From the NCBI GenBank assembly GCA_024278055.1, contig JAJRTY010000002.1, positions 1 through 64,000 on the forward strand: a stretch of DNA of 64,000 nucleotides, written 5' to 3'. Below, one piece after another: positions 1 through 64,000 of the stretch. The translations under genes and the position numbers were made by a program. The notes beneath the pieces are model-generated. The model was not told where the DNA came from and did not search any database. It worked only from the letters and a program-made list of their open reading frames with translations. The DNA comes from Alphaproteobacteria bacterium. GTDB taxonomy: Bacteria; Pseudomonadota; Alphaproteobacteria; Rhizobiales; JAJFHR01. Position 1 is the stretch's first letter. Every line of letters starts with the position of its first letter.

Positions 1-305
1 AGGTGTTTTTCGAAACCGGCAGCATACCGGTTAAAACCCGTGACAAGGAAAACGGTATCATCGTGGCGGTGCGTAATTTGCAACGGGCGAGCATCTACGC
101 TGATTGCGGCACCAGTGATACCTCCACTATCAAAGAGGGGGGTTTGAGGGTGAAGATTTCGATGCAATCTTCAGAAGCAAAAAAAACCCGTGTCACCGTC
201 GATGTCACTTTTACAGCTTACAGAGTTTTTGCCGGTCTCACCAAAACCCGCATCGAGTGTTTTTCCAATGGTTCGCTGGAAGAGGAAATATTCGAGAACC
301 TGTGA
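1..305 (+). CDS. C-terminal part of a hypothetical protein (5' end outside the window)
   Basis: The reading frame is already open at the left edge of the window and closes with TGA at 303-305, so only about the last 100 residues are visible. A GTG at position 3 is in frame, but nothing marks it as a start. The visible part is mostly beta-strand-like, with alternating hydrophobic and charged residues. It contains a short stretch TRVTVDVTFTAYR and one cysteine close to a C-terminal segment NGSLEEEIFENL. This layout resembles small alphaproteobacterial envelope lipoproteins, but no lipobox can be seen because the N-terminus is missing. I do not recognise a named family. Confidence 0.55.
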   Translation, partial: VFFETGSIPVKTRDKENGIIVAVRNLQRASIYADCGTSDTSTIKEGGLRVKISMQSSEAKKTRVTVDVTFTAYRVFAGLTKTRIECFSNGSLEEEIFENL

Positions 306-329
306 ATGATACCGGTAACCTTCGACTAC

Positions 330-358
330 TTGACGCTTTGTCCTCTATCAGCTAAGAA
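330..358 (+). promoter_or_regulatory. Sigma-70-like promoter of the metZ leader
   Basis: A -35 box TTGACG at 330-335 is followed, after exactly 17 bases, by TAAGAA at 353-358. The expected transcription start falls near position 365, exactly where the SAM-II aptamer begins. That makes this the likely promoter for the riboswitch-controlled metZ transcript. It is a pattern match only. Confidence 0.5.
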
Positions 359-362
359 GAAA

Positions 363-422
363 TTCGTGGTGATTTGGGCCGGTCGGCTTGCAGCCACGTT
401 AAATAAGTTGCTAAAAGACCGT
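363..422 (+). promoter_or_regulatory. SAM-II riboswitch (metA/metZ leader aptamer)
   Basis: The sequence matches the SAM-II class known from alphaproteobacterial methionine genes. A P1 stem forms between CGTGG (365-369) and CCACG (394-398). The loop starts TGATTTG and ends CTTGCAG, and the 3' part carries TTAAATAA followed by GCTAAAAGACC. SAM-II aptamers bind S-adenosylmethionine through a pseudoknot between the P1 loop and the downstream strand. The aptamer lies between a good promoter and the metZ start, and its 3' end overlaps the arm of a terminator/antiterminator switch, so high SAM should stop transcription of metZ. Sequence recognition is strong; the control direction is inferred from the overlap. 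Confidence 0.9.
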
Positions 423-432
423 GGGCGCTGTC

Positions 433-470
433 CCGGTCTTGTAAGCTATGTGCAAGGCCGGTTTTTTATT
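433..470 (+). terminator. Riboswitch-controlled intrinsic terminator
   Basis: CCGGTCTTG (433-441) pairs with CAAGGCCGG (453-461), one G-U pair, and is followed at once by a T-run (462-470). The left arm can instead pair with the end of the aptamer: AGACCG (416-421) is the exact complement of CGGTCT (434-439). This alternative is a ready antiterminator. SAM binding would hold the aptamer 3' end and release the left arm to form the terminator. Confidence 0.85.
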
Positions 471-497
471 TGAGGCGCCTTTTTTGGCGATTTTTAC

Positions 498-1691
498 ATG
501 GCAAAAGATACCCTTAACCCTCCGCGCCGCCTGCAAACCGAACTGGTGCATGGCGGCACGCTGCGCTCTGAATTCGGCGAAACCTCTGAAGCGTTATATT
601 TAACTTCCGGCTTTTCTTATGAAAGCGCCGAACAGGCCGAAGCGCGCTTTACCGGTGATGAAGAAGGTTTTATTTATTCGCGTTATTCCAACCCGACCGT
701 GCGCATGTTTGAAACCCGCATGTGTCTGCTCGAAGGCGCTGAAGATGCCCGCTCGACTGCCTCAGGCATGGCGGCGGTAACTGCGGCCATCCTGTGCCAG
801 GTTAAATCCGGCGATCATATTGTTGCAGCCAGGGCGCTGTTTGGGGCGTGCCTGTATGTGGTCAACAAGCTGCTGCCTGACCTTGGTGTTGAGTGTACGC
901 TTGTGGACGGGCGCGACCTCGAAGCCTGGAAGGCTGCCCGCCAGCCCAATACGAAAGTGTTCTTTTTAGAATCCCCCACCAACCCGACACTGGAACTGGT
1001 GGACATTTCCGCGGTAGCGGAAATTGCCCACGAGTGCGGCGCGCGGCTGGTGGTCGATAATGTTTTTGCCACGCCGGTTTTGCAAAAACCACTGGAGCTG
1101 GGTGCTGATGTAGTGATCTATTCCGCCACCAAACATATTGACGGCCAGGGCCGGGTGCTTGGTGGTATTATCCTCAGTGACCAGCAGTTTATTGATGAAT
1201 ATGTGCATGATTTCCTGCGCCAGACCGGCCTGTCTTTGAGCCCATTCAATGCCTGGGTATTGTTGAAAGGTCTTGAAACTTTGGTCATCCGGGTGCGCCA
1301 GCATTGTGAAAATGCCAAGTCGATTGCAGATTTTCTTGCCACCCGCCCCCAGGTCAAACGCTCTATCTACCCCTATCGTCCTGATCATCCGCAATATGAA
1401 CTGGCGCAAAAACAGATGTCTGCCGGTTCAACCATGGTGGCGATAGAACTTGATGGCGGCAAAGCTGAAGCCTTTGCTGTGTGTAATGCCGTCAAGTTGT
1501 TCAAGATCAGTAATAATCTTGGCGATGCCAAATCAATCATCACCCACCCGACAACAACCCCTCACCAGCGGATCGGCGAAGACGCCCGTCAGGAACTGGG
1601 GATCACGCCGGGTGTCTTGCGCCTGTCCATCGGTCTCGAAGATGTTGAAGATCTGAAAGATGATCTGGCTCAGGCGCTCAAGTCGTTTTAG
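498..1691 (+). CDS. metZ: O-succinylhomoserine sulfhydrylase MetZ
   Basis: A 397-residue PLP enzyme of the Cys/Met metabolism (gamma) family. It converts O-succinylhomoserine and sulfide to homocysteine in methionine synthesis, in the cytoplasm. The PLP-binding lysine is Lys212 in the motif YSATKHIDGQGR. The phosphate-binding STASGMAAV (86-94) and the YSRYSNPT segment (60-67) are also present, and the length is normal for MetZ. Family members with close sequence act on O-acetyl- or O-succinylhomoserine, and the substrate is inferred from overall similarity to MetZ. The SAM-II riboswitch directly upstream supports a role in methionine synthesis. No Shine-Dalgarno sequence lies in the usual place; a GAGG at 472-475 is separated from the ATG by a small hairpin. 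The stop overlaps the 3' end of the convergent DUF6356 gene. Confidence 0.92.
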   Translation: MAKDTLNPPRRLQTELVHGGTLRSEFGETSEALYLTSGFSYESAEQAEARFTGDEEGFIYSRYSNPTVRMFETRMCLLEGAEDARSTASGMAAVTAAILCQVKSGDHIVAARALFGACLYVVNKLLPDLGVECTLVDGRDLEAWKAARQPNTKVFFLESPTNPTLELVDISAVAEIAHECGARLVVDNVFATPVLQKPLELGADVVIYSATKHIDGQGRVLGGIILSDQQFIDEYVHDFLRQTGLSLSPFNAWVLLKGLETLVIRVRQHCENAKSIADFLATRPQVKRSIYPYRPDHPQYELAQKQMSAGSTMVAIELDGGKAEAFAVCNAVKLFKISNNLGDAKSIITHPTTTPHQRIGEDARQELGITPGVLRLSIGLEDVEDLKDDLAQALKSF

Positions 1692-1920
1692 CTTCAACTG
1701 CTTCAGGTGCCGGTGATCGGTGACGGTTGGTGATCATGCGGTCATGCAGGTCTGTAATCATCTCACTGCCTTTCTTTTCAAACATGAAAGGCAATATCGC
1801 ATGGACAAAACAGCAAAAAGCGCCGACAAGCATTTTCACGCCAAATGACGCGGCTGAGTACATGTGCTGAAAATATGTTTCCCCGACAGTTTCCGGGTGC
1901 TGTGTGAATAATCTGTGCAT
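1678..1920 (-). CDS. DUF6356 family small membrane-associated protein
   Basis: An 80-residue protein beginning MHRLFTQHPETVGE. The start at 1920 is chosen because GGAG sits at the right distance upstream, although the frame stays open for 40 further codons. One hydrophobic segment (about residues 18-38, VKMLVGAFCCFVHAILPFMF) could cross or sit on the inner membrane. The pattern HPxxVGExYFxH followed by a hydrophobic helix and FEKKGSExI is that of DUF6356, a family of unknown function common in alphaproteobacteria. The gene converges on metZ and the two overlap by 14 bases. It probably shares a divergent upstream region with the Lrp gene. The assignment rests on remembered family consensus. 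Confidence 0.75.
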   Translation of the reverse strand: MHRLFTQHPETVGETYFQHMYSAASFGVKMLVGAFCCFVHAILPFMFEKKGSEMITDLHDRMITNRHRSPAPEAVEAKTT

Positions 1921-2066
1921 TTTGTCTCCGTTTGAATATGTCGCCTTGATTTGAATTGAGGGAATTGTAATGCATATTCCGGAAACAGAATTGCTAATTT
2001 GACTACTTGTTGAGTTTAAATTAGAATATTTTTCTATCATTTTTATTTTTTTGGGTTTATTTTCCC

Positions 2067-2528
2067 ATGGATTCCATTGACAGGAAAATCCTGCACCATC
2101 TGCAAACTGATTCTACACTGCCGATTGCGGAAATTGCCGAGCATGTTGGCATCAGCTCAACGCCGTGCTGGCGGCGCATTCAGCGGCTGGAAAAAGAAGG
2201 GGTGATTGCCCGCCGGGTGGCGATATTGAACCGCAAAGCTCTCAACCTTGCGATTACGGTATTTGTCATGATCAAAACCGGCAATCATTCCGGCCAATGG
2301 CTCGAGGATTTTTCCCGGCATATTGAAAACATTGATGAGGTGGCTGAATTTTACCGTATGAGCGGTACCGTCGATTATCTCATAAAAATCATTGTGCCCG
2401 ATATTGCAGCCTATGATGCGGTTTACAAACGCATCATCAAAATTGACGGACTTCAGGATGTAAGCTCCAGCTTTGCCATGGAGGAGATAAAATGCTCCAC
2501 CGCCCTGCCCTTGCATTACAGCCGCTAG
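2067..2528 (+). CDS. Lrp/AsnC family transcriptional regulator
   Basis: A 153-residue regulator with the standard two-part layout. Residues 1-60 form an AsnC-type winged helix-turn-helix (MDSIDRKILHHLQ, then IAEHVGISSTPCWRRIQRLEKEGVI). Residues 65-145 form the RAM ligand-binding domain that usually binds amino acids and sets oligomer state. The neighbours do not reveal the effector. The divergent DUF6356 gene and metZ suggest amino-acid or methionine metabolism, but this is a guess. The ATG is preceded by a T-rich stretch without a clear ribosome binding site; it is kept because the N-terminus then matches the family exactly. Confidence 0.9.
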   Translation: MDSIDRKILHHLQTDSTLPIAEIAEHVGISSTPCWRRIQRLEKEGVIARRVAILNRKALNLAITVFVMIKTGNHSGQWLEDFSRHIENIDEVAEFYRMSGTVDYLIKIIVPDIAAYDAVYKRIIKIDGLQDVSSSFAMEEIKCSTALPLHYSR

Positions 2529-2529
2529 G

Positions 2530-3003
2530 CTATTTTTTACGCCCGATATATCGACGGCTGTGGGGCTCTATAATCCGCCGTGGCAGCCAGCTTTGCAGCT
2601 CTTGAATATAATCATGCGGCAATTCATGAAAACGGGCGCCGGGTAAAACTGCCGTCAGCAGGTAATCAGCGCGACCAATGCCGCGGTTGCGGTTGGCACC
2701 GACATAGACGATTGAATTACGCCGCAGCCCTTCGTCGTCGATGACACTGACTATGCGGCGGCGGTAATTGCCGATACGCACGCCTTCGAAACGATCCAGT
2801 GTATATTGATGTTCGGGCGTACAGCGCCATAATACTCCGTATACGCTGGCATTTTTTTCAACCACGATCGAGGCCGTGCGCCGGGACGTGATGATGAAAC
2901 GCCAGTGGGGCAGTACATGAGGACCAATCGCTGTGGCACCGGGGCAGCGCTCACGCATCTGTGTTGCCGACATGTTGGAGCCATAGGCAAAATAAAGCGG
3001 CAT
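2530..3003 (-). CDS. Gamma-glutamylcyclotransferase (AIG2-like) family protein
   Basis: A 157-residue protein with the family signature YFAYGSNMS at residues 4-12 and the conserved DRFEG...YRR segment around residues 71-84, whose glutamate is the expected catalytic residue. Family members release 5-oxoproline from gamma-glutamyl peptides or amines; the true substrate here is unknown. The gene begins 3 bases after the pccA stop, so it is the second gene of the pccA transcript, a pairing that does not itself explain function. The C-terminus is rich in arginine (RRIIEPHSRRYIGRKK). Confidence 0.85.
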   Translation of the reverse strand: MPLYFAYGSNMSATQMRERCPGATAIGPHVLPHWRFIITSRRTASIVVEKNASVYGVLWRCTPEHQYTLDRFEGVRIGNYRRRIVSVIDDEGLRRNSIVYVGANRNRGIGRADYLLTAVLPGARFHELPHDYIQELQSWLPRRIIEPHSRRYIGRKK

Positions 3004-3006
3004 GGT

Positions 3007-5019
3007 CTATTCAAATGTCATGATTATATCATCGACACCAAGGGTGTCGCCAGCGGTGCAATTAATATTTTCGACAATACAATCGCGCTCGGCACGCAGG
3101 ATGTTCTCCATTTTCATGGCTTCGACAATACATAATTTGTCACCGGCTTTAACAGGCAAGCCTTCTTTCACATCAATTGACACCACCTGGCCCGGCATCG
3201 GGCATAACAACATTTTTGATGTGTCGGGTGCGACTTTGACCGGCATCAGGGCGGCAAGCTCAGCTTCGCGCCTTGTATAGACGTAGGCTTCAACTTCCGC
3301 TCCTTGATAAGTCAACCGGTGGCCGTTGAGGATGGATCTTACCTGAACCACCACGTGCGATCCATTTATCTGCGCCTGCCACAATGCCTCACCGGGCGAC
3401 CAGCTGGAATTAACGCCCATTTCGGCTGCATCATCGGCGGCTTCAAAAATCACCCGCATCAGGCGCTCGCCATCATATTCTATGCTAACGGGTTGTTCTT
3501 TACCATCAATGATCACAACACGTTTTGATGAAAAGGATACTTTTTCACCCGACATCTGCCCGCTGATTTTGCGTTTGCGCATATTCAGCGTTTGGTCAAT
3601 GGAAGCGGCGGCGACCATGAGTGTACGGATGATATCATCAGGCAGGTCCCCACGGCCAAAACCATTCGGATATTCCTCGGCAATAAACCCGGTGGAGATA
3701 TCCCCCTTCATCCAGCGCGGATGACGCATTAAAGAGGCCAGAAATGGAATATTGTCCTCAATGCCATCGATGATGAAGCGGTTTAAAGCCTCTCCCATAG
3801 CAGCAATCGCCTGTTGGCGGGTTGGAGCATGAGTACAGAGCTTGGCTATCATCGGATCGTAATAGACCGATATTTCGCCGCCCTCATAAACTCCGGTATC
3901 ATTTCGAACGGTAATGCCATCCCTGGTTGTTTCTTCAGGTGGCTGATAGCGTATCAGTCTGCCGGTGGAGGGTAAAAACTCGCGATAGGGATCTTCGGCA
4001 TAGATGCGCGATTCTATCGCCCAGCCGTTGAGCTTCACGTCTGATTGCTTGAGGGTGAGGTTTTCACCTGCGGCAACTCTGATCATCTGCTCGACCAGAT
4101 CAATGCCGGTAATCAGTTCGGTCACGGGATGTTCAACCTGAAGGCGAGTGTTCATTTCGAGGAAATAAAACTTGCGATCCTTATCAACGATAAATTCCAC
4201 CGTACCCGCGCTGCGATAGTCCACCGCTTTGGCAAGAGCTACGGATTGCTCTCCCATGGCGCGGCGGGTGTCTTCATCCAAAAACGGACTTGGGGCTTCT
4301 TCGATTACTTTTTGATTGCGGCGTTGTATGGAACATTCGCGCTCACCCAGATAAATCGTGTGGCCGTGGCTATCGGCCAGCACCTGGATTTCAATATGGC
4401 GGGGTTGTTCAATAAATTTCTCGATAAAAATCCGGTCATCGCCAAAACTGGCTTTAGCTTCTGAAACTGCGGCTGCAAATCCTTCTGCAACATCTGAGGC
4501 ACCATGAGCAATGCGCATGCCCTTGCCGCCGCCGCCCGCTGATGCCTTGATCATGACGGGAAAGCCGATTTTTTTCGACACTTCTAAGGCGTGAGCTGCA
4601 TCTTTTATGACAGTTAAATCACCGGGGACTGTATTGACGCCGGCTTTTTCGGCAAATTTCTTGGAAGCTATTTTGTCGCCCATAACTTCGATGGCACGCA
4701 CGTTGGGGCCAATAAATACTATCCCCGCGTCTTCAAGCTCTTTGGCGAAAGCAGAATTTTCGGACAAAAACCCATAACCGGGATGAACGGCCTGAGCACC
4801 CGTTGCCTTGCAGGCTTCAATTATTTTGGCAGATACGAGATAGGATTGAGCGGCTTGCGGGGCACCGATGTTGACAGCTTCATCCGCCATTTGCACATGC
4901 AGGGCGCGGGCATCAGCATCGGAAAAAACCGCAACAGTGGCAATTCCCATTTTACGGGCGGTTTTAATAACCCGGCAGGCTATTTCGCCACGATTGGCAA
5001 TGAGAATTTTTGAGAACAT
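3007..5019 (-). CDS. pccA: Propionyl-CoA (acetyl/propionyl) carboxylase alpha subunit
   Basis: A 670-residue biotin carboxylase / biotin carrier fusion. The order is a biotin carboxylase N-domain (ILIANRGEIACRV, residues 4-16), ATP-grasp domain (glycine-rich KASAGGGGKGMRI and EMNTRLQVEHPVTE), a linker BT-like region (about 470-590), and a biotinyl domain with EAMKMEN, where Lys636 is the biotin site. It carboxylates biotin with ATP and bicarbonate; a beta subunit (PccB) not in this window completes propionyl-CoA to methylmalonyl-CoA conversion. The BT linker and length favour PccA over acetyl-CoA or methylcrotonyl-CoA carboxylase. The start at 5019 is preferred over an ATG six codons upstream because GGAG lies 9 bases before it. 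Confidence 0.9.
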   Translation of the reverse strand: MFSKILIANRGEIACRVIKTARKMGIATVAVFSDADARALHVQMADEAVNIGAPQAAQSYLVSAKIIEACKATGAQAVHPGYGFLSENSAFAKELEDAGIVFIGPNVRAIEVMGDKIASKKFAEKAGVNTVPGDLTVIKDAAHALEVSKKIGFPVMIKASAGGGGKGMRIAHGASDVAEGFAAAVSEAKASFGDDRIFIEKFIEQPRHIEIQVLADSHGHTIYLGERECSIQRRNQKVIEEAPSPFLDEDTRRAMGEQSVALAKAVDYRSAGTVEFIVDKDRKFYFLEMNTRLQVEHPVTELITGIDLVEQMIRVAAGENLTLKQSDVKLNGWAIESRIYAEDPYREFLPSTGRLIRYQPPEETTRDGITVRNDTGVYEGGEISVYYDPMIAKLCTHAPTRQQAIAAMGEALNRFIIDGIEDNIPFLASLMRHPRWMKGDISTGFIAEEYPNGFGRGDLPDDIIRTLMVAAASIDQTLNMRKRKISGQMSGEKVSFSSKRVVIIDGKEQPVSIEYDGERLMRVIFEAADDAAEMGVNSSWSPGEALWQAQINGSHVVVQVRSILNGHRLTYQGAEVEAYVYTRREAELAALMPVKVAPDTSKMLLCPMPGQVVSIDVKEGLPVKAGDKLCIVEAMKMENILRAERDCIVENINCTAGDTLGVDDIIMTFE

Positions 5020-5112
5020 CAAACAGGCTCCACGCATCTATAATCCGGCAATTATTCAGGTAAGATGTGTGTGACGTGCAGGTGAAATTGTCAATGCTCT
5101 TTTGGAACAGGT

Positions 5113-6087
5113 TCAGGCTGCGGTTTCGCTCAAAGTTTTGAATGAGGGGTGAATTGACGATGAGTTTTCTTTGATGAATTCGATCAGGGCGCGCTCATTT
5201 TCACTCGAATTTCCATCACGGCCTATTCTATCCACCAGCCAGGCAGTTTCGCTTTGGGTGACACGTTCAGAATTTACAATATCCGCCTGCATGTCTTTTA
5301 CGCGTTGTTCAGCAACGCTTGTTTCAGCGCTGTGGCTGTAAACATTAAAAATACCCTGCAATCCACCTGATACCATTTTGCTCATAAAACCTGAAATACC
5401 GTCACGTTGTTCGAGCCAGGCTTCACGCTTCAAAGCCACCTGGCGCGGCGGCGGCTGATAACCGGAAGCTGCCATCATAAAATTGGCAATGGCTTTTACA
5501 AACAGGTCGGACCAGGAAATGTGATTTTTCTCTTCATCGGTCCGATCATTTATTTCGAACAGTATTTCCGCTTCTGCCCGGGATACGGCCATGTGACTAT
5601 CGCCACCAAAGGCATAAAGGATGCGGCGCAGCAGATCGACTTCAGCTTCACCGATCACGCCCGGGGTCGAGCCCCTCTCCTCCAAAACCCGCAGCTTCAC
5701 CTGATCGAGAGTAAAAGACACAAGACTGGCGGGGCTGGTGTTTGCTTTTTCCATCACCTGGATCAGCAATTCAAGCTCACTCTGGCTCTTTACGCGGCCA
5801 TCGCGATTGATACAGGTGATCAGGTGGGTTGCATTTTCTTCGGAGATATAGCCGGCAGGCTCTGCCTGGTGAACATAGTAATCCGTGAGCGCTTCAATAA
5901 AAAAGTCAACCCAGGAAGGATCCTGAACCAGACAGGCATTGTTGAGGTCAAACAAAGCCTGAGCTTCAAGACGGGAAACTATGCCATCGCTAAAGACATC
6001 GCGGCGCAGGGCCAATACATCGTTTGCTTTGATTGATAGACGTTGTGCCACCTGGGCAAGCGTCTGCGACACCCTTATATCCTGCAT
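5113..6087 (-). CDS. Unknown protein with two tandem homologous halves
   Basis: A 324-residue soluble, acidic protein with no signal peptide or membrane segment. I do not recognise a characterised family. It is internally duplicated. Residues 36-49 (GIVSRLEAQALFDL) match 167-179 (AVSRAEAEILFEI), each followed by a W-x-D-x-F-hydrophobic-x-A-hydrophobic segment (PSWVDFFIEALTDYY at 57, ISWSDLFVKAIANFM at 190). Residues 80-115 (ISEENATHLITCINRDG) match 276-309 (VTQSETAWLVDRIGRDG). The NRDG and GRDG positions look like loops between helix pairs, giving an all-helical EF-hand-like or TerB-like impression, but acidic calcium ligands are incomplete. The gene is alone, with about 90 bases to pccA. Confidence 0.75.
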   Translation of the reverse strand: MQDIRVSQTLAQVAQRLSIKANDVLALRRDVFSDGIVSRLEAQALFDLNNACLVQDPSWVDFFIEALTDYYVHQAEPAGYISEENATHLITCINRDGRVKSQSELELLIQVMEKANTSPASLVSFTLDQVKLRVLEERGSTPGVIGEAEVDLLRRILYAFGGDSHMAVSRAEAEILFEINDRTDEEKNHISWSDLFVKAIANFMMAASGYQPPPRQVALKREAWLEQRDGISGFMSKMVSGGLQGIFNVYSHSAETSVAEQRVKDMQADIVNSERVTQSETAWLVDRIGRDGNSSENERALIEFIKENSSSIHPSFKTLSETAA

Positions 6088-6717
6088 ATTACCCCCTCGA
6101 GATTTATCCCATTCCAGATATATAAAGAGGATAATACACGCGAGGTCTTAGGATTTGGCTAACGCCACCTGATTGATGTCTTAAAAAATGCTTGATGCGG
6201 AGGCACCCAACGGATCGATTGTTACAAAGACCACGGTCAGATAAATTGTCGCTATTATACGCGATGACAAACTCATTGTTTCTGCCCTGTTTAACTCACT
6301 ACACAATCCAAAAGCTCCGCCGCGCAATGACTTTGCACCAAATCGAAATGGTTAAAAAGGGGTTAACTGAACAATTCAAATTTTAATGTTAATATCAAAG
6401 CCTCTTGATAGTAAGACTGCTTAACTCAGCAGGCAGATGCAAAAACAAATTATTCATCATGAAAAAAGTTGCTGCATTTTCTGCGGCAATCTAATATAGA
6501 AGACAATGCATTACGTTGCACCATGAGGCGATCGTGCCCTGTAATGCAAATTCCTGAAGCGGAATAAAATGATGCGGCAAATTGAACCCGGACCCCTGGT
6601 CCAGAAGTTGTTTGCTATGCGATTGCGTGTTTCAAGGAGTTTTCGACCCTCTGACCACCCCCTGCCTTCCCCACCCTTTTCATGACAGCTACTGGCAGCA
6701 TCGCGATGTTGAACTTT

Positions 6718-6747
6718 ATTGGGATGTTCAAATACAACATCCCCAAT
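6718..6747. repeat. Inverted repeat in the gene-free stretch
   Basis: GGGATGTT (6721-6728) and AACATCCC (6736-6743) are exact complements with a 7-base loop. Outside these, ATT (6718-6720) can pair with AAT (6745-6747) past one unpaired C. No T-run follows, so it is not a typical terminator. Confidence 0.6.
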
Positions 6748-6919
6748 GGCCAGGGAGGGGGCTAATCAGGTCTGGCCGATCTTGCGGTTTTCAGGTCTTT
6801 GACCTTGATCGACAAGATGGGTCAGGCCGATTGGCTCACATTTTTGTTATGCCAGAACTTTCAAAACCTCTTGGATTTTTTTAAGATACGCCCATATTTG
6901 AGGAAAGCTATTTGAACGG

Positions 6920-6940
6920 CCTGAATCAAAAAGATTCAGG
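6920..6940. repeat. Perfect 8-bp hairpin upstream of the small secreted protein gene
   Basis: CCTGAATC (6920-6927) and GATTCAGG (6933-6940) flank an AAAAA loop. It lies about 60 bases upstream of the start at 7002. It may be an operator or an RNA hairpin at the promoter; no T-run follows. Confidence 0.6.
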
Positions 6941-7001
6941 CAATACAATACTTCCGGTTTGGCATACTATTCCTGTCACTCAACTTTAAGAGGTTATGAA
7001 T

Positions 7002-7319
7002 ATGAAAATCAGTAAATTTAAAGCTGGCGCTCTGGCGTTCCTGTCGGCTGTCGTAATCCTCCTTCCCAATGCAGCCTCAGCCGGAAACAAAACCATTCTG
7101 GACTATGGCTCAACCTACTCCCGCAGCGATTTTGGCAATGGCGAGGCGGTGGTAAAAGTGCGGCTGGTTCAGGAAGGCTCTATTCGCTATTGGCAGGTGA
7201 GACTGCCTGGCGGGTTCTGGGACAGTTGTGATGGCGATTGCTCTGAAGCCTACCGCTTGAAACTTCTTGATTTCTGGGAAGAAAGCGCCAACGCCCGCGG
7301 CAACATTAAAAACAGGTAA
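7002..7319 (+). CDS. Small secreted hypothetical protein
   Basis: A 105-residue protein with a clear Sec signal peptide: basic start MKISKFKAG, hydrophobic core ALAFLSAVVILL and a cleavage site after NAASA. The mature part (about 78 residues) carries YWQVRLPGGFWDSC and DGDCSEAYRLKLLDFWEE. The two cysteines close together may form a disulfide. Similar small periplasmic proteins occur in Rhizobiales without assigned function. An ATG two codons upstream (6996) is possible, but the purine run AAGAGG is then only 2 bases away; spacing to 7002 is 8 bases. It appears monocistronic. Confidence 0.75.
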   Translation: MKISKFKAGALAFLSAVVILLPNAASAGNKTILDYGSTYSRSDFGNGEAVVKVRLVQEGSIRYWQVRLPGGFWDSCDGDCSEAYRLKLLDFWEESANARGNIKNR

Positions 7320-7358
7320 TATCCAGTGTGAGTTGAGCTGACTTGTTCGGGTCAGGGA

Positions 7359-7934
7359 TCATTCAAACGGTATACTCACCACATAGCGTGGATGAGCCCA
7401 ATAGGTTTTTGAAAAAGTAATCGTGTTGGGAAAATAGCTGCTGAATGTATTCGTGGTCAGAATTCTTGCATAGGTGTATTCCACCTCGGTGACGATGATG
7501 CCCCGGTTATCACCCAGTATGTTTTGCGGTGGATCAAACACAGAATCAACCGCACGGGCGGAGGCTCCTGAGCCGTAACTTTCACTCCAGTCCACTTTGT
7601 TGACCCAGTTATCATCCTCGAAGACGCGCACGACAGATGAAACAACCACCCGCAAAGGGGTTGCGTTAAGTGGTTCAAAGGCCATTTGGGAGGCTTCAAA
7701 AACATTGTTTATATAGGCATCGTTGACCGTTGTTGCCTGAGCTACAAGCATACCGGTCAGGTTGGCGGTATTTTCTACTTTCCTTTTGGCTTCAAGGCCG
7801 CTGCTTATTTCAACGAGGCCGAAATAGACAATCAGGAGAACCGGAAAAATCAACGCAAACTCAACGGCGGATGTGCCGTTATTTGAGGATTTAAAGTGCG
7901 CGATCAAGCGTAAAAAAACCTGCTGGAATTTCAT
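7359..7934 (-). CDS. TadE-like pseudopilin / TadE family protein
   Basis: A 191-residue protein starting MKFQQVFLRLIAHF, then the TadE signature: a short basic leader, SAVEFALIFPVLLIVYFGLVE with Glu at the +5-like position after the processing region, and one membrane helix (about residues 20-40). TadE-family minor pseudopilins are processed by the TadV peptidase and help assemble Flp pili. It is the second gene of a two-gene minus-strand unit (33 bases after the first). Start 7934 is chosen because a purine-rich GGGGA precedes it. No other tad genes (cpaB-F, tadB/C, flp) are in the window, so the secretion machine must be encoded elsewhere. Confidence 0.8.
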   Translation of the reverse strand: MKFQQVFLRLIAHFKSSNNGTSAVEFALIFPVLLIVYFGLVEISSGLEAKRKVENTANLTGMLVAQATTVNDAYINNVFEASQMAFEPLNATPLRVVVSSVVRVFEDDNWVNKVDWSESYGSGASARAVDSVFDPPQNILGDNRGIIVTEVEYTYARILTTNTFSSYFPNTITFSKTYWAHPRYVVSIPFE

Positions 7935-7967
7935 GTGATTAGGTCCCCACATCGGGTATTTTGAACA

Positions 7968-8516
7968 TTATGGTTCATTTTTAAACGCCCATGATGAGAT
8001 CAGCAGCCGATTACCGTTGTGCATGTTTCCCAGTTTTGAATTGATAACCGAGGAAAGAATCGGCCATTCATACGACACCCGAACAACAACTGTTTCTTCT
8101 GGCGCACCGATATTATACTGATAATCAGCATCATCCAGCGGATCACCGTTAGGTTTGGTCATGGATGGAAATGATGCGCTGGTAAAGTCGTCGAAATTAC
8201 GTACATCGACTTTTACCGTGGTCAGGCAACTCGGCAGCATTACAGCATTGTTGCAGACCATGGTCTTGAAATCATCCTGGCTCATATTCGCGACGGCTGC
8301 CTGTCCGGTTTGAACAAAGCGGGCGGTGCGCTGCATACCGTGATCAAGCGCCATACCAGCCATAAAGACAATTGCGGTTTCCAAAGTCCCGACAATCAAC
8401 AGGAAAAAAGGAAAAGCGACGGCGGCGAACTCAATCGCCACCACACCGTCATCATTGCGAAAAAAGCGCTTCAAGGCGGCGGTTTTTGCGTTTTTTCTAT
8501 TCTTGATTTTTAAAAG
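7968..8516 (-). CDS. TadE/TadF-like pseudopilin
   Basis: A 182-residue protein beginning MLLKIKNRKN, with a strongly basic leader, DGVVAIEFAAVAFPFFLLIVGTLE (the TadE/F membrane helix with its conserved Glu, about residues 24-45), and a periplasmic C-terminal part with two cysteines (VCNNAVMLPSC). It is first in the pseudopilin pair and divergent from the tadG-like gene, with about 400 bases of AT-rich sequence between them. A GTG six codons upstream is an alternative start without better support. Confidence 0.78.
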   Translation of the reverse strand, partial: LLKIKNRKNAKTAALKRFFRNDDGVVAIEFAAVAFPFFLLIVGTLETAIVFMAGMALDHGMQRTARFVQTGQAAVANMSQDDFKTMVCNNAVMLPSCLTTVKVDVRNFDDFTSASFPSMTKPNGDPLDDADYQYNIGAPEETVVVRVSYEWPILSSVINSKLGNMHNGNRLLISSWAFKNEP

Positions 8517-8933
8517 CATCGCACAAACCCACACTATTTTGTCAGGCCAACCATTGCTTCGGCTTCAGGCGGCATCAGAAATCATTACAAAAATTAATTT
8601 AGAAATCTTTGCGTTTGTTGGTTAACTTTTGGCAAGGTTTCGCAGCAAGTTCAAACCTGTCGTTACAGCGTTTCATTAACCATTACTATAGGTTGTTTTG
8701 TTAAGCTTGTTTTTTACCTTATTTTTTATAGTTACCTAACGGTTTCTCATTACTTACTTAATAATTACACATTTTATGTTGTTTTTTTACCTTATAGTAA
8801 GCTGCCTCCTGTAAAACTGCTTCATTGACACAAAAACAATAAGCCACAAACTGACAGGAAAAACATAGTGCCCATTACGTTTTTGGCATGTTTCCCAACT
8901 GTTTCACATGACTTTGCAAATGGGATTTCGATT
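8517..8933. other. AT-rich divergent control region of the tad-like genes
   Basis: About 0.4 kb of very AT-rich sequence between the divergent TadE/F-like and TadG-like genes, with several TTAA-type half-sites (for example near 8620, 8676 and 8701). It must contain promoters for both directions. I could not find a complete spaced TTAA-N7-TTAA CtrA-type site or a confident -35/-10 pair. Confidence 0.45.
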
Positions 8934-10532
8934 ATGAGTAAAAAACCATTTAGACCGTTCAAAAACATTATTTCGCGGTTCAAACGCGATAAAAAAGCCA
9001 ATGTGGGCATTATTTTTGGCATTGTTCTGGTCCCGATTGTCATAGCCATGGGATCAGCTGTTGATTATTCGCGCGCATTTCTAAAGCAGAAAGATCTTGC
9101 TTCAGCTGTTGACACGGCTGTTTTGGCTGGAGGCATTTTCAGTGATGAAACCCAATCGGTTTTCGAAGAAAAGGTCAAAAAGACTCTGTATGCAAATTTC
9201 CCTGGAGCGGAAATTGCATCTCTCTCCTTTAATCGCGACGACGACACAAAGACGGTGACAGTGACAGCGACATCAAATGTCGTGACCAGCTTTGCCGGCA
9301 TATGGAGTGTGGACAGTCTGCCCATTCAAGCCACAGCCGAGGCTACTCCGGGGCGCAGCTATGCCGAAATTGTTCTGGTGCTCGACAATACCGGCTCCAT
9401 GCGATGGAGCGGCAAACTGGATGCGCTTAAAGACGCCGCCAAAGACCTGGTACAGATTTTAAATGACAGCTCCCCTGACACCAGCAAACTTTTTATCTCT
9501 CTGGTGCCTTTTACCACCACAGTGCGCCTGAGTCCTGACCTGCTGAATTGGTCCGGCATTGATTTCAACGGTCTTTCCAGTGTCTCGGGAGAGGATTTCG
9601 AGGACAATAAGAATGTCATGGACCTCTATAATGATATGGGCATTCCCTGGAATGGATGTGTTCGCGCGCGCCCCTCAGGTAACGACCTCAATGACACTCC
9701 GGCAAGTTCCAGCGATCCCGAAACACTGTATCCGGTTTATCTGGCCCCTGATGAACCCGATGGCTGGTTTTATAATGACGGTACTTTTTATTCGAACAAC
9801 TATTACAACAGCTACAGAAACCGTTATATCAACGACATCTATTTGCAGCCAAGCCTGCCCGACGGTCCCTAAAGACAGCGTGATACGTCAAAATACTCCG
9901 ACGGAACCGTGAGCCTGAGCAGCAGCCGCGGCCCCGAAAACAACTGCCCGTCGCGTCCCATCCTGCCCCTGACAACGGACAAAAATGCTCTGGATACCGC
10001 CATTGATGGCATGGTCGCAGATGGCTTCACCAATATTGCCACCGGCCTGGCCTGGGGGTGGCGCATGTTAACACCTGAAGAACCCTATACGGCGCGTCCG
10101 TTCGATCAGGAAACCAAGAAATTTATTATTTTACTCTCCGATGGCGTGCAGGAAACAGGGAGCGCATCCAGCGGTCCAAGGCACAATGAGACCTATTATA
10201 CTGCCTATGGATATGCCGCCAAGGGCCACCTGGGAGATGTTGACGGCAGTGAATCTGTCACTGTGCTCAATAATAAACTGAAAATACTGTGCGAAAAAGC
10301 CAAAGGGCTGGTCGGCGATGATCCTGATGCACCCGGTGCCGTATATGATGATACCAGGGCGGTTAAAATCTTCACCATCACGTTCCAGTTAAACAATTCA
10401 ACAACCCAGAATTTGTTTCGCGATTGTGCGACTTTGCCCAACATGTATTACAACTCACCTGACAATGCGACACTGCAAACAACGTTTCAGGATATTGCCA
10501 ACGAGTTGATGAAATTGAGTCTGACAAAATAA
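8934..10532 (+). pseudogene. TadG-like protein with vWA domain, interrupted by an in-frame TAA
   Basis: One reading frame runs through 8934-10532 but holds a TAA at 9870-9872, splitting it into 312 and 219 codons. The N-terminal part has the TadG anchor (KKANVGIIFGIVLVPIVIAM, residues 20-40), the TadE/G-like N-domain, and a von Willebrand A domain opening with VLVLDNTGSM, a MIDAS motif. The vWA domain continues past the stop: LILPLTTDKNALDTAI-type sequence, FTNIATGLAWGWRML and IILLSDGVQ are all on the far side. Sequence on both sides is in the same frame and of the same quality, so the gene was recently intact. GTG at 9909 could restart translation but gives a domain fragment. Either a true nonsense mutation or a base error. 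Confidence 0.8.
9870..9872 (+). other. In-frame TAA inside the tadG-like frame
   Basis: The codon order is GGT CCC TAA AGA CAG CGT. A single change to CAA, AAA or GAA would restore a 532-residue TadG. There is no sign of a recoding element, and TAA is used as a normal stop by neighbouring genes. Confidence 0.8.
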
Positions 10533-10555
10533 AAGCAACAAATATCAGGCAACGA

Positions 10556-10599
10556 AAACCATCGTGGTTTGTTTAAATACATTCCACGGTGGTTTTTTT
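10556..10599 (+). terminator. Intrinsic terminator between tadG-like gene and aspS
   Basis: A 12-bp stem (10556-10567 with 10584-10595, one G-T pair) with a 16-base loop and a T-run on the plus strand. It ends the tadG transcript and separates it from the convergent aspS gene. Confidence 0.85.
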
Positions 10600-10616
10600 A
10601 TGATCAGATCAAGGGG

Positions 10617-12392
10617 TCAATCGGTCTTTGGTAAATTCAGGCGAATGTGCAGCTCACGCAACTGGCTCAGACTTACTTCAGAAGGTGCGCCCATCAACAG
10701 GTCCTGTGCCTGCTGGTTCATCGGGAACAATGTTACCTCGCGCAGGTTTTCTTCGCCGCACAACATCATGACGATGCGGTCAATTCCCGGTGCTATGCCA
10801 CCATGTGGCGGGGCGCCATACTGGAGTGCGCGCAACATGCCGCCAAATTTTTCCTCAACCACTTCCGCCCCGTAACCGGCAATCTCAAATGCCTTGAACA
10901 TAATTTCAGGCTTATGGTTCCGAATGGCCCCTGATGACAGCTCAATGCCGTTGCAGACGATGTCATACTGATACCCCAGAATATCCTCGGGCTTTTTGCT
11001 GTTAAGAGCCTCGAGGCCGCCTTGCGGCATGGAGAACGGATTGTGGGAGAAATCGATACGTTTTTCGACTTCATCATATTCAAACATGGGGAAATCAACA
11101 ATCCAGCAGAACTCAAAGGTATCTTCTTTGAGCAGCTTCAGTTCTGTACCGGCGCGCTGGCGCGCCTGTCCGGCAAAACTGGCAAAATGCTTGGGCAGGC
11201 CGCAAACAAAGAACACCGCGTCACCATCTTCAAGCCCGAGACTATCGCGCAGGGCAAGCGTTCTTTCCGGCCCGATATTCTTGGCCAGAGGGCCTGCGCC
11301 CTCACCGTCCCTGAAAAAGATATAGCCCAGACCTGGTTGACCCTCACCTTGCGCCCAGCTATTCATGCGATCACAAAAAGCACGGCTGCCGCCGGTTTTT
11401 GCGGGAATGGCCCAGACTTCGACATTGGGATCTTTATCAATCATTCCGGCGAATATCCGAAAGCCCGAGCCTTTAAAGGTTTCGGTCACATCCGACATTT
11501 CAATTGGATTGCGCAAGTCCGGCTTGTCGGTACCATATTTGCGCATGGCGTCGCGGTAGGGAATAAGCGGAAATTTCTGCGTTACCGGTTTGCCATCGCC
11601 AAATTCCTCGAAAAGCCCGCGCAATACCGGCTCGACAGCGGCAAAAACATCTTCCTGTTCGACAAAACTCATCTCGATATCCAGCTGGTAGAATTCACCA
11701 GGACTGCGGTCAGCGCGGGCATCTTCATCGCGAAAACACGGGGCAATCTGGAAATAACGGTCAAAACCGGCCATCATAATCAGCTGCTTGAATTGTTGCG
11801 GTGCCTGGGGAAGCGCATAAAACTTGCCGGGGTGAACCCGCGATGGCACGAGAAAGTCACGCGCACCTTCCGGGCTCGAAGCGGTGAGAATCGGGGTTTG
11901 AAACTCAAAAAATCCGCCGTCAGTCATACGCCGCCGGATTGACGAGATAATCTCGGCGCGCTTGACAATATTCTTGTGAATACGGTCACGGCGCAAATCT
12001 AAGAAACGATACTTCAGCCGCGTATCTTCAGGGTATTCCTGATCGCCAAACACCGGTAGCGGCAGCTCTTCTGCTTCTGACAGGATTTCCATTGACAAAA
12101 TCCGAACCTCCACCGCGCCCGTGGGCAGGGTGGTGTTGACCGTATCACCGTCACGCGCTTCAACGGTGCCATCGACCCGGATAACCCATTCGGCACGCAC
12201 ATTTTCCATTTTGCCAAAATCCGCACCTTCAGGCTCTATCACACACTGGGTCAGTCCATAGTGATCGCGCAAATCAATAAACAATAGCCCGCCATGGTCG
12301 CGGACGCGATGGACCCAACCCGACAGACGCGTTTGTTTGCCAACGTCACTGTCGCGCAGTTCGCCACAGGTATGGGTGCGATATTCGTGCAT
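10617..12392 (-). CDS. aspS: Aspartyl-tRNA synthetase, probably non-discriminating (Asp/Asn)
   Basis: A 591-residue class II synthetase of bacterial type. It has an N-terminal OB-fold anticodon domain ([11 protein letters not shown]), class II motif 2 ([15 protein letters not shown]), the bacterial GAD insertion (about 290-420) and motif 3 ([12 protein letters not shown]). It charges tRNA-Asp. His33 in RVRDHGG is at the position that is Leu in the discriminating E. coli enzyme and His in the well-studied non-discriminating enzymes, so it probably also forms Asp-tRNA-Asn for GatCAB amidation. The start at 12392 (MHEYRTHTC) is chosen from family alignment and the AAGAGA upstream; an in-frame extension of 15 codons is basic and atypical. 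Confidence 0.95.
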
Positions 12393-12562
12393 TTTTCTCT
12401 TCTTTCTTACCAGTTTTCCGCGCCGGGAGAAGCGCATGACAGGCCCGATTTGTCAAGCATCTAACTTTTGCTTACGCGTGTCTTTTATCGCAAAACCGGT
12501 AGCCACTTTTGCAAGACACGCTTTGGGGGACAAGTGAGCCTATATGGGTTATAGGCTTATCC

Positions 12563-13732
12563 ATGAAATATATCTCAGATTCGCACAGCCTCGATAAGGC
12601 TATCACCACACTTGAAACAGCGCCATTTGTTACGGTTGATACCGAATTTATGCGGGAATCAACCTATTGGTCAAAACTCTGCCTGATACAGATGGCCTCG
12701 GAAACCCACGAATATATCATTGACCCCCTGGCCGAGAACATTGATCTTGGCCGCTTTTACGAGTTGATGACCAATGAGGCAGTGGTCAAAGTTTTTCATG
12801 CAGCGCGTCAGGATGTGGAGATATTTCACAATCAATCAGGCAAGATCCCCCGCCCCCTGTTCGACACCCAGATTGCCGCCATGGTGTGCGGCTATGGTGA
12901 AAGCGCGGGCTATGAAACGCTTGTAAGGGAAATTGTCAACCAGCAGCTCGACAAGTCATCACGCTTTACAGACTGGAGCCGCCGACCGCTTTCCGAAAAA
13001 CAACTCACCTACGCAATTGGTGATGTGACGCATCTGAGAATTATCTACCACACGCTTAAACAATCACTTGAAGAAAATAACCGAATGCACTGGCTCGATG
13101 AGGAAATGAAAATCCTGACATCACCAGAAACCTATGAACTTAAACCGGAAGATGCCTGGAAGCGGCTGAAATTCAGAGGTAATAACAAGCGTACACATTC
13201 GGTTCTGATTGCTCTGGCGCACTGGCGCGAGACCCTGGCGCAAAAACACAATGTGCCGCGCAACAGAATTCTCAAAGACGATGGCCTGTATGAAATCTCC
13301 ACGCACCCGACACGATCGACCGGCGATATTGCCCGACTCAGAGGCGTGCCACGCGGATTTGATCGCGGGCCATATGCCAAATCGCTGATTGAGGCCGTGG
13401 CCTCAGGGTTGGAGCGAAAATTTGATACATTGCCGGAAATACGCAATAAAAATCACCTGCCCAATGGCCTTGGTCCCACCGTCGAGTTGCTGAAAGTCGC
13501 GCTCAAAATCTGCTGTGAGGAACATAACGTAGCGCAAAAACTGATCGCCACGGTTAGCGACCTTGAACAGATAGCCGCTGACGATAAAGCCGATGTCAAA
13601 GCCCTGAAAGGCTGGCGTCGTGAGCTTTTCGGCGACAATGCCCTCAAACTCAAACACGGCAAACTGATGATCGGCATCGCCAACGGCAAAGCAAAGCTGT
13701 TTGATGAAAAATCGTTTCCGTATACGCGTTAA
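12563..13732 (+). CDS. rnd: Ribonuclease D
   Basis: A 389-residue 3'-5' exoribonuclease for tRNA 3' trimming. The DEDDy residues are visible: Asp and Glu in VDTEFMRE (about 24-31), Asp in FHAARQDVEIF, and Tyr/Asp in TYAIGDVTHL. An HRDC domain follows (AHWRETLAQKHNVPRNRILKD, about 215-290). The C-terminal 100 residues form a second helical part typical of RNase D. Start 12563 (MKYISDSHSLDKA) fits the family better than an upstream in-frame ATG. The gene is divergent from aspS, an arrangement common in Rhizobiales. Confidence 0.93.
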   Translation: MKYISDSHSLDKAITTLETAPFVTVDTEFMRESTYWSKLCLIQMASETHEYIIDPLAENIDLGRFYELMTNEAVVKVFHAARQDVEIFHNQSGKIPRPLFDTQIAAMVCGYGESAGYETLVREIVNQQLDKSSRFTDWSRRPLSEKQLTYAIGDVTHLRIIYHTLKQSLEENNRMHWLDEEMKILTSPETYELKPEDAWKRLKFRGNNKRTHSVLIALAHWRETLAQKHNVPRNRILKDDGLYEISTHPTRSTGDIARLRGVPRGFDRGPYAKSLIEAVASGLERKFDTLPEIRNKNHLPNGLGPTVELLKVALKICCEEHNVAQKLIATVSDLEQIAADDKADVKALKGWRRELFGDNALKLKHGKLMIGIANGKAKLFDEKSFPYTR

Positions 13733-13778
13733 AACGGCACTATTCGGGTGTGGCAACTGACGTCATGGGGATATCACC

Positions 13779-14528
13779 ATGGAATATAAGAACGTGAAGC
13801 TTGTTTGTTATCCGGTTTCTGGAGATCCGCCAAAAATCAGACCCGCACCGATGGAGCGCGACTGGATGGATGCAACACATGAGCGTCACGCTTATCGCTG
13901 TCTGCCGCTGTCGATTGCCAATGCCTGTGGTTGGGAAATTCTCAATCCAGTGGCATTTTCTGCCGTTTGGGATGGGGGTGACGGATCGGAATCAATCCGC
14001 ATCAATGGCGATCATGGCAATATTTCTGCAATCAGTCATTTCGGCTCCGGCGTATTGACCTTTCATGTTACCGGCCTGTTTGAAACACCTCCGGGAGTGA
14101 TGATGTGGGTCGGCGGTTCGCCAAACCGCTTCAAGGACGCGATTCAGCCGTTGACAGGCCTGGTTGAGACCGCCTGGAGCCCTTATTCATTTACAATGAA
14201 TTGGAAATTCACACGCACCGGTCATCGCATCACATTTGAAAAGGATGAGCCATTCTGTTTCATTATGCCGTTTGATCCCGGGCTGGTTGAAGCCTGTAAG
14301 CCGGAATTCCGTTCGCTTGACGATAATAAGGATCTTGCTGCCAATTATCACGAATGGACGCAATCACGCAGCAATTTTAACACCGAGTTAAAACAACCGG
14401 GATCGGCCGCTGCTACCAAAAAATGGCAAAAAACCTACCATTTAGGAGTAAGACCAGACGGCACAAAACCCGAAACCGGACACCGCACAAAAATCAAACT
14501 GTCCAAGTTTGACAACAAAACAAAGTAG
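13779..14528 (+). CDS. DUF6065 family protein
   Basis: A 249-residue cytosolic protein. Conserved family blocks are seen: RDWMDATHERHAYRCLPL (about 28-45), NACGWEIL, SHFGSGVLTFH, then GGSPNRFKDAIQPLTGLVET and FTMNWKFTR, with DEPFCFIMPF near residue 160. The family has no known activity; the core looks like a beta-rich fold. A GGGGATATCACC run just before the ATG is the likely ribosome binding site. The gene follows rnd by 46 bases and may be cotranscribed. The last 50 residues are basic and low in complexity. Confidence 0.8.
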   Translation: MEYKNVKLVCYPVSGDPPKIRPAPMERDWMDATHERHAYRCLPLSIANACGWEILNPVAFSAVWDGGDGSESIRINGDHGNISAISHFGSGVLTFHVTGLFETPPGVMMWVGGSPNRFKDAIQPLTGLVETAWSPYSFTMNWKFTRTGHRITFEKDEPFCFIMPFDPGLVEACKPEFRSLDDNKDLAANYHEWTQSRSNFNTELKQPGSAAATKKWQKTYHLGVRPDGTKPETGHRTKIKLSKFDNKTK

Positions 14529-14565
14529 TAACATTGTAAAGTCAGACAATGCTTGGAGAAAAAAA

Positions 14566-16083
14566 TCATTTCTTTGTCGATATTTCCGGTGCGCACCCAA
14601 GCAACTTCGCCAAACTTGCCAGGCGGCGTTCTACAGTGTTGCCGATCAATGGTTGAAATTTTTTCGGCACCTTCATGGTGAGAATCCCATCATCAATTTT
14701 CAGGGAGATTTTCGGCAAAATCCCCGGCATGGCTCCAGACAATGAATAGGCCACACGCAAAGCAGCGCTGGTGATTTGCACCCGTTGCAAGGCCCTGTCA
14801 TCCAGCAGTTCTTTCAACCGCAAGCTCAGCTGAACATTTTTGTTAACTCCATGGCGATGAAACACGCTTAGGGCAATAAAGGCGCGACCGGCGTGGTCGA
14901 TATTTGAAAAAGCGGCATTGGCGATAATATTGAGGCTTTGTTCGCCGCGGTAATCAGAATGTGCGCGCCAGCCAATGTCGGCGACCAGACAGGCGGCATG
15001 ACGCAATCTGCGTTCAGCTTTGCTTTCTTCCAACCCGTGCTTTTTGAAGAGCTGATCTGTCCAGGCAACCAGCTCCTTCATATGATCATAAGAACGTGAG
15101 CGCAAAACAGCGAGATCATCGCAGGCTGCCAGCAAGGGGTCCTGACGGCGCTCTTTTTTACTCAATTTGGAATAAAGTACGCCTTCGCGCACGCCGTTAG
15201 ATGAAATCACCAGGTTTTTAATGTTGTTGCGTGCCAATATGGCATCAAGCACTTTTGCACCCAGAGGTAAGGTTTCAGCGCGGGCGGAGGATACATGTTC
15301 GATCTTACGCAAAGATGCCTGAGACTGAATGCTTATGACTTTATTGAGGTCACGGGCCTCGTCGGTGGGGATGACATAGTTGTTCAAAACATCTAACGGA
15401 TAGTCGTTTGCCACCATATGGACCCGGGCGAGATTACGCCAGGTGCCACCGATGGCGTAAAAGTCAAATTCCCCGTCATCGGGCATGAAAGCCACCCGGT
15501 CCAGTTGACGCTCTATAAATTCGGCGGCTTTTTCCATCGAACCACCGGCTATATCAGCCAACAGCAAAGGTCCAAGCGGCAGGGTGATGCCCTCACCTAT
15601 TTTGCCTCTGTCAATCTGCACCAGTTCAAGAGAACCACCGCCCAGATCGCCGGCCACACCGCAGGCATCCGGTATTGCCGACATCACACCGTAGGCTGCA
15701 TACTTGGCTTCTTTTTTCCCGGACAGGACCGTGACCGGAGTATCAAGGGCGCGGGCGGCAGCTTTGATAAATGCCGCGCCATTTTTAGCATCGCGCGCTG
15801 CGGCGGTGGCAATGGCATAGGTTTTTCTGACATCCAGGTGCCGGTTTAATATGTTAAACCGCGACAGTGTGGTCAGGGCATGGTCGATTGCAGATTGTGA
15901 CATCAGCCCCGTGGTGGCGATCCCACGGCCGAGCCCACACAGCACTTTTTCATTGTAAACCGGCGTTGGAGCGCGCCGGGCACCTTCATAGGCGACAAAG
16001 CGCACGGAGTTTGAACCGATATCAACGATGGATACCGGCTCAAGATCAGCAATGCGGCCGTCATAGCGCCACCGGTTATTCAA
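14566..16083 (-). CDS. ppx: Exopolyphosphatase (Ppx/GppA family)
   Basis: A 505-residue phosphatase of the ASKHA fold that removes terminal phosphate from polyphosphate (or pppGpp). The N-terminal phosphate-binding loop VDIGSNSVRFVAYEG (about 20-34) and the second loop GDLGGGSLELVQI (about 141-153) are intact. A C-terminal helical HD-like region (320-500) matches long Rhizobiales Ppx proteins. The start is TTG at 16083, with GAGG 7 bases upstream. It lies directly after ppk, with the ppk stop 10 bases before, so both genes are one operon for polyphosphate turnover. Confidence 0.92.
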   Translation of the reverse strand: MNNRWRYDGRIADLEPVSIVDIGSNSVRFVAYEGARRAPTPVYNEKVLCGLGRGIATTGLMSQSAIDHALTTLSRFNILNRHLDVRKTYAIATAAARDAKNGAAFIKAAARALDTPVTVLSGKKEAKYAAYGVMSAIPDACGVAGDLGGGSLELVQIDRGKIGEGITLPLGPLLLADIAGGSMEKAAEFIERQLDRVAFMPDDGEFDFYAIGGTWRNLARVHMVANDYPLDVLNNYVIPTDEARDLNKVISIQSQASLRKIEHVSSARAETLPLGAKVLDAILARNNIKNLVISSNGVREGVLYSKLSKKERRQDPLLAACDDLAVLRSRSYDHMKELVAWTDQLFKKHGLEESKAERRLRHAACLVADIGWRAHSDYRGEQSLNIIANAAFSNIDHAGRAFIALSVFHRHGVNKNVQLSLRLKELLDDRALQRVQITSAALRVAYSLSGAMPGILPKISLKIDDGILTMKVPKKFQPLIGNTVERRLASLAKLLGCAPEISTKK

Positions 16084-16092
16084 TTTTCAACC

Positions 16093-18351
16093 TCATAACT
16101 TGAATTTTAACGCAAGATCGGGGTTCGGGTGGCCTTTAGCCATGGAGCGGCCACGGCCCGACAGGCTAGGGTGAGTCATAAGATACTCATGAACATTAAA
16201 AGCCTCCTCACCTTGCTCAGGAGAGATTCGCTGCCAAGTACCATCGGGAAGCAATTGCCAGCTTTGCTGATTGTCCTTGAGATTTGCCACCATGATCTGG
16301 TCAAGCACCTGGGCATGAACGGTTTCATTTTCCATGGGTATCATCGCCTCGACCCGGCGGTCGAGATTTCGCTGCATCCAGTCGGCAGAGGAAATATAGA
16401 CCTTTGCCTGTGCCGACGGCAGCCCATAACCGGCTCCAAAACACGATATTCTTGAATGTTCCAGAAAACGCCCGACAATGCTTTTGACACGGATGTTTTC
16501 AGACAATCCGGGGACACCGGGGCGCAAGCAGCAAATGCCTCTGATAATGAGGTCAATCTGCACGCCGTTTTGACTGGCTTTATACAGCGCATCGATGATT
16601 TCCTGATCCACCAGCGCATTCATTTTTGCCCAGATCTGGGCAGGCCGTCCAGCTTTTGCGTGGTCGATCTCCTCATCAACATGGCGTAAAATTGTGGTTC
16701 TTGTATCGATCGGTGAAACGGCAATGCGTTCAAGCTTCTTGGGCGCGGCATATCCGGTGAGGTAATTAAATATTTTGGCGGCATCGCGACCAAAAGGTGG
16801 ATCACAGGTAAAATATGACAGGTCGGTGTATATGAGCGCATTGACCGGGTGATAATTGCCGGTGCCAAGGTGAACGTACGTTACCAGCCTTTCGCCTTCC
16901 CGGCGGACAACCTGGCTCAGCTTGACATGGGTCTTTAACTCGATAAAGCCAAACACGACCTTGACGCCTGCACGTTCCAGCCGGCGCGCCCATTCCAGGT
17001 TGGCGGCTTCATCAAAACGCGCTTTCAACTCAACCATGGCGGTAACCGAAATTCCGGCTTCAGCCGCTTCAATCAGGGTTTCGACAATGGGGGACTGATT
17101 GGAGGTGCGATACAGGGTTTGTTTTATCGCAACAACATCGCTGTCTGTGGCCGCCTGTTTTAAAAACTGCAACACCACATCAAATGTTTCATAAGGATGA
17201 TGCACGACAATGTCTTTTTGCCTGATGGCAGCAAAACAATCACCGCCATGCTGGCGAATACGCTCGGGAAAACGCGGGCTGAATTTGGCAAAAACCAGGT
17301 CGGGGCGGTCTTTGACAATAAGCTGGGAGAGATCGCTGAAACTGATCATCGGGCCCACCTCAATCAAATCGCGGGCGTTGACACCGAGTTCGGAAGTAAT
17401 GAACTGTTTCAGTTCCGCCCCCATGGAGCTGTCAACTTCGAGGCGGATAACACGACCAAGACGGCGGCGTTTAAGGGCGCTTTCAAAAAAGCGAACGAGG
17501 TCTTCTGCTTCATCTTCAATTTCAATGTCACTGTCGCGCAACAGTCGAAACGAGCCTTTGGCGACAATGCGATAGCGCGGAAACAGTTTTTGAATGAACA
17601 GAGCCAATACCTGTTCAAGCATGATAAAGCGGATTTTTATCCCGGTTTCTGTGTCCCCGGTGTGATTTTGTTCTGATGCCGGCAATCTGACAAAACGCCC
17701 GACCTGATGTGGAATAGGCAACAAGGCATTCATGACCTTGCCATCGCCCTTGCGTTTCAGCTTCAAAACAAGCGAAAAATCCTTATTGGCAATAAAGGGA
17801 AACGGATGGACCGGATCTATTGCCAGCGGTGTTAGGACCGGAAACAATTGTTCCAGAAAGTACACTTCCAGCCATTTGAGTTCTTGCGCACTCAAATCCT
17901 CTGTTTCGACCAGGGCAATACCGGCGCGGCTGAGGCGGGCGCGGATATCTGACCAGCACCGGCTTTGCGCTTCGGTTAATTCACTGACCGACGCATTAAT
18001 CTGCTCCAGTTGCTGGGCAACGCTGAGGCCATCCTGTGAGACTTCAGAGATTCCTGCGCGCAGCTGGCCTTTGAGACCAGCGACGCGTACCATAAAGAAT
18101 TCATCCAGATTGTCGGCAGAAATTGACAGGAAACGCAATCTTTCAAGCAAAGGGTGCTTTTCGTTGCCCGCTTCTTCCAGAACCCGGAAGTTGAAGTCCA
18201 GCCACGAAATCTCACGATTAAAATATCGTTTTGGATCTTCCCGTCCGATTGGCACAGCTTTGCCGGACACATCGAGATGCGCAGCTGGAGAATTATTGCT
18301 TGCGTCAGACACAAGTTTTATTCTGGCGGGATTTTTACCGGATACAGACAT
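16093..18351 (-). CDS. ppk: Polyphosphate kinase 1
   Basis: A 752-residue PPK1 that makes polyphosphate from ATP reversibly. It has the N-domain ([20 protein letters not shown], about residues 41-60), the head domain, and the two C-terminal catalytic domains. The autophosphorylated histidine lies in HLGTGNYHP; a second conserved histidine is in [10 protein letters not shown]. Length and motif order are those of typical PPK1. AGGA precedes the ATG. It is first in the ppk-ppx operon; in related genomes hdaA often precedes it, but here the upstream gene is a UPF0173 hydrolase. Confidence 0.94.
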
Positions 18352-18381
18352 TTTTTCCTGAGAGCAAATTCAGAGAACTTC

Positions 18382-19074
18382 CTAAACTTCTACACTCTCT
18401 CCTACCTGTGGCACCACCACATTTTGACCAGCCATTTCTGCAACAAAAGCATCGGCTGTTTGATCGAGCATATCAAACGTAGCATAATGACAGGGAAAGA
18501 CCGTGGAAAAACTGAAATAGCGTTTACAGGCCAGCGCTGCTGATTTTGCTCCCATGGTAAAGCGGTCACCAATGGGCACGATGCCGATATCAGGCGCATA
18601 CATCTCGTTAATCAGCGCCATATCGCCAAAAATATCCGTGTCACCCATGTGATAAAGTACCCGGCCTTCGTTCGTCTTGATAACAAGACCGCACGGATTG
18701 CCCAGATAGACCGAAGCATCGTTTACAACCGTGCCGGAAGAATGCAAAGCTTGGGTGAAGGTGACAGAAAAATCATCCTGCACCAGACACCCGCCGGTGT
18801 TGGCCGGATCAATATTTTCAACACCTTGCCCGTTCAAAAACATGCAGATTTCAAAGATTGCCACAAGTTTGGCGCCGGTCTTTTTACAGATATCAACTGT
18901 ATCGCCAATATGGTCATCATGACCATGGCTCAGCACAACATGGGTGCAGCCGGCGATGGCTTCTTCATATGACCCCTTAAATGCCGGGTTGGAAGTAATG
19001 AACGGATCTATCAAAATGACGCTTGCACCCGTTTCGATCCTGAAGGCTGAATGTCCCAACCAGATGATTTTCAT
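18382..19074 (-). CDS. UPF0173 family metal-dependent hydrolase
   Basis: A 230-residue metallo-beta-lactamase-fold protein. The metal motif is LSHGHDDHIGD (about 48-58), with later ligands in HSSGT and YHMGDTDIF. UPF0173 (YtkL-like) proteins have this compact single-domain form; substrates are unknown. A strong AGGAGAG ribosome binding site precedes the ATG. It sits 30 bases from ppk on the same strand and 27 bases after the cyclase gene, so the three may share transcription. Confidence 0.88.
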   Translation of the reverse strand: MKIIWLGHSAFRIETGASVILIDPFITSNPAFKGSYEEAIAGCTHVVLSHGHDDHIGDTVDICKKTGAKLVAIFEICMFLNGQGVENIDPANTGGCLVQDDFSVTFTQALHSSGTVVNDASVYLGNPCGLVIKTNEGRVLYHMGDTDIFGDMALINEMYAPDIGIVPIGDRFTMGAKSAALACKRYFSFSTVFPCHYATFDMLDQTADAFVAEMAGQNVVVPQVGESVEV

Positions 19075-19101
19075 AATTCTCTCCTTATTTTCATGTATAA
19101 A

Positions 19102-20868
19102 TCATGTGAGTTCGCGGGCATGCATGACACACAGAATTGCCACCGGTTCGGGGATGCCGCGAACATCGACTTCTTCGGCTTCAAATTCGTCGATTTCAAG
19201 ACCGGCATATTGAGCCGCCTCCTGCGACAGGATCATTTGTACGCCTTTTTCCTTGGTCAGGGCTTCCAGCCTGGCCGCGGTGTTTACGGTTGTGCCGATA
19301 ACAGTGAGGCTGGCACTTTCACGATGGCCAATGCGCCCCATCACCAGAGGACCGGCATGAAGGCCGATGCCGATTTTTAACGGTGCTTCAAGTTCGCTTG
19401 CCAGCGTTTTGTTGACGTGTTCCAGAACCCGATCAATTTTTGCTGCCGCCGCCAATGCATGGCGCATGCCGGGTACCGGCCCTTCGTTGCGGCCAAAGAT
19501 TACCATCAGACCGTCACCAAGATATTTATCAATCCAGCCATCTTCCTGCTTTATGGCTTCACCAAAAGCTTCAAACAGAGCGTTGAGAATAAACACCACA
19601 TCATAGGGCAGTTTTTCCGCACTCATGCTGGTAAAGCCGCGCACGTCTATAAACATTACAGCGACGTTGCGTTCAACGCCTTCATCTTCTTCCGAATTTG
19701 CGTCAGCTGTCTGCATTTTGGTTTTCGGCCACACCAGTTGCACCAGATCAAGATTTTTTTCCGGCCGTATCTGACAGGCCAGGCGCACATCCGGTGCAGC
19801 TTTGATGCGGACAAGGGTTGCCGCTTCATCCTTTCCCGGTTGAGCCAGTCCCTCGGCACCGGTGAGAATACGCACCCGGCAAGTGGAACACCGCGCGCGA
19901 CCGCCGCATTGAGAGGCATGGGGAATGTTGTTCGCACGGCTTATTTCAAGCAATGTCGGGCCTTTTGGTACGCGGAGTTTCTTGACTGATTTGTAATTTA
20001 TTTCAACATGTTCCCCGAATTTTCTAATGAGAACCCTCATGCCAAATACACTTAATGTGCTGAACAGGAAAATGTAGAAGACCAATTGGCTGTGATCTAC
20101 CAGCATTTCCGTTGTCAAAGTATCAATCCAGCTTTTTTCCGCCTCTGCACCCTCACCTGCTGTTGCTGTCTTGGCTATATCGCCACCATATGCATTTGGA
20201 GCTGGTGGAGCCGGCGCTTTTTTTGCGGTTTCAGCCTGAGCCTCGGCCTGGGCCTGCAACTCAGCAACAAAATTTGCAATGACCTTTTCCTTGGCCGCCG
20301 GTCCGGCAACGCTGAAACCGGCGATGGCCAGAATTGGTATGGCGATGGCCACGGCAAATAACGGCATAAATGCCCGCCTGTACCATTGATTGACGCGCAG
20401 CCAGTAATGCAGCCCGATGGTAGAATGAACCCAGACAACCAGCAAAAGAATGGATTGGTCCCAGCTTAAGTCCGGCCAGATATTGGCCAGTACGTAGAGA
20501 TAATCATCATTGGTACCTTTGAGCAGATTGGCTCCGCGTGTATTGGCAATATGGGGAATGAGCAATATAGGTATAGACACCCCAAGAAGGATGCGGAGCC
20601 AGTCCCAAAGCGGCAATTTGAGCGTGGAACGCATGGCCAGTCGATATAAAACCAACCCCATATGGGTAAGCAGGGCTGCACCCAGAACTATCGAACCCAA
20701 AATTGAGCGGGTAAAAAACTGACGAAACTCCTGGAAAGATAACATCAAATCCAGCGAGACCAGGCCCAGCGCGTGATTGAGAAAGTGAAAAAGGACGAAT
20801 GTGAAAAGAATTAACCCGGATATGATCTGCAAACGCTGCGGCCACGACTGGCCAAAATCAACAGGCAT
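19102..20868 (-). CDS. Membrane class III adenylate/guanylate cyclase with [2Fe-2S] ferredoxin domain
   Basis: A 588-residue three-part protein. Residues 1-285 hold several membrane helices (for example LQIISGLILFTFVLFHFLNH) and an Ala/Pro-rich insert. Residues 290-385 are a plant-type ferredoxin domain with CGGRARCSTC (C-X5-C-X2-C) and a fourth Cys in RLACQI. Residues 400-588 are the cyclase: metal-binding Asp in FIDVRGF and LGDGLM, purine-selecting Lys in WIDKYLGD, and transition-state Asn/Arg in VNTAARLE. The usual Asp before VN is Thr (IGTTVN), the class IIIb pattern, seen in bicarbonate-responsive adenylate cyclases. GGAGCC precedes the chosen start at 20868. Redox control of cAMP synthesis is inferred. 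Confidence 0.9.
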   Translation of the reverse strand: MPVDFGQSWPQRLQIISGLILFTFVLFHFLNHALGLVSLDLMLSFQEFRQFFTRSILGSIVLGAALLTHMGLVLYRLAMRSTLKLPLWDWLRILLGVSIPILLIPHIANTRGANLLKGTNDDYLYVLANIWPDLSWDQSILLLVVWVHSTIGLHYWLRVNQWYRRAFMPLFAVAIAIPILAIAGFSVAGPAAKEKVIANFVAELQAQAEAQAETAKKAPAPPAPNAYGGDIAKTATAGEGAEAEKSWIDTLTTEMLVDHSQLVFYIFLFSTLSVFGMRVLIRKFGEHVEINYKSVKKLRVPKGPTLLEISRANNIPHASQCGGRARCSTCRVRILTGAEGLAQPGKDEAATLVRIKAAPDVRLACQIRPEKNLDLVQLVWPKTKMQTADANSEEDEGVERNVAVMFIDVRGFTSMSAEKLPYDVVFILNALFEAFGEAIKQEDGWIDKYLGDGLMVIFGRNEGPVPGMRHALAAAAKIDRVLEHVNKTLASELEAPLKIGIGLHAGPLVMGRIGHRESASLTVIGTTVNTAARLEALTKEKGVQMILSQEAAQYAGLEIDEFEAEEVDVRGIPEPVAILCVMHARELT

Positions 20869-20941
20869 AGAAAGGCTCCGGCAATAGATTGCTACCATCA
20901 TGGCCTTTAAACAAAAACAAGGAAAGAAAAATCAAATCGCC

Positions 20942-21736
20942 TCATTCGCAGATGCGGTAATTCCAGCCTTTGCCACGTTTGGCATAATCAAGATGAAAAT
21001 GGGTCTTGTGGGCCTCATTGGACCCCGGCCCCAGCACCGTTGTGAAATACCCGCACGAAGAAATACGCAGCGCCATTAACATGCGTATCTGTTGAGGTGG
21101 GCCATCAATGACAGTGGACACCCTGACTGTCTGGCGCGACCCCAGACCAAAGCCGGTAATATCAATGGCATTGCCAAAGGCATGCTCACTGATTTTTCCG
21201 TTTTTGCGGTTGTTGCGGTTGCGGCACTGATAGCCGGGGCCGGTGACAACGGATATGAGGGGGCTTTGGGTAAAGCTTTTAACCACGGGCGCTGCCACAT
21301 CAGACAACCAGGTGGACAGCCGCAAGGCAAAGCTGCAACTGAGCAAGGGCTTTGCTCTTAAATCAATTGCCCCATCGCTGGAGGCTACCGATGCCAACCG
21401 CACCGGATTGGATACCTGGCATCGATTGTCGCCGACTACCGGTTCTTCTATCGTGAATTCAGCGCCAAGGCGAGTTAGTGCGGCCATACAGTTTTTGAAT
21501 TCAACGCCAACCTCTCCTGCAACCTTCTCCTGCCGTATCGATTGTGACAGGGGTTGTTGCGCAATTTCTGCAGACGGCTTCGGGCGAGGTACCGGCACCG
21601 CCTCGCGCACACCGTCGCCAGCATGAACCTTCGGCACAAATCCGATGATAAAGAGAAAACTCGATGCAACAAATAGTTTCAACATGATCAATTTTGCAAG
21701 TCTGTGAAATTTAAAAAGCGACCTTCTTTCAAGCAT
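20942..21736 (-). CDS. Extensin family protein (M15-like D,D-peptidase fold), exported
   Basis: A 264-residue exported protein. The N-terminus has basic residues, a hydrophobic core (LFVASSFLFIIGFV) and a cleavage site after VHA near residue 39, then a Pro-rich linker (PVPRPKP). The extensin-like C-terminal domain contains SEHAFGNAIDITGF and THFHLD, the H-x6-D and H-x-H zinc ligands also used by M15 and MepA-type peptidoglycan D,D-endopeptidases. Four to six cysteines may form disulfides in the periplasm. A second possible start (21685) still leaves a signal peptide. A murein hydrolase role is inferred from the motif. Confidence 0.85.
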   Translation of the reverse strand: MLERRSLFKFHRLAKLIMLKLFVASSFLFIIGFVPKVHAGDGVREAVPVPRPKPSAEIAQQPLSQSIRQEKVAGEVGVEFKNCMAALTRLGAEFTIEEPVVGDNRCQVSNPVRLASVASSDGAIDLRAKPLLSCSFALRLSTWLSDVAAPVVKSFTQSPLISVVTGPGYQCRNRNNRKNGKISEHAFGNAIDITGFGLGSRQTVRVSTVIDGPPQQIRMLMALRISSCGYFTTVLGPGSNEAHKTHFHLDYAKRGKGWNYRICE

Positions 21737-21806
21737 GTAACCAGACTTCAGACAATAGCTTCAAAATCAATTGACATAATTGCAAATTTTATATAACTGT
21801 TATGTT

Positions 21807-22178
21807 ATGGAACAATCTGGTTATATTCCCTCCCAACCTAATCTTGATGCTATTTTTTCAGCCTTGGCTGACCCGACACGACGCGCCATATTATCACGTC
21901 TAGTGGATGGTCAGGCATCGGTGAATGAGATTGCCGCGCCTTTTGAAATGAGCCAGCCGGCGGTGTCCAGGCATCTGAAGGTGCTTGAGCGGGCGGGGTT
22001 GATTGAACGCGACGTTGATGAACAACGCCGCCCGGCCAGACTGAAGGCTGAAACCATGGCGGCGGCGGTTGACTGGTTGACAGAATTCAAGGTCTTCTGG
22101 GGAGCAAGCTTTGATCAGCTCGACACTATTCTTTTCAGTATGAAACAAACCGATGCAAAGGAAACAGACCATGAGTGA
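21807..22178 (+). CDS. ArsR family transcriptional repressor
   Basis: A 123-residue winged helix regulator. Residues 12-90 carry the HTH core: IFSALADPTRRAILSRLVDG, then VNEIAAPFEMSQPAVSRHLKVLERAGLI. No metal-binding cysteines are present, so it is the metal-free ArsR type that is usually paired with an SRPBCC protein, as here. The stop overlaps the next start by 8 bases (ATGAGTGA), showing translational coupling. The ATG at 21807 is preferred because the family N-terminus begins about there; an ATG nine codons upstream is possible. Confidence 0.9.
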   Translation: MEQSGYIPSQPNLDAIFSALADPTRRAILSRLVDGQASVNEIAAPFEMSQPAVSRHLKVLERAGLIERDVDEQRRPARLKAETMAAAVDWLTEFKVFWGASFDQLDTILFSMKQTDAKETDHE

Positions 22179-22671
22179 CCTGCCGGAATATATTCTTGAC
22201 CGGGTGTTTGATGCGCCGCGTGAAATGGTCTGGCGCGCCTGGACCACACCTGAATTACTGGCGCGCTGGTATGGCCCCGGCGTTGAAACCATCATCCATA
22301 AGTTTGACCTTAAACCCGGTGGCGAATGGCTCAACGAAATGAAATTTGGTGAACACTCCATGTTGTCCAGGGTTGTGTTCAAAGAAGTAACACCACTGGA
22401 ACGGTTGGTCTGGCACCATTATTCCTCGACCGATTCTGATTGGAACACCATATCAAATCCAAAAATGCCCTACTGGCCGCGCATGCTGTTAACGACCGTG
22501 ACATTTGAGGACCAGGGCCCAAAAACCAAAGTAAGGCTAACCTGGGTGCCACTTGAAGCAACCAACGCTGAAATCACCTGCTTCACGGATGCCGTCAACA
22601 ACATGGGCAAAGGCTGGGAAGGCGGTTATGCTGTGATGGACGAGATATTTGCCGAGTTGCAGGCGGAATAA
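22171..22671 (+). CDS. SRPBCC (AHSA1-type) domain protein
   Basis: A 166-residue single-domain START-like protein. The sequence opens with ILDRVFDAPREMVWRAWTTPELLARWYGP, the hallmark of the AHSA1/CalC group, and ends with the long C-terminal helix (GWEGGYAVMDEIFAEL). The domain has a hydrophobic pocket; ligands are unknown. It is coupled to the ArsR gene by an 8-base overlap, and such pairs are thought to form a regulator plus effector-binding protein. No downstream partner gene follows on this strand. Confidence 0.9.
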   Translation: MSDLPEYILDRVFDAPREMVWRAWTTPELLARWYGPGVETIIHKFDLKPGGEWLNEMKFGEHSMLSRVVFKEVTPLERLVWHHYSSTDSDWNTISNPKMPYWPRMLLTTVTFEDQGPKTKVRLTWVPLEATNAEITCFTDAVNNMGKGWEGGYAVMDEIFAELQAE

Positions 22672-22863
22672 AGCATTATGTCTTGAATGTCTGTCTGAAG
22701 CCAAACAGGCAATTGAACATAGCCTGTGAATTTTATTACCCGCTAAACTGTGAGCGCTTCACTATCTGTCTTCTGGTTGAAAACCGCAGGATCTAAACTC
22801 GGGGACATTTCAGGAGAGCAGGTCGTCGTTATGTGGCGTGGCATAAGACCAGGCCAAATTCCT

Positions 22864-24141
22864 TCAATCACTCACCTGCCATTTTAAAATTGCGATCTCG
22901 GCCTGCCGCCCTTTTACGACTATCGTATTTTCATCGTTAAAATCGTTGCGCTTGGCCAAACCAATAGTTTTTTTGTCAGCTATGATTTCACCGCCGGATG
23001 CATTTGAGCATAGTCGGGCTGCAACATTTACTGTATCGCCGATTATTGTAAAATCTATCCGATCTCCAGAACCTAATAATCCAGCTACAGCGGGGCCAGA
23101 ATATAAACCAATTCCGACTGTAAGAGAGTGTTCTGAGTGAGATAGTTTTTTCTGAATAGAAATTGCAGCACGCGTCGCCCGCTCCCAGCGGTCTTCACCT
23201 TCAAAATATGCAAAAACAGCATCACCGACAAATTTATCTATATCGCCTCCTTCACTTTCAATTTCCTGCACCTGAATATCAATTATATTGTTCAACGTTC
23301 TGAAAACTTTTTCAGGGGACTGGTTTTCAGAAAATGCTGTAAACCCACGAATGTCTGAATAGAAAACAGTGATGTCGATTTCCATTTCACTTTTCCCATG
23401 CGAGGATTGATTTTCCTGCATGGCGGAAACTGCTCGACGTGAAACAAGTTTTTCGAGTCTTTTTCGCATGGAAATTATAACTGATGTACGCTTTTCAATT
23501 TCCCGCTGAGCAGATCTAACAATGGGAAAAAACAATAAAGTTAAAACACCCAAGGTGCCGAAAAGAGATAAAATAATTGGAAAAAACAACCCTTTTAGCA
23601 TGAATGTATATTCGCCATGGACAGACTCATACAATTCAAAAACAGCGGCAATTTTCCCCTGTTGGTAGTAAGGAATATAAAGCTCTAATACTGTTGATCC
23701 GTCTTTTTCCTGTTTGGTGACAATAGATGAGGTGCCTTGCTCGATAACGGCCCTGAGCGCTTGATTGTTTTCTAAACTGCCAATTTCCTGAACTCTGTGT
23801 GAGTAAAGAATCTTTTTACTAAGGGCGTAAACTTTCAGGCCAATCAGTTTGTATTCAAACTGCTCTTTGGAGAACGCCTCTGATAACTTAGCGAGATCGG
23901 CGTTGGAAATGGGTTGCCCTTTTAGGGTTTGTTGCCAAATAAGAGGCCATTGGGATGAGATGTCATTTGCAATGTTATCCGTGACTTTTATTGCTCGCTC
24001 CAAATAGATCTTTTCCGAGCTTTTTTGAATAACAAAACCAACCAGTGCAATGGTCAATGCAAAAAAGAAAAGCAAAGCAGGAAACAAGCGAAAGTAGAAT
24101 TTTTTTGCCAGTGGGTAGGATTGTTCCAGATGATCAGACAT
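22864..24141 (-). CDS. Membrane adenylate cyclase, class IIIa type
   Basis: A 425-residue sensor cyclase. Two membrane helices (about residues 17-39 and 182-205) flank a periplasmic sensor of about 145 residues. A short coiled linker leads to the class III catalytic domain (about 245-425). Metal-binding Asp are in FYSDIRGFT and FVGDAVF; the purine-selecting pair is Lys in DIDKFVGD and Asp in IGDTVNVAARL, the standard adenylate cyclase set. It is followed by a 3' gap and a run of unassigned sequence to the SRPBCC gene. The DNA is more AT-rich than its neighbours. The signal sensed is unknown. Confidence 0.88.
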   Translation of the reverse strand: MSDHLEQSYPLAKKFYFRLFPALLFFFALTIALVGFVIQKSSEKIYLERAIKVTDNIANDISSQWPLIWQQTLKGQPISNADLAKLSEAFSKEQFEYKLIGLKVYALSKKILYSHRVQEIGSLENNQALRAVIEQGTSSIVTKQEKDGSTVLELYIPYYQQGKIAAVFELYESVHGEYTFMLKGLFFPIILSLFGTLGVLTLLFFPIVRSAQREIEKRTSVIISMRKRLEKLVSRRAVSAMQENQSSHGKSEMEIDITVFYSDIRGFTAFSENQSPEKVFRTLNNIIDIQVQEIESEGGDIDKFVGDAVFAYFEGEDRWERATRAAISIQKKLSHSEHSLTVGIGLYSGPAVAGLLGSGDRIDFTIIGDTVNVAARLCSNASGGEIIADKKTIGLAKRNDFNDENTIVVKGRQAEIAILKWQVSD

Positions 24142-24309
24142 TTTGCCAATTACTATAAAAAAACATTCTTGGAATGAAAATTGACAATAGCACGCTAATC
24201 ATAATTTGGGACTTTCCGCGCTACTATTTTCTTCGTCTGTTGTTCTTCAAACTCTTCTGGATCTGCCAGTACAGACAAGGGCCTGGTCACGATAGTTGGG
24301 AACCGTGGT

Positions 24310-24396
24310 TGGTGCGGGCGGCGAGAGTCGAACTCGCACGGACTTTAAGTCCTCAGGATTTTAAGTCCTGTGTGTCTACCATTCCACCACGCCCGC
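24310..24396 (-). tRNA. tRNA-Leu (anticodon UAA)
   Basis: On the minus strand the sequence folds as a leucine tRNA. The acceptor stem is GCGGGCG with CGCCCGC, the D arm holds TGGAATGGTAGACAC, and the anticodon stem ACAGGA/TCCTG encloses CTTAAAA with anticodon UAA. A long variable arm follows, and the T arm contains GAGTTCGACTCTC. The CCA end is encoded (24310-24312). The long variable arm and anticodon identify tRNA-Leu. Confidence 0.95.
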
Positions 24397-24472
24397 ATTT
24401 GGTCCTGGATTTGGAACTTCTCAAACGCTGGTGATAAATTGTTGCGGCTGGTCTGTCCAGCGCATTGTTCGC

Positions 24473-25213
24473 CTATTGGCTTTTGGTGCTGGCGACCAAC
24501 TCTATCAAGGCGGCTTCAGCCTGATTGAGGGCGGCTTCATCGGTTGAGCGTGCAACCAGATTAGTGCCCATGCCGTCTTTCTCGAAGAAAGGGTAGCTGG
24601 CCAGAGCGACGGTGGGAAACCGGCTTTGCAGTGTCTTCAAACTGGCAGCAACCAAGCCTTCGCCGATGTTGCATCTGATGCTGCGACTCAACATTTTGGC
24701 CCCGCCTTTGAGCCGGGGAGCCAGACACCCCATCATCGCCTGCATTATTTTGGGAACTCCGGCGAGAACAAAAACATTTTCAATCTGGAAACCCGGTGCT
24801 TTGCTTACCGGGTTTTCAATCAGGCTTGCACCATGAGGAATTCGTGCCATGCGCATGCGGGCAGCATTAAGGTCCTTTTCGTCGTAGCGCTGGCGCAATA
24901 TCGCTACCGCCTCGTCATTAAAATCAATACCCACATTGAAAGCAGCCGCGATGGCGTCTGCGGTTATGTCATCATGAGTAGGGCCGATGCCGCCGGTGGT
25001 GAAAATATAATCATATTGCGGCCGCAGGGCATTTACCGCTTCTATGATGCGGGACTGATTGTCAGGAACGATACGGGCTTCTTCAACCTGAATATCTATT
25101 TCACCGAGAAATCCAGCGATGAAACAGAGGTTTTTGTCCTGCGTGCGGCCTGACAACATTTCATCGCCAATCATTATGACGGCGGCTGTTACCAGATTAT
25201 CCTGCTTGCTCAT
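24473..25213 (-). CDS. CinA-type molybdopterin-binding domain protein (MoaB/MogA fold)
   Basis: A 246-residue protein with the MoCF-binding fold: VIMIGDEMLSGRTQDKN (about 12-28) and FTTGGIGPTHDDITADA (about 71-87). These are the hallmark blocks of the N-terminal CinA domain. The C-terminal nicotinamide-nucleotide amidase domain of full CinA is absent, as is common in alphaproteobacteria, where it is a separate gene. Substrate is unknown; some relatives act as ADP-ribose pyrophosphatases. The start at 25213 (MSKQDN) follows GGGG. The gene is divergent from sfsA with 66 bases between them. Confidence 0.88.
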   Translation of the reverse strand: MSKQDNLVTAAVIMIGDEMLSGRTQDKNLCFIAGFLGEIDIQVEEARIVPDNQSRIIEAVNALRPQYDYIFTTGGIGPTHDDITADAIAAAFNVGIDFNDEAVAILRQRYDEKDLNAARMRMARIPHGASLIENPVSKAPGFQIENVFVLAGVPKIMQAMMGCLAPRLKGGAKMLSRSIRCNIGEGLVAASLKTLQSRFPTVALASYPFFEKDGMGTNLVARSTDEAALNQAEAALIELVASTKSQ

Positions 25214-25279
25214 TGCTGCCCCGATGCTTATGTTGACAAATTCAACCCTCATCTTATCGCATTCGGTCGCCTTAACTCA

Positions 25280-25990
25280 ATGAAGTTTCCCACCCCCCTG
25301 CTCACCGGCACCCTGATCAAACGCTATAAGCGCTTTCTGGCTGATATCAGGCTGGATAATGGCAAGATTGTCACTGCTCACTGTGCCAATCCCGGCTCAA
25401 TGATGGGCCTGAAGGAGGCGGGGGCTCGCGTGTGGCTGTCGATTAGTGACAACCCCAAACGCAAACTGAAATATTCCTGGGAACTGCTAGAGATTGATCT
25501 GGGCTGTGGGCCACATTTGGTCGGCATCAACACAAATCATCCCAACAAAATTGTGGCCGACGCCATTGCAGATGGCCGGATACCTGAGCTTGCCGGATAC
25601 AACTCCTTGCGCCGCGAGGTCAAATACGGCAAGAACAGCCGCATTGATATATTGTTGCAGGACGAGGGTAGACCCGACTGCTATGTGGAGATAAAAAACG
25701 TTCACCTGATGCGCAATGCCGGGTTCGCAGAGTTTCCCGATTCGGTGACCGAGCGCGGCAGAAAACATCTCAATGAGCTTTCCACATATGTTCAACAGGG
25801 GCATCGTTGCGTTATGTTCTACCTGATCCAACGCACCGATGCGGCTACTTTCAGCCTCGCCCGCGACATTGATAAAGAGTATGCGCACACTTTCGACACA
25901 GCAATAAAGTCAGGTGTTGAGGCTTATGCCTATTCCTGTACAATCTCGTCCGAAGGAATTGACATTGACGCACCGGTTTTGATGATCTGA
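25280..25990 (+). CDS. sfsA: SfsA family DNA-binding protein / nuclease-like
   Basis: A 236-residue SfsA homologue. It has an N-terminal OB-like part with AHCANPGSMMGL (about 34-45) and a nuclease-like core with SRIDILLQDEG and CYVEIKNVHL (about 116-142), the D...E-x-K arrangement of restriction-endonuclease folds. E. coli SfsA was named for sugar fermentation stimulation and binds DNA nonspecifically; the true role is unclear. It precedes map by 17 bases and is likely cotranscribed with it. Confidence 0.92.
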   Translation: MKFPTPLLTGTLIKRYKRFLADIRLDNGKIVTAHCANPGSMMGLKEAGARVWLSISDNPKRKLKYSWELLEIDLGCGPHLVGINTNHPNKIVADAIADGRIPELAGYNSLRREVKYGKNSRIDILLQDEGRPDCYVEIKNVHLMRNAGFAEFPDSVTERGRKHLNELSTYVQQGHRCVMFYLIQRTDAATFSLARDIDKEYAHTFDTAIKSGVEAYAYSCTISSEGIDIDAPVLMI

Positions 25991-26007
25991 TATTAGAGGA
26001 TATCCAA

Positions 26008-26838
26008 TTGAGCTATATTGATGCAGCACTGGCGCCACAGCGCAACACCGGCCAGATTAAAATCCACGGACCCGAGGCTTTTGCCGGCATGTTAAAGGCG
26101 GGCCAACTGGCAGCACAGGCTCTTGACATGCTGACGCCTTACGTGGTGCCGGGCATTACCACCAAAAGGCTGGATGATCTGGCCTATGAATTTGCCTGCG
26201 ATCACAATGCCTATCCCGCCACGTTGTTCTATATGGGTTTTCCGGCCTCGATCTGCACGTCGATCAATCATGTTGTCTGTCATGGTATTCCCGGCTCCAA
26301 GGTTCTAAAAGAAGGCGATATTGTCAATATTGACATAACGCTTGTGGTTGACGGCTGGCATGGTGATACCAGCCGCATGTATCCGGTAGGTAAAATAAAC
26401 CGCAAGGCGGAGCGCCTGATTGACGTCACCTACACAGCCTTGATGAAGGGGCTGGAGGTGATCAAACCCGGTGCCTTTACCGGGGATATCGGCGCCGCCA
26501 TTCAGGAATATGCCGAAGGTGAGCGAACAAGCGTGGTTCGTGATTTTTGCGGCCACGGGCTTGGAAAGCTGTTTCATGACGTACCCAATATTTTGCATTA
26601 TGGCCACAAGGGCGAAGGGGTTGAGTTGCGCCAGGGCATGTTGTTTACGGTTGAACCGATGCTCAACACCGGCAAACCCCAGGTCAAGGTTCTCAGCGAT
26701 GGCTGGACTGCGGTAACGCGCGATAAATCCCTCTCGGCCCAGTTTGAACATACCATCGGTGTGAGCGCCACCGGCTGTGATATTTTCACAATATCCCCAA
26801 AAGGCCTGCATCAACCACCATACATTGTGACGGATTAG
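26008..26838 (+). CDS. map: Methionine aminopeptidase, type I
   Basis: A 276-residue pita-bread fold enzyme that removes N-terminal methionine from new proteins. All five metal ligands are visible: Asp in VNIDITLVVDG, Asp in WHGDTSRMY, His in FCGHGLGKLFHD, Glu in LFTVEPML and Glu in AQFEHTIGV. The start is TTG at 26008, supported by AGAGGA 8 bases upstream and by similarity of the N-terminus to related enzymes; the next ATG would remove conserved residues. It follows sfsA and precedes the broken radC, the gene order typical of Rhizobiales. Confidence 0.94.
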   Translation: MSYIDAALAPQRNTGQIKIHGPEAFAGMLKAGQLAAQALDMLTPYVVPGITTKRLDDLAYEFACDHNAYPATLFYMGFPASICTSINHVVCHGIPGSKVLKEGDIVNIDITLVVDGWHGDTSRMYPVGKINRKAERLIDVTYTALMKGLEVIKPGAFTGDIGAAIQEYAEGERTSVVRDFCGHGLGKLFHDVPNILHYGHKGEGVELRQGMLFTVEPMLNTGKPQVKVLSDGWTAVTRDKSLSAQFEHTIGVSATGCDIFTISPKGLHQPPYIVTD

Positions 26839-26861
26839 GTGCCTTCTGCTAGGTTTGCACT

Positions 26862-27566
26862 ATGAATGATAGCGGGCCAGATATCAAAAATAACAAACCG
26901 CATTTCAGTGGTCACCGTGAGCGCTTGCGCGACAGGTTCCGTAAAGGCGGCAGCGATGCCTTGCCCGATTATGAGTTACTGGAGTTGATATTGTTTCGCG
27001 CCCTGCCGCGGCGTGACACCAAGCCATTGGCCAAATCATTGATCGAACGTTTTGGCAGCTTTGCCGAGGTGATTTCTGCTAACCCTGAAAGATTGAAGGA
27101 AATCAAAGGCATTGGTGAAAATGTCGTCACCGAAATAAAGCTGGTGCATGCTGCCGCTTTACGCCTTTCCCAGGGTGAAATCATGCAGCGCCCTGCTCTA
27201 TCCTCATGGTCATTATTGATCGATTACTGCCGCTCCAGCATGGCATTCAATGAAAAAGAACAGTTCAGGATATTGTTTCTGGACAAAAAAAATGTACTGA
27301 TCGCCGATGAGGTTCAACAGTAAGGCACCGTCGACCATACTCCGGTCTATACCCGCGAAGTGGTCAAACGCGCGTTAGAACTTGCCGCTTCCAGCATCAT
27401 TCTCGTGCATAATCACCCTTCGGGCGATCCAACACCGTCACAACCGGATATAATGATGACGCAGAAAATTATCGAAGCTGCAGAAAAACTGAATATAAAA
27501 ATTCACGACCACATAATTGTCGGCAAACAGGGCCATGCCAGTTTTCGTGGTCTGGGTTTAATCTGA
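26862..27566 (+). pseudogene. radC: RadC (JAMM/MPN+) family protein, interrupted by an in-frame TAA
   Basis: A full-length RadC reading frame (234 positions) carries a TAA at 27321-27323. Before it are the helix-hairpin-helix part ([17 protein letters not shown], about 84-100) and the start of the JAB1/MPN domain up to LIADEVQQ. After it, in the same frame, come [18 protein letters not shown] and the JAMM metal motif [14 protein letters not shown] (H-x-H-x10-D). The metal site lies wholly behind the stop, so a terminated product lacks the catalytic part. RadC relatives often have Gln, Lys or Arg here, and CAA to TAA is a single change. RadC function is itself uncertain. The broken frame or a base error are both possible. 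Confidence 0.88.
27321..27323 (+). other. In-frame TAA inside radC
   Basis: The codons read GTT CAA CAG TAA GGC ACC GTC GAC. The flanking peptide DEVQQ[10 protein letters not shown] is highly conserved in RadC, so the position is certain. This is the second such in-frame TAA in the window. Confidence 0.88.
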
Positions 27567-27576
27567 CGGTCTTATC

Positions 27577-27993
27577 TCAGATATCAAGAACACAGATGTC
27601 TTCGTTTTTGTATTTGATGCGGGCGATTTGACGTAAAGAGGATTCAACCGTGGCTTTCAGCATGTCAAAATCTACCGGTTTTGTAAGGTAGTTGTCCGCG
27701 CCCTCTTTTAAACCATCTATCACGTGTTCCTCATCTGCCAGAGCGGAAAGGAAAATAAACGGCATATCTGCCATTAATTTATACTTGCCGCGAATTTCTT
27801 CCAGCAACTGAAATCCATCCATATGTGGCATTGTAATGTCGCATATGACGAGGTCAGGTTTGTGCGCCAGGATCATTTCCAGACCTTTGGAACCATCGTC
27901 GGCAACCAGGACGTCATAACCGGAATCTTCCAGTTCTTCCACAATATCCTCCCGAACCAGGACCTCGTCTTCAACACATAAAATGCGGGGCAT
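27577..27993 (-). CDS. Single-domain response regulator (CheY-like)
   Basis: A 138-residue receiver domain with no output domain. The acidic pocket is CVEDE (residues 6-10), the phosphorylated Asp is D52 in LVICDITMPHMDGF, and the conserved Lys is K105 in YLTKPVD. It lies 105 bases downstream of the histidine kinase gene on the same strand and is probably its partner. With no DNA-binding part, it must act by protein contact. AAGGAAAAG precedes the ATG. It converges with radC. Confidence 0.92.
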   Translation of the reverse strand: MPRILCVEDEVLVREDIVEELEDSGYDVLVADDGSKGLEMILAHKPDLVICDITMPHMDGFQLLEEIRGKYKLMADMPFIFLSALADEEHVIDGLKEGADNYLTKPVDFDMLKATVESSLRQIARIKYKNEDICVLDI

Positions 27994-28098
27994 GATATTC
28001 TTTTCCTTTGTCTGCGTTATTTTAAACTATATTAAAAAGGTTACAATTAAATTTAGATGTCAGGTAATCGCCAAATTTCGTTAGTTGCGATTATTTCA

Positions 28099-29685
28099 TC
28101 ACGCAGCCTCACTGTCCTTTGCAGCTATTTCCTCAGGTCCATTTATGGGCAGGCGAACTGTGAAGGTACTGCCTTTGTTGATTGTGCTTTCAAGAGTAAT
28201 AGAGCCATCATGCAGCTCGATCAGGATTTTAATCAGATTCAGGCCGATACCGGACCCGGCTATGCCGGTTGCGGTTCTGGCGCGGAAAAAACGTTCAAAT
28301 ACGCGCGGCAAATCCTCTTCATCAATACCAAGGCCATGATCGCCCACTTCCAGCACCACCTCGTCACCTTCCGAGTATGCCCGCACATCAATGTCCGGCG
28401 CGTTGGGCGCATATTTGACGGCATTTGAAAGCAGATTGGAGAATATCTGCTCCAAAGATCCGGGGTCGGCCTGGATTGTTGCCGGCAGGCCGGAAACATC
28501 ACAGGATATTTTGTGAGAACTGGTCAATTCCATCTGACGCTGACAGGCGTCTTTTAATTGTTTTGCCATATCACACGGCTCAACGTTTATCGACAGTTTG
28601 CCAATATCCAGACTGGCCGCCGTCAAGGTGCTTTCCATTACTCTGGTCATGCGTTCAACGGCACCTCTTATTTTAACGGCACGCTTGGTAATTTCGACCG
28701 AATTATCAAAGTTTCCTGCGCGGCGTTCGAGGCGCTGGGCGGCCCCGTCAATAATAGCCAGGGGCGTGCGGAATTCATGGCTTGCCATACTGATGAACTG
28801 GCGCTGAAGTACGTTAAGCTCTCTTTCCTTGGTCAGCGCCTGACGCAGATCTTCATAGGCCTTGCGGACCTGGGCAGAGAGTTTGGCGGTTTCTTTTTCT
28901 ACCTGTTTTTTTGCTGCCGAAAGCATCGATCTTCTTTCGCTGCCGCGCAGGTTTTCCGCTTTAACTAGGTCTATGCGTGCCTGCTGCTGCATGAAATATG
29001 CAATGGTGCCCCATAAAAACAGGAAGGTGCCAAGCGCTAAAGCCCCTGCTTCCAGACGTAGTCTTTTAAAGAACCCGGCAGTTGGCACATCGATAACATA
29101 CGCACTCATCACCGCGTGGGGCTTGCCGGTTTTATCAAACTTCGGTGGTAATCCATTGCAATCCGTGCAGCTCTTACCTGTGGTCATAACCGGCTTGATT
29201 GTACGCAAAACCTCTTTGCCAAACCCGCCAATATAGCCACTCCAGGTTTCCGGGTTTCGTTCAGATGACATGCGGCCAACAACACCGGCAATCTGCTCAT
29301 TGGCAGTGTGGGTTTTTACCGGTGATCCAGCCAGGTCGACAATTTTGATACGGATGCCTTTATCGACAGAATTCAACTTATCAAAAAGCTTCAGGGATGA
29401 TTGCCTGAATGCCCCCGGTACGGGCAGGTGCTGTTGATTGTCCAATGTTCTTTGTTGCGAATACGTCGATACAAATGCTGCGACAAGCTCAAGCATTGAT
29501 TTTTTGTTTTCGCTAATTCTCTGGCTGAATTTGTTGCTGGATGTATAGTAATACCCAATGCTGAGCACGCTGGAAAAAATTACCGCGAGTAAAATATATG
29601 ACACATTATGCTCACTCGACCAGTTCAGGAAAGCTGGTTTCATACCTTTTAAAGCGGTTATTTTATTTGGTTCAGCTGCGTTCAT
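28099..29685 (-). CDS. Membrane sensor histidine kinase with Tll0287/DUF3365-like sensor
   Basis: A 528-residue kinase. A first membrane helix (about 28-47) and a second (about 213-233) enclose a periplasmic domain of 165 residues. This domain has KSCTDCNGLPPKF (Cys173, Cys176), which looks like the CxxCH haem site of DUF3365/Tll0287-type sensors with His changed to Asn. A coiled coil (235-295) leads to the HisKA domain with phospho-acceptor His303 in SMASHEFRTPLA, then the HATPase domain (NLLSNAVKYAPN; GDHGLGIDEED; GSGIGLNLIK). It is followed by the single-domain response regulator. The signal is unknown. Confidence 0.9.
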   Translation of the reverse strand: MNAAEPNKITALKGMKPAFLNWSSEHNVSYILLAVIFSSVLSIGYYYTSSNKFSQRISENKKSMLELVAAFVSTYSQQRTLDNQQHLPVPGAFRQSSLKLFDKLNSVDKGIRIKIVDLAGSPVKTHTANEQIAGVVGRMSSERNPETWSGYIGGFGKEVLRTIKPVMTTGKSCTDCNGLPPKFDKTGKPHAVMSAYVIDVPTAGFFKRLRLEAGALALGTFLFLWGTIAYFMQQQARIDLVKAENLRGSERRSMLSAAKKQVEKETAKLSAQVRKAYEDLRQALTKERELNVLQRQFISMASHEFRTPLAIIDGAAQRLERRAGNFDNSVEITKRAVKIRGAVERMTRVMESTLTAASLDIGKLSINVEPCDMAKQLKDACQRQMELTSSHKISCDVSGLPATIQADPGSLEQIFSNLLSNAVKYAPNAPDIDVRAYSEGDEVVLEVGDHGLGIDEEDLPRVFERFFRARTATGIAGSGIGLNLIKILIELHDGSITLESTINKGSTFTVRLPINGPEEIAAKDSEAA

Positions 29686-29843
29686 CAGGTCATCAAGGTT
29701 TAATTGGAAAACTCAATACTTGTTAAAGTTGTATTTTCTACAATTAAACCTTAAGTATTAATTTTGCCTGAACACACTTTTTACGCCACATTTATAAGCC
29801 AACGTTATATTGTGTTAAACTCATCGTGGTCCTCCTGATAGAA

Positions 29844-30602
29844 ATGAAAAAGCTGATCCGCCGATTGATTCTTGGCTTCGTGATTTTGTTCCTGAGCCCT
29901 CTGGCTGTTTATGCTTTGGTTTATTCACAAACCCCCTGGCCTGACAACTGGAGTGTGGCCGACTGGTCGAGTGCCGGTATCCTGCCCGATGCCATGCAGA
30001 GCACCGAAGCCACCGTGAAGATTTACTCCGCTCGCACCGGACGCTGGAAAGGAATATTCGCGGTTCATACCTGGCTGGTGCTGAAACGCCGCTCGGAAGC
30101 GCAGTATCATCGTTTTGAAGTTGTCGGTTGGGGCTTGCCGGTGCGGCAGGACATTTATCCTGCTGATGGCTACTGGTATTCATCAAAGCCTGAACTGCAG
30201 TTTGAAGTCTCCGGCGCACAAGCCGGGGCACTGATTCCCAAAATAGAAAACGCTATCCGGAATTACCCCTACTTCCAGTATGGCAGCTACCGTCTGTGGC
30301 CCGGTCCAAACTCCAATTCCTTTATCGCTCATGTGATAAGAAATGTGCCTGAACTGCAAACCACCCTGCCCCCCACCGCTATGGGAAAAGACTTTATCGG
30401 TTATGACACCTGGGTTTCACCAACGCCGAGCAACACCGGCTGGCAAGTCTCATTAGGGGGATACGCAGGCATCAGCCTGGCGAAGGTTGAAGGCTTTGAG
30501 ATAAATATTCTGGGACTGGTGATCGGAATAGATTTCCTCAATCCTGCAATCAAATTGCCGGGCTTCGGCAGAATTGGCCTGCCAAAAACAGCCGCCCCCT
30601 GA
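29844..30602 (+). CDS. DUF3750 family membrane-anchored protein
   Basis: A 252-residue protein starting MKKLIRRLILGF, with one N-terminal hydrophobic anchor (about residues 6-28). The rest carries family blocks: KIYSARTGRWKGIFAVHTWLV, FEVVGWGLPVR, GSYRLWPGPNSNSFIAHV and NILGLVIGIDFLNPAIKLPG. The NSNSFIAH segment with Asn, Ser and His resembles the active site of NlpC/P60-like or DUF4105-type proteins, but activity is unproven. An upstream in-frame start at 29826 is possible. The 3' end abuts the convergent ABC gene. Confidence 0.82.
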   Translation: MKKLIRRLILGFVILFLSPLAVYALVYSQTPWPDNWSVADWSSAGILPDAMQSTEATVKIYSARTGRWKGIFAVHTWLVLKRRSEAQYHRFEVVGWGLPVRQDIYPADGYWYSSKPELQFEVSGAQAGALIPKIENAIRNYPYFQYGSYRLWPGPNSNSFIAHVIRNVPELQTTLPPTAMGKDFIGYDTWVSPTPSNTGWQVSLGGYAGISLAKVEGFEINILGLVIGIDFLNPAIKLPGFGRIGLPKTAAP

Positions 30603-31619
30603 TCAACTCTCACCACCACGCAAAAAGCATGCGACAGATCGCCCCTGCCCGGTGGCTTCCAGTGCCGGCGCGGATTTGGCACATGGGTCGAAGGCTTTGG
30701 GGCAACGGGGGTGGAAATGACAGCCTGATGGTGGATTTATCGGTGACGGTACCTCGCCCTTGATGGGAGCGAAGATAGCGTGGCGGTTTTCAAGACGAGG
30801 TACCTCGCGCAGCAGGGCATCGGTGTAGGGATGGGAAGGGTTATCGAACAGGGCTTCGGTGGTGGCTGTTTCGACGATGCGGCCCAGATACATGATGGCA
30901 ATGTGATCGCTAATATGCTCGATGACGCCGAGATCATGACTGATGAAAAGATATGTGAGATTGAACTCCTGACGCAAATCCATAAACAAATTCAGCACCT
31001 GCGCCTGAATGGATACATCCAAAGCTGCTACTGATTCATCACACACAATAAATTCCGGCTTGACCGCCAAAGCACGCGCAATGCCGATACGCTGGCGCTG
31101 GCCACTGGAAAACTGGTGTGGGTAACGGCGTTTGAAGCTGGGGTCAAGGCCGCATTTTATCATGATATCGTCAAGGTAATCGTCACGTTCTTTTGCCGAA
31201 ATAATACCATGAACCACCGGGGCCTCGCCGATTATGTCTTCAACGCGCATTCTTGGGTTAAGCGACGCAAAGGGGTCCTGAAAGATCATCTGAATTTTAA
31301 GAACGGTTTGTTGTGCCTGTTCCGGCGTCATCAAAGCCACGTCTTCACCACGGTAAAACACCTGGCCTTCACTGGCTTCAAGAATACCGGCAATGATGCG
31401 CCCCAGGGTTGACTTGCCACACCCGCTTTCGCCAGCCAGACCGACAACCTGACCTTCTTCAATTTTCAGGGAAACATTATCAACCGCATGAACGATTTCT
31501 TCGTGAATATCAGCGCCCAGACGCTCAGCCAGGCGACCGGCGAGATCCAGGCTTTTGAAGAACCTTTTGGAGATATTGCGCAGCTCCAGAATAGGCGGGG
31601 CAGAGGAAGTTTTGTCCAT
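30603..31619 (-). CDS. Dipeptide/oligopeptide ABC transporter ATP-binding protein (DppF-like)
   Basis: A 338-residue ATPase. Walker A is GESGCGKST, the signature is FSSGQRQRIGIARAL (with FSSGQ in place of LSGGQ), Walker B and D-loop are IVCDESVAALD, and the H-loop is FISHDLGV. The C-terminal oligopeptide-type extension has CHFHPRCPKAFDPC, a cysteine-rich motif that binds an iron-sulfur cluster in some DppF/OppF proteins. The start at 31619 lies 7 bases after GAGG and overlaps the stop of the upstream ATPase; ATG at 31622 is equally usable. It is last in the dppABCDF-like operon. Confidence 0.9.
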   Translation of the reverse strand: MDKTSSAPPILELRNISKRFFKSLDLAGRLAERLGADIHEEIVHAVDNVSLKIEEGQVVGLAGESGCGKSTLGRIIAGILEASEGQVFYRGEDVALMTPEQAQQTVLKIQMIFQDPFASLNPRMRVEDIIGEAPVVHGIISAKERDDYLDDIMIKCGLDPSFKRRYPHQFSSGQRQRIGIARALAVKPEFIVCDESVAALDVSIQAQVLNLFMDLRQEFNLTYLFISHDLGVIEHISDHIAIMYLGRIVETATTEALFDNPSHPYTDALLREVPRLENRHAIFAPIKGEVPSPINPPSGCHFHPRCPKAFDPCAKSAPALEATGQGRSVACFLRGGES

Positions 31620-32599
31620 CATTTCACCTCGCCATAAGGATGAAAACAGCGTACTTCGCGGCCCGGCTGTGGCTGTTGCGGCTCCGGCACAGCAAGACAG
31701 GCATCTGTGGCACGCCCACACCTTTCACGAAAAGCACACCCTGGTGCGAGCTTTAGCAGCGACGGTGTCATGCCGGGTATCTGGTAAAGCGGGCCCCCGC
31801 GCTTGTTACGACTGGGCACGGAGCCAATCAGGCCATAAGTATAGGGATGACGCGGATCATCAAGCACTTCATCGATACGACCTTTTTCAACGATCCGCCC
31901 TGCATACATAACACAGATACGGCTGGCCAATCCGGCAACAACGGTTAAGTCATGGGTAATCCAGATCATCGCGGTTCCGGTCTCACGGCACAGTTTTTGT
32001 GCTTCATAGAGAATTTGCGCCTGAATGGTAACGTACAGTGCTGTCGTCGGTTCATCGGCGATAATCAGGTCTGGTTTGTTCAGGAGCGCGATGGCAATGG
32101 CTACGCGCTGGCGCATGCCGCCGGAAAACTGGTGCGGATAGGACTTCAAACGTTGATCAGGCGATGAAATGCCGACCTGACCCAGAGCATCACGCGCACG
32201 TTGGCGTGCGTCTTCCTTACTGATTTTTTCATGGGCCAGAATTGCTTCGGTCATTTGCGTATCGATGCGCAAAACCGGGTTCAGCGTCATCATCGGATCC
32301 TGGAAAATCAGGGCTATTTTTTTGCCCCGAATATCGCGCATTTCTGCTTCCGGCAACTTGGCCAGATCAGTGCCGTTGAACATAATACGGCCACCGGCAA
32401 TCCTGCCAGGCGGGTCTATCAGGCCCATAATCGAAAATCCGGTGACGGATTTTCCAGATCCACTTTCACCTACAAGACCGATAATTTCACCCTTTTTGAC
32501 ATCAAAACTAATGCCGTCGACGGCCTTCACGGCACCTTCGCGGGTGAAAAAATAGGTCTGGAGATCTTCGACCTTCAGGGTTAATTCGGATTGGCTCAA
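31619..32599 (-). CDS. Dipeptide/oligopeptide ABC transporter ATP-binding protein (DppD-like) with D-loop Asp to Tyr
   Basis: A 326-residue ATPase with Walker A GESGSGKS, signature [15 protein letters not shown], Walker [12 protein letters not shown] and H-loop WITHDLTV. The D-loop, normally TTALD, reads [13 protein letters not shown], so the conserved Asp is Tyr, one base from the usual codon. This Asp helps couple ATP hydrolysis between the two subunits, so activity may be lowered if the base is correct. The start is TTG at 32599 with GGA 7 bases before; an upstream ATG is out of frame. Ends overlapping the next ATPase. Confidence 0.9.
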
Positions 32600-32609
32600 C
32601 TCATCGTCC

Positions 32610-33509
32610 TTATTTCTGTAAACGCGGGTTCATGACATCGCGCAACTGGTCCCCCACCAGATTGATGGAGACAATGGTGACAAGCAGGGCAACACCGGGG
32701 AAAAAACTTATCCAGTATTTACCGCTCAACATGTATTCAAAGCCATTGGCAATCAGCAGACCCAGTGACGGTTCGGTTACGGGCAGGCCTAACCCCAGAA
32801 ACGACAGGGTTGCCTCCCAAGATATGGCGTGGGCCACCTGCACGGTCACCACCACTATTAACGGCGGCATGCAATTGGGCAGAAGATGGCGAAAGACGAT
32901 GCGCCGGTGGCTCAGGGCAAGACAGCGTGCCGCTTCCATATATTCCTTGGAGCGCTCAACCAGTGCCGTTCCGCGCACGGTGCGGGCATAATACGCCCAT
33001 TGCACCGCCACCAGCGCTATGATGATTTTATCAACCCCCTTGCCCAGAATGGCCAGCAACACCAAAGCCACAAGCACGGCTGGAAATGACAGCTGAATAT
33101 CGACTATGCGCATGATGATACTGTCCACCCGGCCGCCAAAATAGGCGGCAAGCAGGCCGAAAGAGCTGCCAATAAAGAGTGCGATAAAAGCACTCATGGC
33201 GCCCACCCCCAGAGAAGTTCTGAGGCCATAGAAAATACCGCTCAGCATGTCGCGGCCCTGATCGTCGGAACCAAGCCAGAAGGTAAAGCCCATGCCGCCC
33301 ACTTCACCGGGCGGCAGGCGGCCATCCATAATGTCCAGTTGAGCCAGATCATACGGGTCCTGAGCTGACAGCAGTGGGGCAAAGATGGCAATCAGGATAA
33401 TCACCACAATCGTACACAGACCAGCCATGGCGACTTTGCTCTGGGCAAAGTCAGAGGCAAAACGCCGCAACAGGGTTTCTTCTTTGATGACTTCAGCGCT
33501 TGCACTCAT
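32610..33509 (-). CDS. Dipeptide ABC transporter permease (DppC-like)
   Basis: A 299-residue inner-membrane permease. The first helix is at about 30-50 (VAMAGLCTIVVIILIAIFAPL). The EAA coupling loop contains EAARCLALSHRRIVFRHLLPN (about 191-211). Five or six helices are expected. The gene overlaps the DppB gene by ATGA and precedes the DppD ATPase by 10 bases. It pairs with DppB to form the pore for peptides or related solutes. Confidence 0.92.
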   Translation of the reverse strand: MSASAEVIKEETLLRRFASDFAQSKVAMAGLCTIVVIILIAIFAPLLSAQDPYDLAQLDIMDGRLPPGEVGGMGFTFWLGSDDQGRDMLSGIFYGLRTSLGVGAMSAFIALFIGSSFGLLAAYFGGRVDSIIMRIVDIQLSFPAVLVALVLLAILGKGVDKIIIALVAVQWAYYARTVRGTALVERSKEYMEAARCLALSHRRIVFRHLLPNCMPPLIVVVTVQVAHAISWEATLSFLGLGLPVTEPSLGLLIANGFEYMLSGKYWISFFPGVALLVTIVSINLVGDQLRDVMNPRLQK

Positions 33510-34483
33510 GATTTGAGGTCTCCCAGTCTGACACGCGGGTCGAGCAGGGAATAGATCACATCAACCACCAGGTTAATGACGATGAACATGGCAACTGTCA
33601 TCAACAGGTAGGCGACAATAACCGGACGATCGAGAACATTGATCGAATCAATTATCAGTTTGCCCATACCCGGCCAGGCAAAAATTGTTTCGGTGACAAC
33701 TGAAAAGGCGATGACATTTCCCAACTCGAGACCGAGCACAGTTACCACTGGAATCATGATGTTTTTAAACACATGCACGAGGACAACGCGGCGATGGGAC
33801 AGGCCTTTGGCTTTGGCGAATTTGACATAATCCATCAACATCGCCTCTCGCGTACCCGCGCGCGCCAGCCGAATGGTCAAGGAGAGCTTGAACAAAGCCA
33901 GATTAGTAGCCGGCAGTATAAGGTGCGACAGGCCATTGAGGGTCAGGAAGCTTACGGGTACGCCAAACAGATCGACGGTCTCACCTCGACCTGAAGCGGG
34001 CAGCCAGCCGAGGTAAACCGCAAAAAACAGTATCATCATCAAACCGACCCAGAACGTCGGCAGACTGAAGCCGAGGATGGAGCCTGACATAATGGTGCGC
34101 CCGATCCAGCTGTCCGGTTTAAGGCCGGCAATCATGCCCAGGGGCAGTCCTAAGAAAATTGCCAGGAACATGGCAAATGCGGCCAGCTCCAAAGTTGCCG
34201 GCATGCGTTGCCAGATTAATTGCAGGGCAGGAATGTTAAATACAAATGAGCGACCAAGGTCACCCTGAAGAGCATTAACAAGAAAAATCCAGTATTGCTC
34301 CCACATCGGTTTGTCGAGCCCAAGTGCTTTGATCGCACGTTCAATGTCGGCCTGGTCGGCATCAGGATTTATCAGAATGTCAACCGGGTTGCCGATAGCG
34401 AAAACACCAATGAACACCAGCAGCGACATGACCAGCAGAACAAGACCGCTCTGCATCAATCGCCTGATCAAAAAAGCAACCAA
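33506..34483 (-). CDS. Dipeptide ABC transporter permease (DppB-like)
   Basis: A 325-residue permease. The N-terminus VAFLIRRLMQSGLVLLVMSLLVFIG is typical of DppB/OppB. The coupling loop FAKAKGLSHRRVVLVHVFKN lies near residue 215. The start is TTG at 34483 with GGGGAGG just upstream, better supported than the ATG nine codons in. It is the first permease, separated from the substrate-binding gene by a 197-base gap with hairpins. Confidence 0.9.
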   Translation of the reverse strand: MVAFLIRRLMQSGLVLLVMSLLVFIGVFAIGNPVDILINPDADQADIERAIKALGLDKPMWEQYWIFLVNALQGDLGRSFVFNIPALQLIWQRMPATLELAAFAMFLAIFLGLPLGMIAGLKPDSWIGRTIMSGSILGFSLPTFWVGLMMILFFAVYLGWLPASGRGETVDLFGVPVSFLTLNGLSHLILPATNLALFKLSLTIRLARAGTREAMLMDYVKFAKAKGLSHRRVVLVHVFKNIMIPVVTVLGLELGNVIAFSVVTETIFAWPGMGKLIIDSINVLDRPVIVAYLLMTVAMFIVINLVVDVIYSLLDPRVRLGDLKS

Positions 34484-34578
34484 ACCAGCCTCCCCTGCCG
34501 TGGATAATCAAACAGACAATCCTCGGGCCTGTCCCGGAAATTCACTCCTCAGGACCGTCAACATAAAGATAGTTTTAT

Positions 34579-34631
34579 GCCGTCATTCACAGCAGTGCTG
34601 TGGGTCCCAGGACCAGCCCGGGGATGACGGC
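34579..34631. repeat. Alphaproteobacterial interspersed palindromic (REP-like) element
   Basis: Arms GCCGTCATT and GATGACGGC enclose nested pairs, including ACAGCAgTGCTGT and GGTCC/GGACC. The pattern of GTCAT ... GGGTCCCAGGACC ... GGGATGAC resembles the palindromic repeats scattered in many alphaproteobacteria. It sits between the binding-protein gene and dppB, where such elements often stabilise the upstream mRNA. Confidence 0.7.
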
Positions 34632-34638
34632 GGTGGAA

Positions 34639-34664
34639 GGGGCGAACCAGAGAGAGTTCGCCCC
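34639..34664 (-). terminator. Hairpin after the substrate-binding protein gene (attenuator-like)
   Basis: A 9-bp GC-rich stem (34639-34647 with 34656-34664) just after the stop of the binding-protein gene. No strong T-run follows on the minus strand, so it is more likely an mRNA-protecting hairpin or leaky attenuator that gives more binding protein than transporter. Confidence 0.55.
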
Positions 34665-34680
34665 CCTTTAATACAAAAGC

Positions 34681-36255
34681 CTAATTGGTGGACTTCACAC
34701 CAACAGCAAGCGTTTGTTCATCGGTACGGGCATCATATTTCAGACCTTTACGCACGGCCCAGGTATTGACCTGGAAATGCAGCGGAATGATACCGAGATT
34801 GTTGATACCGATTTCCGTGGCTTTGATGAGCAATTCACCGTGCTTTTTACGGTCAACTGTTGCCAGCGCTTCTTCAAGTGCTGCATCAAGTTCAGCATTG
34901 GAGAAACGTCCGCGGTTTGATGAGCCAAAGCCTTTGGACTTATCGTAGGTGTGCAAAAGTGAGCCCAATGGTGAAGACGGCTCACCCGAACCGGCCCCCC
35001 AGCCCACCAGCATGAACGAAAACTCGAGCTTCGAGCCACGCGGGAAGAAGACGTTTTTAGGCATGGTGTCAACTTTTGCCTTGATACCGACACGGGTCAG
35101 CATCTGGGCAATGGCCTGAACAATCTTGGCATCATTGACATAGCGATTGTTGGGGCCGTGAATTGTGAGGCCAAAACCGTCACCCCAGCCGGCTTCCTTC
35201 AGCAAAGCCTTGGCACCTTCAGGATCATAGGGCTCGACTTTGAGATTGGGGCTGATGGCGAAGAAACCTTCAGGCAGCAATTGACCGGCGGGGATAGCCA
35301 CGCCTTCCATTACTTTTTCAACAATGCCTTTGCGGTTGATGGCCTTGGAGATCGCCTTGCGTACGCGCAAATCTTTTAGCGGGTTTTTGTCCATGGGATT
35401 ACCGTTAACATCGGTAACGAAGGGAGATTTGTCGCGCGCTGTATCGATATGCATGTAGATGACGCGGTTTGAAACCGTCTGGGAAATCGACACTTTGTCG
35501 TTTTTCTTCAAGGTTTCAATGTCAGATGTCGGCACGAAGTCAATCATGTCTACGTCACCGGCGAGTAAAGCTGCAACGCGGGCAGAATTATTCGACAAAG
35601 GCTTAACGATAACATCGCTCCACTCAGGCTTGTCGCCCCAGTAGTTTTCGTTGCGCTTGTAAACAATACGATCGCCGGGAACAAATTCAACAAACGTGAA
35701 GGGGCCGGTACCATTCATGGCCTTGCCGGAATTGTAATCGGCTGTGGTTGCGCCGGTTCCGGTTTTTTTGGAAATGATACCAAACGTGCTCATGTAAGTG
35801 GGCATAAGCGGGAATGGTTTTGCTGTCTTCATGCGAATCGTCAAAGGATCAATAACTTCAACTGAAGTGACCTGCTTGATATAGCGGGCAAGCGATGAAG
35901 GGCTGTTGGGCACGTTGGGTGCGCGGCTGATCGTAAAGGCGACATCCTCGGCTGAAAAATCAGAGCCATCATGCCATTTGACACCGCTGCGGAGTTTGAA
36001 TTCCCAGGTCAGGTCATCAACATTTTTCCAGGAAACAGCGAGGCCGGGTTTAAGATTCTGTTTTGCATCCTGCAATATGAGCCGGTCGAACACATATAGT
36101 GCCATCATATTGTTGGGGGTTAAATTGTGATAATGCGGGTCCATTGAGCTGGGTTCGCTTTTCAACCCTATTTTCAGTGTCTGCGCATAGGCTGTTCCGG
36201 CAAAAACCAGAGAAACAGCAAGTGCCAAACCAATCAGCAATCTCTGCTTAAACAT
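34681..36255 (-). CDS. Dipeptide-type ABC transporter substrate-binding protein (SBP family 5)
   Basis: A 524-residue periplasmic protein. The signal peptide is MFKQRLLIGLALAVSLVFAGTAYA, cut before QTLKIGLKSEPSSMDPHYHN, the family-5 N-terminus. Inner blocks LAVSWKNVDDLTWEFKLRSGVKWHDG and GTGPFTFVEFVPGDRI are typical. GGGAGGA precedes the ATG. It is the first gene of the transport operon; an M81 peptidase gene lies just upstream on the same strand. The ligand may be a peptide, an opine-like compound or another small solute; family 5 does not define it. Confidence 0.92.
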   Translation of the reverse strand: MFKQRLLIGLALAVSLVFAGTAYAQTLKIGLKSEPSSMDPHYHNLTPNNMMALYVFDRLILQDAKQNLKPGLAVSWKNVDDLTWEFKLRSGVKWHDGSDFSAEDVAFTISRAPNVPNSPSSLARYIKQVTSVEVIDPLTIRMKTAKPFPLMPTYMSTFGIISKKTGTGATTADYNSGKAMNGTGPFTFVEFVPGDRIVYKRNENYWGDKPEWSDVIVKPLSNNSARVAALLAGDVDMIDFVPTSDIETLKKNDKVSISQTVSNRVIYMHIDTARDKSPFVTDVNGNPMDKNPLKDLRVRKAISKAINRKGIVEKVMEGVAIPAGQLLPEGFFAISPNLKVEPYDPEGAKALLKEAGWGDGFGLTIHGPNNRYVNDAKIVQAIAQMLTRVGIKAKVDTMPKNVFFPRGSKLEFSFMLVGWGAGSGEPSSPLGSLLHTYDKSKGFGSSNRGRFSNAELDAALEEALATVDRKKHGELLIKATEIGINNLGIIPLHFQVNTWAVRKGLKYDARTDEQTLAVGVKSTN

Positions 36256-36400
36256 TAAGTCCTCCCTAAAATTGGTACTACAGGTTATTATTGCGACACG
36301 GTCGGAAATTCCCGCATGATGTCGTTCGCATAATCATTTTTGCATTAATTCGGCACCAGCGCAAAGCGTTAGTGACTTGTTTCACAGTTTATGCTTTTTC

Positions 36401-37912
36401 TTACCCCCCTGCACCTTGCCATTCAGTATCTTCATCCATCGGATAGACCGGGCGGGGCAGATTGGTAAAATTCAACCGCGATAACACCGGTGTGGTCAGC
36501 CCGTCGGCATCAATTTCATAGATTTGTCCGGCGTCAAAAAACTGATCGAAGCCCGCTCTGAAGTGGCCGCGCGATTTCACCACCACCGCTTTGTAAGTGG
36601 CGATATCAAACCCGAAGTGCTCAAAAAAGCCGGGATCAGCGCATTGGGTACGCAGGCTGATGACAACCATGTGGATGCCGTTGACGCGAATGGCAGCAGA
36701 CGCTCCAAGTTTTACGGTACGACCGGCGTAAAGACCACGCCTGCCGGCAACCAACCCGTCCGACAATTTCAGAACTTTGACACCCAGGGTTAATTGATTG
36801 GCATTGACATCATCACAATCACGATTGAAGACAGCCTCAAACTCCGCACCTTCGCCATGGTCATGGCATTGTTGCGCCAGATCGGCATCGACAAACATTC
36901 CAAACAGAACATTTTTCACCCCGGCCGCCAGCAATGCCTCGAGAATTTCCGTGGTATTCCCCCGCCCGCCGCCGCCGGGATTATCCCCCATATCCCCGAG
37001 CAAAACATTTGGCCCCTGTCCCGTTGCCAGCTCAATTGCGCGTTCAACCGAGGTCAGCTCTTTTTTGAAACCGGTTCGATTGTCCCAGGCCCATTGGCCG
37101 AGCTCGCCGACAATGGCTTTTGCCTTGTCGTGATCGCCAAACGCTGAAATCGTAATGCCATTATAACTGGTGTCTGAAAAGGCGAACCCTCCGGCAACAC
37201 ACACTGCAGGAACGTCTTTGGTCTGTGCAGCTTTACTGTTTGCCACCAGCTGCGCGAAAATTCCGCCATCATTGGTCAACAGGCTGATTGTCGGAGCAAC
37301 AATCGGTAATCTGACATAGGCGCTGCCGAGTTCTTCGCCGCTGTCCATCAACCGCCATAATAATTGCGCCCCTTCTTTTGCGCATGGTGCCTGATCAATG
37401 TGGGGATTGGTGCGGTAGGGTATTATTGCATCGGCATTTTCAACCATGGTTGCGGAAATGTTTGCGTGCAGGTCTATGGTCGCCGCAACAGGGACATCAG
37501 GACCAACCAGCGCCCTTACCTCGCGGTATAATGTGCCGTCGGGATCATGGTCGCCGGTGGCAGTCATGGCGCCGTGACTGCAAATGTAAACGCCAGAAAG
37601 CCCCTGTGCAGCTCTCAGGTATTCCAACGTCCGACCCAAAAACCGGGCGAAAAACATTTGTTCGGCCGGACCGCCCGGTGAGGTTGCGGTGACAATCACC
37701 GGCACCGGCTGCCATTGCCCCAGCGCATTCATTTCATCAATGAAGGCAGGCACTTCCTGCGGCATGGCGGGAGCATCTTTTTGTGCCTCCGCCAGAATAT
37801 CATCGCCTTCGAGGTAACAGGATTGAAAGAAATCCTGCGATGTGGTTGGCGGTGCAAACCTGTTGCTTTCAAGAGCCAGTCCGATGATGGCAATTCGTTT
37901 TATGGCAGGCAT
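36401..37912 (-). CDS. M81 family metallopeptidase (MlrC-like)
   Basis: A 503-residue protein of the microcystinase C family. The N-terminal half holds conserved blocks IAIIGLALESNRFAP (about 7-21), GVYICSHGAMTATGDHDPDG (zinc-ligand and acidic residues, about 105-124) and ATIDLHANIS (about 143-152). A C-terminal MlrC domain has LLGDMGDNPGGGGRGNTTE (about 301-319). MlrC cleaves linear peptides with the Adda residue in sphingomonads, but most members have unknown substrates. Its position upstream of a dipeptide-type transporter on the same strand suggests that it cleaves the imported solute. GGGAAATA lies before the ATG. Confidence 0.88.
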   Translation of the reverse strand: MPAIKRIAIIGLALESNRFAPPTTSQDFFQSCYLEGDDILAEAQKDAPAMPQEVPAFIDEMNALGQWQPVPVIVTATSPGGPAEQMFFARFLGRTLEYLRAAQGLSGVYICSHGAMTATGDHDPDGTLYREVRALVGPDVPVAATIDLHANISATMVENADAIIPYRTNPHIDQAPCAKEGAQLLWRLMDSGEELGSAYVRLPIVAPTISLLTNDGGIFAQLVANSKAAQTKDVPAVCVAGGFAFSDTSYNGITISAFGDHDKAKAIVGELGQWAWDNRTGFKKELTSVERAIELATGQGPNVLLGDMGDNPGGGGRGNTTEILEALLAAGVKNVLFGMFVDADLAQQCHDHGEGAEFEAVFNRDCDDVNANQLTLGVKVLKLSDGLVAGRRGLYAGRTVKLGASAAIRVNGIHMVVISLRTQCADPGFFEHFGFDIATYKAVVVKSRGHFRAGFDQFFDAGQIYEIDADGLTTPVLSRLNFTNLPRPVYPMDEDTEWQGAGG

Positions 37913-38013
37913 TATTTCCCAACTTTCATGTTTTCATGTATTGTTCAGGGGCTGAGGGTATAATCGGCCTTCAATAAACACTCCCACCAGAAAAAGCGCA
38001 ACAGGAAGCACCT

Positions 38014-39183
38014 TTGACCTCTCCCCATATTAACAGCCGCACCATTATTGACGACCTTATCTCTTTTGACACCACCAGCCGGGACAGTAACCTGGCATTG
38101 GTGAGCTATGTTGAGAACTATCTTGAAGGCCACGGCATAGCCAGCGAATTGCATTATAATGAAGAGGGCACCAAGGCTAATTTATATGCCACTATTGGGC
38201 CAGATGTTGCCGGTGGCATTATTCTGTCCGGCCACACGGATGTGGTTCCGGTTGATGGCCAGAACTGGACCAGCGATCCGTTCAGTGTGGTGGAAAAAGA
38301 CGGCCGGTTGATTGGCCGCGGCACCTCGGACATGAAAAGTTTTCTGGGTGTGGTTCTTGGGGCTGTACCAATGTTTAAAGCGCAAGAACTCAGCATCCCA
38401 GTTCACATTGCTTTTTCTTATGATGAAGAGGTTGGCTGCATCGGTGTGCGCGGATTGATTGATGCGCTCAACAAAAAAGGAAACAAGCCGGCGATGTGTC
38501 TGGTGGGTGAGCCAACCGGTATGGAAGTAGTGATAAGTCACAAAGGCAAGCGCGCCTATCAGGTCAGGGTCAGCGGCAAGCCTGCCCATACCAGCCGTGC
38601 GCCCGAAGGGGTCAACGCCATTGAAAATGCCGCCAGGCTGATTGCCTTTATTGCCGACATGAATGCAGGTTTTGCCAACAACGGCCCGTTTGATGACATG
38701 TTCAACATCAGCCACACCACGTGTCTTACCAGCCTTATACAAGGTGGTATTGCGCAAAACATTGTTCCTGAATCGTGCAGTTTTTCATTCGAATTCAGAT
38801 TTTTACCTGACCAGAACCCGGCTGATCTTCTGGCACCGATAAAAGAATTTGCCAAAAACACACTTGAAACTGAAATGCAAAAAAGCGCACCTGACGCCAG
38901 GATTGAAATTATCGAGACACTGGCCTATCCCGGTCTGAACACGTCACCTGACGCGGATATCGTCAGCTTTGGCAAGGGCCTGTGCCAGCGTAACACCCAC
39001 GGCAAGGTTGATTTTGGCACAGAAGGCGGATTGTTTCAGCAGGACGCTGATATCGAAACAATCGTGTGTGGTCCCGGCTATATAGCCCAGGCACATACGC
39101 CCGACGAATTCATCGACATTGAGCAGATCGCCAAGTGTGAAGCCTTCATGCAGCGATTGCTGGAAGCGGTTCGGAAGGACTGA
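38014..39183 (+). CDS. Acetylornithine deacetylase / N-acyl amino acid amidohydrolase (M20, ArgE-like)
   Basis: A 389-residue M20 zinc hydrolase. Metal ligands are seen in ILSGHTDVVPVDG (about 68-80), GRGTSDMKSFLG (catalytic Glu in DEEVGC near residue 136), and VGEPTGM; the lid domain is around 180-290. ArgE removes acetate from N-acetylornithine, but ArgE-type genes away from arginine genes often act on other N-acyl amino acids. The start is TTG at 38014, with AGGAAG upstream. Divergent from the M81 gene by 101 bases, it probably shares control with it. A second function in peptide catabolism is inferred. Confidence 0.87.
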   Translation: MTSPHINSRTIIDDLISFDTTSRDSNLALVSYVENYLEGHGIASELHYNEEGTKANLYATIGPDVAGGIILSGHTDVVPVDGQNWTSDPFSVVEKDGRLIGRGTSDMKSFLGVVLGAVPMFKAQELSIPVHIAFSYDEEVGCIGVRGLIDALNKKGNKPAMCLVGEPTGMEVVISHKGKRAYQVRVSGKPAHTSRAPEGVNAIENAARLIAFIADMNAGFANNGPFDDMFNISHTTCLTSLIQGGIAQNIVPESCSFSFEFRFLPDQNPADLLAPIKEFAKNTLETEMQKSAPDARIEIIETLAYPGLNTSPDADIVSFGKGLCQRNTHGKVDFGTEGGLFQQDADIETIVCGPGYIAQAHTPDEFIDIEQIAKCEAFMQRLLEAVRKD

Positions 39184-39189
39184 AAATAT

Positions 39190-40290
39190 TTATTCGATGC
39201 CAAGATTTATCGCATCAAAACAGGTGTAATATTTTTCCGGTACAGCTTTGTATTTCTGCGCACATTGATCAAAACCGTATAGTTCATCCAGCGACAGGTA
39301 GTTCAGATATGGCGATATAGAGATGCGATTGTTGCCATCCAGCATCTTGCCAAAGCGGTCTATAGTACCTGCGCGCTCAGGCCTTTGATCTATCAAGGCA
39401 GCCTGCAACCGGTCGCCTTTAATAAAATTATCCGGCAGCTGGTCGAAAGGTCCATCGAAATAATTGTTCAAGACAACATTGCGCTGGAATACACCGATCA
39501 GAATAAGTCTGTCCATCAAATGATCCTGATAAAAAACAAATCCTGTGCGCTGGCCGACACGCAGGCGTGGGCGCGATTTGACCGGAACTAAAACATCGGG
39601 ATTTTTTCCTGTTTCATTGAGAACATAAAGAAATCCTTTCACAGTTTTTTTGTAAATCAAAAAGAACTGCGTCGCGGATTCATCAAAAACAGGCCCAATA
39701 TATTCCTCCCCGGCGGCCAGGGTTCCGGATGGCGGTTGAACCCTGGATAAATCGTTTAATTTGAACAACACACTGCGGCGGCGAAATGTCACCCGGTACT
39801 TGAGCCAGCCCACAGATACAACCTCAACTCCATCCTTTTGAGAGAATGTTTGCGATATGCTGATTTGAGTATCGCCCCATTCGCTGTTAGCGCTAAAATA
39901 GGTAAGGTGAATTATACCGCTATCGCGGTCAGATGCATCCAGTCTCAGGTTGCCGCTGTATTTCAGGCCGCCGTGAAAAAAACCGAAATAATAGTAATTT
40001 TCGGTTGGGTAAACAACAACCTCATCAGGCAGGGAGGTGAGGATGTATGACATGAGCGATGAGGCATCGCTGACGTTTACTGATTCGGGTGACAGCACTT
40101 GTTCCACATAGGTTTGATTGGTCAACAATCCAGGCACGGTTTGCTTGCCCGGCACCGGGATAGTCATGGCAACCAAAACCAGCAGTGCCATTGGGAAAAT
40201 ACTCATCGGGAAAATGCCTGACTTTAAGCGGTTTTCCCGACTTGTATCTGTGGCTGACATCCCCATTAACCATGATCTTTCCACAAACAT
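39190..40290 (-). CDS. Hypothetical membrane-anchored protein
   Basis: A 366-residue protein of unknown function. One hydrophobic segment (IFPMSIFPMALLVLVAMTIPVP, about residues 27-48) anchors or exports it. The rest is beta-rich, with many Tyr and Phe, GYFHGG-like repeats and a C-terminal part DQCAQKYKAVPEKYYTCFDAINLG with two cysteines. I do not recognise a family. The start is uncertain: ATG at 40290 has AGGAG only 2 bases before it, while a GTG two codons later has 8-base spacing; ATGs at 40266 and 40260 are also possible. It converges with the deacylase gene and is divergent from the L,D-transpeptidase gene. Confidence 0.65.
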   Translation of the reverse strand: MFVERSWLMGMSATDTSRENRLKSGIFPMSIFPMALLVLVAMTIPVPGKQTVPGLLTNQTYVEQVLSPESVNVSDASSLMSYILTSLPDEVVVYPTENYYYFGFFHGGLKYSGNLRLDASDRDSGIIHLTYFSANSEWGDTQISISQTFSQKDGVEVVSVGWLKYRVTFRRRSVLFKLNDLSRVQPPSGTLAAGEEYIGPVFDESATQFFLIYKKTVKGFLYVLNETGKNPDVLVPVKSRPRLRVGQRTGFVFYQDHLMDRLILIGVFQRNVVLNNYFDGPFDQLPDNFIKGDRLQAALIDQRPERAGTIDRFGKMLDGNNRISISPYLNYLSLDELYGFDQCAQKYKAVPEKYYTCFDAINLGIE

Positions 40291-40434
40291 CGCTCCTGAT
40301 GAAAAGTTTACCAGAAAAACACTCCTTAACCTGTACTGTAAAGGCGAAACTACAGCATTTTTCATATCATCGGGTGTTTGAGCAAACTTGTTCAATTTCG
40401 GTGAGTTTCGAAGTCAAGGATTTGGGGATCAATG

Positions 40435-41019
40435 ATGTTTAAAAAAATTTTACTTGCCGGCTGCATGATAACCGGTTTTGCCAGTGTTGCTTTTGCCGGT
40501 GTTGAAGGCAGTGACATATTTAATGATATAACCGGCAGCAACGCGGATGCGTCACACGCCGGCGGCCTTTACACACCAACAACGGCACGCTCCCGGGTCA
40601 ACTACTCAAGCAAATACAGGCCCGGATCTGTGATTGTGGATACAAATGCCAAGTATCTCTACCTGGTTGAAAAAGGCGGCAAAGCCATGCGCTACGGTAT
40701 TGGCACGGCGCGACCGGGATTTGAATGGGGTGGCTCCATGAAGATTTCACGCAAAGCGAAATGGCCGAGCTGGACACCGACCGCCAGTATGCGCAAACGC
40801 ATACCAGGACTGCCGATTACCATGAAAGGCGGCATCACAAACCCGTTAGGTGCGCGGGCGCTCTATCTCGGCACAACGCTTTATCGCATCCATGGCACCA
40901 ACGAAGGCTGGACAATCGGCGGAGCGGTTTCAAGTGGTTGTATTCGCCTGCACAACAAGGATGTGGAGGATCTTTACGAGCGGGTAAAAGTTGGCACTCG
41001 CGTGGTTGTTCTTCGCTAA
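40435..41019 (+). CDS. L,D-transpeptidase (YkuD domain)
   Basis: A 194-residue exported enzyme. The signal peptide MFKKILLAGCMITGFASVAFA is cut before GVEGSD. The YkuD domain (about 60-190) ends in the active-site pattern HGTNEGWTIG...SSGCIRL, with catalytic His and Cys. These enzymes make 3-3 cross-links in peptidoglycan or attach proteins to it, in the periplasm. An ATG one codon earlier is equivalent. It is followed by a strong terminator and stands alone. Confidence 0.92.
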   Translation: MFKKILLAGCMITGFASVAFAGVEGSDIFNDITGSNADASHAGGLYTPTTARSRVNYSSKYRPGSVIVDTNAKYLYLVEKGGKAMRYGIGTARPGFEWGGSMKISRKAKWPSWTPTASMRKRIPGLPITMKGGITNPLGARALYLGTTLYRIHGTNEGWTIGGAVSSGCIRLHNKDVEDLYERVKVGTRVVVLR

Positions 41020-41048
41020 ATCCAACCGACACAGTTTTCTGCGAATTT

Positions 41049-41080
41049 ACGGCTGCCCCCCTACGGGCAGCCGTTTCTTA
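41049..41080 (+). terminator. Intrinsic terminator after the L,D-transpeptidase gene
   Basis: ACGGCTGCCC (41049-41058) pairs perfectly with GGGCAGCCGT (41065-41074) around a 6-base loop, followed by TTTCTTA. It separates this gene from the sulfolactate operon. Confidence 0.88.
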
Positions 41081-41092
41081 TTGGTGCAACCC

Positions 41093-41121
41093 TTGACGCT
41101 CCGGCCAAATATCTTTAGACC
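41093..41121 (+). promoter_or_regulatory. Possible promoter of the suyA operon
   Basis: TTGACG (41093-41098) is followed after 17 bases by TAGACC (41116-41121). The -10 box is poor, so this is a weak candidate. It is the only TTGAC-type box between the terminator and suyA. Confidence 0.3.
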
Positions 41122-41215
41122 AGATGACGTGATATCTAAAAAAAACCTGCGCGCTGGAAACGTTTACATTTTTCCACTCCAACGCCATAATCAACATTTT
41201 ACCGGGAGACAATTC

Positions 41216-41503
41216 ATGGCCGAACCGCATTTTCTTGTGCATAGTCCAAAAGATTCCGTCGGTGTTGTTGTCATAGAAGGATTGAAGGCCGGCACAGAAA
41301 TGCTGGGCCTGATTACCGAAGATGACACCACTTTCACCTTGAGTACCAAACACGATATTCCTATTGGTCACAAAGTGGCCCTGGCGGATATTGCCAAGGG
41401 CGACACCATCATCAAATATGGCCAGGACATTGGCAAGGCGGTGGCTGATATTGCCAAGGGCGAGCACGCCCACGTCCATAATATTAAAACCAAACGCTGG
41501 TAG
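41216..41503 (+). CDS. suyA: (R)-sulfolactate sulfo-lyase, small subunit SuyA (UxaA N-terminal / SAF domain)
   Basis: A 95-residue SAF-domain protein beginning MAEPHFLVHSPKDSVGV and ending HAHVHNIKTKRW. Conserved blocks include HDIPIGHKVALADIAKGD. In the sulfo-lyase SuyAB the small subunit pairs with a large UxaA-type subunit to split (R)-3-sulfolactate to pyruvate and sulfite. The layout also fits altronate or galactarate dehydratase halves. SuyA is chosen because the adjacent large subunit looks like SuyB and a sulfite-type exporter follows. The start at 41216 has GGGAGAC upstream; the frame is open for 75 codons before it. It lies 9 bases before suyB. Confidence 0.83.
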   Translation: MAEPHFLVHSPKDSVGVVVIEGLKAGTEMLGLITEDDTTFTLSTKHDIPIGHKVALADIAKGDTIIKYGQDIGKAVADIAKGEHAHVHNIKTKRW

Positions 41504-41512
41504 GAGATACCC

Positions 41513-42682
41513 ATGAGTAATCAGACAATTTTTGGCTACCGGCGTGAAAACGGCCGTGTGGGCGTGCGCAACCATGTGGTGATTTTGCCGGTGGATGATA
41601 TTTCCAATGCGGCGTGTGAGGCGGTTGCCAATAATATCAAAGGCACCATGGCCCTGCCCCATTCTTATGGACGTTTGCAATTCGGCGCAGATCTTGATTT
41701 GCATTTCCGCACCATGATCGGCACCGGCGCCAACCCCAATGTGGCCGCCTGCATCGTTATTGGTATTGAGCCTGAGTGGACCAAGAAAATCGTTGATGGC
41801 ATAGCCAAAACCGGCAAGCCGGTCGAAGGTTTCTGGATTGAGCAGAACGGTGATTTGAACACCATTGCCACAGCCGGGCGCAAGGCCAAGGAATTCGTCC
41901 ACTGGGCAACCGAGCTGCAGCGCGAGGAGTGCCCGATTGAGGACCTTTGGATTTCGACCAAATGCGGTGAATCCGATACCACCACCGGTCTGGGCTCGTG
42001 CCCCACGGTTGGCAATATGTATGACAAATTGCTGCCGCGCGGCATCTACGGCTGCTTTGGTGAAACGTCAGAAATTACCGGTGGTGAACACTTATGTGAA
42101 GCCCGCGCGGCAACGCCCGAAATCGGCAAGAAATTCATGGCCACATGGCAGGCCTATATGGATGATGTGATTGAGCCGTTTAAGGTTGATGACCTCTCCG
42201 ACAGCCAGCCAACCAAGGGTAACATTGAAGGTGGTCTGACGACGATTGAGGAAAAGGCGCTTGGCAACCTCGAAAAAATCGGTCGCACCTCGACGTATAT
42301 TGATGTGCTTGGACCCGCCGAAGAACCTGCCAAAGGTGCGGGGCTTTATTTTATGGATACATCATCGGCAGCAGCTGAATGCGTTACCTTGATGGCAGCC
42401 GCCGGTTATGTGGTACACACGTTTCCTACCGGTCAGGGCAATATCATCGGCAACCCGATTATACCGGTGATTAAAATCACGGCCAATCCGCGCACCGTCC
42501 GCACCATGTCGGAACATATTGATGTGGATGTATCGGGAATTCTGCGCCGCGACCTGACCATTGATACAGCGGGCGACAATCTGATTGAGATGATCAGACG
42601 CACTGCCAATGGCCGCAGCACCGCGGCTGAAGCACTTGGTCACAGGGAATTTGTCATGACCAAACTGTATCGCAGCGCATGA
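41513..42682 (+). CDS. suyB: (R)-sulfolactate sulfo-lyase, large subunit SuyB (UxaA family)
   Basis: A 389-residue lyase large subunit. It has the family start [20 protein letters not shown] and the blocks [29 protein letters not shown] (about 142-151), [10 protein letters not shown] and [17 protein letters not shown] near the end. Cys, Glu and Asp in KCGESD lie in the putative iron-binding site of UxaA enzymes. From memory the sequence is closer to SuyB than to altronate dehydratase, and the Ldh2 and TauE genes behind it agree. SuyAB releases sulfite and pyruvate from (R)-3-sulfolactate. It overlaps the next gene by ATGA. An enzyme assay or phylogeny is needed to exclude a sugar-acid dehydratase. 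Confidence 0.82.
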
Positions 42683-43695
42683 GCGAAACAATCATAGCTG
42701 ATCCCGGCGAACTTGAAACTCTTGTTCGCCGGGCGCTTGTGACCAGTAAAACAAGCGAAGACAATGCCGCGTGCGTCGCCCGGGCTTTGGTGGCGGCGGA
42801 ATGTGCCGGACAAAAGGGGCACGGAATTTCCCGCGTGGCGAGTTATTCGGCTCAGGCCCGCAGCGGCAAAGTGGATGGTTACGCAACACCGGCCATGATC
42901 CCGGTTAAAACCGCCACAGTACATATTGATGCCAACCACGGCTTTGCCTATCCCGCTATCGATCTGGCTATAGACACCCTGCCCGCTTTGGCCCGGGAAC
43001 ATGGCCTGAGTGCCGCCGGCATCAGCCATTCGCATCATTCGGGCCAGGCGGGATATCACGTGGAAAGACTGGCGCAACAAGGCGTCATTGCCATGATGTT
43101 CGGCAACTCGCCCCAGGCTATTGCGCCCTGGGGCTCGACAACTCCGGTCTATGGCACCAATCCGCTGGCCTTTGCTGCACCGCGCAAAGATGCTGCACCG
43201 CTGGTTGTGGACCTGTCACTGACCAAGGTGGCACGCGGCAAGATCATGGTGGCAGCCAAAAACGATGAGGCTATTCCCGAAGGCTGGGCGCTTGGCCCCG
43301 ATGGCCAGCCGACCACAGATCCACACCTTGCCTTAAAGGGGACGATGTTGCCAATTGGTGATGCCAAGGGTGCGGCTCTGGCGATGGTATTCGAAATCCT
43401 TGCCGTTGCTCTTACCGGTGCAAAATTCGGCTATGAAGCCAGTTCGTTCTTTGAGGCCGAGGGTGACAGGCCCGGTGTCGGGCAAATCCTTATTGCCTTT
43501 GCCACTGACGGCATTCGTGATGAGGGCATCTTTGCTGACCGGCTGGAGGCACTGCTTGATCTTGTGGGTGCCCAGGAAGGGGTGCGTCTGCCCGGAACGC
43601 GTTCGCAAACGTTGAAACGGGGAGCTTTAAAAGATGGCGTTACCGTTTCGCGGGATATTTTGGCGGATGTGGAAAAAATCGCTTCTTCTCCCTGA
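42679..43695 (+). CDS. Ldh2 family NAD(P)-dependent 2-hydroxyacid dehydrogenase (ComC / malate dehydrogenase type)
   Basis: A 338-residue oxidoreductase of the malate / L-lactate / sulfolactate dehydrogenase family, which uses a fold different from normal lactate dehydrogenases. Active-site blocks are [17 protein letters not shown] (about 114-130), [11 protein letters not shown] (about 157-167) and [14 protein letters not shown]. ComC members of the family oxidise (R)-sulfolactate and can work with SlcC to invert sulfolactate stereochemistry. Being coupled by ATGA to suyB makes a sulfolactate substrate likely, though malate or another hydroxy acid is possible. Confidence 0.85.
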
Positions 43696-43718
43696 TCTGG
43701 TTTGCTAAAACGGACACT

Positions 43719-45245
43719 ATGACACTCTCCCCGGAAAACAATCTCTACTCCCACCTGCGGCGCGGTTTTGGCCTCGATGATGCGCCTTGTCTGATTTTGC
43801 CCGATAATGCTGTGATCACCTACGGCCAGGCGCGCAAAAGGATTGGGCAATATGCCGCTGCCTTGAAAAAACTCGGCCTGAAGCGCGAAGACCGGGTGAC
43901 GGTACAGGCAGAAAAATCCATTGAAAGTCTGTTTTTATACCTCGGTGTCATTCAGGCAGGGGGGACGTATAATCCCCTCAATACGGCCTATACCCAATCC
44001 GAGCTGGAATATTTCATCTCCGATGCCCAGCCACATGTAGTGGTCTGTGATCCAAAGAATGAAGCCGGCACAAATGAAATAACCGCAAGACATAACGTCA
44101 AACATGTTTTGTGTCTTGATAGCGAGGGGGCGGGGTCTGCCTGTGATCTGGCTGACGAGGCTGAGACCAGCGATGAAATTATCGCGGTAAATGAAGATGA
44201 TGTGGCGGCAATCATTTACACCTCAGGCACCACCGGGCGCTCAAAAGGGGCCATGCTGACCCACAGGAACCTTACCTCGAACGCACAGGTACTGCATGAA
44301 TACTGGCAGTTTGTACCCGGTGATGTGCTGTTGCATGCGCTGCCGATCTATCATGTTCACGGGCTGTTTGTCGCCTGCCACTGTGCGTTGCTGAACGGCT
44401 CACCGATGTATTTCATGGCCAGGTTTGACATCGACAAAGTGCTGGAGCGCCTGCCCACATCGACGGTTATGATGGGAGTGCCAACGTTCTACACACGGCT
44501 GTTGAGCGATGACAGGTTCACATCAGAACTTTGCGCCAACATGCGGCTTTTTATCTCGGGCTCAGCGCCGCTGCTGGCCGAGACCCACATCGAGTGTGAG
44601 CAGCGCACCGGCCATCGTATTCTGGAACGCTATGGCATGACCGAAGCCGGTATGGTCACTTCCAACCCCTATGATGGTGAACGCAAGGCTGGAACAGTAG
44701 GCTTCGCCCTGCCCGGCACGAAAGCACGTATAGCCGACGAGAATGGCAAGATACTAAAAGCCGGTGACATTGGAGTTCTGGAAATCAAAGGTCCAAACGT
44801 CTTCAAGGGTTACCGCAATATGCCGGAAAAAACGGCTGAGGAATTTCGCGCCGACGGCTACTTCATCACCGGCGACATGGCCACAATGGATGAAGAAGGC
44901 AGAGTGTCCATTGTCGGGCGCAACAAAGATATGATCATTTCGGGCGGGCTTAATATTTATCCAAAAGAAATTGAAGCCGAAATTGATGAACTTAACTGCG
45001 TCACAGAATCAGCCGTCATCGGTGTGCCGCACCCAGATTTTGGCGAAAGTGTTGTTGCCGTGGTTGTCGCCAAACCGGGTACCGATCCCGCACAAAGCGA
45101 TATCATTGATCCTCTTGACGGCAGGCTTGCCCGCTTCAAACTGCCAAAACGCGTATTTTTCGTTGACGAACTGCCGCGCAATACCATGGGTAAAGTGCAG
45201 AAAAATGTGTTGCGGGCACAACATAAAGACCTGTTTTCAACCTGA
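43719..45245 (+). CDS. MatB-like malonyl-CoA synthetase (AMP-forming acyl-CoA ligase)
   Basis: A 508-residue ANL-superfamily enzyme. Signature blocks are YTSGTTGRSKGAMLTH (P-loop, about 164-179), HALPIYHVHGLF, ISGSAPL, ERYGMTEAGM, FITGDMATMDEEG (hinge) and NTMGKVQKNVL with the catalytic Lys near residue 492. It resembles the Rhodopseudomonas MatB malonyl-CoA synthetase throughout, including the NTAYT and SNPYDGER segments. The reaction is acid + ATP + CoA to acyl-CoA + AMP. It is the fourth gene of the suy operon, an odd place for malonate metabolism; a different dicarboxylate or sulfonated acid may be the real substrate. Confidence 0.88.
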   Translation: MTLSPENNLYSHLRRGFGLDDAPCLILPDNAVITYGQARKRIGQYAAALKKLGLKREDRVTVQAEKSIESLFLYLGVIQAGGTYNPLNTAYTQSELEYFISDAQPHVVVCDPKNEAGTNEITARHNVKHVLCLDSEGAGSACDLADEAETSDEIIAVNEDDVAAIIYTSGTTGRSKGAMLTHRNLTSNAQVLHEYWQFVPGDVLLHALPIYHVHGLFVACHCALLNGSPMYFMARFDIDKVLERLPTSTVMMGVPTFYTRLLSDDRFTSELCANMRLFISGSAPLLAETHIECEQRTGHRILERYGMTEAGMVTSNPYDGERKAGTVGFALPGTKARIADENGKILKAGDIGVLEIKGPNVFKGYRNMPEKTAEEFRADGYFITGDMATMDEEGRVSIVGRNKDMIISGGLNIYPKEIEAEIDELNCVTESAVIGVPHPDFGESVVAVVVAKPGTDPAQSDIIDPLDGRLARFKLPKRVFFVDELPRNTMGKVQKNVLRAQHKDLFST

Positions 45246-45255
45246 AAGCTGACCT

Positions 45256-46014
45256 ATGGAAGCGGTGTTTGGCATCTCCTGGCAGATTGCAGCACTGGTT
45301 GGTGCCACATTCTTTTTTGGCGGCCTGATCAAGGGCATCATCGGGATTGCCTTGCCGATCATTTCATTTGGCATTTTATCTTCTGTTTTACCGGTGCCGG
45401 TGGTGCTTGGTTACATGGCCATACCTTTGATTTTCACCAACCTGACGCAGACGCTTCAGGCCGGAAACCCGGCAGTACCGGCCAAACGCTTCTGGCCGGT
45501 CATAGTGCCTCTGGTCGCAGGAATTTTGATAAGTGCGCGCCTGGTAACAGATTTTGATCCGCGCTTTGTCTATGGTCTCATCGGTGTCACCGTGGTTGTT
45601 TTCAGCACTCTCAGCCTGTTACAGCCGGAATTTCGATTGCCGCGAAGTTACGAAAAACCGGTGGGCTTTTTTGCCGGTGCGCTGGGCGGTTTTCTCGGTG
45701 GCATCTCGACCATCTGGGGCCCTCCCATCACCATGTATCTGGTTTCTCTTAAGCTCAACAAGGACGAAATGATCCGCAGTATCGGGTTGATCTGGCTGTG
45801 TGCTTCAGTGCCCATGATACTGGCCTATATCGCCTATGATATCCTCAATGAAGATACCTGGAAAATCGCCGCCGCTGCCACTGTGCCCGCGGTAGCAGGA
45901 TTTTACATCGGTGCTTATGTACGGCAGTTTATCGGGCAAAAAGTCTTTCGCACCGCAATCCTGTTGTTCCTGATTGCCATCGGCTTCAATTTATTGCGCC
46001 GCGCTGTGTTTTAA
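45256..46014 (+). CDS. TauE/SafE family sulfite exporter
   Basis: A 252-residue membrane protein with seven or eight predicted helices. Two family repeats are seen, GGLIKGIIGIALPII (about 23-37) and FFAGALGGFLGGISTIWGPPI (about 138-158). TauE/SafE members export sulfite, sulfoacetate or related anions. Sulfonate operons nearly always include such a permease because desulfonation makes toxic sulfite, so it fits SuyAB here. It follows the ligase gene by 10 bases. The direction of transport is inferred. Confidence 0.88.
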   Translation: MEAVFGISWQIAALVGATFFFGGLIKGIIGIALPIISFGILSSVLPVPVVLGYMAIPLIFTNLTQTLQAGNPAVPAKRFWPVIVPLVAGILISARLVTDFDPRFVYGLIGVTVVVFSTLSLLQPEFRLPRSYEKPVGFFAGALGGFLGGISTIWGPPITMYLVSLKLNKDEMIRSIGLIWLCASVPMILAYIAYDILNEDTWKIAAAATVPAVAGFYIGAYVRQFIGQKVFRTAILLFLIAIGFNLLRRAVF

Positions 46015-46059
46015 ACTGCTATGGTGTTGCCAATCTTCAAATTTTGAAAGACGATCATC

Positions 46060-46329
46060 ATGTTTGATATGACCGCCTATGCTCAACTCAGGGTTTTGCT
46101 CTCGGAGCTTGATAAAATCGAAGATACGCTGATGCCAAACGAGCTTGAAATGCTGCACTCGATCAAGGCCAAATACACCGATCCGCAGTCACCGGACCCG
46201 TTTGATTCAACTGCGCTCAACGTCATTTTACGCAACGTTGAAGTACGCAAGGGCTATAAAATTGACCCTAAAAAGGACACAGGCCGGGTTATAAACCTGC
46301 CCACTGCCAAGGATGATGGGGACGATTAA
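46060..46329 (+). CDS. Small hypothetical protein
   Basis: An 89-residue acidic protein starting MFDMTAYAQLRVLLSELDKIEDTL. The first half looks helical and the end (TGRVINLPTAKDDGDD) disordered. No family recognised. The reading frame has normal codon use and sits 45 bases after the exporter in the same direction, so it may be the last gene of the operon. It converges with the CysK-like gene. A role in the pathway is not shown. Confidence 0.6.
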   Translation: MFDMTAYAQLRVLLSELDKIEDTLMPNELEMLHSIKAKYTDPQSPDPFDSTALNVILRNVEVRKGYKIDPKKDTGRVINLPTAKDDGDD

Positions 46330-46343
46330 TCGAGACTCCACAT

Positions 46344-47429
46344 CTAGCCTTCCATCTGATAGCCGGGGGTTGATTTTGACAAGGCCACTTCTTCTTCATC
46401 CATGTCTTCGGCAATGGTTTCAAACAACGGCGTGGTCATATAACGTTCACCGGTATCGGGCAGCATGCACAGGATGACTGAGCCGGGTTCGGCTTTTTCA
46501 GCCATTTTCATTGCCACCGCGAAGGTTGCCCCACCGGAAATTCCGGTTAAGATACCTTCGCTGCGGGCGAGCTTCTGTGCCCACTCAACCCCCTCGCCAC
46601 CGGCGATCGGGATCAGTTCATCATAGTTGTTGTTGTCGAGAGTTTCCTGCAGGACCAGCGGAATAAAGTCCGGGGTCCAGCCTTGTATGGGGTGAGGCTC
46701 AAAAGCCGGATGACTGCCTGCCGGAGCACCTTTGTCATTGCGCTCCTGACCACTGCCACTGCCGATAAGCTGCGCATTTGCAGGTTCGCTCAAAATGATT
46801 TTTGTTTCGGGCCGCAGCTTGCGTAAAACCCGTGCAACGCCGGTTATGGTGCCGCCGGTGCCAAAACCGGTGACGAAATAGTCCAGCTGATCGCCAGCAA
46901 AATCGGCGATAATCTCGGCCCCCGTTGTGCTTTCATGAATATCCGCATTGGCAGAAGTTTCAAACTGACTGGCCAGAAACCAGCCGTTGGCCTCGGCCAG
47001 TTCAACTGCTTTTTGATACATGCCGAAGCCTTTTTGCGCTCTCGGGGTCAACACCACTTTAGCGCCCAAAATCCGCATTAATTTGCGCCGTTCAATTGAA
47101 AAACTGTCGGCCATGGTCACCACCAGCGGATAGCCCTTTTGGGCGCATACCATGGCCAGACCGATGCCGGTGTTGCCGCTGGTTGCTTCAACAACTGTCT
47201 GGCCGGGTTTAAGGCTGCCGTTGCGTTCGCCTTCTTCGATGATGTTGAGGGCAAGCCGGTCCTTGACCGACCCCGCAGGATTGAAAAACTCGGCTTTTAC
47301 GTATAGCCTTACCCCCTCTGGCGCGAGATTGTTTATGCGGATGCAGGGCGTATCGCCAACAGTATCCAATATACTGTCAAATAATCTGCCGCGCCCGCTG
47401 CTTGTTCTTATTTTTCCTTGCCCGCTCAT
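46344..47429 (-). CDS. CysK-like PLP enzyme (cysteine synthase family) with C-terminal extension
   Basis: A 361-residue fold-type II PLP enzyme. PLP lysine is in AEFFNPAGSVKDRLAL (about 45-60), the substrate loop is ATSGNTGIGLA, and the phosphate-binding loop GFGTGGTITGVARVL. Typical CysK is about 320 residues; this one has about 30 extra acidic C-terminal residues (EDMDEEEVALSKSTPGYQ). It may make cysteine from O-acetylserine and sulfide, or use sulfite to make a sulfonated amino acid. It lies on the same strand and 130 bases after the CoA-ligase pair. GGAGG with 8-base spacing selects the start at 47429. Confidence 0.85.
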   Translation of the reverse strand: MSGQGKIRTSSGRGRLFDSILDTVGDTPCIRINNLAPEGVRLYVKAEFFNPAGSVKDRLALNIIEEGERNGSLKPGQTVVEATSGNTGIGLAMVCAQKGYPLVVTMADSFSIERRKLMRILGAKVVLTPRAQKGFGMYQKAVELAEANGWFLASQFETSANADIHESTTGAEIIADFAGDQLDYFVTGFGTGGTITGVARVLRKLRPETKIILSEPANAQLIGSGSGQERNDKGAPAGSHPAFEPHPIQGWTPDFIPLVLQETLDNNNYDELIPIAGGEGVEWAQKLARSEGILTGISGGATFAVAMKMAEKAEPGSVILCMLPDTGERYMTTPLFETIAEDMDEEEVALSKSTPGYQMEG

Positions 47430-47585
47430 AGTCATTTCCTCCGTGAAATACTTCAATCATCGATTGTTGATCATCGTATCAGTGATTTCAGGAAATCTGC
47501 AAGCTTAAGCAATTTCGGCGGGTCTTGGCGGCGGTGCCAAATATTTTTTCGATGTGTATTTTTGCGAAAAACATTCAGCCTTCTA

Positions 47586-48464
47586 TCAGGCCACAGCTCC
47601 CAGGCGCTCACGCAACACATCGACGGCCCCTGCCGGTGTGTCGAGCACAGTAACGCCAGCGGCTTCGAGGGCATCGCGTTTTGATTTGTACGTCCCTTTA
47701 TTGCCGACAACGATAGCACCGGCGTGGCCCATTTTTTTGCCTTCCGGTGCAGCCCCACCGGCAATAAAGGCAATAACCGGCTTCGCCATGGAGGCGGCAT
47801 ATTGAGCTGCTTCTTCCTCCATGGTTCCACCGATTTCTCCCACCATGACGATGGCTTTTGTTTGCGGCAACTGATCCAGTGCCATCAGGGCATCACGGGT
47901 AGTGGTGCCGATGATGGGGTCACCACCAATGCCGATGAAGGCGGACTGACCAAAACCGGCTGACACCACGTTGAGGCAAAACAGGGTGCCAAGACTGCCG
48001 CTGCGCGACAAGATGCCGATGTGGCCTTTTTTGAATATCTTGCGGTTAAATGCCGGCATAAAGCCTAAAAAGCCTTCGTCAGGCGTCACACAACCAGCGG
48101 TGTTGGGGCCGAGAATCTGCACCCCGCGCTCTTTGGCTGCCGACATGATATACATAACGTCGCGCACCGGAATATGTTCGGTTAAAATACACACACCCTT
48201 AGCGCCCGCTTCAATCGCATCAAGGGCTGCACCCTTGACCAGCATCGGTGGAATAAAGAGAACCGAATACTCAAACCCCACCTGCTCCATCGCCTCAACA
48301 GCACTTGCCGTCACCGGCACACCGCAATGAACGGTACCTGCTTTTTTGGGGTTAACGCCGGCGACAATATTGGTGCCGTATTCCTGCATGCGTTCGGTCC
48401 AGAATGTGCCTTGTTTTCCGGTAATTCCCTGAACCAGCACTTTATCAGATGAGCGTATAATCAT
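47586..48464 (-). CDS. NDP-forming acyl-CoA ligase alpha subunit (SucD/MtkB-like)
   Basis: A 292-residue protein with the CoA-binding Rossmann domain (VQGITGKQGTFWTERMQEYG, about 11-30), the CoA ligase domain and the phosphohistidine loop GHAGAIV (about 243-249) that carries phosphate during turnover. SucD and malate-CoA ligase MtkB are the nearest types. Variations in the substrate loop mean that succinate cannot be assumed. It overlaps the beta subunit by ATGA. There is no TCA-cycle neighbour. The target acid is unknown; see the sulfonate hypothesis. Confidence 0.85.
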   Translation of the reverse strand: MIIRSSDKVLVQGITGKQGTFWTERMQEYGTNIVAGVNPKKAGTVHCGVPVTASAVEAMEQVGFEYSVLFIPPMLVKGAALDAIEAGAKGVCILTEHIPVRDVMYIMSAAKERGVQILGPNTAGCVTPDEGFLGFMPAFNRKIFKKGHIGILSRSGSLGTLFCLNVVSAGFGQSAFIGIGGDPIIGTTTRDALMALDQLPQTKAIVMVGEIGGTMEEEAAQYAASMAKPVIAFIAGGAAPEGKKMGHAGAIVVGNKGTYKSKRDALEAAGVTVLDTPAGAVDVLRERLGAVA

Positions 48465-49588
48465 TGCCTAGCTGCCTCCACAGCGGCCTTGCTGGCGCTG
48501 TCCATATCGCTATAAGGTTCCATGTTCATGCGCTGTTTCAACATGGCAACGGCCTCGACATCTCCGGTACCGTGGATTGAAAAGAAAATCGGGATATCGG
48601 GTGCAAGCTCAAGCCAGGCATCTATGATACCCTGGGTCATCACGTCACAGCGGGCAAAGGCACCACAGAAATTGACCACAAGGCTTTTGACCGACGGGTT
48701 CGACAACACCAGTTCCAAACCGGGTTTGGCCTTGGTGTAGGAATCGCCGCCGATTTCGAGGAAATTTGCCGGCCTGCCACCGTAAAAACTGACCACATCC
48801 ATGGTGGTCATGGTCAGGCCTGCACCATTGGCAATAATGCCAACATCACCATCAAGTTCGATATACTTGAGACCAAGTTCGCTTGCACGCGCTTCGAGTT
48901 TGCTGAGTTTTTCCGGACACCCGGAGGCGGCGACTTCCGGCTGACGCGGAACAGCGCTGTCATCCATTGAAAATTTACAATCCAGTGCAATTAACCGGTC
49001 ATCATCGGTAACAACAAGCGGATTGACTTCAACCAGTTCTGCATCGTAACGGGTAAAAACCTCATAAAGACGGCATAAGGTTTCCGCGATTTCCGGTTCT
49101 GCCCTGCCCAGATCAGCCGAGGATAACATCTGCCGTACATCGGCAATCTTTGCACCGTGATTTATATCGATTTCCAGCTGCAAGAGCTTTTCGGGCATTT
49201 TTTCGGCAACGTCCTCAATATCCATTCCACCTTCAGTAGAGAACAGTATCAACGCCCCCTTGCTGATGGCATTGGTCAGGACGGCTGCATAATATTCTTT
49301 ATCAATCGGGATCTGCTGCTCAATCAAAACCGTATCAACCGTGTAGCCGGCTATTTCCATACCCAGAATATCACCGGCAGCACTGGCGGCTGCCCCGGCG
49401 TCACTGCACAGTTTAATGCCGCCGGCTTTTCCACGCTTTCCGGTTGGCACTTGCGCCTTGACCACACAAGGCCCAAGCGTTTGCGCTACTTTAGCAGCCT
49501 GTTCCGGGGTTGTTGCCAAATGCCCCTCAGGCGTGGCAATGCCAACTTCGCGCAGGAGGGGTTTTGCGGCATATTCGGCAAAATTCAT
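48461..49588 (-). CDS. NDP-forming acyl-CoA ligase beta subunit (SucC/MtkA-like)
   Basis: A 375-residue ATP-grasp subunit. The N-terminus MNFAEYAAKPLLREVGIATPEG and the block VVKAQVPTGKRGKAGGIKL (ATP-grasp, about 43-61) are typical, then EVNPLVVTDD (metal-binding Asn/Glu) and NGAGLTMTTMDVV. The C-terminal substrate region reads FCGAFARCDVMTQGI and IHGTGDVEA, differing from SucC (where GGI.RCD and R..GTN are usual), so the substrate is likely not succinate. Start 49588 is chosen because the family begins there. It is first in a minus-strand operon, divergent from the IclR regulator. Confidence 0.84.
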   Translation of the reverse strand: MNFAEYAAKPLLREVGIATPEGHLATTPEQAAKVAQTLGPCVVKAQVPTGKRGKAGGIKLCSDAGAAASAAGDILGMEIAGYTVDTVLIEQQIPIDKEYYAAVLTNAISKGALILFSTEGGMDIEDVAEKMPEKLLQLEIDINHGAKIADVRQMLSSADLGRAEPEIAETLCRLYEVFTRYDAELVEVNPLVVTDDDRLIALDCKFSMDDSAVPRQPEVAASGCPEKLSKLEARASELGLKYIELDGDVGIIANGAGLTMTTMDVVSFYGGRPANFLEIGGDSYTKAKPGLELVLSNPSVKSLVVNFCGAFARCDVMTQGIIDAWLELAPDIPIFFSIHGTGDVEAVAMLKQRMNMEPYSDMDSASKAAVEAARQ

Positions 49589-49786
49589 TACGCTCTCTTT
49601 TTCTTGTTTTGCGCTCAATTATTTTTTGAGTGTGACCTTGCGTCACATTAAATTTCTCTAATACGGTAGGTAGAAAACATCAAGAAAATGTTGCATATTT
49701 CGACACGCTGTTCTAAATACCAAAACAATTTTAGGAAAACCTCGATTTTGACCAACCGAATCGGGAAAACGTCGGAAATAATAATA

Positions 49787-50575
49787 ATGACAAATATCGA
49801 CAAAACACTCTCCAAGGGATTGGCCATACTGGAAAAAATGTCCCAAATGGATCGTCCTGTGGGCGTCAGTGCGCTTGCCAACTCCAGCAACCTGACAAAA
49901 AGTAATGTGCATCGCTTGTTGCAGTCATTGAAAAAGCTTGGATATATCCGTCAATGCGCAACTTCTCCGGCCTATGAACTGACCCCGAAAATGTGGGAAA
50001 TCGGCAGCGCCTATTTATCACACACAAATATTCACGCAGCCGCCTTTGATGACATGCACTCACTGGGGCGGGCATCCAGAGAGACCATCCACCTTTCCAT
50101 CCTCGATCAGCAGGACATCATTTACATCGGTAAAATAGACAGCCGCCTGCCAATTCAGGCCTATTCGCAATTGGGTGCCCGTGCGCCCATACACGCCGTT
50201 GCCACCGGCAAGGCCATTCTGGCGCATCAAAACACCCAGGCGCTTGAAGAAATTCTGCCCGACCGGCTGGAAGCCTACACCACGACAACGACAATCAACA
50301 AAGAACAGCTTCTGGAGGAACTGGAGCAGGTCGCCTCCAAGGGGTACGCCGTAAACATGGGAGAATGGCGCGCAGGTGTAAACGGCGTGGCCGCGCCCAT
50401 CTGGGATTCAACACGCCAGGTCTGTGCCGGAATTGGCATTACTGGTCCAGCCGAACGTCTCGATTATGCGACATTAATTGAGTTTGCCCCCATAGTTGTG
50501 CGAGCTGCGAAAAACATATCGAGAAAAATTGGTTACATCAAACCTCGCTTTAAAAGACAGGTACATAAAAGCTAA
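49787..50575 (+). CDS. IclR family transcriptional regulator
   Basis: A 262-residue regulator. The winged HTH occupies residues 5-65 (LSKGLAILEKMS; VSALANSSNLTKSNVHRLLQSLKKLGYI), and the IclR ligand-binding domain residues 75-255, with blocks HLSILDQQDIIYIGKID and GEWRAGVNGVAAPIWD. It is divergent from the CoA-ligase operon with about 200 bases between, so it probably controls that operon and the phosphotransacylase downstream. GGA precedes the ATG by 8 bases; the frame is open for 33 more codons upstream but without a start signal. Confidence 0.9.
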   Translation: MTNIDKTLSKGLAILEKMSQMDRPVGVSALANSSNLTKSNVHRLLQSLKKLGYIRQCATSPAYELTPKMWEIGSAYLSHTNIHAAAFDDMHSLGRASRETIHLSILDQQDIIYIGKIDSRLPIQAYSQLGARAPIHAVATGKAILAHQNTQALEEILPDRLEAYTTTTTINKEQLLEELEQVASKGYAVNMGEWRAGVNGVAAPIWDSTRQVCAGIGITGPAERLDYATLIEFAPIVVRAAKNISRKIGYIKPRFKRQVHKS

Positions 50576-50581
50576 AATAAT

Positions 50582-51508
50582 ATGCTGAGCACCGCGCCCT
50601 TCGAAGTTCCTGACAGCGTTCTGGAAAAGTCTAAAAGCCTGTCACCATCAACTATGGCTATTGCCGGAGCTGATCACCATGTTGCTCTGGACAGTGCGCT
50701 TAGCTGCCACAAAGCCGGGTTAATAGTGCCTGTGCTTATCGGCAATGAGGGTAAAATCACAGCTTTGCTCGAGACCCGCAATGTTGCTGTATCAACCTTT
50801 CAGATTATTGATGCCATTGATGAAAAAGAATGCGCTGAAATAGCCGTCAAACTGGCATTTGACGGTAAAGTGTCGTCCTTGATGAAGGGGCAGATACACA
50901 CGGATACATTGCTGCGGGCTGTCTTAAACAAGGAATTCGGGCTTACTACCGGCGCCCGGTTAAGTCATGTGTTTCACATGACCATGCCCGGCTCAGACAA
51001 AGCTTTGATGATTACAGATGCCGCCATCAACATTGCTCCCGACATTGAAACAATGCTCCATATTGTCCGCAATGCGGTAAAACTCGCCCATAGTCTCGGG
51101 CTTGATGACCCAAAGGTTGCGATGTTGTCGGCAAGCGAAAGTGTCCTTGACGCCATGCCGTCGAGCGGGCGAGCCGCCGAGGTGGTCAAGCGGGCTGAAA
51201 CTGAAGTTGCAGGAGCCACTGTTGGCGGGCCATTCGCCTTTGACAATGCTATATCGCCGCAAGCAGCAGCCCTCAAAGGCATCACCCATCCGGTTGCCGG
51301 ACATGCCGACATTATCGTGGTTCCCAACATAGAAACCGGCAATGCCCTGTTCAAAATGATGGTTTATTTCAACAGTGCCTGTGCCGCCGGGCTGGTCATG
51401 GGTGCCAAAGTGCCCATTGTGCTGACCTCACGTGCGGACCCTCCACAGGCCCGGATAACAGCGGCAGCACTGGCAGCAATACTCTCCGCCTCAAGCGGGC
51501 TCTGCTAG
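50582..51508 (+). CDS. Phosphate acyltransferase (Pta/Ptb type)
   Basis: A 308-residue phosphotransacylase domain, lacking the MaoC hydratase part found in longer fused forms. Conserved family blocks are DGKVSSLMKGQIHTDTLLRAVL (about 95-116), RLSHVFHM, ITDAAINIAPD, VGGPFAFDNAIS and VVPNIETGNALFKMM. Such enzymes move acyl groups between CoA and phosphate; in sulfonate degraders a Pta of this type turns acetyl phosphate from Xsc into acetyl-CoA. It starts 6 bases after the IclR gene. Substrate (acetyl, butyryl or other) cannot be set from the sequence. Confidence 0.85.
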   Translation: MLSTAPFEVPDSVLEKSKSLSPSTMAIAGADHHVALDSALSCHKAGLIVPVLIGNEGKITALLETRNVAVSTFQIIDAIDEKECAEIAVKLAFDGKVSSLMKGQIHTDTLLRAVLNKEFGLTTGARLSHVFHMTMPGSDKALMITDAAINIAPDIETMLHIVRNAVKLAHSLGLDDPKVAMLSASESVLDAMPSSGRAAEVVKRAETEVAGATVGGPFAFDNAISPQAAALKGITHPVAGHADIIVVPNIETGNALFKMMVYFNSACAAGLVMGAKVPIVLTSRADPPQARITAAALAAILSASSGLC

Positions 51509-51615
51509 AGCGGTGGCGCCATACTCCTGCCGCAAATCAAATTCATTTTACCGCATCAGGTTAAATTAAGTGACCGACCGCTTAGCTGCCGCAAATAATT
51601 TTCAGGAGTTGAGCC

Positions 51616-52083
51616 ATGCCCAAAAAACCAATCACCACATCACCCAAACCTGCCCGCAAAACCTCACGGCGAACGATTGTTCTGTCCCTGGCCGGTGCTG
51701 CTGTTGCAGGCCTGTCGCCTCGGGCAGTGCAGGCAATCGGTAAGGATACAAACGCGGTTCTGGTTGAGCCAGCCGCCGGCAATACCGTGCGGGTTGATAT
51801 GAATAATGCTCTGCAGTTTGTTCCCGATAACATCACCATCAAGGTTGGCACCACAGTGGAATGGCGCAACCTTGAATCATACCCCCATTCCGTCACCGCT
51901 GATCCGGCCCTGGTGCAGAACCCTGCCAATTCAAAACTGCCGCCAGGGGCCAAAGCCTTTAACTCCGGTCGCATTAATGGCGGCAAGTCCTGGCGCTACA
52001 CCTTCACGGTTGCCGGTGCCTATCACTATTTCTGCATACCCCATGAAGGTGCGGGCATGCTTGGCACCATAATTGTCCGTTAA
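51616..52083 (+). CDS. Cupredoxin / plastocyanin-like copper protein, exported (Tat-like signal)
   Basis: A 155-residue exported copper protein. The N-terminus SRRTIVLSLAGAAVAG has an RR pair before a hydrophobic core, like a Tat signal, cut near AVQA (residue 39). The type I copper ligands are the His in YPHSVTAD, Cys and His in YFCIPHEG, and Met in GAGM. Small blue copper proteins carry electrons in the periplasm. CAGGAG precedes the ATG. It follows Pta by about 100 bases; the redox partner is not shown. The Tat assignment is a guess. Confidence 0.88.
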   Translation: MPKKPITTSPKPARKTSRRTIVLSLAGAAVAGLSPRAVQAIGKDTNAVLVEPAAGNTVRVDMNNALQFVPDNITIKVGTTVEWRNLESYPHSVTADPALVQNPANSKLPPGAKAFNSGRINGGKSWRYTFTVAGAYHYFCIPHEGAGMLGTIIVR

Positions 52084-52156
52084 ACAGCAAATCTGCAATG
52101 TTACAATTGACCGGGTCACCGGTCTTTCGCACGGCGGGAAAATGTCGTAAAAGTAT

Positions 52157-52174
52157 AATCTGTTGCAACAGATT
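52157..52174. repeat. 18-bp perfect palindrome upstream of the DUF1028 gene
   Basis: AATCTGTT GC AACAGATT is a perfect inverted repeat, followed by TTATCTT on the plus strand. It may be the terminator of the cupredoxin gene or an operator for the DUF1028 gene 33 bases downstream. Confidence 0.6.
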
Positions 52175-52206
52175 TTATCTTCAACGCTCTTGCCGGAGAA
52201 CAATGA

Positions 52207-52881
52207 ATGACATTTTCGATCGTGGCAAAATGCGCCCGTAGTGGTCAGTTTGGTATTGCGATTTCATCTTCCTCTTTGTGTGTTGCCGCACGCTGCGCCT
52301 TTGTGCGTGCCCATGTTGGTGCGGTAGCTTCGCAGAATATAACCGACCCGCGGTTGGGCACAATTGCCCTGGATTTGATGGCCAGCGGTAAATCTGCAAC
52401 ACAGGCAAGAGATGAAATTGTTAAAACAGCCGCCAATATCGACTATCGCCAATTGTTGATTATTGATTCAAATGGACAGGTTGCGCAATTTTCCGGCAGT
52501 AAAACTTTAGGGATAAACCATCTGGCGCAAACCGACCATGCGGTTGCTGCGGGAAACCTGTTAAAAACAACCGAAGTCCCCGAAGCTATGATTGAGGGTT
52601 TTCTTGAAACCGGCAGTGAACAGCTGGGAACGCGGCTGATTGCTGCCTTGAATGCCGGGCTAAAAGCCGGTGGCGAAGCCGGCCCCTTATCCTCTGCGGG
52701 CATGTTGATCGCCAATAATCAGGAGTGGCCGCTGGCCGACCTGCGTGTGGACCAATCAGATGATCCAGTTGGTGATCTGAGCGCTCTTTGGCTGGATTGG
52801 GAACCGGAAATGGACGCTTATGTCACTCGTGCGATCGCACCTGACCAGGCGCCTTCCTATGGCGTTCCGGGTGATGAATAA
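52207..52881 (+). CDS. DUF1028 family protein
   Basis: A 224-residue protein beginning MTFSIVAKCARSGQFGIAISSSS, the DUF1028 hallmark with an Ntn-hydrolase-like fold. Later blocks VGAVASQNITDPRLG and HAVAAGNLL are conserved. The role is unknown; a catalytic N-terminal Cys or Thr is not obvious. GGAG sits 8 bases before the ATG. The stop abuts the stop of the convergent HAD gene with no base between. Confidence 0.85.
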   Translation: MTFSIVAKCARSGQFGIAISSSSLCVAARCAFVRAHVGAVASQNITDPRLGTIALDLMASGKSATQARDEIVKTAANIDYRQLLIIDSNGQVAQFSGSKTLGINHLAQTDHAVAAGNLLKTTEVPEAMIEGFLETGSEQLGTRLIAALNAGLKAGGEAGPLSSAGMLIANNQEWPLADLRVDQSDDPVGDLSALWLDWEPEMDAYVTRAIAPDQAPSYGVPGDE

Positions 52882-53799
52882 CTATATACGCGGCAGCATA
52901 TAATCGGGCCGGATACCGCATGCCTCAAAATAAGCACGGGGGTCTGCCCCGGCAAAAAACCCATCCCGGGTGGTCAAAACAGTGGTAAAGCCAGCAGCGG
53001 CCCCCCCGATAATGTCAGTGTGCAGGCTGTCACCAACCATCAAAACCCGGGCGGGATCAATCGTTCCCAAAACCTGCCGGATACGTTGTTTTGCCTGCTC
53101 AAAGACATGGTTGTGTGGTTTGCCGAAGTTTTGCGGCACAACGCCGGTTGCCTCGTGCAGCATCCAGGCAAAATATCCTGGCTCGGTTGACATATAGCTG
53201 CCACGCGGTGCCACCAGATCAGGATTACCCACCAGCACCGGACGCATTTTGGCAAGCAGTGCCTCCTGCAAAAGTCTGTGGTGCGCAGGCTGCGCATCAT
53301 GGGTACTCAACAGGATAAAACCATCAGCCTTCGAGTAGGTTTCGGGGTTATCGCCGAGGTATTCAAATTCAATGCCGAGTGTCTGGCAATTGGCGTGGGG
53401 GGGGGCTGTGATGCCCCAGAGCATGTGGTTGTCGAAAGATTGCAATCCGAATTTGAGAGCAGAGCGGCTGGAGATGACATCGTCGCTGTCTATGTTAAAT
53501 CCAAACCCCTGCACCTTGGCTACAGCACCGGGTTGATCCAGGGTTGCGCCATTGGTCAAAACAATGATGTGTTTGCCTGACTGGCGCAGGGCCGCAACGG
53601 TTTCGGCCACACCGGGGATGGCACCCTCGCCGACGTTGAGGACGCCAAATGAATCAAGAACAGCCACATCAAATTGATCGGCAATATCCATCAGGCCCGA
53701 AATTTCAACCACATTGGCCGGAAACGCAGCCGTGGGCATAAAGCGCCGGGCTTTTTCATACAGATTGAAGGCTTGGTCCAGAGACAGGCTATCCGACAT
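52882..53799 (-). CDS. HAD superfamily class IIA phosphatase (TIGR01459-like)
   Basis: A 305-residue HAD hydrolase. Motif I is AVLDSFGVLNVGEGAIPG (nucleophile Asp near residue 45, with Ser in place of the usual acid/base at +2), motif II is VLTNGAT, and motif IV is MVGDSLHTDIIGG. A class IIA cap lies between. Family members dephosphorylate small molecules such as glycerol phosphate. It is the last gene of the phnDCEE-type operon, starting only 4 bases after the second permease, so it probably dephosphorylates the imported compound. The D-x-S form of motif I is notable but typical for this subgroup as far as I recall. Confidence 0.83.
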   Translation of the reverse strand: MSDSLSLDQAFNLYEKARRFMPTAAFPANVVEISGLMDIADQFDVAVLDSFGVLNVGEGAIPGVAETVAALRQSGKHIIVLTNGATLDQPGAVAKVQGFGFNIDSDDVISSRSALKFGLQSFDNHMLWGITAPPHANCQTLGIEFEYLGDNPETYSKADGFILLSTHDAQPAHHRLLQEALLAKMRPVLVGNPDLVAPRGSYMSTEPGYFAWMLHEATGVVPQNFGKPHNHVFEQAKQRIRQVLGTIDPARVLMVGDSLHTDIIGGAAAGFTTVLTTRDGFFAGADPRAYFEACGIRPDYMLPRI

Positions 53800-53802
53800 G
53801 GT

Positions 53803-54615
53803 CTAAATGATAGCGCCACGCACTTTGGCGGAGACCCATTCGGAGACAACTACGGTTACCAGAATGACCAGCAGGATCGTCGACACTTGAGTCCAGGCCA
53901 GGGTATTGATTGAGCCACTCAGTTGCAACCCAATACCACCGGCACCTACAAGGCCCAGAATCGTCGATCCGCGCACATTAATGTCCCAGCGAAAGACACC
54001 GACGCCAAAAAATGTCGGCAATACCTGTGGTACGATACCATAAATAATTTGCTGCAGGCGGCTTGCTCCCGTTGCTTCAATCGCTTCAACCTGTGCCGGA
54101 TTAATTTCCTCAATTGCCTCATAAAGCAATTTGGAAAACCCGCCGATTGAACGAAGGCCGATTGCAATGGTGCCGGCCAGCACACCGGGCCCGAGAATAA
54201 ACACCAGTATCAGCGCCCAGATTAACGAGTTCACCGAGCGTGATGTCACTGTAATCAGCAATGCAAATGCCCGTACCAGCGGATGCGGCGTTGTATTTCT
54301 GGCCGCCATAAAAGCCACAGGAATGGCAATTACCATGGCAATCAACGTGCCAAGTGTCGCCATATTGATGGTTTCCCAGACCGGTATCCACAACACTTCC
54401 ATATAACTCCAGTCCGGCGGCATCATACGTGAAAAAATGTCACTGCCTTCTTTGGGCGCGCTGCGCACAAAATCCCAGTTGGTTTTATCCGAAATGAGTT
54501 TCCATGCAAAACCGGCTATCGACAGTCCTACCAACCAGAAGAAAAACCTGGCAAACGATTCTTTTCTTGTACGGCGTTTCCAAAGCGGGCCGTCGCTGGT
54601 TTCAATTAGTGGCAT
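53803..54615 (-). CDS. Phosphonate-type ABC transporter permease PhnE (second)
   Basis: A 270-residue permease with about six helices. The coupling loop reads EATGASRLQQIIYGIVPQVLP (about 175-195), followed by DINVRGSTILGLVGAGGIGLQL, the PhnE signature. Starts at TAATG overlapping the stop of the first permease. It makes the pore with its neighbour. Confidence 0.9.
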   Translation of the reverse strand: MPLIETSDGPLWKRRTRKESFARFFFWLVGLSIAGFAWKLISDKTNWDFVRSAPKEGSDIFSRMMPPDWSYMEVLWIPVWETINMATLGTLIAMVIAIPVAFMAARNTTPHPLVRAFALLITVTSRSVNSLIWALILVFILGPGVLAGTIAIGLRSIGGFSKLLYEAIEEINPAQVEAIEATGASRLQQIIYGIVPQVLPTFFGVGVFRWDINVRGSTILGLVGAGGIGLQLSGSINTLAWTQVSTILLVILVTVVVSEWVSAKVRGAII

Positions 54616-55433
54616 TACTGCACCCACTTTCTTAAGTAACCGGAGATGTATTCAAGAACCATGACAATAGCGACGATCATGATCAAAATGGCTGCAGTCG
54701 TATCAAATTCATAACGACTGAACGAGGTATTGAGAGTAGCGCCGATGCCCCCACCGCCAACGATACCAACCACGGCACTGTCGCGAAAGTTAATGTCCAG
54801 GCGATACATTGAAAGCCCGATCATCCGCGGCATTACCTGTGGCTGAATGGCATAATTAATCCACTGAAACCAGCTGGAGCCGGTAACCTTGACGGCCTCG
54901 GCCTGGGAAGCGTTCATCGCTTCAATGTCTTCAGCCAGCAGCTTGGCAAAAAACCCGATTGTACCGATTGAAAGAGCAACAAAACCGGCAAAAGGCCCAA
55001 AACCGAACAGTTTAACCGCAAAGATTGCCATAATCACTTCGGGAAAAGACCGCGACGAGGCGATAATTCCCCGGCACAGGAAATAGACCCAGCTCGGGGC
55101 CAGATTACGTGCTGCACCAAGGCCGATTGGCACAGACATTATGATCCCGAAAATCGTCGAAATGACTGCCATCCAGACGCTTTCCATAACGCCATCAAAC
55201 ACCACGCCACGATTGTCGGCAAAATTTGGTGGGAAAAACGCTTCGATAAACCGTCCACCGCGTGGAATTCCCTCGAACGCCCGGGTCCAGTTAACATCCA
55301 TTGTGCCAAGCGCAAGGGCCAGATAAAAGGCAAAGCCCAATATCAGCAACCAACGCAGAAACGCGTTTTTTATAAAAGGCGGGCGTTTCCAGGTATCCGC
55401 ATAGGAGGCTGTTGTTCTGGTGGCATCACTCAT
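54615..55433 (-). CDS. Phosphonate-type ABC transporter permease PhnE (first)
   Basis: A 272-residue permease. The coupling loop is [23 protein letters not shown] (about 185-207), then [22 protein letters not shown]. It overlaps phnC by ATGA and the second permease by TAATG, so the three genes are translationally coupled. Paired PhnE genes are common for phosphonate, phosphite and phosphate-ester importers. Confidence 0.9.
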
Positions 55434-56227
55434 GCCACCACCTCGGTTGCATCGTCCTCTTCATCGACTTCCTCAATAGTGGCTTCCCAGTCTTCCTCAC
55501 CATAAATATCCGTTAACACGGCAGGCGTCAGACCATCAGGCGGACCGTCATAGACAATGACACCTTCCTTGAGGCCAACGATACGTTGGGAGAACATCTG
55601 GGCCAGCAACACATCGTGAATATTGATGATTGCAGCCAGGCCACGTTCGGCGCACAACTCATTGATGAGGCGCATAATCTGTCGCGATGTTTTGGGATCA
55701 AGGCTGGCTGTGGGTTCATCAACCAACAACAGATCCGGATTTTGAATAAGTGCCCGGCATATACCCACCCTTTGGCGCTGGCCACCTGACAATTCATCGG
55801 CGCGTTTGTCAGCCATATGCATCATGCCGACCCGATCAAGCAGGCGATACGCTTCGCGAATATCTTTTTTAGGGAATTTGCGCAAGAAAGCCTGCCAGAA
55901 ACCGACATAACCCAACCGTCCTGACAATACATTTTCCATCACTGTCAAACGCTCAACCAGAGCGTATTCCTGAAAAATCATCCCCATGCGACGGCGCGCC
56001 TTTCGAAGCGCTCCTGATGACAGGTGCGTCAATTCCATGTCGCCGAGAAAAACTTTCCCCCGGGTAGGCTCAACCAGGCGATTAACGCACCTTATTAAGG
56101 TCGATTTACCGGCTCCCGAGGGGCCAATCAGAGCAATAACCTGCCCGTCAGGTATTTCCAGATCAACGCTTTTCAGCGCATCATCCCCAGTCTTGTACCG
56201 TTTGCCCAATCCCTCAAGACGCAGCAT
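55430..56227 (-). CDS. Phosphonate-type ABC transporter ATP-binding protein PhnC
   Basis: A 265-residue ATPase. Walker [10 protein letters not shown], signature [15 protein letters not shown], Walker [13 protein letters not shown] and H-loop INIHDVLLA are intact. The C-terminal tail is acidic ([13 protein letters not shown]) and not usual for the family. GGAGGG precedes the ATG. It lies after a terminator hairpin behind phnD, so it is expressed at a lower level. Confidence 0.9.
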
Positions 56228-56261
56228 GTACCCTCCAGCTAGTTTTTTGGTTGTTTAAATT

Positions 56262-56303
56262 AAAAAACAGCCGGTCCCCTCACCAACAAGGTGAACCGGC
56301 TGT
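56262..56303 (-). terminator. Terminator-like hairpin between phnD and phnC
   Basis: On the minus strand ACAGCCGGT pairs with ACCGGCTGT (plus-strand 56267-56275 with 56295-56303), followed by a T-run. As both flanking genes run the same way, it probably gives high binding-protein expression with partial readthrough into the transporter genes. Confidence 0.85.
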
Positions 56304-56326
56304 CGTAAAGAGTAAACTACGGCGTA

Positions 56327-57325
56327 TTATTTACAGTCGTAACTTACGCCATTTGCTTTATCGATCTGACGAATAACAGACCAGTCGAATTTGTGTGTGA
56401 TGCCAATAAAGCGGTCCGCTTTCTTAAACTCTTTTTTGAAGTTTTCATCCCACTTATAGGTCCAGAATGCCTGCTTGATCTTGGCAGCCAGGGCTGGATC
56501 CATATTGTAGACAATGCCATACCCTGTGGTCGGGAAAGTCTGCGACTTGTAGATTGTGCGGATTTTTCCTTTTTCGATAATACCACCGCGGCGGATCATC
56601 CGTTCCAGAACCGAATTGGCAATTGCTGCTACTTCATAATCGCCATTGTAAACGCCAAGGATGGAATTATCATGCTTACCGGAGAATACGGGGGTAAAAT
56701 CTTTATTCGCCACCAGGCCGAATTCACCTTTCAAAATCGCGGAAGGCGCTTTGAAACCGGAATTGGATGTTGGTGAGGTGAAGGCCATTGTCTTGCCTTT
56801 AATGTCGGCAGGAGACTGCATTTTAGAATCCTGGGGTACAATGATTTCCATCTCATAGCCGAAAGATCCATCGTTCTTGGCCATCATGCCAAAAGGTACG
56901 AACCCGGCACAGCTGACTGCGATTGGATTGGAGCCGGTGTTAAATCCGGCAACATGCAAACGGCCTGAACGCATGGCTTCCAATTGTGCTGCATTTGATT
57001 GAACAGGGAAAAAAACGACTTTCTTGCCAGTGACTTCTGACATGTGCTTGACAAATCCATCCCAGATGCTGGCGTAAACAGCAGGGTCTTCAACCGGTGT
57101 ATAGGTGAAGATGATTGTATCCGGGTTGATCCAGTCTTTTGGATCAAGCGGTAAATCCGCAGTCTGGTCAAAATTACGGTCGCAATAAGCCTTGTCCAGT
57201 GTACCACGGTTGCACTCCACTGTCTGGGCAGACGCACCATCGATACTCAAAACAGGTGTTCCCGTCCCCAACACACTAAACGCGATGGCGGCAGCCGCAC
57301 CAAGCAGCAAATTTTTAAGTGACAT
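56327..57325 (-). CDS. Phosphonate-type ABC transporter substrate-binding protein PhnD
   Basis: A 332-residue periplasmic protein. The signal peptide MSLKNLLLGAAAAIAFSVLG is followed by a mature part starting near QTVECNRGTLDK. Ligand-binding blocks are FTYTPVEDPAVYAS, the phosphate-group loop TSPTSNSGFKAP and FSGKHDNSILGVYNGDYEVAA, all PhnD-like. There are several cysteines at the two ends that may bridge. The ligand could be a phosphonate, phosphite or phosphate ester. AGGGAGAG precedes the ATG. Confidence 0.9.
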   Translation of the reverse strand: MSLKNLLLGAAAAIAFSVLGTGTPVLSIDGASAQTVECNRGTLDKAYCDRNFDQTADLPLDPKDWINPDTIIFTYTPVEDPAVYASIWDGFVKHMSEVTGKKVVFFPVQSNAAQLEAMRSGRLHVAGFNTGSNPIAVSCAGFVPFGMMAKNDGSFGYEMEIIVPQDSKMQSPADIKGKTMAFTSPTSNSGFKAPSAILKGEFGLVANKDFTPVFSGKHDNSILGVYNGDYEVAAIANSVLERMIRRGGIIEKGKIRTIYKSQTFPTTGYGIVYNMDPALAAKIKQAFWTYKWDENFKKEFKKADRFIGITHKFDWSVIRQIDKANGVSYDCK

Positions 57326-57672
57326 TTTTCTCTCCCTAATTAGTTATCCATACCGCCTAGCATTTATCCATGTTTAAGACAATCAAATTTCAAGCCTTAT
57401 GTGGCTATAATGGTGTATTTCGCCTCGCTCGGGCCCAGGTTTCGGCGGTCATAAAATGTCAGTATTTTTTCTCTTTTACTTGCAGCATCCAAACTTATAC
57501 AAATATATTTTTCATTATAATTCAATGTATTAAGCGGAGTTTTAATTGCTGCCTGTGAAGATATTCACATTCGTTTATAGCAATGTAAATTATGGTCATT
57601 TTTTGGCAGAATTTGGGGTGGTCAGGCGGCTGTCACAATTGCAACAATTTAATTGTAACTGAAAGTTTTCCT
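57326..57672. other. Promoter region upstream of the phnD operon
   Basis: About 350 bases between the end of the glycerate kinase gene and phnD. AT-rich, with a 16-bp operator-like palindrome at 57554-57569 and another partial repeat GGTCAT...ATGTC near 57448-57461. No standard Pho box with two CTGTCAT repeats was found. No gene seen. Confidence 0.5.
57554..57569. promoter_or_regulatory. Operator-like palindrome TGTGAA-N4-TTCACA
   Basis: TGTGAA GATA TTCACA is a perfect 6-bp inverted repeat, resembling CRP/FNR- or GntR/IclR-type operators. It lies upstream of phnD, about 230 bases from its start, and downstream of the glycerate kinase gene. The regulator is unknown. Confidence 0.45.
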
Positions 57673-58944
57673 TCAAAATGGCTGCTCAATCAGAATTGCC
57701 CGGAAATCATTGACGTTGGTCAGCGTCGGTCCCGTAATGATCAAATCTCCCAAATTCTGAAAAAAACCATAGCCATCATTGCAACTCAAATGCGTTGCGG
57801 CATTGAGACCTGCCAGACATGCCCGCCGGTGACTATCCGGGCCGAAGTATGCACCTGCATTATCTTCCGAGCCATCAATTCCATCCGTATCACAGGCGAT
57901 GGCGTAGATGCCGGGATGATCTTTGAGTTCATTCAAAAGTGCCAGTAGAAATTCAGCATTGCGGCCACCCCGGCCATCACCTTTTACTGTGACAGTTGTT
58001 TCGCCGCCGGAAAGCAGAACACACGGTGCGTGAGCCGGTTGATCAAATTTTGCCACCTGGCGCGCAATGCCTGCCATGACGATTGCCACTTCACGGGCTT
58101 CGCCCTCGATACTGTCACCAAGAATTACCGGTGTGATGTTTCTGGTTTTTGCAAATTCGGCGGCGGCGTTGAGCGATGTTTGTGGAGTGGCAATCATTTT
58201 AAACTGATTACCAGTCAGCCTTGCATCTTCAGGGGCCGGGGTCTTTGCGGCATCACTTTCAAGATGCGCCTTCACCGGTCCAGGCACTTCGATTTCGTAT
58301 TTATCCAAAATGGCCACAGCTTCTGCAACCGTGGTTTTATCACCGAGACTGGGGCCCGATCCGATAGTGGCGGGATCATCTCCAGGTATGTCCGATATTG
58401 CCAGGGTGACAACCCGGGCCGGATAAGCCGCCATGGCCAGTCGACCGCCTTTAATGGCTGAGAGGTGCTTGCGCACGCAATTCATCTCTGTGATATCGGC
58501 ACCAGACATAAGCAGGGCCTTGTTGATCAACTGCTTGTGGCTCAAATCCAGACAACCACCAGGCAGGGACAATAATGAAGATGCCCCGCCTGACATCAGG
58601 CACAAAACCAGATCACCTTGTTGTGCGCCACTGGCCAGTTCATAGATACGTTTTGCAGCATCCACTCCAGCAGCATCAGGCACCGGGTGAGCGGCTTCAA
58701 CAACTTCAATGTGATCCAGTGCAAGCGCGTGATCATAGCGCGTAACCACGAGGCCCTCAACGTCGCCTCCCCAGGCATTTTCCACCGCCTTTGCCATCGA
58801 GGCAGCGGCCTTTCCAGCCCCCAGAACGATGATACGACCTTGTGGTTTTGGCGGCAGGAAGGGTGCCAGGCAATGAAGCGGATCAGCTGCCTTCACGCTC
58901 ACCTGGAATAAAGCTTCAAGAAATTCGCGTTGATTTTCCGGCAT
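57673..58944 (-). CDS. Glycerate 2-kinase (GckA/TtuD, MOFRL family)
   Basis: A 423-residue kinase of the MOFRL type (DUF4147 plus MOFRL domains). Blocks are RIIVLGAGKAAASMAKAVE (about 37-55), LCLMSGGASSLLSLPGG (about 113-129), ITEMNCVRKHLSAIKGGRLA and the C-terminal ACDTDGIDGSEDNAGA. It phosphorylates D-glycerate to 2-phosphoglycerate, feeding glycolysis. It starts right after the IclR stop (TAA then ATG), so both form one transcript. Its presence next to sulfolactate and phosphate-ester genes suggests hydroxy-acid catabolism. Confidence 0.9.
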   Translation of the reverse strand: MPENQREFLEALFQVSVKAADPLHCLAPFLPPKPQGRIIVLGAGKAAASMAKAVENAWGGDVEGLVVTRYDHALALDHIEVVEAAHPVPDAAGVDAAKRIYELASGAQQGDLVLCLMSGGASSLLSLPGGCLDLSHKQLINKALLMSGADITEMNCVRKHLSAIKGGRLAMAAYPARVVTLAISDIPGDDPATIGSGPSLGDKTTVAEAVAILDKYEIEVPGPVKAHLESDAAKTPAPEDARLTGNQFKMIATPQTSLNAAAEFAKTRNITPVILGDSIEGEAREVAIVMAGIARQVAKFDQPAHAPCVLLSGGETTVTVKGDGRGGRNAEFLLALLNELKDHPGIYAIACDTDGIDGSEDNAGAYFGPDSHRRACLAGLNAATHLSCNDGYGFFQNLGDLIITGPTLTNVNDFRAILIEQPF

Positions 58945-59799
58945 TTAATTCAACGTTAGCGGGTGGTTTTTGGGAATTCGACCGCCCATGGCCTGGGTAA
59001 TCCGAACAGCTGCTTCTACCACACTGGCACCCAGTATCTGAATTCGTTCGTCCTTTAGGCGCGCGGTGGGGCCGGACAGCGAAATACCGGCCAGCGGCAT
59101 GCCGTTTTCATCAAAGACAACACTGGCAACACAGCGCAGGCCGATGCCATTTTCCTCATCATCAAAGGAAAACCCACGGGTACGAATTTTCTCAAGGTCT
59201 TCGCGAAGCTTTGCCGGCGTATCAATTGTTGTGGAGGTAATGCGTTGCAGGCCGCGAGCATGCAAAATTGAATTTACCTCGCGATCGGAAATCCATGCCA
59301 GCAAGGCTTTGCCAATGCCCGAACAATGCATCGGCACACGACCACCGGGGCGCGTAATTGCCCGCATCAGTTTGAGACATTCAACCTGAGCCAGATAGAT
59401 TACTTCACCATGATCAAAAATACCAAGGTTTACCGTCTCGCCGCTGGTCTCCATCAACCGACGCATCAAAGGCCGCGCCAGTGACACCAGATCACGTGTC
59501 TTGAGAAAAGCATTGCCGGTTTGAAACGCCTGGACACCGACGTTCCACACCCGCCGTTCGGCATCAAAGGCAACATATCTTTCGTTTTGCAATGTGGTCA
59601 GCAATCTATGGGTCGTGGAGGGAGCCAGCCCCACCGTCAACGCCAGATCACTCAGCGAAAAGCCGCCATCAGAATCAGCCAGAGTATTGAGAATACTGAG
59701 CGCACGTGACAAAGATTGAACCTGACCCGTCCGGTCTTTTTTGACCGGCTTGGGCTTTGCACCGCGCAACTCGTCCTCCAGCATGATATTGTCTGGCAT
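58945..59799 (-). CDS. IclR family transcriptional regulator
   Basis: A 284-residue regulator. HTH at about 33-90 (LSRALSILNTLADSDGG; LSDLALTVGLAPSTTHRLLTTLQNERYV), ligand domain at 105-280 with HGEVIYLAQVECLK, MHCSGIGKALLAW and FDDEENGIGLRCVASVVFDENG. It heads the two-gene unit with glycerate kinase and probably controls it. AGGGA gives the start at 59799; ten extra codons upstream are open. Confidence 0.9.
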   Translation of the reverse strand: MPDNIMLEDELRGAKPKPVKKDRTGQVQSLSRALSILNTLADSDGGFSLSDLALTVGLAPSTTHRLLTTLQNERYVAFDAERRVWNVGVQAFQTGNAFLKTRDLVSLARPLMRRLMETSGETVNLGIFDHGEVIYLAQVECLKLMRAITRPGGRVPMHCSGIGKALLAWISDREVNSILHARGLQRITSTTIDTPAKLREDLEKIRTRGFSFDDEENGIGLRCVASVVFDENGMPLAGISLSGPTARLKDERIQILGASVVEAAVRITQAMGGRIPKNHPLTLN

Positions 59800-59965
59800 G
59801 TGAAATTCCCTACTGTTGATTGGGCTCAATTCATCCGGTCACACGAATAGAAGGTTTTTCCTGAAATTGCAAATTCCATGAAAAAAACGTCGATTATTCG
59901 ATGTTTTATTGGGCTTTGCCAGTTTCCATGCATCGGAAACACATCTCAAAAAACATCAGCAGGAT

Positions 59966-60589
59966 TCAGGTCATGACGGAGGACTTGACCAGATTGACCA
60001 TGGTGGCATGGGCCGGGCCGTCACCGATATTTGTAATTCTGTGTGGAAGATCGCCACGGTAGCGCAAGGTTTCGCCCTGCTTGATCGTGTTACTGTCGCC
60101 ATCAACCCAGACTTCCAGCTCCCCCTGCAATACGGAAAGATTTTCAACCGAGCCTTTGGGGTGGGGGTCTGATTCAAGCACGCCGCCAGCTTCCGCCTTG
60201 AAGTCATACCACTGCACCCAATCCACGGTTTTGAGCCAGCCGATGATTGCCATGGTGCATAATCCATCTTCACTGGTCAGCACCGGAATGGCGGAAATAG
60301 TGCTTTTTTCGATAATATTTGAATGTTCTTCGGAGGTTAAAACCTGATCAATCGTCGTATCAAGCGCCTTGCTCAGGCGCCATACCGTGGCCAGAGTGGG
60401 GTTGGTCTCGTTGCGCTCTATTTGCGAGATAATTGACTTGGCGACGCCGGATTGATCGGACAATTCTCCCAGCGACAGATTATAGGCTTTTCGCAGCCGC
60501 TGAATGGTTTTACCCAGCTCCGGTGAATAGCTGGCATCACCATCATTTTTCTTCGAGGAAGCATTTTTTCGCCTTGGCGGTCTTGACAT
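59966..60589 (-). CDS. XRE family regulator with C-terminal cupin domain
   Basis: A 207-residue regulator. A basic N-terminal tail (SRPPRRKNASSKK) precedes the HTH_XRE domain at about 26-80 (IQRLRKAYNLSLGELSDQSGVAKSIISQIER). The cupin domain (about 125-200) includes ENLSVLQGELEVWVDG and LRYRGDLPHRITNIGDGPAH. Such regulators sense small organic ligands, often amines or amino acids. It is divergent from the ferredoxin reductase gene but its target is unknown. Confidence 0.9.
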   Translation of the reverse strand: MSRPPRRKNASSKKNDGDASYSPELGKTIQRLRKAYNLSLGELSDQSGVAKSIISQIERNETNPTLATVWRLSKALDTTIDQVLTSEEHSNIIEKSTISAIPVLTSEDGLCTMAIIGWLKTVDWVQWYDFKAEAGGVLESDPHPKGSVENLSVLQGELEVWVDGDSNTIKQGETLRYRGDLPHRITNIGDGPAHATMVNLVKSSVMT

Positions 60590-60770
60590 TCACGTCGTCC
60601 TTTATAAAATACTAATTGTTCTTTTTGTAGTACGGTGTTAATTATCTGCTTAATTCCCCGTTTTTTTGGGGGTGTTAAGCTTGATAACTAATGCTTCAAG
60701 TGCTGAAAGCCGCGAAGATATCCGTTTTGTTCTGTAAAATGAACATTATTGTGATTAACCAGACTTTGGA

Positions 60771-61856
60771 ATGAGCAGTATAGCAATGAGTGGAGAGATT
60801 GTCAGCATAGAGGAATACTCAACCCGGACAAAATGCACCAGAAGTTGTGATATCGCCATCATTGGTGCGGGACCGGTTGGCCTTTTTGCCGTGTTTCAGG
60901 CTGGTCTGCTGGGGTTGAAATGCATCCTTGTAGATGCGCTCGAGCGGCCCGGTGGACAGTGCAGTGAACTCTACCCGGAAAAACCCATATATGACATTCC
61001 GGCCTATCCGGTAATCAGCGGTCAGGAACTCACCAACAAATTGATGGCACAGATCAAACCGTTTGCACCTGAGTTTCTGTATTCCCAGCAAGTTGCCAGC
61101 CTGTCCAAAACCAGCGACGGCAGTTTTGAACTGGTCACCACCCAGGGAATTACAATTTCAGCGCCGGCCGTGTTTATCGCCGCCGGCGCTGGCAGCTTTG
61201 TGCCGCGCAAGCCTAAGGTTGAGGGTCTTGAGGCGTTCGAGGAAAAATCCTTCTTCTATGCCGTGCGCAACCGCAACACTTTTGTTGATCGCGATGTGGT
61301 GATCTTTGGTGGCGGTGACAGTGCGCTTGACTGGACACTGGACCTCCTGCCGCAGGTAAAGTCGCTCACGCTGGTTCATCGCCGTGACAAGTTTCGCGCC
61401 GCACCTGCTTCGATTGCGGCAATGCGCAAGGCAGTTGCAGATAAGCGTCTGCGTCTGGTGTTGGGCCAGCTGGATGGGCTTGCCGGGATGGATGGCGAGT
61501 TGGAAACAATATCCGTCAAAACATCTGACGGCAGCGTTGAGGATATCAAAGCCGACCGGGCGCTGGCATTCTTTGGCCTTAATATCGAATTGGGACCGAT
61601 AGCTGAATGGGGCCTTAATCTCAACTCCAAACTGATTGAGGTTGACACCGAAAGGTTTGAGACATCGACACCGGGGATTTTCGCCATTGGCGATATCAAC
61701 TGGTATCCCGGCAAGCTCAAACTCATTTTATCGGGCTTTCACGAAAGCGCTCTGGCGGCCCAGGCCGCCTTTAAAATCGCCCGGCCCGATGAAAAGCTGA
61801 TATTTCGCTACACCACTTCATCCAGTGACCTGCACGAAAAACTTGGAGTGGCCTGA
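60771..61856 (+). CDS. Ferredoxin-NADP reductase, thioredoxin-reductase type
   Basis: A 361-residue two-dinucleotide-domain flavoprotein. FAD site is IAIIGAGPVGLFAVFQAG (about 28-45), NADPH site VIFGGGDSALDWTL (about 177-190), and the terminal FAD block GIFAIGDINWYPGKLKLI. It lacks the CxxC disulfide of thioredoxin reductase, so it is a ferredoxin (FNR2) reductase. The next gene, one base overlapping, encodes a ferredoxin, and sulfite reductase follows, so it supplies electrons for sulfite reduction. ATG at 60771 or 60786 are both possible starts. Confidence 0.92.
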   Translation: MSSIAMSGEIVSIEEYSTRTKCTRSCDIAIIGAGPVGLFAVFQAGLLGLKCILVDALERPGGQCSELYPEKPIYDIPAYPVISGQELTNKLMAQIKPFAPEFLYSQQVASLSKTSDGSFELVTTQGITISAPAVFIAAGAGSFVPRKPKVEGLEAFEEKSFFYAVRNRNTFVDRDVVIFGGGDSALDWTLDLLPQVKSLTLVHRRDKFRAAPASIAAMRKAVADKRLRLVLGQLDGLAGMDGELETISVKTSDGSVEDIKADRALAFFGLNIELGPIAEWGLNLNSKLIEVDTERFETSTPGIFAIGDINWYPGKLKLILSGFHESALAAQAAFKIARPDEKLIFRYTTSSSDLHEKLGVA

Positions 61857-62167
61857 TGGGATTTATTCACGTGACAGACAGGCACGGCAAGACCCACGAC
61901 CTTGAAGCGGTTGCAGGCTGGCGGGTGATGGAGATTATCCGCGAACATGGTTTGCCGATTGAAGCGGTGTGCGGCGGGGCGTGCGAATGTGCCACCTGTC
62001 ATGTCCATGTGGCACCTGAGTGGCAGGAAAAGCTCTATCCGGCCCGCGAAGACGAAGAAGACATGCTCGATGAGCTGCCCGAAATCAGCCAGACATCACG
62101 TCTCAGCTGCCAGATCATCTGGCAGGAAAACCTCAATGGTCTGCAATTGACACTGGCAGGTGGATAG
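61856..62167 (+). CDS. [2Fe-2S] ferredoxin (adrenodoxin-like)
   Basis: A 103-residue ferredoxin. The cluster ligands are C39, C45 and C48 in CGGACECATC (plus an extra C43) and C85 in RLSCQI, the C-X5-C-X2-C...C pattern of ISC/adrenodoxin-type ferredoxins. An acidic stretch (EDEEDMLDELPE) provides partner docking. It overlaps the reductase stop by one base and precedes cysG immediately, so it likely passes electrons from the reductase to CysI. Confidence 0.94.
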   Translation: MGFIHVTDRHGKTHDLEAVAGWRVMEIIREHGLPIEAVCGGACECATCHVHVAPEWQEKLYPAREDEEDMLDELPEISQTSRLSCQIIWQENLNGLQLTLAGG

Positions 62168-63232
62168 ATGCGCTATTTTCCCGTCTTTATAGACCTGGAC
62201 GATCAAAAAGTCGTTGTCATCGGTGGCGGTGAAACAGCGGCTCAGAAGGTTCGCCTGCTGTTAAAAACCAATGCCCGGGTGGTTGTCATTGCCCCGCAGC
62301 TGACGCCGGAACTGAGAGGCTTTGCGGCGGAAGGCAAGATCACGGCAATTTTACGCAAATTCAAACCGGCGGATCTGGATTCAGCAAGATTAGTCTATGC
62401 CACCACCGGCAACGCAACCATTGATCGGGCGATTTCACACGCGGCACACAAGTTAAGTATTCCAGTCAACGTTGTTGATGATCCGGTCGCCTGCAGTTTC
62501 ATCACTCCGGCAATTGTGGATCGATCTCCGGTGGTTATTGCCGTTTCCACTGAGGGGGCCGCTCCGGTTCTGGCACGGGAGATGAAATCCAAACTCGAAG
62601 CCATGTTACCGGTGAACTTTGGTGCTCTTGCCACTTTTGCTGCAAGGTTGCGCCCGATTGTTGCCCGCCATATGGAAGGCACCAGCGCCAGACGCCGGTT
62701 CTGGCAGCGCTTTTTTAAAAGCCGGGCACGGAAACTCATACTGGACGGACACGAGGCTGCCGCCTGGAAAATTACCGGCGAGGAAATAGATGCCAGCCTT
62801 GAAAGTGCCAATGCCACCGGTCGCGTGTCGCTGGTGGGGGTCGGTCCCGGCGATCCTGATCTTTTAACCCTCAAGGCGCAAAGACTGCTGCAGGAAGCCG
62901 ATGTCATTGTTCTCGATGGACTGGTCAACCCGGATATTCTGGAATACGCCCGACGCGATGCCCGTAGGTTGTATGTGGGCAAAACACCGGGACACGAGTA
63001 CGTCAAACAAAGCGGGATCAATGCGGTGATGGCGCGAGAAGCGCTGGCGGGTTCGCAGGTGTTGCGCCTGCAAGGCGGTGACAATCTTCATTTTGCCCGC
63101 GACATTGAGGCCCTGAAACCATTAGCCCAACTGGGAATTGAAACAGAGATCATTCCCGGCGTGGGGTCACAACCGCTCGGTTGGTTGCAGGTACCTTCGA
63201 AAAAACTCCACACGCAAGCTGTTAGCACATAA
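62168..63232 (+). CDS. cysG: Siroheme synthase CysG, C-terminally truncated
   Basis: A 354-residue protein; usual CysG is about 460-480. Residues 1-200 form the precorrin-2 dehydrogenase / ferrochelatase part (FPVFIDLDDQKVVVIGGGETA; DDPVACSFITPAIVDRSPVVIAVSTEG). From about 217 the uroporphyrinogen III methyltransferase domain starts well (VSLVGVGPGDPDLLTLKA; VGKTPGHEYVKQSGIN). It then diverges: the loop usually RLKGGDPFVFGRGGEE reads RLQGGDNLHFARDIEA, and the protein ends at HTQAVST, missing the last 100 or so residues. The next gene's ribosome binding site follows at once, so it is a clean truncation. The methyltransferase is probably inactive; the first half looks intact. Confidence 0.9.
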   Translation: MRYFPVFIDLDDQKVVVIGGGETAAQKVRLLLKTNARVVVIAPQLTPELRGFAAEGKITAILRKFKPADLDSARLVYATTGNATIDRAISHAAHKLSIPVNVVDDPVACSFITPAIVDRSPVVIAVSTEGAAPVLAREMKSKLEAMLPVNFGALATFAARLRPIVARHMEGTSARRRFWQRFFKSRARKLILDGHEAAAWKITGEEIDASLESANATGRVSLVGVGPGDPDLLTLKAQRLLQEADVIVLDGLVNPDILEYARRDARRLYVGKTPGHEYVKQSGINAVMAREALAGSQVLRLQGGDNLHFARDIEALKPLAQLGIETEIIPGVGSQPLGWLQVPSKKLHTQAVST

Positions 63233-63243
63233 GGAAAAATCCA

Positions 63244-63624
63244 ATGCAGATCTTAACCGCCAATCGTCTTGTAGATGGTGATGTTGTGTTCCTGACCGAA
63301 GATTATGACTGGTCGATTGAAATCAATGATTCCAAACTGGCCCGGGATCAGACCGAGGCTTGCCGATTGGAAGAAATCGGAGTCCAGGCCGACAGGTCTG
63401 CGCATGTTGTCGGCTGTTATCTGGTTGATGTGAAAATCATTGAAGGCAGGATTGAAGCCACTCATTATCGTGAAATCATGCGCACCAAAGGTCCGACAGT
63501 GCGCGGCGACCTGGGCAAACAGGCTAATGTCCATGGCTCCCGCGGTTTGCGTAGCGGCCAAAGGCCCCTCGCCGCTCAAAATCATCATGCCACCCAACAG
63601 GAGTTCGCCCATGTATCGCTATGA
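63244..63624 (+). CDS. DUF2849 family protein
   Basis: A 126-residue protein starting MQILTANRLVDGDVVFLTEDYDW, the DUF2849 start. Core blocks VVGCYLVDVKIIEGRIEATHYREIMRTKGPTVRGDLG are conserved. DUF2849 genes lie between cysG and cysI in many Rhizobiales and may help sulfite reductase; function is unknown. Here about 35 extra residues follow the core. AAGGA precedes the ATG. The stop overlaps the cysI start by 14 bases, so they are translationally linked. Confidence 0.85.
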   Translation: MQILTANRLVDGDVVFLTEDYDWSIEINDSKLARDQTEACRLEEIGVQADRSAHVVGCYLVDVKIIEGRIEATHYREIMRTKGPTVRGDLGKQANVHGSRGLRSGQRPLAAQNHHATQQEFAHVSL

Positions 63625-64000
63625 TGAGTTTGATGCAACGTTTGTGCGCCAGCGCGTGGGGCAGTTTCGCGAACAGGTTGCCCGCCGCATTGCCGGGGAT
63701 CTGAGTGAAGATGAATTCAAGCCCCTTCGTCTGATGAATGGCCTATACCTCCAGTTGCACGCCTATATGCTGCGTGTGGCCATTCCCTACGGTACACTGT
63801 CATCGCGACAAATGCACAAGCTTGCGGATATCTCGGTCAAATATGACAAGGGCTATGGCCATTTCACCACGCGCCAGAATATTCAGTTCAACTGGCCTGA
63901 ACTCAAAGATGTGCCCGATCTTCTCGACGAACTGGCAGATGTTGAAATGCATGCGATCCAGACCAGCGGCAACTGCATTCGCAATGTTACCGCCGATCAT
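63611..64000 (+). CDS. cysI: Nitrite/sulfite reductase CysI, N-terminal part (runs off the window)
   Basis: The frame opens with ATG at 63611 (MYRYDEFDATFVRQRVGQF) and is open for 130 codons to the window end. The visible part has the ferredoxin-like half-domain with LRLMNGLYLQLHAYMLRVAIPYG (about 40-62) and GYGHFTTRQNIQFNW (about 80-94), then TSGNCIRNVTADH, the well-known start of alphaproteobacterial sulfite/nitrite reductases, which use siroheme and a [4Fe-4S] cluster. It would reduce sulfite to sulfide in assimilation. The upstream reductase and ferredoxin genes are its probable electron supply. Confidence 0.92.
   Translation, partial: MYRYDEFDATFVRQRVGQFREQVARRIAGDLSEDEFKPLRLMNGLYLQLHAYMLRVAIPYGTLSSRQMHKLADISVKYDKGYGHFTTRQNIQFNWPELKDVPDLLDELADVEMHAIQTSGNCIRNVTADH

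Follow-up and report, generated by a model that had tools for sequence, protein, structure and literature searches.

A CyaC-type class IIIb adenylate cyclase with a putative di-heme membrane anchor and a ferredoxin domain in a Hyphomicrobiales draft genome

Introduction

CyaC of the plant symbiont Sinorhizobium meliloti (SMc01818), the subject of an experimental paper by Wissig et al. (2019, Mol Microbiol 112:16), is among the described systems closest to the gene analysed here. In the parts of two articles that deal with this enzyme, its membrane anchor is described as holding two heme b that are oxidised or reduced by ubiquinone, with consequences for the activity of the cyclase; the enzyme is also reported there to contain a [2Fe-2S] cluster and to be activated once quinones have oxidised it (PMC10463352, PMC9552081). 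A 2016 eLife survey includes, as its cluster 1, 30 class IIIb cyclases in which a ferredoxin lies between the membrane part and the cyclase; according to the section on this cluster, the anchor has four intramembrane His and resembles the cytochrome b of fumarate reductase/succinate dehydrogenase, and one example comes from Rhodopseudomonas palustris (PMC4821796).

Here we describe a gene in a 64,000-nucleotide stretch of a Hyphomicrobiales genome (positions 1 to 64,000 of contig JAJRTY010000002.1, assembly GCA_024278055.1; referred to below as the window). Its product, the query, is a member of the already described CyaC family of membrane-bound class IIIb adenylate cyclases. It has the same ferredoxin, six-helix membrane anchor and four intramembrane His as cluster 1, and within what the relevant section of that survey covers there is no essential difference between the two.

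Gene and domain organization

The open frame of the gene (minus strand, 19102-20901) also allows an ATG at 20901, giving a product of 599 aa (P0001). The start at 20868 is preferred because the congener G001 has an 87% identical gene whose homology to the query starts at the corresponding Met, and because the upstream ATG in G001 is out of frame by our own count on the printed sequence. A preliminary description of this DNA had placed the gene at 19102-20868; the frame is confirmed and the start is backed by the congener. The domain order of the product, a 6TM anchor followed by Fer2 and then a class III cyclase (Table 1), is the CyaC-type layout. The same description had recognized membrane helices, a ferredoxin and a cyclase, correctly in view of six hydrophobic segments (residues 30-48, 67-85, 97-115, 150-168, 181-199 and 274-292) and of the Pfam matches to Fer2 and Guanylate_cyc, and the cysteine pattern that it reported is present as C332-X5-C338-X2-C341-X34-C376. 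What it overlooked is the key sensory element, the four intramembrane histidines of the anchor.

Table 1. Features of the CyaC-type gene and its neighbours in the window; residue numbers of the query follow the 599-aa frame.
Feature	Residues	Position	Strand	Basis or remark
CyaC-type gene		19102..20868	minus	588 aa from preferred ATG at 20868
Six-helix membrane anchor	18-295	20017..20850	minus	hydropathy, AlphaFold model, fold match
Putative heme ligand, helix 1	His39	20785..20787	minus	invariant 82/82
Putative heme ligand, helix 2	His80	20662..20664	minus	invariant 82/82
Putative heme ligand, helix 3	His117	20551..20553	minus	invariant 82/82
Putative heme ligand, helix 4	His159	20425..20427	minus	invariant 82/82
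Putative [2Fe-2S] ferredoxin domain, Fer2	308-381	19759..19980	minus	Pfam E 3.3e-9, above cut-off
Class III nucleotide cyclase, Guanylate_cyc	411-582	19156..19671	minus	Pfam E 1.8e-20, above cut-off
True class IIIb position, 7 before catalytic Asn	T533	19303..19305	minus	sAC and Spirulina CyaC comparison
Thr of IGTTVN, 3 before catalytic Asn	T537	19291..19293	minus	not class signature
Upstream neighbour, Extensin-like_C protein		20942..21736	minus	Pfam; 73-bp gap to preferred cyclase start
Downstream neighbour, metal-dependent hydrolase, beta-lactamase fold (NF001911)		18382..19074	minus	27-bp gap
Further downstream gene		16093-18351	minus	30-bp gap to hydrolase
Exopolyphosphatase, Ppx		14566-16083	minus	Pfam; 9-bp gap to 16093-18351

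Relatives and family membership

The CyaC family is common in the Hyphomicrobiales, with matches at E <= 1e-50 in 81 of 297 sampled genomes. Full-length rows were obtained from 79 of these 81; G015, where the gene is truncated by a contig end, and G288, whose protein is without a cyclase, were excluded. The alignment has 82 rows: the query, one sequence from each of 78 further genomes in the order, the second copies L115 and L116, and S. meliloti CyaC (L119); all were picked by their likeness to the query, and the conservation figures given here are conditional on that choice.

Aligned with the product of the cyaC-annotated gene of S. meliloti CP090106.1, the query is about 38% identical, which is only moderate, across 94% of its length. 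Asn491 and Arg495 of that protein align with N540 and R544 of the query; since they match the pair mutated in the work on S. meliloti CyaC, as given in the part of that article concerned with the mutants (PMC10463352), they confirm the CP090106.1 gene as the studied CyaC. The two proteins have in common the three-part layout, the tetra-His anchor, the four Cys, the Lys/Thr purine pair and the Asn/Arg pair, whereas S. meliloti CyaC differs in having an Asp three residues before the catalytic Asn (-3) and a shorter loop joining helices 5 and 6.

A phylogeny of the cyclase domain, proposed as a check in the preliminary description, was built by a quick method with a midpoint root from 63 of the 82 CyaC-type rows and 23 other cyclases, 19 close or degenerate rows having been removed by choice before the tree was built. 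The query and 62 other CyaC-type domains share one side of a branch with an SH-aLRT support of 92, which groups the query with the CyaC family and not with the other class III cyclases of the order, and within this set it falls in a 13-row clade (SH-aLRT 99).

Membrane anchor and ferredoxin domain

The four histidines of the anchor are distributed one to each of the first four predicted membrane segments. An AlphaFold model of the isolated anchor (305 residues) has a pLDDT of 89.7; in the model an Ala/Pro-rich stretch at about 230-255, between helices 5 and 6, is of low confidence. VIA-align matched this model to chain C of the quinol:fumarate reductases of Desulfovibrio gigas (Z 13.8, rmsd 3.4, 179 residues) and Wolinella (Z 13.4, rmsd 3.8, 192 residues) and to Chloroflexus succinate dehydrogenase (Z 12.0), a Z near 13 being, by the tool's own note, within reach of unrelated helical bundles. 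Foldseek E-values were weak, 0.25 at best (2bs4_C). A Pfam scan of the isolated anchor gave no match, nor did PDB sequences searched with a profile of the aligned anchors, and the link to di-heme proteins therefore rests on the fold comparison, the histidine pattern and the literature. All of the top six fold matches belong to one family, and the best other fold is cytochrome b561 with a Z of only 6.7; this single-family result, the gap in score below it and the histidines are the basis on which the model is matched to the di-heme anchors. In fold and extent the query anchor is like the two fumarate reductase subunits (Z 13-14 over 179-192 residues), but it is only 14-15% identical to them and is fused to a signalling output, while theirs serves a respiratory enzyme. 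The anchor probably holds two b-type hemes through His39, His80, His117 and His159, like the di-heme succinate and fumarate:quinone reductases.

The ferredoxin domain is no less conserved, with Cys332, Cys338, Cys341 and Cys376 invariant in 82 of 82 rows. This invariance would also suit a protein in which oxygen, NO or a cytosolic reductant is sensed primarily by the ferredoxin, while the anchor, whether or not it carries heme, serves just as a tether; that the soluble relatives L113 and L114 combine Fer2 and cyclase without a membrane anchor points the same way. We nevertheless regard this arrangement as quite unlikely, because the intramembrane histidines are just as invariant, in a fold matching di-heme quinone-reactive anchors, and because S. 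meliloti CyaC is reported, in the parts of the two articles that treat its regulation, to respond via heme and quinone (PMC10463352, PMC9552081).

Catalytic domain and class assignment

In class IIIb cyclases a Thr (or Ser) replaces the purine-contacting Asp. The place of this residue can be read from human sAC, in which, according to two articles, Thr405 contacts adenine and Asn412 and Arg416 form the catalytic pair (PMC12250328, PMC12867704); the class position thus lies seven residues before the catalytic Asn (-7). In printed alignments Spirulina CyaC and Pseudomonas CyaB both have Thr at -7, and at -3 they have P and R, respectively. In the query the -7 residue is T533, a Thr as expected of class IIIb, and across the family it is T in 73 of 82 rows and S in 4 of 82, the S. 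meliloti residue being T484. An example of the non-IIIb state is L045, a cyclase of another kind with Asp at -7 (TYDVWG). Mapping also identified D419 and D463 (metals), K459, which together with T533 contacts adenine, and N540 and R544 (transition state), all of which are kept; the Thr at -7 with K459 fits an adenylate cyclase.

The preliminary description had likewise called the protein class IIIb, on the grounds of a Thr in IGTTVN "at the position normally Asp". The class stands, with T533 as its marker; the residue cited does not. That residue, T537, sits at -3, a site that varies and does not define the class. We rejected it as a marker, given P in Spirulina CyaC, R in Pseudomonas CyaB and Asp in 64 of the 82 rows; a Thr there is found in just 2 of 82, the query species and its congener. 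In none of the rows of the 13-row clade is the -3 residue Asp; it is T, R, K, E, A, N, P or Q instead, so the substitution seems to reflect local drift at a variable position. The corrected residue matters for any sequence-based prediction of a bicarbonate response.

A structural search with the full-length model returned the catalytic domain of the class IIIb Spirulina CyaC (1wc0-1wc6) first, with a Z of 26.0 and an rmsd of 1.6 over 186 residues, consistent with class IIIb. That domain shares the Thr at -7 with the query but only 30% identity, and the crystallised construct is without a ferredoxin or di-heme anchor. In spite of the common gene name, Spirulina CyaC falls outside the CyaC family as used here, and its full domain layout is, we assume, different from that of the query.

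Possible control by bicarbonate

The preliminary description went further and proposed a cAMP enzyme under joint control of redox state and inorganic carbon, with bicarbonate/CO2 acting on the class IIIb domain. T533 makes the catalytic domain class IIIb, and two of the best-matching Spirulina CyaC structures were determined with bicarbonate present (1wc5, 1wc6). We consider the proposal doubtful, however, since T537, the residue cited in its support, is not the class signature, and since no bicarbonate-specific residue can be separated from the ordinary catalytic residues in the homodimer. The residues of human sAC that bind bicarbonate are Lys95 and Arg176. By spacing and pseudo-symmetry their counterparts in a homodimer would be the usual Lys that binds substrate and the usual Arg of catalysis, so the presence of Lys and Arg is not diagnostic for bicarbonate. 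Nor does sequence class guarantee a response: some sAC proteins are reported to be under the control of pH and not of bicarbonate (PMC12867704). Bicarbonate control of the query is thus possible at the level of the class and not specifically indicated by its residues. That the query integrates the redox state of the quinone pool, through the di-heme anchor and [2Fe-2S] domain, with CO2/bicarbonate, through the class IIIb dimer, seems to us improbable. If such dual sensing were true, cAMP would report how electron supply and respired carbon are balanced, and the same would hold for S. meliloti CyaC, which shares the Lys/Thr pair.

Atypical relatives

In eight of the 82 CyaC-type proteins (L102, L103, L105, L106, L110, L111, L112 and L115) the Asp, Asn or Arg of the active site is gone. 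These eight keep all four His and all four Cys and span four of the family groups coded in our search; G256 has both an intact copy (L053) and a decayed one (L115). The invariance of the redox ligands where the cyclase active site has decayed suggests that these proteins have a sensor role apart from cAMP synthesis. By extension, the query itself could sense redox state and yet make no cAMP, as a scaffold or a protein with a dead active site, but it retains D419, D463, K459, T533, N540 and R544, and we hold this to be very improbable.

In 11 of the 82 rows (L027, L075, L080, L088, L092, L094, L098, L099, L100, L101 and L108) Lys459 is replaced by Gln, mostly with Thr kept at -7; the substrate preference of these cyclases is uncertain.

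Other relatives depart from the three-part layout. L113:1490-2818 (G230) is a soluble fusion without an anchor, in which Pfam identifies Fer2, a class III cyclase and a Rieske [2Fe-2S] domain, so that two iron-sulfur domains flank one cyclase, and L114 (G071) looks by sequence like the same fusion. L118:1347-2945 (G288; the same gene is found in L133) has a CyaC-like tetra-His anchor and Fer2 without a cyclase. The C-terminal tail, about 150 aa long, is without a Pfam match and may resemble the tails of anti-sigma factors; the genes downstream look, by eye, like those of an HlyD-type protein and a peptidase-containing exporter.

Genomic context

The query gene is the second in a run of five same-strand genes (extensin-like, cyclase, hydrolase, 16093-18351 and Ppx; gaps in Table 1), of which 16093-18351 is by its likeness a putative polyphosphate kinase. 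The order of the five is kept in one of 19 relatives' regions (three of them on contigs <= 7.2 kb), that of the congener G001, and we accordingly rejected a conserved functional link of the cyclase to its neighbours. Orthologues of the hydrolase in G002, G033, G010 and G230 are without such neighbours in the stretches examined, three of which are short.

Near the cyclase gene, the S. meliloti record has a regulator of the TetR type that is annotated rutR and is a candidate for CycR. A BLAST search of the 19 relatives' regions for a TetR (rutR)-like gene near cyaC found none (best E 0.20), and the downstream partner may therefore differ from that of S. meliloti. The genome also has eight stretches that match cNMP_binding and include at least one CRP-type regulator, which provides cAMP with possible receptors.

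Nine stretches of the genome match the cyclase family, two being adjacent pieces of one locus. A second class III cyclase is encoded in the window at 22864-24141 on the minus strand, roughly 2 kb away from the query gene. Its N-terminal membrane/sensor part has no Pfam match; the protein has Asp at -3 and Thr at -7, the latter placing it in class IIIb as well, and nothing in G001 matches it at the equivalent position. On the plus strand at 60771-62167, a pyridine nucleotide-disulphide oxidoreductase adjoins a free-standing 103-aa [2Fe-2S] ferredoxin, which looks like a ferredoxin reductase-ferredoxin pair.

Proposed mechanism and significance

We propose, with a probability of about 0.87, that the query is a CyaC-type class IIIb adenylate cyclase whose di-heme anchor senses the quinone pool and whose [2Fe-2S] domain couples this signal to the cyclase, so that cAMP follows redox state. 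The anchor would equilibrate with the quinone pool, oxidised quinone oxidising the hemes, and its redox state would be passed to, or shared with, the cytosolic [2Fe-2S] domain just before the catalytic domain. This domain may then change the pairing of the two cyclase domains such that the dimer makes more cAMP, which would act on a CRP-type regulator. What the sequence and the model show is the order of the domains, the invariant ligands, the fold match of the anchor, the intact catalytic residues and a purine pair (Lys, Thr) of the adenylate type. We infer the heme and cluster content of the query, its response to quinones and the direction of that response (activation by oxidised quinone) from S. 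meliloti CyaC; the order of electron transfer and the way in which the ferredoxin domain would move the cyclase are purely conjectural. The redox tuning put forward in the preliminary description is well supported by homology to S. meliloti CyaC, for which the published accounts locate the redox input in a di-heme-B anchor exchanging electrons with quinones, plus a [2Fe-2S] cluster (PMC10463352, PMC9552081); that description saw only the ferredoxin.

The query is an ordinary but well-formed member of the described CyaC family, and the relatives, with their degenerate cyclases and intact ligands, the ferredoxin-cyclase-Rieske fusion and the sensor module without a cyclase, offer more than the query does. 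As very probably a sensor of the redox state of the respiratory chain, the query would bring a cAMP switch that senses redox state to a Hyphomicrobiales genome represented here only by a draft assembly.
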